A stretch of 22,110 nt of DNA, taken from a virus. The position numbers and the translations under genes were made by a program. The stretch spans positions 1 through 22,110 of IMG/VR virus record IMGVR_UViG_3300025305_000164. One strand, 5' to 3'. This document shows positions 1 through 22,110 of this stretch, in pieces (the stretch's first letter is position 1; each line of letters begins with the position of its first letter). The notes below the pieces were generated by a model, which ran no database searches, was not told the DNA's origin, and saw nothing but the letters and a program-made list of their open reading frames with translations.

Positions 1-1
1 G

Positions 2-139
2 TTATGGGCAGGGTTTGCCGAATATGGCTATCCCGGCCCAGCGTGGCTCTTCGAGCATGAGTTTTTTTATGGCGCAGTGTGCTGGGTGGCAACGAGCGTT
101 TTCGCTTGGGCTGCGAAGGGATTTTACAACACACGTTAG
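2..139 (+). CDS. C-terminal end of a small membrane protein (partial)
   Basis: The frame is open from the window edge to a TAG at 137-139, giving 45 residues. No convincing start lies inside, so the gene begins upstream. The visible part is rich in aromatic and small hydrophobic residues and holds one likely membrane segment (about residues 21-42, around FFYGAVCWVATSVFAW), followed by a short polar basic end (YNTR). A holin-like membrane protein follows 9 bases later on the same strand, so a role in lysis or the cell envelope is possible. That is inference from context only; I do not recognise the family. Confidence 0.5.
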   Translation, partial: LWAGFAEYGYPGPAWLFEHEFFYGAVCWVATSVFAWAAKGFYNTR

Positions 140-148
140 AAAGGGTAT

Positions 149-394
149 ATGATGTTTGGCAAAATCAAGAAAAATATCAGCATCGGATTCGGTAAGAAAG
201 AAACGTCGAAAACAGCGAAAGGTGCAGCGGTGGGTGGAGTTGGCGCTATTGCTTATTCTGTACTTAGCGATATCGGGGTTATGCCTGTGGCTCTATCAGC
301 GCCTGACGTTGTACCGTATGTAGTGGCAGGTCTCTCTGCCGTGATTAATTCTGTTCGTCAATTTTTCACTGATAATTCTGGAGGTAAGGAATGA
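149..394 (+). CDS. Holin-like small membrane protein
   Basis: This is an 81-residue protein with a basic N-terminus (KIKKN...KK) followed by two hydrophobic stretches at about residues 24-46 and 53-72. They are separated by a short loop rich in Pro and Asp, and the C-terminus is charged. Size and topology resemble class II phage holins, which form the membrane lesion that releases endolysin. No family signature is recognised, so the call rests on topology and on the M15-type lysin gene close by. The start is a double ATG at 149/152 preceded by GAAAGGG. The stop overlaps the next start (ATGA, 391-394), so translation is probably coupled. Alternatives are any other small phage membrane protein. 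Confidence 0.55.
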   Translation: MMFGKIKKNISIGFGKKETSKTAKGAAVGGVGAIAYSVLSDIGVMPVALSAPDVVPYVVAGLSAVINSVRQFFTDNSGGKE

Positions 395-588
395 GTACTA
401 AAGTAGCGGAAATGCCTAAAAATAACAAAGCGGCCGTTGAAGTCGCAGACATTGAGCAGGATATTGCGAATAACGAAAGCACGTTTCAAGAACGTATTGC
501 TCAGTTGATTGCTAATGATCCTACTGCGTCTAGACTCCAAGGCCGCCTTGAGATACTACGAGGACTGCATTCGCAGCTTAATCAATAA
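391..588 (+). CDS. Small helical hypothetical protein
   Basis: This 65-residue protein has no membrane segment or signal peptide. It is polar and predicted mostly helical, with a stretch around residues 18-63 (AVEVADIEQDIANN, then RLQGRLEILRGLHSQL) that could form a coiled coil. The start has an excellent ribosome site (GGAGG at 380-384) and overlaps the stop of the holin-like gene by ATGA. It is the last rightward gene of this cluster. Its end overlaps the end of the convergent leftward peptidase gene by 11 bases. I do not recognise a family. The position suggests a lysis accessory role, but nothing in the protein shows it. Confidence 0.6.
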   Translation: MSTKVAEMPKNNKAAVEVADIEQDIANNESTFQERIAQLIANDPTASRLQGRLEILRGLHSQLNQ

Positions 589-1102
589 CTTTGGACTTCC
601 AGTTTGCCCAAGTAAGGGGGAAGTAGGATCCATCTTTGATCCGAAACCACCTTGCTCGGGCACTTGGATGTTTTGTAGATCTGATGTCAGTGTGGAATCC
701 GGGGCGATTCCAATGGGGATAGAGTCCTATACCTTCCCAGTAGTTTAGGCGTTCGATAGTAAGGTACATGTCGAATAGTTCTTCGGGGTCTTTGATTCCA
801 CAATCCCAGTCTTGAGCTAGGCCTAGAGCTCCAGGTGCTCTTACGACAGAGCCTACTTCTGCGGTACGTATATGCTCGCAGTCGTATTTATGAAGTGACC
901 CTTTTGCATGGGACTTACTCCATACATCTACTGCATCACCGTGAGGGTGGATTACTGTGCCGCTTACGGTTTGAGTGAAACTCATAGGACGCTTGATCCA
1001 GTCACGTGTGAGCCCTAAGCCAATAACCAGCTCTGTGTCCATCTTGTGAGGGTTCTCAAACTCTGCACTACTAATATTTGGGTGATTAAATTCTGCGCTC
1101 AT
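578..1102 (-). CDS. M15-type zinc peptidase, probable endolysin
   Basis: This 174-residue protein has the two metal-site motifs of M15 / D-Ala-D-Ala carboxypeptidase-like enzymes: HxxGxAxD at residues 52-59 (H52, D59) and GFHTDIR at 135-141 (H137, D139), the latter preceded by GIGLYPHWNRP. Members of this family cleave peptidoglycan cross-bridges and many serve as phage endolysins. The length fits a single catalytic domain without a wall-binding domain, and there is no signal peptide, as expected for a holin-dependent lysin. The start at 1102 has GGAGG six bases upstream. It is the last gene of the leftward block and runs head-on into the holin-like genes instead of sitting beside them in one operon. 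A virion-associated or regulatory peptidase is less likely. Confidence 0.75.
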   Translation of the reverse strand: MSAEFNHPNISSAEFENPHKMDTELVIGLGLTRDWIKRPMSFTQTVSGTVIHPHGDAVDVWSKSHAKGSLHKYDCEHIRTAEVGSVVRAPGALGLAQDWDCGIKDPEELFDMYLTIERLNYWEGIGLYPHWNRPGFHTDIRSTKHPSARARWFRIKDGSYFPLTWANWKSKVID

Positions 1103-1131
1103 GTATAGCCTCCATTAATTCATAAAGTGAA

Positions 1132-2400
1132 TTATTGCTTTGAGGTGTATGTGACTTTTGATCTTCCCCCGCCTTTCTTAGCTGTAACTTTTTCATCTAT
1201 TACTCCTGCTGCTTTAAGTATACTCAAACACTCATCTAGCTTATCTTTGTTCATCTTACGATAGACAGCCTTTAGGAGTGCTGTGCGATCTATTGTCTTC
1301 GCGTCTTTTATTACGCCTTCTACGATTTTGGTTTCAAAGATCTCGTTGGCATATTTGACTTCCTTGAATATAGAGTTCAACCCCTCGAACGTATGACTTA
1401 TTTTTCCTATAGCATCATGAATATCACATTTGTGGATTACTAATGTGCGTCTACGTGCTATCGAGTATGTCATAGCGAGCTTTAATACGTGAGTATGCTC
1501 ACGGCCAAAGAACCCACTTTGTACGTTATCTAGTGTCTCACTTTCTATTCGTGAGTTATACCAAGATTCAAAGTAATCCCATGCGTCTTGTGTAAGCTGC
1601 ATCTCTCCTTCCATACCCATACGATGCTCTAGGTGATTTACTAGTCTATCGCGTAGTTTCTCTAGGACGCTATCCACCACAGGATGTGCAATCCTAATAT
1701 CAGACCGCTCAGAGTGGACAAATATGACACGACCCACAAAACCTTGGTTGAATACGGAAGACGTGACATTTTGAGCGATCCAGTCTGGAGTCGTCGCGCT
1801 GAGTAACGATACAAAGACTTCGTAGACATAATCAGATCCTGATGTTTTGGTTATGTATTCAAATACGTCTGGACAGTCGTACCAGTCTATAAGTAAGTCC
1901 ACTAGACCATTCGACTGCGCGGCTTTAGATAAGAACACTCCTAGCTCAGAGCTAAACAAATAGCATGGACGTGATGTACGGTCTGTTACCACTGGCGTTG
2001 TGTCGGATTCTAGCATACCTTCAAGACCCCTGGACGATATAGCCCTGCACAATGCTTCTGGAGTCATCTTACCTGAGAGTATTGTGCTAAGCCCCTGGGT
2101 CAAGCCTGAGTCTATTTTGTTTTGCGTTGCTCGTCTAAGTAATCCTACCCCTATGTTTATTGCACTACTCTTACGGCTCATTGCTGAGCCTGCCACAAGT
2201 ATCACATAGTGGTTCGGGTAAAGTCTATCGTGTCCGCGAGGGAGCCAGACTTTTCTACCTACGGCTCCACTCAGCAAACTCACTGCTGTCCAGAAATGGA
2301 AATCCCTAGGCGATTCTTGCCCCTTAGTATAATCGAGGTATAGACTAATGAAATCATTTTGGTATTCCCTTTCTGGCCCTAAAGAGGATTCGTCGAGCAT
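1132..2400 (-). CDS. DUF3987-like P-loop ATPase (helicase/primase-associated)
   Basis: This 422-residue protein has an N-terminal part with FHFWTAVSLLSGAVGR (residues 35-49) and a P-loop at 71-79, GSAMSRKSS, where Arg replaces the usual second Gly before Lys-Ser. A candidate Walker B region follows at about 146-157 (CYLFSSELGVFL). SATTPDWI (201-208) and FNQGFVGRVIF (217-227) look like the motor-core motifs of the DUF3987 family found in phage and plasmid primase-helicase proteins. The C-terminus (about 350-415) is helical and resembles a winged helix. The likely role is ATP-driven DNA unwinding or loading at the fork. It lies downstream of the DNA polymerase in the same leftward block and is started from AAGGGATCG. 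No other replicative helicase is seen in the window. Confidence 0.65.
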   Translation of the reverse strand: MLDESSLGPEREYQNDFISLYLDYTKGQESPRDFHFWTAVSLLSGAVGRKVWLPRGHDRLYPNHYVILVAGSAMSRKSSAINIGVGLLRRATQNKIDSGLTQGLSTILSGKMTPEALCRAISSRGLEGMLESDTTPVVTDRTSRPCYLFSSELGVFLSKAAQSNGLVDLLIDWYDCPDVFEYITKTSGSDYVYEVFVSLLSATTPDWIAQNVTSSVFNQGFVGRVIFVHSERSDIRIAHPVVDSVLEKLRDRLVNHLEHRMGMEGEMQLTQDAWDYFESWYNSRIESETLDNVQSGFFGREHTHVLKLAMTYSIARRRTLVIHKCDIHDAIGKISHTFEGLNSIFKEVKYANEIFETKIVEGVIKDAKTIDRTALLKAVYRKMNKDKLDECLSILKAAGVIDEKVTAKKGGGRSKVTYTSKQ

Positions 2401-2416
2401 CTCGATCCCTTCATGG

Positions 2417-2629
2417 CTAGGGCTTAGGCATCTCTATGACCTCGGCCGGAGTGACTTTAAGCTTAGAGCCTAATTCGTTATAGAGCTTGAGGGCAGAATC
2501 TGCAGCGATGTCTAGGACTATTGCTGTGACTATGCTATCGTCTAAGATTGCTATTACGATACTATCGTCGTGGTCGCTTTCATACACAGACATATTTTCA
2601 GCTACAGAGTTCTTAATGTGAATATGCAT
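2417..2629 (-). CDS. Small acidic hypothetical protein
   Basis: This 70-residue acidic protein has an internal near-repeat, DDSIVIAILDDSIVTAIVLD (residues 21-40), which reads as alternating beta strands. A helical stretch and a short tail ending in MPKP follow. The ribosome site is strong (AAGGAG, seven bases before ATG) and sits just after the closing stem of the structured element at 2647-2762. The gene lies between polymerase and DUF3987 ATPase in the replication block. I do not recognise the family, and no catalytic motif is visible. Confidence 0.65.
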   Translation of the reverse strand: MHIHIKNSVAENMSVYESDHDDSIVIAILDDSIVTAIVLDIAADSALKLYNELGSKLKVTPAEVIEMPKP

Positions 2630-2646
2630 AACTTACTCCTTGTGAA

Positions 2647-2762
2647 GCCAAGAGAGGAACTATGGCCTCCCCGAGTCATAGGCTTATGGGCACTCTAGGA
2701 GATCTAGAGTACATATTACGCACACAAGCTAGAGCCTCCCCAGACTCTAATCCTCTCTTGGC
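2647..2762 (-). ncRNA. Structured intergenic element (cloverleaf-like RNA candidate)
   Basis: The gap between polymerase and the 70-residue gene is enclosed by a perfect 12-bp inverted repeat (GCCAAGAGAGGA at 2647-2658, TCCTCTCTTGGC at 2751-2762). Inside are three hairpins: 2730-2749 (7-bp stem with one G-U pair, 6-base loop), 2692-2710 (perfect 7-bp stem, 5-base loop) and 2660-2681 (5-bp stem plus a partly paired extension). The first and third carry the same GGGGAGGC on the transcribed strand. It is not a tRNA and lacks a T-run, so it is not a simple terminator. It ends just before a strong ribosome site. It could be a small RNA, an RNA-processing site or a translation-control leader. The folding is read by eye. 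Confidence 0.5.
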
Positions 2763-2770
2763 TGTTAATA

Positions 2771-5095
2771 CTACTTACATGCTTTCCAATTAGGGCCAGA
2801 TGCAAACTCTGCAGGTATTACTAACTCGTCCTCCCAGTAATACCCAAATCCTGTTGGAATAGGTTTCTCCATTTCTTCGCAAACTATAGACTTAACTCGT
2901 TCTAGATCCCCCGCCCTACACTGCCCCGCCACAGAGTCATGCACCTGAAGCAATACAGATGCTTCAGGTATGGATTCTATGCGAGACTCTATACGTGCGA
3001 GCGATGCGTTGATGTGGTCTGCTGCTGTAGACTGAGGCACAAATGCTACAGCTGCTCGATGTAGCTGATCACCCCAACGATCTAAGAATATCCTTTGTCG
3101 GCCGAAAGGAGTACGCATCACACGATCAGACTTAAGGTGTTGAATCGTGTTAATCCACCATTTGTGTATGCCAGGTCTGAGCGTTTTGAAGCTCTCTATA
3201 AACCTACGAGCATCATTGAGGGTGAATTTCATATCTGGCACGTACTCATTCATTAAGTCCTTGAGCTTGCCTGGTCCTACCATGTAGTTAATCGCATGAG
3301 ATGCTCGCTTGCCTATGTCACGATATGAATAGTGTGTTCCTTCTACATTGTCACGTACTTGAGACTCAGGGATTCTAAACAAAGCCATTGCATTTTCAGT
3401 ATGAATATCACGCCCTTCTTTAAATCCCTGCATGTAGTTATGATCATTCGCTACATAAGCTGTAATCCTGGCTTCGATTTGTGAACCGTCTGCTTCCCAG
3501 AATACTAGGTCTGGATCTGGTATGAACCAATCGCGTTGATCTCCTGGGACATTCTGAAGGTTCATGCCCTTATTAAACACGTCCTTAGAGCTTGAGATCC
3601 TGCCTGTATCTGTTGCTGAGGTTCTGTATGATGTACGCATTCTGCCATCTGTGTGGATCTTAGCTTCTAAGTATGTCCCTATGATTTTACGACGCTCACG
3701 GACTGCGAGGCACTTATCTATAAACTCCGCGTGTTTAGGCTGCCTGGGCCTAAGTAGTTTTAGTGTGTGTACATCTGTGGATGCTGTCTTACGACCTCGC
3801 GCTAATGGAAGTCGAACTCCTCTGGCGTTGAAGTAGTCCAGTACTTGTTTAGGACTATTAGGATTAATCCCACACAGAGCATCATCGGCAAGAATATTAT
3901 CCACTTCACCAGAGAGCATTTCTTTGCGCTGCGATCTAAGATCTTCATTTATATTTACTCCCTTATGCTCCATACGGATTAAGGTCTTTGTGACTGGCAT
4001 AGCTACAGAGTGAAAGAACTCCCAGGCTTTGGTTTCTACGAGCTCGTGTGTTAGTTTTATGGCTACCTCGTATGTAACACAACAATCAATACCATTGTAT
4101 TCCCATAAGGTATTGTTATAATTACCACTGGTAGCTTCTTTACGCATCTCTTTGTAGAAATTCTTGTTTGTGTATATGGATGCTAAGAGATCTAAACTAT
4201 GACCCATCTCTGGATGCATGACACTATGAGCTACCATTGTGTCCATCCATACATTACGAACCTTGATGCCGAAGTTCTTGGCTAGATACTGAGTATCGTA
4301 ATCTAAGTTTTGTCCGACCTTGAGAGAGTTATTGCTAAGTAGCTTATCTAGCTCTCGTATTAGTTCTATGCGATGCTCGTGACGAAGCTGGGATGTAAAG
4401 GGTATTACGACAGCTTCAGTTTCTGACCTTGCCACTCCGACACAAGTTATACACTCTACGTATGTCTCGATGTCGAATGCTAAGCATGGTGCGTCGTGAT
4501 ATGACTTAAGTGTTTCTATGAGAATCTTTGTTATTAAGCCTGATTCCTCTGTTGCGTAATCCTTCTTGATCTGGCCGTAGTGTACTATGTCACGCTTGTA
4601 GTCTAAGATTGAATCGTAGTCTGTTATTACTCTTGATGCTTTCTTAGCGTCCTTACGACATAACACTAACCATGAATACTGGCGTATTACTGCTATGGGT
4701 GCGATCATAGGAATAACAGGGATTTTTCCTCTGTTAGAAAACAACAATGATCCACGCCACTTTGTGATGCCGGATTCAGCACACAGGAACTTTAATGCAT
4801 ATTCTCCTACTGCGATTATTAGTTTACGTGGGTGCTTTTGTATGAGCTTCCAGTTATCGTCTGCAAACTCGAAAGGATCACTTAATACCTCGAGCTTGTT
4901 CCCAGGAGCTTGTTTAGGATACACATACATTACTAAGCAGTCCTTGCGGAAGATTCCTGCTCGGGCTAGTATGTCATCAAACAACATCTCTCCTTGTGAG
5001 CCAGCGAATGGGTAATCCGCTAGCATGTCATTCTTGGATGGTGATTCACCTAGTATTACTATCTCTGCTTTCTCGTGACCTTCAGGTTGTATCAT
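2771..5095 (-). CDS. Family A DNA polymerase with N-terminal uracil-DNA-glycosylase-like domain
   Basis: This 774-residue protein has three parts. Residues 1-150 resemble family 4/5 uracil-DNA glycosylases: ILGESP (14-19) and YPFAGSQGEML (28-38). The segment expected to hold the catalytic HPS motif reads APIAVIR (132-138), with Ala in place of His. Residues 200-345 are a 3'-5' exonuclease with all three motifs: DIET (208-211), NLDYD (263-267) and YNGID (333-337). Residues 375-774 are the polymerase: motif A DGSQIEAR (536-543), motif B with H600 and Y604 in KRASHAINY, and motif C QVHDS (717-721). There is no 5'-3' exonuclease domain. The enzyme should copy the phage genome with proofreading. 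It starts at ATG after AAGGAG, eight bases away. The domain order is clear; activity of the N-terminal domain is doubtful. Confidence 0.95.
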   Translation of the reverse strand: MIQPEGHEKAEIVILGESPSKNDMLADYPFAGSQGEMLFDDILARAGIFRKDCLVMYVYPKQAPGNKLEVLSDPFEFADDNWKLIQKHPRKLIIAVGEYALKFLCAESGITKWRGSLLFSNRGKIPVIPMIAPIAVIRQYSWLVLCRKDAKKASRVITDYDSILDYKRDIVHYGQIKKDYATEESGLITKILIETLKSYHDAPCLAFDIETYVECITCVGVARSETEAVVIPFTSQLRHEHRIELIRELDKLLSNNSLKVGQNLDYDTQYLAKNFGIKVRNVWMDTMVAHSVMHPEMGHSLDLLASIYTNKNFYKEMRKEATSGNYNNTLWEYNGIDCCVTYEVAIKLTHELVETKAWEFFHSVAMPVTKTLIRMEHKGVNINEDLRSQRKEMLSGEVDNILADDALCGINPNSPKQVLDYFNARGVRLPLARGRKTASTDVHTLKLLRPRQPKHAEFIDKCLAVRERRKIIGTYLEAKIHTDGRMRTSYRTSATDTGRISSSKDVFNKGMNLQNVPGDQRDWFIPDPDLVFWEADGSQIEARITAYVANDHNYMQGFKEGRDIHTENAMALFRIPESQVRDNVEGTHYSYRDIGKRASHAINYMVGPGKLKDLMNEYVPDMKFTLNDARRFIESFKTLRPGIHKWWINTIQHLKSDRVMRTPFGRQRIFLDRWGDQLHRAAVAFVPQSTAADHINASLARIESRIESIPEASVLLQVHDSVAGQCRAGDLERVKSIVCEEMEKPIPTGFGYYWEDELVIPAEFASGPNWKACK

Positions 5096-5107
5096 TTTTA
5101 CGTCTCC

Positions 5108-5221
5108 TTAATACTTAATGCTATTTTTTCCTCTTGCCCCCGCCCCACCCCACAGCGTCTTGCCTTCTAAGGCCATTGAATTTGATATGGGTATTGGGTC
5201 CAACTTGAGATCCCTGCCCAT
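5108..5221 (-). CDS. Possible 37-residue peptide gene upstream of polymerase
   Basis: An ATG at 5221 opens a frame of 37 codons ending in TAA at 5108-5110. That stop abuts the AAGGAG site of the polymerase gene, which would couple the two. The start is preceded by a G-rich stretch (GGTGG directly before ATG), not a classical Shine-Dalgarno. The peptide has Gly-rich basic sequence in its second half (LWGGAGARGK). It fills a 160-base gap that is otherwise empty in a tightly packed operon. The G-rich composition could also open a frame by chance, so this is a weak call. Confidence 0.3.
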   Translation of the reverse strand: MGRDLKLDPIPISNSMALEGKTLWGGAGARGKNSIKY

Positions 5222-5251
5222 CCACCACCCCCCTATACCCCTTAAAATCCA

Positions 5252-5267
5252 GATACTACTTAGTATC
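5252..5267. repeat. 16-bp palindrome at the end of a gene
   Basis: GATACTA-CT-TAGTATC forms a perfect 7-bp inverted repeat with a 2-base centre and covers the stop codon of the 82-residue gene. Its core (ACTTAGTA) resembles the 10-bp repeat units of 13931-14910 (CTAAGTA type), so it could be an outlying binding site or just a short hairpin. Confidence 0.4.
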
Positions 5268-5504
5268 ACCTTGCCTTGTGGTCCTCACTGATTTGTACTT
5301 TGGCTTCGCTCTAAAATACACTGTATCGTAGGGAACATTTGGCCAGCCCTCTGCATTCATGAGGGTCTTGGTTTTATGTGGTCGCATGTGAACTTTAACT
5401 CCATCTTCGTCTACGGTTATTTGAATCCTGCCGCAGGTTGTATACACGCTTACTTTTTGCTGATTTGCTCCGAATCTTGTGCTATGGATCTTATGTTGTT
5501 TCAT
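5256..5504 (-). CDS. Small basic beta-rich hypothetical protein
   Basis: This 82-residue basic protein looks like mostly beta strands (KVSVYTTCGRIQITVDEDG, residues 17-35, then VKVHMRPHKTK). It has a conserved-looking AEGWPNVPYDTVYF segment (51-64) and a Lys/Arg-rich end. The start at 5504 has GGAG seven bases upstream and overlaps the end of the ParB-methyltransferase gene by 14 bases, so the two are probably translated together. The charge and fold could suit nucleic acid binding, but I recognise no family. Its stop codon lies inside a 16-bp palindrome (5252-5267). Confidence 0.65.
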   Translation of the reverse strand: MKQHKIHSTRFGANQQKVSVYTTCGRIQITVDEDGVKVHMRPHKTKTLMNAEGWPNVPYDTVYFRAKPKYKSVRTTRQGDTK

Positions 5505-6846
5505 GGGGAGTCTCCAATACGAGTCTGGACTTAGATACCTTTATAGCCTCTGGGTTTTTGTCGCAGCCTAAAGCTCTACGACCTGACTGGATTGCTGCTA
5601 CGAGATGACCTCCTGAACCACAGCACGGATCTATGACTAACTCACCTTCGAGTGTACACATTTCTATGAAGTGCTTGAGGAGATCTAATGGGCGCTCTGT
5701 AGGATACTTACTGCTCATGGGTCTTTGGAAGGATACTATGTTGGGGCCTAGGCGTTCTGGCATACTTACGGTACCCTTACGTAAATGACAGAGATACTCG
5801 TATGTTTGGTCTCCAGTGGCAGCTCCGTTTATCGCAGGTGTGGATTTGATTTTGTTCCATATCCACGGTGGGTACTCGAACTCTAGGTCTGGAATTAACG
5901 TACATGCGCGTTCGATCCAGAATGTCTGTATCCAGGAGCTAAAGATCCACATGTGAGCGTTAGGTTTTAGGGCTAAGTATAGTTTTGGGATTAACTCGTG
6001 TACGAAACTCTTAACTGTTTCTTCGTCGTCCTGCCATTGGGTTCCATGCGAGGATTTTGATAAAGTATGTGATTCAAATACGTCTATGCCAAAAGGTAAG
6101 TCTGTTAGTACTAAGTCTACGCTTTCTTCTTCGAGTGTACCTAGCCAGTCTAAGGCGTCGCTTAAGACTACGATGCCTTCTAGATCCTGTCTGTGGTTCT
6201 CCATTGCCCTGCGTGCTATTTCGCCTCGTATTTCTTTTATCTTATATGCTTTGAACTTACCTAAGATGCCGCTCTTGGAACTCTCGTCTTCTAGGTTTTT
6301 TAGCTCGGGGATGTGTTGTGCTATGTCTAAGACCCTCGCTACTTTGCGATGGTCACTTACTGAGGCTTCTGATATGTTTAGGTCTTTCGCTGTGTCTTTT
6401 TGGGAGTGACCCCCCTCCACCGCTCCCCGCCCTCGTTTTTGCTTACCTTTCTTTTGCTCCATTAAACGTTCGTATTCGTCTACGGCGCGAGATTCTTCTG
6501 CAGGTGTTAATGGCTCACGTTTAATGTTTTCTTGGAGTTCTATGGTGTGTCTATGCCAGTCGTCTTTTGGAGATATCATTGATATTTTTATGTACTCGAA
6601 GTCTGCCCAGTTTTCGTATGTGTCTTTGTTGTGTATAATATGCTTGACTGCTTTGAGTCTGCGTTCTCCTGCTATTAGTACAAAGTTTGTGTCTACTACG
6701 ATTGGTTGGATCTGCCCTACTTCGTGGATGCTATCTGCGAGTTCTTGTATTTTGTTTGGTGCAAACTCTTTACGCTGCCGTGTCATGGGGATACGGATCT
6801 TGAGAGGATCACACTGCTCACACTGCTCGCTTTCTATGTTATCCAT
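5491..6846 (-). CDS. ParB-domain / DNA methyltransferase fusion
   Basis: This 451-residue protein has three parts. Residues 15-110 form a ParB/sulfiredoxin-like domain with the signature IAGERRLKAVK (58-68). Residues about 145-172 look like a helix-turn-helix (SQKDTAKDLNISEASVSDHR). Residues 225-445 are a Rossmann methyltransferase with catalytic motif TDLPFG (248-253, in place of DPPY) followed later by the SAM-binding DPCCGSGG (406-413). That order (IV before I) fits the beta class of N4-cytosine/N6-adenine DNA methyltransferases. Such fusions are common in phages and are thought to modify phage DNA against host restriction or to regulate expression. No partner nuclease is seen. The start has AGGAG upstream, and a terminator lies just before the gene. 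Target sequence is unknown. Confidence 0.9.
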   Translation of the reverse strand: MDNIESEQCEQCDPLKIRIPMTRQRKEFAPNKIQELADSIHEVGQIQPIVVDTNFVLIAGERRLKAVKHIIHNKDTYENWADFEYIKISMISPKDDWHRHTIELQENIKREPLTPAEESRAVDEYERLMEQKKGKQKRGRGAVEGGHSQKDTAKDLNISEASVSDHRKVARVLDIAQHIPELKNLEDESSKSGILGKFKAYKIKEIRGEIARRAMENHRQDLEGIVVLSDALDWLGTLEEESVDLVLTDLPFGIDVFESHTLSKSSHGTQWQDDEETVKSFVHELIPKLYLALKPNAHMWIFSSWIQTFWIERACTLIPDLEFEYPPWIWNKIKSTPAINGAATGDQTYEYLCHLRKGTVSMPERLGPNIVSFQRPMSSKYPTERPLDLLKHFIEMCTLEGELVIDPCCGSGGHLVAAIQSGRRALGCDKNPEAIKVSKSRLVLETPHETT

Positions 6847-6861
6847 AAAATTACTCCTAAA

Positions 6862-6909
6862 TAAAAACAGGGCTGTGGGTAAGCTCCCTTAAAAACTTAC
6901 CCACGCCCT
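6862..6909 (-). terminator. Rho-independent terminator between ssDNA-binding and methyltransferase genes
   Basis: On the leftward strand, AGGGC-GTGGGTAAG pairs with CTTACCCAC-A-GCCCT (one bulged A; plus-strand arms 6869-6883 and 6896-6909), followed by TGTTTTTATTT. This is a strong intrinsic terminator just upstream of the methyltransferase start. It implies partial readthrough or a separate promoter for the downstream genes. Confidence 0.8.
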
Positions 6910-6934
6910 ATAGTCAGATCCTCATCCCACAAGG

Positions 6935-7019
6935 AGGTATGATAGGGGACGATCCCCTTACGATCTAACTACAAAAGCTCAAGACTAGAGAGTTATGCTA
7001 CTTCTGGCTCTCTACTTGA
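6935..7019 (-). other. Two further hairpins in the 190-base gene gap
   Basis: Between the terminator and the putative ssDNA-binding gene lie a 6-bp hairpin AGGGGA/TCCCCT around 6943-6957 and a longer interrupted stem (TCAAG.TAGAGAG against CTCTCTA.GT.CTTGA; plus arms 6979-6992 and 7008-7019). The second is followed on the leftward strand by a short TTTT. These may be RNA-processing or stability elements of the operon. No gene is credible in this gap. Confidence 0.4.
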
Positions 7020-7035
7020 AACCCTGCTGTGTGTG

Positions 7036-7518
7036 CTAGACAATAAATCTTTCGATCTTGATCGAGGTTCCTGAATTACCAGTAGTCTCGTTAGACCATT
7101 CTTCAGACTTAATCTTAGCTGTAGCTTCGTTACCAATAGCTTCGTCTAAGTCCTCGGAGATATTATTCTGGATGTCCTCAAAATTCAACTTTACTTTGCG
7201 GGATTCATACTCGTCGCTGTCCGGATCGAGATCGTTAAGCTCAGAGAGTCTGTCTGCGAATACCGCAGTAGTGGCCTGGTTGAAGAACCACGAACCCCAC
7301 GAACACCAGTGAAATACCGTGAAGCCATTATCGTCTGGATTCTCAGCGTTAATGACCTTGAACTCGAAATTGATGCCAGGCTTTTCGGAAGCTCTCGACT
7401 CACGGTACGTCCACTTATTGAACATAAGCTCGTAGGTTCCAGGATCGAGTGTACGGTCTAGCTTCTTCTTTTCGTTTTCGAGGCTACCAAATTCGAGGTC
7501 TTGATAAAGTTCACTCAT
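7036..7518 (-). CDS. DUF669-like protein, putative ssDNA-binding protein
   Basis: This 160-residue acidic protein begins with a short N-terminal segment, then LDPGTYELMFNKWTYRES (residues 24-41). A beta-rich core with INFEFKVINAENPDDNGFTV follows (about 49-68). It matches the pattern of DUF669-type phage proteins, which are often encoded next to Sak4 ATPases and suspected to bind single-stranded DNA. The second half is strongly acidic, as in other phage ssDNA-binding proteins. It sits two genes downstream of the Sak4-like ATPase and is followed by a strong terminator, which suggests an abundant product. The family assignment is by pattern, not by unique motif. Confidence 0.6.
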   Translation of the reverse strand: MSELYQDLEFGSLENEKKKLDRTLDPGTYELMFNKWTYRESRASEKPGINFEFKVINAENPDDNGFTVFHWCSWGSWFFNQATTAVFADRLSELNDLDPDSDEYESRKVKLNFEDIQNNISEDLDEAIGNEATAKIKSEEWSNETTGNSGTSIKIERFIV

Positions 7519-7586
7519 GAGAAGTGTTATCCTTAGTTAAGATTATGAAAAGTGAATGTTATGATGTGTCAGCTACATAAAGGTCT

Positions 7587-7838
7587 CTAGTGCTCTTCTG
7601 AAGCTCCTTTCTCTGATGCCGCTGACAGGCTGTGTTGAAGAGCAATATTGACACGGGTAAGTGTTTCGACAGTTTCGCTAAAGCCTACAGATCGAGCTTT
7701 AGCTATATTGTCTATTAATATTCTTTGTAGCAAATACCCATCTTCTTCTGTGATGGGTATGTATACTGTATCTTCTGGCATTTTAGCGTATCCTTTGTTG
7801 ATGTTGCCAAGAAGATTAAAGTCTTTCTTAGGATTCAT
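7587..7838 (-). CDS. Small hypothetical protein in the recombination cluster
   Basis: This 83-residue protein opens with a polar segment and a beta stretch (DTVYIPITEEDG, residues 23-34). Helices rich in Leu and Ile follow (YLLQRILIDNIAKARSVG, 35-52), and the end is low-complexity, Ser/Ala/Glu-rich. The start overlaps the stop of the Sak4-like gene by ATGA (7835-7838), so translation is coupled. I do not recognise a family. The fixed position between ATPase and putative ssDNA-binding protein suggests a partner of one of them. Confidence 0.65.
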   Translation of the reverse strand: MNPKKDFNLLGNINKGYAKMPEDTVYIPITEEDGYLLQRILIDNIAKARSVGFSETVETLTRVNIALQHSLSAASEKGASEEH

Positions 7839-8569
7839 GGCAATAGTGTGTCAAAGTTCTGAGGCATTTCTGCCTCAAGGTTAGGGTTGCGGACTCGTGC
7901 GGTGTATACTCCGCTTGGACGGGTTTGCCATATATAAGATGCTTTGTCTCCTTTACCTTTTACGATTGCGTGAAGTACGTAGTCGAAATACGATGGGATT
8001 ATTCCGGCGAGCTTTCCAGTGAGACTAGGTACTATCTTTACGATGCCTGTGGTTTCGTTTTCTTTCGAGTCCTCGTGACACACTATGATGAGATTTTTCT
8101 GCATCATGATTAATGCCTCGATGAACTTTATCGTAAGTCTCATTGCGATGCCGTAATCTGGTTGTGTTGGTGCGGCATCTAGGGCTTTATTGTTCGATGC
8201 CATAGTGTGATCCATAATGGCACCATAGAGTCTTGTCATGGAGTCTATGATTATTGTTTTCGGTTGACATTCTGGATCTGCTTTATGTAAGCGTTGCAAA
8301 GCATCTTTGATTTGATCGTATGCTACTGGAGTTTCTTTACCGTTCTTGTTCTTGGCTAAGCGATCTGGTATGATACCTCTAAAGCTACCTTCTAGGAAAT
8401 CACCTTCCAAGGCTTCTGAACCCTCGTCTATGTCTATGATGAATGCGGGCAAAGCACGCTCCGGTAAAGTTCGTAAACAGAAGGTCTTACCGCTTCCTAC
8501 ATCACCATAGATCAGGGTTTTCTTGGGCGCGTCGTCTCGTTTTTTCGCCATGTCTAAATGCTGTGGCAT
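7835..8569 (-). CDS. Sak4-like RecA-family ATPase
   Basis: This 244-residue protein has Walker A GDVGSGKT (22-29), preceded by the strand KTLIY. FIIDIDEGSEAL (43-54) follows the first helix, and a Walker B strand ends TIIIDS (105-110). NLIIVCHEDSKE (about residue 160) is the sensor strand. This is the compact RecA-core layout of phage Sak4-type single-strand annealing ATPases (AAA_24 group), which promote strand annealing and recombination-dependent replication with an ssDNA-binding protein. The neighbours fit: a Cas4-like nuclease upstream and a DUF669-like protein downstream. The start at 8569 has GAGG six bases upstream. It is about the usual length and has no extra domain. Confidence 0.85.
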   Translation of the reverse strand: MPQHLDMAKKRDDAPKKTLIYGDVGSGKTFCLRTLPERALPAFIIDIDEGSEALEGDFLEGSFRGIIPDRLAKNKNGKETPVAYDQIKDALQRLHKADPECQPKTIIIDSMTRLYGAIMDHTMASNNKALDAAPTQPDYGIAMRLTIKFIEALIMMQKNLIIVCHEDSKENETTGIVKIVPSLTGKLAGIIPSYFDYVLHAIVKGKGDKASYIWQTRPSGVYTARVRNPNLEAEMPQNFDTLLP

Positions 8570-8590
8570 ATTTTTACCTCTCTCACCTTT

Positions 8591-9487
8591 CTATCTGGCT
8601 GCTGTATCCCAAACCAGTTTGGAGTATTGTGCATTCATGACTGTTTGTCTGAATCCGTGTGATGCGCTGCATATATCGAAATATGGACATAAGCGATTCC
8701 ATGATGTACATGCGTCTTTGCCGTACATGGGATAAAAGTTATCATAGTACATGCGGAGGATCTGAGCACACGTTACTTCGATGCCACGTTTCCACTCTGC
8801 GATTATGGTTTCATTTATTGATAACGAAGATCTATAAAACGAGTCATTCTTAGGTGATACCAGTAGTACGTCTACTATGAAGTCCTGGACTTTGCTGTAT
8901 TCTGGAATTTGCTGAGCTGCCCATACGTATCCTATGAACTGGTTGCTGAGAGCAAAGCTCGGGACTAAGTATTGCGATTCCCATGTGGAGGTTTTGTGAT
9001 CCATACATACGAGTTTTGTGTTGTCGCTTAGGATCTTATCTATGAGTCCTCCGTATCGTACTTGCCACTCTGTACCATCTATTTTTATTGTGCTTAGGTT
9101 TGATTCAAAATACAACTCGCTGTCTACTGTGTTGTATATGTCATCTTCTTTCATCCAACGCTTTGCGTAGTTTTCTATTAAACGTACGCCACGGCCTGGT
9201 GTGCGTTTGGGATCTTCTGGTACGGGTTGGTATGCTTCTAGGAATGTGTCGAGTGCTGATGGTAAGTGTTCCTCCATGAATAAGGTATCCAGGGCTTTGT
9301 GAACTGCGATGCCGAACAACAATGGGCTGTCTGGGATCTTTATGGATTCTGTCGAAACTGCCATACCACCAGGTACGAGAGCTTGTGCGATGCGATGTTG
9401 GAACTTTCGCGGGCACGTGCGAAATTCGCTTAGTGCGTAGTTATCTACTTTTATTATGTGCTCGTCTTTGTAGATTCCTGTTTTCAT
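8591..9487 (-). CDS. Cas4-like PD-(D/E)XK exonuclease
   Basis: This 298-residue protein has the nuclease core: GIAVHKAL with H63, GGLIDKI with D150, CMDHKTST with D163 and K165 (the D...DxK catalytic set), and NQFIGYVWAA with Q183. One cysteine near the N-terminus (C25 in RTCPRKF) and three near the C-terminus (C260, C267, C273) match the four-cysteine Fe-S cluster of Cas4/AddB-type nucleases. Phage members are thought to resect DNA ends for recombination and act with Sak4-type annealing proteins, encoded next door here. The start is preceded by GAGGAG and overlaps the upstream gene by ATGA. There is no CRISPR locus in the window, so a role in spacer acquisition is not suggested. Confidence 0.85.
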   Translation of the reverse strand: MKTGIYKDEHIIKVDNYALSEFRTCPRKFQHRIAQALVPGGMAVSTESIKIPDSPLLFGIAVHKALDTLFMEEHLPSALDTFLEAYQPVPEDPKRTPGRGVRLIENYAKRWMKEDDIYNTVDSELYFESNLSTIKIDGTEWQVRYGGLIDKILSDNTKLVCMDHKTSTWESQYLVPSFALSNQFIGYVWAAQQIPEYSKVQDFIVDVLLVSPKNDSFYRSSLSINETIIAEWKRGIEVTCAQILRMYYDNFYPMYGKDACTSWNRLCPYFDICSASHGFRQTVMNAQYSKLVWDTAAR

Positions 9488-9717
9488 TTGTGAGTCTCCT
9501 CTAGAGCGTATTCGCGTAGGTCATCTAGCAACTCGCCGCTGAGAAATGCCAGTAAGTCTATGCCTTTTGTTCCTATTGTTACTGCCTCTATTATGGCCTC
9601 TGGAGGATATCCAGGATCTTCGAGGCTCGCGGATGTTCCTGGTTCTATGAGTACGCTTACTATGTAGGGCTCGTTGAAATCTTCGCTTTGGTAGCTGAAT
9701 GCTAGTGTTATGGGCAT
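9484..9717 (-). CDS. Small acidic hypothetical protein
   Basis: This 77-residue acidic protein has a beta-rich N-terminal half (ITLAFSYQSEDF and YIVSVLIEPG, to about residue 27), a Pro/Glu-rich loop and a helical C-terminal half (LLAFLSGELLDDLREYALEE). The start at 9717 follows AGGATAGGAAC. The stop overlaps the start of the Cas4-like nuclease gene (ATGA), so it may be co-translated with it and could be a partner. I do not recognise the family. Confidence 0.65.
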   Translation of the reverse strand: MPITLAFSYQSEDFNEPYIVSVLIEPGTSASLEDPGYPPEAIIEAVTIGTKGIDLLAFLSGELLDDLREYALEETHK

Positions 9718-9731
9718 GTTCCTATCCTTTT

Positions 9732-10076
9732 CTATATGCTGTTTAGTAGATCCATGGTTTCTTTGCTGCTCATGCGTATTTCTTCTTTTGTTTTCTCATG
9801 TTTCCGTTTCTTTGCTTGCGGTCTGTCGCTATTGTTTAGCTTTGCGTTTTCTAGGAAGTCTAAAGCCTCGCTAAGTTCGCTATCGCTTAGCTCTCGTATG
9901 TCTCGTATTAAGAGCTCGTAGTCTGTTGGGATTGGCTCTAGGTCTGAGCTTGGTGCGAAGGCTCGGTTGGGATCTCCGGGTTTGCCTTGGAGCCATGTAT
10001 GAGTTTCGTCTGCTGGCTCTGCTATTTGTCTTATTTCACCGTTCCAATATACGTATTGGCCTGGATCTAAGCTCAT
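9732..10076 (-). CDS. Hypothetical protein with SH3-like start and DLLNSI tail
   Basis: ATG at 10076 is chosen over an in-frame GTG six bases earlier, because GGAG sits seven bases before the ATG. The 114-residue protein begins with a beta-rich segment (GQYVYWNGEIRQI to SSDLEPIP) that could be a small SH3-like barrel, then a helical acidic part (IRDIRELSDSELSEALDFL). It ends in a Lys/Arg-rich linker and the tail SSKETMDLLNSI. The same tail (SSKEILDLLNSI) and a similar linker end the protein at 10347-10763, so the two probably share a partner or are paralogues. The function is not recognised. Confidence 0.7.
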   Translation of the reverse strand: MSLDPGQYVYWNGEIRQIAEPADETHTWLQGKPGDPNRAFAPSSDLEPIPTDYELLIRDIRELSDSELSEALDFLENAKLNNSDRPQAKKRKHEKTKEEIRMSSKETMDLLNSI

Positions 10077-10218
10077 GGGCACGCTCCTTTTCTAGGTATT
10101 CGTGTAAAGCCCTACGGAGCACCTCGGCCCGTAGGCCGAAGTGGTTTCCGTGGGCGTTGAGGTATGCCTGGAGTTTAGCGTCTAGCTCCGGGCTGAGATT
10201 TACGTACAGTCGTTTCAT
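10036..10218 (-). CDS. Ribbon-helix-helix DNA-binding protein
   Basis: This 60-residue protein has the layout of a CopG/Arc-type regulator: a short strand (KRLYVNLSPELDAKLQAYL, residues 2-20), a first helix, a Gly-containing turn (HGNHFG), a second helix with RAEVLRRALHEYLEK, and a basic tail. These proteins bind palindromic operators as dimers. It overlaps the downstream gene by 41 bases, longer than most overlaps here, but the composition is clearly protein-like. Its start overlaps the stop of the mini membrane protein gene (TAATG). Shine-Dalgarno pairing is weak, so translation may depend on coupling. It is one candidate regulator for the TTACACC-N5-GGTGTAA operators, but nothing ties the two directly. 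Confidence 0.7.
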   Translation of the reverse strand: MKRLYVNLSPELDAKLQAYLNAHGNHFGLRAEVLRRALHEYLEKERAHELRSRPIRILER

Positions 10219-10307
10219 TATGATTTCTTTTTTAGCCCAAAGTATACGATACTAAAGAATGCTAGTAATAAGAAGAGATCTAGTCCATCCATATATCCAA
10301 GCTCCAT
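10218..10307 (-). CDS. Mini membrane protein (24-29 residues)
   Basis: A frame from ATG at 10307 to TAA at 10218-10220 encodes 29 residues with one clear membrane helix (LDLFLLLAFFSIVYFGL) and a C-terminal KKKS anchor. A second ATG five codons in (10292) has GGAG nine bases upstream and may be the true start, giving 24 residues. The stop overlaps the start of the ribbon-helix-helix gene (TAATG). Single-span mini proteins of this kind are frequent in phage early regions and often inhibit or modulate host membrane proteins; that role is inference. It occupies an otherwise empty 128-base gap. Confidence 0.6.
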   Translation of the reverse strand: MELGYMDGLDLFLLLAFFSIVYFGLKKKS

Positions 10308-10346
10308 TAATTTACTTTCTGAATTAATACTGCGATATGTTTACGC

Positions 10347-10763
10347 TTATATGCTGTTTAGTAAATCCAGTATTTCTTTACTACTCCGCGAGGTTTTTTC
10401 CTTGCGCGTTGTAGCTTTTAACTTAACACGAGGTTTCTTCTTTGCGTAATACTTATTGGGATCTTTTGTGGGATATAAATCCTCCTCTCGTGCTAATGTT
10501 GTAGGGCTTATTTCTGCCCCGTTGCTAAGCGCGTACTGGACTCTATACTTCCAACCGTCACGCTCTGCTATGATTTCTACTATCTTTATGTGTTTTGTTT
10601 CGTGGCGGTCTATGGCTCGCCAGATCTTTATGTCTCCTACGGTCCATCTAGGATCTGTAGTGCGCGCTGTTAGTTCGCACTCTAGTTCCCAACGCCGCTG
10701 TCTTATTTGTATTTCTTCTACGCGTAAGACCCTAATCTTTTCTTCTAATGTACTTACAAGCAC
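10347..10763 (-). CDS. Basic hypothetical protein with SH3-like part and DLLNSI tail
   Basis: This 138-residue protein starts at a GTG whose G is shared with the upstream stop (TAGTG). The N-terminus is a charged helix (residues 4-32, EEKIRVLRVEEIQIRQRRWELE). It is followed by a beta-rich module (HIKIVEIIAERDGWKYRVQY to EEDLYP) that resembles an SH3-like barrel. The end is a Lys/Arg-rich linker and the tail SSKEILDLLNSI, nearly identical to the tail of the 114-residue protein downstream. Basic charge and fold would suit nucleic acid or protein binding. I do not recognise a family. Confidence 0.7.
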   Translation of the reverse strand: MLVSTLEEKIRVLRVEEIQIRQRRWELECELTARTTDPRWTVGDIKIWRAIDRHETKHIKIVEIIAERDGWKYRVQYALSNGAEISPTTLAREEDLYPTKDPNKYYAKKKPRVKLKATTRKEKTSRSSKEILDLLNSI

Positions 10764-10954
10764 TAGATGCCTGCTTTCTTCGCAACATAATCTCCGAACT
10801 TTGAGGTATTAAAATTACTATAGTTTTGGTTTAAGTGTCTGCTGATAATTTCTTCTACTTTACTGGTGTGTTTTGTGCTTTGTTGATCTCGTATTTCTTC
10901 TTTGTAGAGCTCTGCTATTGCTTCTGCGATTACTACATAGTCCTTACGAGTCAT
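10763..10954 (-). CDS. Conserved small phage protein (unknown function)
   Basis: This 63-residue protein opens MTRKDYVVIAEAIAELYKEE and ends FNTSKFGDYVAKKAGI. The pattern (short basic start, YxxIAxAI helix, a middle with conserved Phe/Asn before a final helix ending in Gly) is that of a small protein met in many unrelated phages, whose function is unknown to me. The start has GGAGAGCTGAAG upstream. The start region overlaps the previous gene by 11 bases, and the stop runs into the GTG of the next. Confidence 0.7.
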   Translation of the reverse strand: MTRKDYVVIAEAIAELYKEEIRDQQSTKHTSKVEEIISRHLNQNYSNFNTSKFGDYVAKKAGI

Positions 10955-11102
10955 CTTCAGCTCTCCTTTTTTCTATGTCTTTCTTAATTGTACTGATTTT
11001 TAGTTTCTCCATTAATTCTATTGCTTCTTTATGTTTATTAATTATGCTATCTATTTTTTCTATGGCCGCTATTGTTTTACAGTTTAAATTCTTTGCTATC
11101 AT
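10944..11102 (-). CDS. Small helical basic protein
   Basis: ATG at 11102 to TAA at 10944-10946 encodes 52 residues, almost entirely helical and Lys/Ile/Glu-rich. The centre IDSIINKHKEAIEL (residues 17-30) resembles IDSISDKHKQALHL in the 42-residue product of 11478-11606, so the two may be duplicated relatives. The start overlaps the upstream stop (ATGA at 11099-11102), and the end overlaps the next start by 11 bases. GAGGAG lies upstream. The function is unknown. Confidence 0.65.
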   Translation of the reverse strand: MIAKNLNCKTIAAIEKIDSIINKHKEAIELMEKLKISTIKKDIEKRRAEDDS

Positions 11103-11224
11103 TCTGATCCTGGCTCCTCGCTTAGTTCGTTATCGTTATTGTCTTCCTTTTTCACTACTTTTTCGCGTATGTTCTCAATTTCTTCTGTATGTACGCGTCT
11201 ATCGTATCTCTCTATGCTGTCCAT
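11099..11224 (-). CDS. Small charged hypothetical protein
   Basis: ATG at 11224 to TGA at 11099-11101 encodes 41 residues: a charged helix (IERYDRRVHTEEIENIREKV, residues 4-23), then an acidic, Asn/Glu-rich tail. The ribosome site is excellent (AAGGAG before ATG). ATGA overlap with the following gene and a one-base gap to the previous gene place it firmly in the operon. No family is recognised. Confidence 0.65.
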   Translation of the reverse strand: MDSIERYDRRVHTEEIENIREKVVKKEDNNDNELSEEPGSE

Positions 11225-11225
11225 T

Positions 11226-11441
11226 TTATTCTCCTTTTTCGTCTAAGGTTTCTATTACCTGTGCGAAGGTTTTTATTATCTGTGTGAACTCTTCTAAATC
11301 TTTTGGTTTAATATTGTTACTGTGGGCCAGTCGAATATCCCAACCACTGCGAGGATTTTCTCCTTTCTCTATGTCAGCTTCGTCATAGACTATGCTAAAA
11401 TTCTCGGTAAATAATGCTAATCGTGTCCTTATATTGTTCAT
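11226..11441 (-). CDS. Small hypothetical protein
   Basis: This 71-residue protein has a beta-rich first half (FTENFSIVYDEADIEKG, residues 11-27, then GWDIRLAHSNNI) and a helical acidic second half (PKDLEEFTQIIKTFAQVIET). The start has GGAG ten bases upstream. It is the first gene downstream of the palindromic operator at 11478-11496, so this operator may control it and the genes after it. The family is not recognised. Confidence 0.65.
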   Translation of the reverse strand: MNNIRTRLALFTENFSIVYDEADIEKGENPRSGWDIRLAHSNNIKPKDLEEFTQIIKTFAQVIETLDEKGE

Positions 11442-11477
11442 TTGTGGTGGTCTCCGCGGTTGTGGTGATTGTGTAGT

Positions 11478-11496
11478 TTACACCAAATTGGTGTAA
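11478..11496. promoter_or_regulatory. Palindromic operator, copy 1
   Basis: TTACACCAAATTGGTGTAA is a perfect 19-bp palindrome. The flanks also match copy 2 at 12250-12268: both read GTTTACACC-N5-GGTGTAATTGT. A further half-site GGTGTAA lies at 11516-11522. It sits between the 42-residue and 71-residue genes. Such spacing of identical arms is typical of a dimeric repressor site. Confidence 0.65.
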
Positions 11497-11606
11497 TTGT
11501 GAATGTAAAATCTAAGGTGTAAGGCTTGCTTATGTTTATCACTGATGCTATCTATGAGAGTTAGTTTTTCCTCTATGGTTGGGGCGGATTCTACTTTAGA
11601 GCTCAT
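11478..11606 (-). CDS. Small hypothetical protein, related to the 52-residue product
   Basis: ATG at 11606 to TAA at 11478-11480 encodes 42 residues. The helix EEKLTLIDSISDKHKQALHL (residues 12-31) resembles the centre of the 52-residue protein at 10944-11102. The last codons and the stop lie inside the 19-bp operator palindrome, so the C-terminus (NYTNLV) may be shaped by that DNA site. The start overlaps the previous stop by 11 bases and has GAGGA upstream. The function is unknown. Confidence 0.55.
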   Translation of the reverse strand: MSSKVESAPTIEEKLTLIDSISDKHKQALHLRFYIHNYTNLV

Positions 11607-11730
11607 CTTCGTCTTCCTCGTCTTCACATGTACACTCTTCTAGCTCTTCGTCACAATGTTCGCATAGCTCTGGCGGATCGTCCCACCACGGAGGATATGC
11701 TAATTTCCACCGATCATATGCACACAACAT
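11596..11730 (-). CDS. Small Cys-rich acidic protein
   Basis: ATG at 11730, directly after the upstream TAG, to TAA at 11596-11598 encodes 44 residues. It has a Trp/Pro-rich start (YPPWWDDPPEL, residues 12-22), then CEHC (23-26) and CTC (33-35), a possible four-cysteine metal site, and a purely acidic tail (EDEEDEDEL). GAGGT lies about ten bases upstream. An acidic mini protein with a metal knuckle could act as a nucleic-acid mimic or a host RNA-polymerase or nuclease inhibitor, but that is speculation. No family is recognised. Confidence 0.6.
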   Translation of the reverse strand: MLCAYDRWKLAYPPWWDDPPELCEHCDEELEECTCEDEEDEDEL

Positions 11731-12027
11731 CTATGGCACCTCTGCGTTGTTAAGCTCGGTGTCTGTTTCTTCTGGTGCAAATATCTCAGCCCACTCGCTA
11801 GGGGTTATACCAGTCTGTATGAACTCCCTAGTGTCTGCGTCTAATGTGGGGAATATGTCTTGGATAAATCCTTCACGCTTGATCCACTTCTGAAGTGCCA
11901 GGGTAAACTGCATCATAGGGAGTCCTACTACCATGCTGTTTCTTTCTCCGCTGTGTATACTCTCACGTGTGAACTCTACTCCATTTTTATGATACGCTAT
12001 CTCGAATGCTCCTATGGTTTTACTCAT
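11731..12027 (-). CDS. Hypothetical protein
   Basis: This 98-residue protein has a beta-rich N-terminal part (IGAFEIAYHKNGVEFTRESI, residues 5-24), a hydrophobic helical centre (VVGLPMMQFTLALQKWIKREGF) and an acidic C-terminus ending ELNNAEVP. The neighbour upstream ends LLNNAELE. The start overlaps the upstream stop (TAATG) and has GGAG upstream. The family is not recognised. It is second in the leftward operon, so it is probably expressed early. Confidence 0.65.
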   Translation of the reverse strand: MSKTIGAFEIAYHKNGVEFTRESIHSGERNSMVVGLPMMQFTLALQKWIKREGFIQDIFPTLDADTREFIQTGITPSEWAEIFAPEETDTELNNAEVP

Positions 12028-12212
12028 TATTCTAGCTCCGCGTTGTTTAAAAGTATGTCTAGGCTACTACTTATGTCACTTAGTTTTACATCTATGTCTT
12101 CGTTGTTTTGTTCTAAGCTCTCTACGGTTTCCTTGATGCTGTCTAGCTCTACTGCTAAGTCCGCGAGCAATGCTTTTATTACTCTGACGTCTAGTCTGTC
12201 GATGCCATCCAT
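12027..12212 (-). CDS. Small coiled-coil protein, first gene of the main leftward operon
   Basis: This 61-residue protein has a heptad-like pattern through most of its length (IKALLADLAVELDSIKETVE, then SLEQNNEDIDVKLSDISSSL), so it is probably a short coiled coil. It follows the promoter at 12280-12307 and the operator at 12250-12268, and its ATG has AAGGAG nine bases upstream. It is therefore the first gene made from that promoter. The family is not recognised; structures of this size are seen in small regulators and adaptors. Confidence 0.65.
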   Translation of the reverse strand: MDGIDRLDVRVIKALLADLAVELDSIKETVESLEQNNEDIDVKLSDISSSLDILLNNAELE

Positions 12213-12249
12213 ATGGATGCTCCTTCGTTATGTAGGGTGTGGTGTATGT

Positions 12250-12268
12250 TTACACCTAAAAGGTGTAA
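12250..12268. promoter_or_regulatory. Palindromic operator, copy 2
   Basis: TTACACCTAAAAGGTGTAA is a 19-bp inverted repeat with 8-bp arms, identical to copy 1 in the TTACACC/GGTGTAA arms and in the flanks GT- and -TTGT. It lies directly downstream of the leftward -10 at 12280-12285, at about +5 to +23 of the expected transcript, where a bound repressor would block transcription. Confidence 0.7.
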
Positions 12269-12279
12269 TTGTATAGTAT

Positions 12280-12307
12280 AATATAATACAATTAGGGGGG
12301 AAGTCAA
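12280..12307 (-). promoter_or_regulatory. Leftward sigma70-type promoter of the main operon
   Basis: On the leftward strand TTGACT (12302-12307) and TATATT (12280-12285) are separated by 16 bases. The -10 lies in TGTATTATATT, and the same string at the same distance occurs in the promoter at 13660-13687. The start would fall near 12273, about 60 bases before the first ATG (12212), with the operator between. Confidence 0.75.
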
Positions 12308-12334
12308 GGGAAGATTTTTCCCATGTCTTAAGTC

Positions 12335-12674
12335 CTTGTTTTTATTGTACTTAAAGCAAACTTATGCAAATTTCTACCAAACTTCTACCATACTTCTACA
12401 CCTTAAGTCTTTGTTTTTAAAGCACTTAGCAAACTTCTGCATACTTCTACATGCCCCTTGGGATCTCGCCGACGAAGGGGTATTTTTATATATATATATA
12501 TTTTATATATATTATTTTCCCTCTCTGGCTGCGTGGGGGCAAGGGGGGTGTAGAAGTTTGTAGAAGTTTCTAACATATTGTTTTTAAAGGGTTTAAGTGT
12601 GGAAGTTTGGTAGAAGTTTGTGCATAAGTTTGATCTAAACTCAATAAAAACAACCATTTAGGGCGTAGAAGTAT
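12335..12674. repeat. Inverted iteron array around an AT-rich core (putative replication origin)
   Basis: Copies of a 10-bp unit, AAACTTCTAC and close variants, start at 12368, 12379, 12390, 12431 and 12441. The same unit inverted (GTAGAAGTTT type) starts at 12550, 12560, 12599, 12610, 12622 and 12665. Neighbours are 10-12 bases apart, about one helical turn. Flanking sequence pairs too: TTGTTTTTATTG and CAAACTTATGCA on the left recur inverted on the right, making a long imperfect inverted repeat. The middle (about 12481-12518) is almost pure A/T with a (TA) run. Iterons around an AT-rich core are the hallmark of origins, but a control region is also possible. No credible gene lies in 12213-12693. 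Confidence 0.65.
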
Positions 12675-12693
12675 GTTACCCCTTCTCTTACTT

Positions 12694-12888
12694 TTACTTC
12701 TTTAAAATCCCGATCCAACTGTCTGGGTTTAGGGCGTTTCTTTGCGGGCGAGTTCTACTTGCTATGTCTGTCCAATTTGATACTACTTTAAACTCTTCAT
12801 CTATTCGTAAGGCATAATCTCCTAAATGCTGTAAAGCGCTGGAACTTAAACTATGTTCACGTGACTCTAAGTATTCTGAATGTTTCAT
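12694..12888 (-). CDS. Small hypothetical protein (tentative)
   Basis: This 64-residue frame is polar at the N-terminus (KHSEYLESREHSLSSSALQH) with a middle that reads as protein (YALRIDEEFKVVSNWTDIA) and a basic end. It starts 12 bases after the stop of the 46-residue gene. The nearest Shine-Dalgarno-like GAGGAA is some 15 bases from ATG, so translation may be weak or coupled. The end runs into the origin-like repeat region. The family is not recognised, and confidence is limited by the poor ribosome site. Confidence 0.5.
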   Translation of the reverse strand: MKHSEYLESREHSLSSSALQHLGDYALRIDEEFKVVSNWTDIASRTRPQRNALNPDSWIGILKK

Positions 12889-12900
12889 ATGTTTTTGTTT

Positions 12901-13041
12901 TTATTCCTCGCTGTTTTGTAGTATGTTTTCTAACAAACTATTTACTAAAGTATCTTCTATGGTTGTAGGCTCGGGCACGCAATTACGCATATCTCTAAGT
13001 AATTCTAAATCTTCGGCGCTTATTTCTATTGTTATTTTCAT
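12901..13041 (-). CDS. Small hypothetical protein, ribbon-helix-helix-like start
   Basis: ATG at 13041 to TAA at 12901-12903 encodes 46 residues. The start MKITIEISAEDLELLRDM has the strand-then-helix pattern of small DNA-binding or antitoxin-like proteins, followed by a polar loop (NCVPEPTTIED) and a helix (TLVNSLLENILQ). AAGGA precedes ATG at good distance. It lies just downstream of the terminator at 13057-13086, so expression needs readthrough or an unseen promoter. No partner toxin is recognised. Confidence 0.55.
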   Translation of the reverse strand: MKITIEISAEDLELLRDMRNCVPEPTTIEDTLVNSLLENILQNSEE

Positions 13042-13056
13042 TTTGTTTCCTTATGT

Positions 13057-13086
13057 AAAAAAGGTGAGGGGATTTCTCCCCTCACC
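13057..13086 (-). terminator. Strong rho-independent terminator
   Basis: GGTGAGGGGA-tttc-TCCCCTCACC (13063-13086) forms a perfect 10-bp stem. On the leftward strand it is followed by TTTTTT (13057-13062). It closes the single-gene unit 13099-13608 thirteen bases after its stop. Confidence 0.9.
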
Positions 13087-13098
13087 CTTTAGGCTTTC

Positions 13099-13608
13099 TT
13101 AGATGTTCAATGCAGCCGCTTTCTTTGCTTCCTTTTCAATGTGGGCGTTTCGTAGATCATTAAAAAGGTCTGCATCTTGAGCTTTGAGCTCGGCCAGGGT
13201 TTCTGCGTCACCAGCTCCAAGAGCTTTACGGAAATTGCTCTTGAACTCTTTTATTGCTGGATCGCTCGTTTCTCTCGATGGATCTTTGACCACACTAATT
13301 GCGTGGTTTAATCCATTCTGAATGAGATCTTCCAGACTTCCGTTTGCGTCTCCACCTACCAGATTGAACCACTCATATAAAAATGTGTTCCAGTCTGGCG
13401 TCTCGAAGATCCTTACCTTGGGCCAATCGTAAGATGGTTTGTTCGCATCTTGACGGTTGACACTATGTGCGCGGATCTCAAAACCTTCACCACTACCTAC
13501 TAAGTCCAGCTCTTCGTATGATGGCATCTTTCGATACCTCTCTATAGGGATAGAATTTGAGTCCCTCAACATAGTCCCTATATTGCTATGTTGGAGCTTT
13601 CCTCTCAT
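13099..13608 (-). CDS. Hypothetical protein in its own transcription unit
   Basis: ATG at 13608 is preferred to an ATG 30 bases upstream, because AAGGA lies nine bases before it. The product is 169 residues. The N-terminal part is basic (MRGKLQHSNIGTMLRD), the middle contains YDWPKVRIFETPDWNTFLYEW (about residues 59-79) and FNLVGGDANGSLEDLIQNGL, and the C-terminus is helical and Ala/Lys/Glu-rich (EKEAKKAAALNI). A promoter (13660-13687) and a strong terminator (13057-13086) frame it alone, which suggests high early expression of one product. That would suit a DNA-binding or host-modifying protein, but no family is recognised. Confidence 0.75.
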   Translation of the reverse strand: MRGKLQHSNIGTMLRDSNSIPIERYRKMPSYEELDLVGSGEGFEIRAHSVNRQDANKPSYDWPKVRIFETPDWNTFLYEWFNLVGGDANGSLEDLIQNGLNHAISVVKDPSRETSDPAIKEFKSNFRKALGAGDAETLAELKAQDADLFNDLRNAHIEKEAKKAAALNI

Positions 13609-13659
13609 TTTGCGCGATCCTTTTTTGTTGTGTTTCAATGTCTAAATTTACTATACTTA

Positions 13660-13687
13660 AATATAATACATTCACAGTCAATGTCAA
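13660..13687 (-). promoter_or_regulatory. Leftward sigma70-type promoter of the 13099-13608 gene
   Basis: TTGACA (13682-13687) and TATATT (13660-13665) on the leftward strand are 16 bases apart. The -10 region TGTATTATATT is identical in sequence and spacing to that of the 12280-12307 promoter. The expected start lies about 45 bases before the ATG at 13608. Confidence 0.8.
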
Positions 13688-13758
13688 GCTTTATTTTTAC
13701 TTTTGTGAAGTTTTTTATGTAGTGTTACTTGGTATCATGTAGTGCACACATGTGCCCC

Positions 13759-13787
13759 TTGACAACCACTTGGTATTAAGCTATATT
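13759..13787 (+). promoter_or_regulatory. Rightward sigma70-type promoter with a repeat unit in its spacer
   Basis: TTGACA (13759-13764) and TATATT (13782-13787) are 17 bases apart, close to consensus. The spacer holds CACTTGGTA, the inverse of the nearby 10-bp repeat unit with one mismatch; an exact inverse copy (TACTTGGTA) lies at 13726-13734. A protein bound to the repeats could block this promoter. The transcript would run through the repeat cluster and into the antisense of the 14199-14692 cassette, unless it is a leader for the late genes. Confidence 0.65.
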
Positions 13788-13887
13788 CATAGATGGGCAG
13801 AAAAGTATCATATTATACCGCACAATACCTTATAATGTTACTTAATACTACGGTTTTATGCACAATATGTAGTGGTATAGCAAGAAT

Positions 13888-14100
13888 CGTGCCAATACTA
13901 CATATGGTATGCAAGCAAATACCGTGCCAATACTATAAAGTACAAAGTAGTACCAAGTAATACCAAGTAATACTACAAAGTACTAAGTGGTACCAAGTAG
14001 AATATACGCTAAACCATATGGTACCGAGTATACATGGTACAAAGTTAAACTACTTAGTACCGAGTATACTTCAAACTACATAGTACCAAGTAAAGTATAA
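13888..14100. repeat. 10-bp repeat cluster A (consensus TACCAAGTAG)
   Basis: From 13931 to 14000 seven 10-bp units follow each other without gaps. Exact TACCAAGTA occurs at 13951, 13961 and 13991, and variants at 13931, 13941, 13971 and 13981. More units follow at 14022 and 14058 (TACCGAGTAT, inside an identical 12-mer GTACCGAGTATA) and at 14084. Two CGTGCCAATACTA elements precede it (13888-13900 and 13923-13935). The exact 10-base period puts every unit on one face of the helix, as in binding-site arrays. The 590-base gap 13609-14198 otherwise holds only the promoters and terminator listed here. Confidence 0.8.
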
Positions 14101-14143
14101 AGTAAAGTATATGTAGGGGTAGTATTGATTCAGGATGTGAATT

Positions 14144-14183
14144 AAAAAAGGGCGCCAGATGTCGGGGATGACACCCAGCGCCC
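14144..14183 (-). terminator. Rho-independent terminator of the two-gene cassette
   Basis: On the leftward strand GGGCGC pairs with GCGCCC (14150-14155 and 14178-14183) and TGTC with GACA inside, around a short loop. TTTTTT follows (14144-14149). It lies 15 bases after the stop of the 72-residue gene and closes the cassette against the repeat cluster. Confidence 0.85.
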
Positions 14184-14198
14184 AGGCCCCAGGGAGGG

Positions 14199-14417
14199 CT
14201 ATTGGTTACATGAAGCGTTTAGTTCATCGAGTGTTTTGTCCAACCTTGCGGATCGCTCTACAGCTTCAACTTGGAGCAATTCGCTATACTGTTTTCCGAT
14301 AGGATCGAACCCTTCGGGGAGTGTTAGATATTCATTTGCATAGTAGTCCCCGTAGAAATTATCTATGGTGCCTAAGCATTTATGATCGCTGTCGAAGTAG
14401 CACTTTATGTCTTTCAT
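14199..14417 (-). CDS. Hypothetical cassette protein
   Basis: This 72-residue acidic protein opens KDIKCYFDSDHKCLGTIDNF (residues 2-21), is rich in Tyr, and has a helical second half (SELLQVEAVERSARLDKTLDEL). It contains three Cys but no clear metal motif. There is no good Shine-Dalgarno before ATG; instead a GGGAGGGC/GCCCTCCC hairpin (14427-14452) lies just upstream, which may control its translation. It is the second gene of a self-contained leftward cassette. The family is not recognised. Confidence 0.6.
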   Translation of the reverse strand: MKDIKCYFDSDHKCLGTIDNFYGDYYANEYLTLPEGFDPIGKQYSELLQVEAVERSARLDKTLDELNASCNQ

Positions 14418-14426
14418 GATATGTTT

Positions 14427-14452
14427 GGGAGGGCCTGTGATAGCGCCCTCCC
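14427..14452. promoter_or_regulatory. Intercistronic 8-bp hairpin
   Basis: GGGAGGGC (14427-14434) pairs perfectly with GCCCTCCC (14445-14452) around a 10-base loop. It lies between the two cassette genes, ten bases before the 72-residue ATG. No T-run follows on the leftward strand, so it is more likely an RNA stability or translation-control hairpin than a terminator. Confidence 0.5.
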
Positions 14453-14461
14453 TGCTCCTTT

Positions 14462-14692
14462 TTAGTCTTGGGGTTGTTTGAAGCTATCTTCGAGTGCCAG
14501 CGCGATGCCAGCGTCCAGAACATCGAGCACTTCCGAGATATGATGCGATTCTACGGCGTGCCCTTTGCTCATCATCCGAAAAGCCCGGATGACACTTTCG
14601 CCAGTGCCGAACAATTTGTTCGGACCGACTGCCTCGCTGAAGCGTTTCAGCTTCTCTGAGGCTGAATAAGGTGATTCGTGCGACTGTACCAT
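14462..14692 (-). CDS. Hypothetical cassette protein (first gene)
   Basis: Two longer starts up to 14770 overlap the promoter. ATG at 14692 has AGGGAGAG seven bases before it and lies downstream of the predicted transcript start, so it is chosen. The product is 76 residues, mostly helical: SASEKLKRFSEAVG (10-23), GTGESVIRAFRMMSKG (29-44) and SEVLDVLDAGIALALEDSF (53-71). The base composition looks richer in G+C than the flanking repeats, in line with acquisition as a unit. The family is not recognised. Confidence 0.6.
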   Translation of the reverse strand: MVQSHESPYSASEKLKRFSEAVGPNKLFGTGESVIRAFRMMSKGHAVESHHISEVLDVLDAGIALALEDSFKQPQD

Positions 14693-14741
14693 GCTACTCT
14701 CCCTGAGTTGTTGGTTAGGCTTCATTGCCGCCAACATTATA

Positions 14742-14770
14742 AAGATACCGAATAAGCCCTGAGAAGTCAA
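14742..14770 (-). promoter_or_regulatory. Promoter of the two-gene cassette
   Basis: TTGACT (14765-14770) and TATCTT (14742-14747) on the leftward strand are 17 bases apart. The predicted start near 14735 leaves a leader of about 40 bases before ATG at 14692. With the terminator at 14144-14183 this makes an autonomous unit. Confidence 0.65.
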
Positions 14771-14795
14771 GACTTTTTTTATGTTTTTCGCTACA

Positions 14796-14910
14796 AAAAC
14801 CGTGCCAACGTTACAAAGTACTACGTAGTACCAAGTACGGTCACTATTGTACTAAGTAATACCAAGTAACTGGGGGGCACTACCACTTAGTACCAAGTAG
14901 TACCGCGTAT
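14796..14910. repeat. 10-bp repeat cluster B
   Basis: The same units as in cluster A recur: TACTACGTAG (14819), TACCAAGTAC (14829), TACTAAGTAA (14850), TACCAAGTAA (14860), TACCAAGTAG (14891) and TACCGCGTAT (14901), again mostly on a 10-base step. The segment 14796-14838 aligns without gaps to 13918-13960, including the CGTGCCAA element. The cluster ends about 50 bases before the first rightward gene. I see no clear sigma70 promoter in 14771-14957, so late transcription may need a protein bound here. Confidence 0.75.
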
Positions 14911-14957
14911 CATTTGAGCGGTACAATACATAAATTTTGAGATTCGAGGGTGAAGTA

Positions 14958-16613
14958 ATGACCCAACCAATATATGATTTTACAAGTAGGGGTGAGGGTG
15001 GTGGTCGGGTAGTGGGTGGTGGGTCATTAGGCCCAATAGACCCATATAATAATGAATGGGTCAGGATGCGTCAGCAGCAAAACACCGAAGCATTATACGA
15101 AGCTCTAGGCATGGTGTTTCCCATACATCCCGCACTAGGCCATCAGTTGCAAGAACTTGGCAACATGATCGTAGACGTAGCATCTGGAGGTGGTACCACT
15201 GTAGCACAAGACCGAGCAATCACTAAAGGCAAGCACGATCCGTCAAGCATAGATCGTGTAGGAGGTCTCATAGGAACCTGGACTGGTAATACATTCGAGG
15301 ACATCGGCCAGGCACTAGGTATGACCCCGGAGGATTTAGCCAGAGTAGCTCGTGCATTTAAACAACTTCAAAGTGACCCCGAAGCTCAAGGCGAACTCCT
15401 TAGAGGCTTAGGGCATGCTATGAAAGAGCGTTATGGCGGTGAAGATGGACCTCTAGCAGCAGCTGAGGATTTTGGAGGTTTAGGCGCTCTCTTGCCTGCT
15501 GGCAGAGCCGCAGGAATTACCGGAAAACTTATAGGTAAAGATATTGTAAAGCCTGTGACTCCTACACACAAAGGAATGGTTAATCCTCCAGGAGATCCTC
15601 CAGCAGGTGGGGTATTAAGTGGTGTTCGTGCAGATGCAACTCAGGGACCATTGGCAACTCCTAGCGAAGCAAAAATGATCTTGGAGCAAGACGCTATAGG
15701 AGTGACTGGAGCGCGTGCAACTCCTCAACAAGCACCTTGGGATCCTGACGGAGATAGTCCTGAATATAAAGCATTTCTAGATGATAATGAAATAGAGCAC
15801 GGGATTGAAGGTGTACATTACGTAGAAGGCGAAAACGTAGATCCCGCGATGGTGCCGAGAGGGGAGAGTAAATGGACAGATAAAGATGAGGCAGAATGGC
15901 AAGCTGAGCATGAAGGGCTTGATTCAGGTAAAATAGAACCTTTACCTGATTCTATGATTAGAGATTTAACAGATGAATCTTTAGACTTAGAAATACGTAA
16001 ATCTAATTGGACAATTAATGACCAACAAAAATTTTTAGATAGAGATGACATCTTAGATGCAGATCGTAAAGATGTACAAAAAGACCAACAGCAATTTAAG
16101 ACTGAGTTAGAAAAACTCGTAGCTGAGCGTCATAGACGTAGACGTGAATCTGGTGGAGGTTCCGCAGGCGCTAAGAAGCAAATGTCGAAGCTAGATCAAA
16201 TGAAAGCTGAAGGCGCAGGAGAACCTGATGCAGGCTGGCCTGTAGCTCACGGTATAGAAGGTTTTACAGGTGATGCAGATTTCGGGGCTGAGGTCACAGA
16301 TCTCTTAGCTAAAGCTCAATTTAGTACTAAGCGTAATCAGTGGATATTCCCTGATGTTGGAGCAGGTGCGGAAGGTACATTCGACATTAACGGTTTTATA
16401 AATCGTATGGGGAATCCCAGGCATCCTGTAAATACAGAAGAACTAAGTATGTTAGGTGATGTATTGACTTTGGCGTCGCAGTATCCAAGTAAGCGTAATC
16501 TTAGTTCTATGGCAGAGGATTTGTATAAGATGATTTCGGGTACTATTAAAGAACGCTTACGTGCAGACCAAGGTAAACTTTTCGACCCAGGTACCCTAGG
16601 ATTTAACTTATGA
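14958..16613 (+). CDS. Large unidentified protein, first gene of the rightward block
   Basis: ATG at 14958 is preferred over an upstream in-frame TTG because GAGGG lies seven bases before it; the product is 551 residues. It has a Gly-rich start, then a helical region (TEALYEALGMVFPIHP; MTPEDLARVARAFKQL), a small hydrophobic stretch (LGALLPAGRAAGITGKLI), and an acidic charged middle. A Lys/Arg-rich segment (RHRRRR) follows, and the C-terminal region ends EDLYKMISGTIKERLRAD. It looks like a multi-part virion or assembly protein. I do not recognise a family. Being placed before the terminase genes and sharing ATGA with the next gene, it is probably a structural or packaging-related product. Confidence 0.8.
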   Translation: MTQPIYDFTSRGEGGGRVVGGGSLGPIDPYNNEWVRMRQQQNTEALYEALGMVFPIHPALGHQLQELGNMIVDVASGGGTTVAQDRAITKGKHDPSSIDRVGGLIGTWTGNTFEDIGQALGMTPEDLARVARAFKQLQSDPEAQGELLRGLGHAMKERYGGEDGPLAAAEDFGGLGALLPAGRAAGITGKLIGKDIVKPVTPTHKGMVNPPGDPPAGGVLSGVRADATQGPLATPSEAKMILEQDAIGVTGARATPQQAPWDPDGDSPEYKAFLDDNEIEHGIEGVHYVEGENVDPAMVPRGESKWTDKDEAEWQAEHEGLDSGKIEPLPDSMIRDLTDESLDLEIRKSNWTINDQQKFLDRDDILDADRKDVQKDQQQFKTELEKLVAERHRRRRESGGGSAGAKKQMSKLDQMKAEGAGEPDAGWPVAHGIEGFTGDADFGAEVTDLLAKAQFSTKRNQWIFPDVGAGAEGTFDINGFINRMGNPRHPVNTEELSMLGDVLTLASQYPSKRNLSSMAEDLYKMISGTIKERLRADQGKLFDPGTLGFNL

Positions 16614-17116
16614 CAGGGTTAGTAAATGATCGGGCACTAGACTCTGCCCGTGTAGTAAGCATGTTGATATACGAGGGTAAGACCGCAGGCGAGATTGCTA
16701 AGAGTCTTAATACAACTCGTCCTAAGATCATCGAACACCTAGAGTCTCCTCGTGTCCAGGAAATGATTGACAGTGCACAGGAAAAACGTCACGCTCTAGT
16801 AGCACACATACCCATAGCAAACTTCGCTACTCGACTTAGCAGACTTGAACAGATCTATAAAGCTAATGAACAACTAGGAGATTTCGGAACGTGCTTGAAG
16901 ACTCTGCATGCAGCACGTGAGGAAACCAAGCTAGTTCGAGTAGAAACCAGAGATGAATCCAAGCCTCAGTTCGTAGTAAACATCACGAGCTTCAAAGGTT
17001 CAGAGGATTCTGCTAATGCTATAGAGGTAGAAGAAGTTGTCGAGCGAGTTACAGGACATATTCCAAGCTCTACAGGGCCTGGACACACAGAAGCCCGAGC
17101 CGCGGAAACATCGTAA
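16610..17116 (+). CDS. Putative terminase small subunit
   Basis: This 168-residue protein has an N-terminal helix-turn-helix (VVSMLIYEGKTAGEIAKSL to TTRPKIIEHL, residues 15-44) followed by SPRVQEMIDSAQEKR. This is the usual layout of small terminase subunits, which bind the packaging site on DNA. The middle is helical (FATRLSRLEQIYKANEQLGD) and could oligomerise, and the C-terminus is low-complexity. It lies two genes before the large subunit, and its start overlaps the upstream stop (ATGA). The call rests on HTH plus position, because small terminases vary greatly in sequence. Confidence 0.65.
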   Translation: MTGLVNDRALDSARVVSMLIYEGKTAGEIAKSLNTTRPKIIEHLESPRVQEMIDSAQEKRHALVAHIPIANFATRLSRLEQIYKANEQLGDFGTCLKTLHAAREETKLVRVETRDESKPQFVVNITSFKGSEDSANAIEVEEVVERVTGHIPSSTGPGHTEARAAETS

Positions 17117-17690
17117 GCAAATACCAATTCCGCCTGTAGGTGATATGTCAGACGGGGTCTCGGTAGACTTACACCCTGGGACTCTGAATAAAACTATAGA
17201 CGCAGAGCACGAATGGAACTTTAACGCATACAAAAGACTAGCATTCGTGGTATTTATGCAGAGTCTTAACAACATAATAGAGTTGTTCTACAAATGGAAA
17301 GCCCACGACTGGTTACACGAAGATTACAAACAGATAAAATCAAAAGAGTTATCGTTTAATGACTTAGCAAAGATCCGGGATATGCCAGTTTTAGAACTTA
17401 GAGATTTGTACTATGACTACGATAAAGATTGGAGGCATGATCCTGTAGCATGGATGATGTCTGCAGAAGCGTTGCCGTATCTTGATATGCTAAACATAGA
17501 ACCAGAATTGGCTATTGAGCTAGCAAAGAACATAGCGAGCGGTGAGCGTAGCATAGGAATATCAGAGCCCGACATAGAACTATTAGTATTACCACAATAC
17601 GATAACACTGCCCGTAAACAACAAGCTATGGGTAGATTCTTGCAAACATCGTTTGCGTCTGTGACTAAGAAAAATGCCGACACGCGGTAG
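17037..17690 (+). CDS. Unidentified protein between terminase genes
   Basis: The frame opens at TTG 17037 (after AGAGGTAG), giving 217 residues and an 80-base overlap with the upstream gene. An ATG at 17145 would give 181 residues without overlap but has a poorly spaced ribosome site. The N-terminal extension is proline- and lysine-rich (KPEPRKHRKQIPIPP). The core is helical with many aromatics (LAFVVFMQSLNNIIELFYKW, then LRDLYYDYDKDWRHDPVAWM), and the end is charged. The stop overlaps the large-terminase start by 17 bases. It may be a packaging accessory factor. No family is recognised, and the start is unsettled. Confidence 0.7.
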   Translation: MSSELQDIFQALQGLDTQKPEPRKHRKQIPIPPVGDMSDGVSVDLHPGTLNKTIDAEHEWNFNAYKRLAFVVFMQSLNNIIELFYKWKAHDWLHEDYKQIKSKELSFNDLAKIRDMPVLELRDLYYDYDKDWRHDPVAWMMSAEALPYLDMLNIEPELAIELAKNIASGERSIGISEPDIELLVLPQYDNTARKQQAMGRFLQTSFASVTKKNADTR

Positions 17691-19077
17691 GGTCCATACA
17701 GAGAGCTTAGAAGACCTAGAGTTCAATGTAGCTCTACAACCTAAGCAGTTTCAGCTATTAGAAGCTGTGCGTAATGGTGTGCGGTATCCTTTTTATGGCG
17801 GCGCTAGGGGTGGGGGGAAAAGCTACGCATCACGAATCATAATGCTCATCATGCTCATGGAGAATCCTGGGTCAACAGGATTATTGATTCGTAGGACATT
17901 CAAGCAGCTCGATGGTAATCACATTCGTCCTTTGTTTAGGCAGTTTCCAAAGATCAGAAACTGGTACAACAAGAGCGAAGGCGTAATGTACTTGCCTAAT
18001 GGCAGTGAGTTGATGTTCGGTCATGCAGAACACGAAGACGATGTGTTTAACTATCAGGGACAGGAGTTTGACTTCGTAGCAGTAGAAGAGGTCACACAGT
18101 TCACGGAGTTCCAGTGGCAGTACATATCGAGTTCGTGTCGAACCTCGAACAAAGCCATTAATCCTGTGATGTGGGCTACGGGAAACCCTGGTGGTGTAGG
18201 TCATGCATGGAGCAAGAGATTGTGGATTGATCAGATGCACGAGGAAGCAGAGAACCCAAAGGACTATAAGTTTATTTCTGCCCGAGTGTTCGACAATCCA
18301 GCTCTGATGGAAGCTGACCCTAGGTACGTAGAATCACTAAAGAATATCAAAGACGAAGCATTACGTAGAGCATACTTAAATGGTGATTGGGACATATACC
18401 AAGGTCAGTTCTTTACACAGTGGAATAGGCATAAGATCTTAACGAAGAGTTTCGAGATCCCAGCATCGTGGGCATTGTATGGCGCACTAGATTACGGTGA
18501 ATCAGCACCTACGAGCTTTGGGCTTTACGCAATAGATTTTGACTATAACATCTATCGTCTGATGGGATATTACCAGGGTGATCGTACAGCATCACAGCAC
18601 GCAGAAGAGATAGTACAAAGGATCTCAGGGTTTCCGTATACAAATGGTCGGATGCCCATTATGATTTATTCTGATCCTAGTATGTGGGTGAAGCGTAGGC
18701 TCACGGAGCAGATGACTAAGAGTGCGGCAGATGTGTTTTCGGATTTTGAGTTGCCGATAACTCGCGCTAATAACGATCGTGTGAATGGTTGGCGTATATG
18801 TCGAGACGCACTACTCCATGAGAAGTTCTATGCATTCGAGGGTTGGAACGATGATTTCATGCGTACTGTACCTGCATTGCCTCGCGCGGATAAGAACCCC
18901 GAGGATGTAGATACTCACGCAGAAGATCATGCGGCTGATGAGTGGCGATATGGGATGGTACATATGTATCGTCATGCAGAACACAAGGATGACCCGATTA
19001 TGGGTAGCGGGCAGGATATATTAGATGCACTTCCTGGGAAACCTGCACATAGTGGACGTTATCACGCTTTAAACTAA
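17674..19077 (+). CDS. terL: Terminase large subunit
   Basis: This 467-residue protein is the ATP-driven DNA-packaging motor with nuclease. The ATPase part has Walker A GGARGGGKS (42-50), a hydrophobic Walker B strand FDFVAVEEV (132-140; catalytic Glu E138 or E139) and the coupling motif WATGNPGG (167-174). The RNase H-like nuclease part has ALDYGE (D273), IYSDPS (D334) and EDHAADEWRYG (D418 and D422), supplying the acidic residues that cut concatemers. Length is normal. It starts at ATG inside the upstream gene with weak Shine-Dalgarno pairing, so coupling is likely. Portal follows after one base. The packaging strategy (cos or headful) cannot be read from the motifs alone. Confidence 0.95.
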   Translation: MPTRGRVHTESLEDLEFNVALQPKQFQLLEAVRNGVRYPFYGGARGGGKSYASRIIMLIMLMENPGSTGLLIRRTFKQLDGNHIRPLFRQFPKIRNWYNKSEGVMYLPNGSELMFGHAEHEDDVFNYQGQEFDFVAVEEVTQFTEFQWQYISSSCRTSNKAINPVMWATGNPGGVGHAWSKRLWIDQMHEEAENPKDYKFISARVFDNPALMEADPRYVESLKNIKDEALRRAYLNGDWDIYQGQFFTQWNRHKILTKSFEIPASWALYGALDYGESAPTSFGLYAIDFDYNIYRLMGYYQGDRTASQHAEEIVQRISGFPYTNGRMPIMIYSDPSMWVKRRLTEQMTKSAADVFSDFELPITRANNDRVNGWRICRDALLHEKFYAFEGWNDDFMRTVPALPRADKNPEDVDTHAEDHAADEWRYGMVHMYRHAEHKDDPIMGSGQDILDALPGKPAHSGRYHALN

Positions 19078-19078
19078 T

Positions 19079-21151
19079 ATGGCCGATATTAAATTAAATA
19101 ATAAAGATCGTGAGTATTGGCGTAAGACGATTGATCGAGTGCAAAGGGTCATGGAACCTAAGCATCGGTCATGGGAGAAATTACTAGCGGCTTACGAGCT
19201 AAAGCTAGATATCCCAGGTCTCGACAAAGATGAGATCATTCATGTGTCTAGGATGTATCCATTAGTACGCCAGATCATATCGTCAGTGGCATTCCATTAC
19301 CCCGAAGTGTTTGTGAATGCTAAGCCTAATATCGAACGTGTGGCAGGGGAACTCGAAGGTATCTCGCTTGTGATGGAACGCGCAGCTAATAACGCATTGG
19401 ACTTAATGGATGCAAAGGCTGAGATCCATCAGGCGATGTTTGATGCGTTGTTCTGTGGTGTAGGTTGGATCAAGATGGGATATAATCCCTCTGGTGACGA
19501 TTCGATGCCTCCGTATGTAACTAACGATGCATTCAAGGATGATTTTCCTTGTGTCATGCGTGTCAGGCCCTTTAATGTTTTTGTAGATCCTAAGTGTCCT
19601 CCCCAGAACCTGGGCTATGCAGAATATATAATTGAGCGTATTGAAGTACCATTCGAGATCTTGAAGAGTGACCCAAGATACAAGATTCCTCGGGATTTCA
19701 CAGGATCGTCAGAGTACACATCAGCTACAGATACTGCGTTGCTAAACTATGGCGATGAGTATGATGCGGATAACGCAGACGAGCATGTGCAGGGTGCCAA
19801 AGCCGAGCGTGACATGGTGGTGTTGTATGAAGTCCACGATAGGCTGAACCGTAGACTTATTACGTTCCTAGATGGTCACGAGAACGAGATCCATGCGGAG
19901 TCTCATCCATTCATTAAGACTCGATCGATCTATGATGGCCAAGATCTCGTAGGTCTTGAAGAAGCTCCTGGGTTCATAATGTCTAAGGGGTTTCAGTATA
20001 TTCCAGTGAAGTTCGACACTGTAGAAAGTTCGTTCTTTCCTGAGCCTCCTATGAAGTATGTAGAGGATCTTCAGAATATTATTGTGGAGTCCTTGAGTCG
20101 GCGTGTTGATATTCTGCGAAGATTCCCGCGTGTTGTATGGGCTAATGAAGCAGAGATTCAGCGGAATCCGAATCTTGTAGATAACGTCAGGGATGCAAAA
20201 GACGGCGATGTAATCGGACTTCATGATATCGCAAGTATCCGTGAGGCTTCCTGGGGAAACATACCTTCGGATCAGCTAGGTATCGAGAACGACGCACGAG
20301 GTTACGAAGAACAGAGTCTCCATGTAAGTGATCTTGCGGGAGGCTCAGAGGGCCGAAAGACTGCTACAGAAAGTGCACTCATAGCGTCTCAAGGTTCTCT
20401 CAACCGCCAATGGATGCAAGCAAAAGTAGCAGGTGTTTATACTACCATTGTAGGGAATCTATTTAGGATGTTCCAGGATATACGTTATATCCCCCAGACG
20501 TTTATGCTGAATGTCGCTAAAGACCCTTCAGGTGTAGAATACCGGGTACTTACCAGTGAAGATTTTAACTTTGATTTTATGTTAGATCTAGACGCTGGTT
20601 CTATGCATCCATTGGTGGAGGAATTAGAGCAGGAGAACTCGGTGCTGTTGTATGATCGCCTTGTTGGTAATCCTATGATAGACCAGACTGAAGTAACTAG
20701 GGATTTGATTAAGTCCTTTAGGAAGCGTTCGGTAGAAAGACTATTCAAGGGCGCTGATGGTGATTTGAATGCGTTGATTCAGCTAGAACTTAGCCTTATG
20801 CTTCAGGGTCAAATGGCTCCTGTCGAAGAAGGCATGGATCATATGGCTCATATGGAACAACAGAATCCTGATGTTGTTATGGGTCTACCTCAGCTCCAGC
20901 AGATGTTACCACAACAGCAACAGCAGATACTACAGATAGTGCAGCAGCATATGGCAATGCATGAGCAAATGATGCAGTCTGCTATGGCTAGCGGAGGAGC
21001 GGGGGGCGGAAGCCAGCCTTCAGTAGATGGCAGGTTATTGAATAGTCAAGAAGGTATCATAGGTCAAGTTAGATCTAATGCTCAGAAAACTCAGCAAGCA
21101 GCTACTGCCGATGTAGCAACACTGACAGGTCAAGGAGGTATGACAGGCTAA
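19079..21151 (+). CDS. Portal protein (head-tail connector)
   Basis: This 690-residue protein follows the large terminase with one base between stop and start. It has the usual portal features: a helical N-terminal part (DREYWRKTIDRVQRVMEPKH), a conserved-looking wing (FNVFVDPKCPPQNLGYAEYI), a stem/crown helix region (PPMKYVEDLQNIIVESLSRR) and the ATESALIASQGSLNRQW segment, as in portals of other tailed phages. The last 110 residues are Gln/Met-rich (LQQMLPQQQQQILQIVQQ) and then Gly/Ser-rich, probably flexible. Twelve copies would form the channel through which DNA enters. No clear ribosome site precedes ATG, so translation is probably coupled to the terminase. Confidence 0.85.
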   Translation: MADIKLNNKDREYWRKTIDRVQRVMEPKHRSWEKLLAAYELKLDIPGLDKDEIIHVSRMYPLVRQIISSVAFHYPEVFVNAKPNIERVAGELEGISLVMERAANNALDLMDAKAEIHQAMFDALFCGVGWIKMGYNPSGDDSMPPYVTNDAFKDDFPCVMRVRPFNVFVDPKCPPQNLGYAEYIIERIEVPFEILKSDPRYKIPRDFTGSSEYTSATDTALLNYGDEYDADNADEHVQGAKAERDMVVLYEVHDRLNRRLITFLDGHENEIHAESHPFIKTRSIYDGQDLVGLEEAPGFIMSKGFQYIPVKFDTVESSFFPEPPMKYVEDLQNIIVESLSRRVDILRRFPRVVWANEAEIQRNPNLVDNVRDAKDGDVIGLHDIASIREASWGNIPSDQLGIENDARGYEEQSLHVSDLAGGSEGRKTATESALIASQGSLNRQWMQAKVAGVYTTIVGNLFRMFQDIRYIPQTFMLNVAKDPSGVEYRVLTSEDFNFDFMLDLDAGSMHPLVEELEQENSVLLYDRLVGNPMIDQTEVTRDLIKSFRKRSVERLFKGADGDLNALIQLELSLMLQGQMAPVEEGMDHMAHMEQQNPDVVMGLPQLQQMLPQQQQQILQIVQQHMAMHEQMMQSAMASGGAGGGSQPSVDGRLLNSQEGIIGQVRSNAQKTQQAATADVATLTGQGGMTG

Positions 21152-21567
21152 TGGCTGTTAATCATGATTATTACTGTGAGTGTGGCTGCGAACTGACCGA
21201 TCAAGTCGTAGCTAAGACTCCTGTGTGTAAATGCGGTAAAGATATGAAGATTCATTATGGTCGTATTACAGGAATCGTGGATTTTAACCCGCATAATCCT
21301 GGTATGTACGGCAAGTATCATCCTGGGTTTGGTGAAGTAGTAGAGAGTTATTCACACAAGCAGAGATTGCTCAAGAAGTATAATTGTATAGAAGCCGCGG
21401 ATTCCGTAGGTGGATCGAAGACTCATGAGTATCCTGAAGAGTACCAAGGTCCAGATCACGGTCCCGAGGGCTACAAGCCCCGTAAGAAGAATACCGAGAA
21501 CCATACAGAGTTTATTAATGGAGACGAGGATCTTAAATCACTGGAGAAGAAGCATGGATTCAGCTAA
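21151..21567 (+). CDS. Zinc-ribbon-like hypothetical protein
   Basis: This 138-residue protein carries an N-terminal CxCxC (C9, C11, C13) and CxC (C26, C28), a likely zinc ribbon similar to short regulatory zinc domains. A Gly/Tyr/His-rich region follows (NPHNPGMYGKYHPGFGE), then a charged, low-complexity C-terminal half (KPRKKNTENHTEF). The start shares its A with the portal stop (TAATG). Between portal and scaffold genes, many phages carry small proteins of this kind of unknown use. The zinc site is inferred from spacing. Confidence 0.75.
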   Translation: MAVNHDYYCECGCELTDQVVAKTPVCKCGKDMKIHYGRITGIVDFNPHNPGMYGKYHPGFGEVVESYSHKQRLLKKYNCIEAADSVGGSKTHEYPEEYQGPDHGPEGYKPRKKNTENHTEFINGDEDLKSLEKKHGFS

Positions 21568-21703
21568 GTTTGAGGTCAGAGTTGTTGAGAAGCAGCAACG
21601 TCCGTATAAAGTGTATGATGACGCAGGGAATCTTGTGGCGTCTACACGAACTGCGGATCAGGCTGCTAAAATCATTGCTATTCGAGAGCGAATAGCTTCA
21701 TAA
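21554..21703 (+). CDS. Small hypothetical protein
   Basis: ATG at 21554 has GGAGAAG four bases upstream and overlaps the upstream gene by 14 bases. The 49-residue product has a beta-rich start (AKFEVRVVEKQQRPYKVYDD, residues 4-23), a turn (AGN) and a helical end (TADQAAKIIAIRERIA). It is compact and basic. A longer in-frame opening upstream is only antisense-like shadow of the neighbour. The family is not recognised. Confidence 0.7.
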   Translation: MDSAKFEVRVVEKQQRPYKVYDDAGNLVASTRTADQAAKIIAIRERIAS

Positions 21704-21714
21704 CGAGGTGATGT

Positions 21715-22110
21715 ATGTCAGAAATGACTGATGCTCCAGAACAGGAGGAACTAGGTATAGTAGGGAATGATCTTACTGAGGACACTTCGGGTCTTCTAGA
21801 GGATTCTCCCGATGCGATGCCAGCTCAGTCTGAAGCGTCTCAAGAGTTTGATCCACATTCCGTAAATTGGTCTACTGTTCGCGAGGAAGAAGTTCCCGAT
21901 GAATGGAAGCCGCAATTACGTACAATGCGTAATATATACGGTATGGTCAATAAGACTAATATGGATCTACGTGATACACAAAAGCAAATGGAAGATGTTA
22001 CACAACAATACAACAACGCACTTAACGCATCGCAACAGATAAATAACACACAGAATGGTACTCCACAAAACGGTACTCCACAAAACGCACAGCCTGCACA
22101 GCAACCACAG
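21715..22110 (+). CDS. Probable scaffold protein, N-terminal part (runs off the window)
   Basis: ATG at 21715 follows GAGGTG. The 132 codons in view are open to the window edge. The start is acidic (EQEELG, EDTSGLLEDSP), then comes SVNWSTVREEEVPDEWKPQL (residues 49-68), a helical stretch with possible coiled coil (MDLRDTQKQMEDVTQQYNNA), and a Gln/Asn/Pro-rich low-complexity part with a perfect repeat (NGTPQ twice). Acidic, helical, low-complexity proteins directly after the portal are typically capsid scaffolds or head-assembly proteins. The C-terminus, which would carry the capsid-binding part, is missing here, so the call is by position and composition. Confidence 0.6.
   Translation, partial: MSEMTDAPEQEELGIVGNDLTEDTSGLLEDSPDAMPAQSEASQEFDPHSVNWSTVREEEVPDEWKPQLRTMRNIYGMVNKTNMDLRDTQKQMEDVTQQYNNALNASQQINNTQNGTPQNGTPQNAQPAQQPQ

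Follow-up and report, generated by a model that had tools for sequence, protein, structure and literature searches.

The window analysed here, a stretch of 22,110 nucleotides of phage DNA, carries its early region on the minus strand, with genes for a DUF3987 protein, a family A DNA polymerase (PolA), a ParB_N-methylase fusion, an AAA_24/Sak4-like ATPase and a PD-(D/E)XK nuclease, and the terminase on the plus strand (Table 1). The UDG-superfamily domain at the N-terminal end of PolA was recognised by Pfam at 39.4 bits (UDG; cut-off 24.3). In the product of 5491–6846, ParB_N is joined to an N6/N4 DNA methylase through an HTH-like stretch, a fusion conserved in the three lineages described below (A, B and C). 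No close DNA match of the window, or of the repeat array described below, to named phages was found, and the PolA relatives among named bacterial and archaeal genome records are metagenome bins only, at 26–31% identity. The phage is uncultured and probably marine. Between the minus-strand genes 12027–12212 and 12694–12888 lies an array of short repeats arranged around a block of A/T.

Table 1. Features of the repeat array and of the genes discussed with it (window coordinates).
Feature	Position	Strand	Remarks
Proposed origin region	12329–12660	.	Long imperfect inverted repeat, centre near 12500; outermost minus-strand unit lies outside
Outer left iteron cluster	12357–12399	+	Four CAAACTTCTAC-type units, starting at 12357, 12367, 12378 and 12389
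Inner left iteron pair	12430–12450	+	Units start at 12430 and 12440; almost invariant in relatives
A/T core, 38 bp	12481–12518	.	Proposed duplex unwinding element; least stable 40-bp window of the record
Inner right iteron pair	12550–12570	-	Units start at 12550 and 12560
Outer right iteron cluster	12599–12632	-	Three units, starting at 12599, 12610 and 12622
Outermost right iteron	12665–12675	-	
IHF-like element 1	12329–12353	-	TAA-N6-TAAAAACAA-NNNN-TTA
IHF-like element 2	12404–12428	-	
IHF-like element 3	12571–12595	-	
IHF-like element 4	12636–12660	+	
Sigma70-like promoter	12280–12307	-	TTGACT-16-TATATT; leftward small-gene operon, just outside the array
DUF3987 protein	1132–2400	-	Predicted MCM-fold AAA+ helicase with C-terminal winged helix, proposed initiator-helicase (Pfam, model, fold matches)
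Family A DNA polymerase	2771–5095	-	N-terminal UDG-like and 3'-5' exonuclease domains
60-aa protein	10036–10218	-	Ribbon-helix-helix (RHH)-like (sub-threshold); rival iteron binder; lineage A only
138-aa protein	10347–10763	-	Basic; coiled coil, Tudor/SH3-like barrel and LLNSI tail; possible accessory factor
179-aa early protein	13099–13638	-	Upstream of the array; conserved but fast-evolving in A and B

The array contains twelve 11-bp iterons of the CAAACTTCTAC type (at most two mismatches), six on the plus strand facing six inverted ones on the minus strand across the core. The first-pass annotation had described five units facing six; the facing arrangement stands, and the count is now six against six. 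Its other observations on the layout were borne out: the stretch at 12481–12518 is pure A/T, the units follow one another in steps of 10–12 bp within clusters, and the surrounding sequence is a long imperfect inverted repeat, 12336–12653 matching its own reverse complement at 68% identity (E 2e-28). Neighbouring clusters are separated by 39–43 bp and the arms by 110 bp. At a period of 10.4 bp the phasing of the iterons is tight in the left arm (Rayleigh R 0.97) and looser in the right (0.72). The earlier proposal of proteins lined up on one helix face fits this lineage, but not lineage B, where the steps are of 8 bp. The array is far beyond chance: within 12213–12693 the twelve units compare with a mean of 0.23 and a maximum of 3 in 500 dinucleotide shuffles, and ten units at one mismatch or fewer compare with 0.014. 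At this stricter threshold, no CAAACTTCTAC iteron was found elsewhere in the window.

In lineages A and B a second repeated element, TAA-N6-TAAAAACAA-NNNN-TTA, is interposed between the clusters of iterons; lineage C does not have it. Its core, TAAAAACAANNNNTTA, is present in four copies in the window and in three or four per long lineage A contig, and is confined to the array in all four long A contigs. The NNNN varies among the 53 distinct A and B copies, of which 50 have the TAA at −11 to −9, although the search pattern did not include it. The element resembles an IHF site: AAACAANNNNTTA, at four places, fits 12 of the 13 positions of the IHF consensus WATCAANNNNTTR. An HU/IHF family protein is encoded in none of the eight genomes searched, with working controls, and a host protein is therefore assumed to act there. 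The direction of the element seems free, as the copies in L029 (11740–12110) are mostly opposite in direction and the iterons keep theirs. IHF and HU are both known to assist at origins of plasmids and chromosomes (PMC4980987).

Regarding the surroundings of the array, the leftward promoter is covered by a near-perfect palindrome, TAATTGTATAGTAT-A-ATATAATACAATTA (12266–12294), like a repressor operator. On the other side, a second repeat array with units of 9–10 bp (TACCAAGTA / TACTTGGTA) on both strands occupies 13726–14100 and 14812–14899, flanking the genes at 14199–14770 and overlapping promoter-like sites at the early/late divergence. It is also found in G001, G003 and G004, and a different, GTTTGGCGTA-like repeat stands at the analogous place in lineage B. 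These units are probably operators of a regulator. Within the window, this second array is the chief rival as an origin; it has no comparable A/T core or mirror symmetry. A weak Rfam match to the molybdenum cofactor riboswitch at 13051–13089 (23.3 bits; gathering threshold 36) overlaps a strong hairpin (13059–13090) and is probably due to chance or to a terminator.

The close relatives (lineage A) are IMG/VR contigs whose PolA is 83–93% identical to that of the window; G002 and L003 are the same contig, as are G003 and L007. Conservation of the repeats in such relatives, on which the first-pass annotation had staked its reading, was found in all of those covering the place: the array is intact, in the position, order and spacing described for the window. 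The spacing is nearly fixed, with 10–12 bp within clusters, 39–43 bp between them and 107–111 bp across the core; L031 carries one extra cluster of three units. Compared with the window, 7–15% of iteron sites and 0–15% of core sites differ in L003, L007, L012 and L014. At fourfold synonymous sites of polA and the DUF3987 gene the differences from the window reach 40% (G002) and 49% (G003), so that in the two genomes where both were measured the iterons and the core change far less than synonymous sites. Terminal repeats of 77 bp and 71 bp are found in G002 and G003, respectively. Matches to the iteron-pair pattern in L021, L030 and L032 proved on inspection to be unrelated and due to chance.

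The same plan is built from other units in two more distant lineages. Lineage B was found with a PolA profile (PolA identity ~59%), and its array consists of facing GTTTCAAA units in 8-bp steps around a ~43-bp A/T core that is invariant in four genomes. In lineage C (G019 and G021; PolA identity 30–32%), AATTATGGA units face TCCATAATT units around an A/T core in both genomes, the array of G021 straddling the contig ends. As in A, the arrays of B and C are upstream of orthologous genes for the nuclease, Sak4, methylase, PolA and DUF3987 protein. A search for 28-bp A/T stretches in all loci of the collection yielded only 42. Of these, 31 scored as facing-repeat arrays of A, B or C, although several loci are overlapping parts of one contig and the 31 are therefore not independent cases. 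Nearest-neighbour calculations place the core as the 40-bp window of lowest stability in each of the nine A and B genomes tested, and as a very close second in lineage C. For most PolA/DUF3987 phages at ~30% identity the stretches read contain nothing comparable, so the mirror-image design is not shared by all phages with this replication module. No array was found in three phages that share the replication gene order, Microcystis phage Mel-JY34, Desulfofustis phage LS06-2018-MD01 and ctMlz233. A further candidate, L067, has an A/T core similarly far upstream of PolA and GGAACTATC-like repeats, but these run mostly in one direction and the case is unproven.

We consider it very likely that the array is the replication origin of the phage. 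The arrangement of facing iterons and A/T core occupies a single site in each genome. This reading, already that of the first-pass annotation, gains support from the presence of the array in the relatives and of the same architecture, with other units, in the two distant lineages. A conserved architecture combined with a changing unit sequence is the pattern predicted for an origin with a co-evolving initiator, and archaeal origins likewise combine a conserved plan with diverse repeats (PMC4010727). A single conserved array might be accounted for by an operator or an RNA; the complete change of the units on both arms, with the architecture kept, is harder to explain in that way. The minimum of the cumulative GC skew, near 14.1 kb, lies close to the switch of gene strand between early and late regions and ~1.6 kb away from the array, so skew cannot separate replication from transcription here; dominated by gene strand, it is uninformative as an origin test.

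The failure of the first-pass annotation to recognise an initiator protein was confirmed in eight genomes for host-type and plasmid-type initiators. Rep_3 (PF01051) was found in none of the eight, its controls matching in E. coli and L. lactis, and the iterons, of 11 bp here and 8 bp in lineage B, are shorter than the 17–22 bp of the Rep_3 type. DnaA (PF00308) and the DnaB-type helicase (PF03796) were also found in none of the eight, with working controls, a result that concerns phage-encoded proteins and leaves room for those of the host to act. Phage lambda uses the host DnaB helicase. As for DnaA boxes, the array holds a single TTATGCACA (12619–12627), which is not kept in L007, L012 or L026. 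No initiator of the Orc1/Cdc6 type was detected among the window proteins scanned with Pfam.

The DUF3987 protein is the only candidate for a replicative helicase. It matches its family (PF13148) at 49.2 bits, against a cut-off of 27, and has no Pfam MCM match; a sequence-profile search of solved structures yielded no MCM chain and nothing meaningful. Its AlphaFold2 model (51 sequences, pLDDT 84.1, pTM 0.79), on the other hand, predicts an MCM-type AAA+ fold. The 50 best structural entries are all MCM (Z 18–20), led by 6mii_B (Z 20.1, 286 residues, rmsd 4.7, 10% identity), and the best Foldseek E is 1.7e-9. At the C-terminal end of the model, residues ~350–420 form helices and two strands in winged-helix order. 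DUF3987 proteins are widespread in uncultured phages and have been predicted to be helicases of mobile elements in a study (PMC5862659) that, as far as we found, does not state an MCM-like fold. The title of a reference in the same study presents Cch, the DUF927 protein of SCCmec, as an active MCM-like helicase. In SaPI Rep, the C-terminal domain recognises iteron origins, and the protein appears to bind as two hexamers (PMC7581432).

By analogy with Cch and SaPI Rep, the DUF3987 protein may read the iterons itself, an assignment that we find plausible, if not quite an even prospect. The 10 kb between its gene (1.1–2.4 kb) and the array (12.3–12.7 kb) count against this step, given that SaPI origins adjoin rep and that in SaPI and SCC elements the origin is directly downstream of the helicase gene. 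In the putative recognition helix (385–397), 12 of 13 positions are invariant in A. Fixed differences between A and B affect 6 of its 13 positions, 16 of 58 in the rest of the winged-helix domain and 70 of 331 in the AAA part; the helix is not significantly separated from the rest of the winged helix (p 0.16–0.20), so the comparison gives only a hint of DUF3987 specificity and, as a proof of it, was set aside as suggestive but not significant. If iteron and winged helix co-evolve, the three lineages would form a natural series of switches in specificity.

The explanation that best accounts for these observations together, and that we regard as likely, is an origin at which an initiator is loaded on facing arms, the core melts and two forks are established, the DUF3987 protein being the most likely reader. 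Initiator subunits would load along the two arms in opposite orientation, pointing at the core, while an IHF- or HU-like bending protein would fold the arms and bring the clusters of each together. The strain would be released by melting of the A/T core, two helicase hexamers would then be loaded head to head, one ring per strand, and two forks would depart in opposite directions. The iterons would most likely be read by the DUF3987 protein through its C-terminal winged helix, as in the self-loading helicases of SaPI and SCC elements. Precedents for helicases loaded head to head from facing sites are papillomavirus E1, SV40 T-antigen and MCM (PMC3401641). A more specific version, in which two MCM-fold DUF3987 hexamers load themselves head to head, each winged helix reading its own iteron arm with the help of IHF-like folding and without a separate initiator or loader, is put forward tentatively.

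Among the alternatives, one that would leave the array an origin is that the iterons are recognised by a small phage protein distinct from the DUF3987 helicase, which it would then load. We rate this as possible, though short of probable; the Tudor-like 138-aa, the RHH-like and the 179-aa proteins would be the candidates. The family of the basic 138-aa protein adjoins the array in several lineage A genomes (G003, L012, L026 and L031) and in lineage B, and its conserved C-terminal tail is common to a 116-aa protein, but a structure search gave no significant fold match (none at E 0.001 or better). The tail, DLLNSI after a charged linker, ends the otherwise different early proteins encoded at 9732–10082 and 10347–10763, whose lineage B orthologues end in KINALLNI / KMNALLNL, and it has the look of a docking peptide common to both. 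Within lineage B, L060 and L063 have the 116-aa protein in its short form, and in L059 (4671–5624) and L061 (4206–5159) a larger N-terminal domain (317 aa) precedes it in a fusion. The 179-aa family evolves fast and is syntenic, but it has zero net charge and belongs to no recognised family; the first-pass annotation had proposed this protein for binding assays, as 13099–13608 (the reading frame is in fact 13099–13638), and it is a less likely candidate than the DUF3987 helicase. The RHH-like protein was not found in lineage B, and its RHH identity, based on sub-threshold matches only, was not accepted. The same 60-aa protein would be the reader if the array were a parC-type, centromere-like partition site with short iterons. 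ParR-type sites have 10–11 bp repeats flanking a promoter, and the 8–11 bp repeats in two blocks resemble them; however, no ParA family ATPase was found in the eight genomes, with a working control, the two blocks are oriented towards each other rather than in parallel, and lineage B would again be without the protein, which makes partition very improbable.

An operator or enhancer array, on which a phage repressor or activator would control the leftward promoter, is unlikely, although a good promoter does stand 20–50 bp outside the array and a double role is thus possible. Operator-like arrays do exist in this phage, as the second array overlaps promoters at 13.7–14.1 kb and 14.8–14.9 kb. Against this function, the iterons are symmetrical about an A/T core far from the promoter, the rest of the window has no unit with one mismatch or fewer, no stretch of the genome is less stable than the core, and in L003 and L014 the promoter is rearranged and the array is kept. 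An RNA element, whose transcript would fold into a long hairpin through the inverted arms, is again highly improbable. The inner arms can pair over ~30 bp, but covariation gives the hairpin no support (term +0.47, from a fold on an alignment with L029 in the wrong strand), and the inner pairs vary so little that they do not speak for RNA pairing. In L029 and others the arms vary independently and mismatches are left uncompensated, Rfam has no family at the array, and from one lineage to another both arms adopt a new unit consensus that they share, as would be expected for sites bound by a protein.

As an origin, the array is related in different ways to several described systems. The SaPI Rep and SCC Cch helicases are encoded by mobile genetic elements and have a C-terminal DNA-binding domain, predicted here, Cch being MCM-like; their origins, bound as if by two hexamers, contain multiple short iterons, as does the array, and a family A polymerase is found in pattern 2 SCC elements as well as in the phage (PMC7581432). 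In contrast to them, the protein here is of the DUF3987 type rather than DUF927 or Primase_Cterm, the genome is that of a phage, and the arms are mirror images with interposed IHF-like elements. Archaeal ORB origins similarly place an A/T-rich unwinding region between inverted repeats, work with an MCM-fold helicase (a predicted fold here) and keep their plan while the repeat sequence varies between initiator systems (PMC4010727), but the array has 8–11 bp units in tandem clusters and is not beside a recognised initiator gene, and Orc1/Cdc6 was not detected among the scanned window proteins. In herpes simplex OriS and OriL, short recognition boxes for UL9 are inverted across an A/T-rich spacer (PMC12543377); OriS has three boxes against twelve units here, UL9 is an SF2 helicase, and the viruses are unrelated. 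The iteron origins of RK2, F, P1 and R6K share with the array repeated initiator sites and an A/T-rich unwinding region, IHF and HU being helpers, and their 17–22 bp iterons are read by Rep proteins, with DnaA and DnaB (PMC4980987), whereas the facing arms here are made of 8–11 bp units, and Rep_3 and DnaB were not found. The lambda ori, bound by O protein, is also a phage origin with an iteron block, but it has four tandem repeats inside a gene (PMC11447400, PMC7466680).

An iteron origin is of a known kind, while a DUF3987 protein would be an unusual partner for it, and we found no described origin for DUF3987 proteins in the literature. The array offers a candidate origin delimited to 350 bp, of which three lineages supply natural variants, so that self-loading, origin specificity and the head-to-head assembly of an MCM-fold helicase could be tested in a small bacterial system. 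It also suggests how origins may be found in uncultured phages, as facing repeats around the least stable stretch of the genome, upstream of the replication operon.
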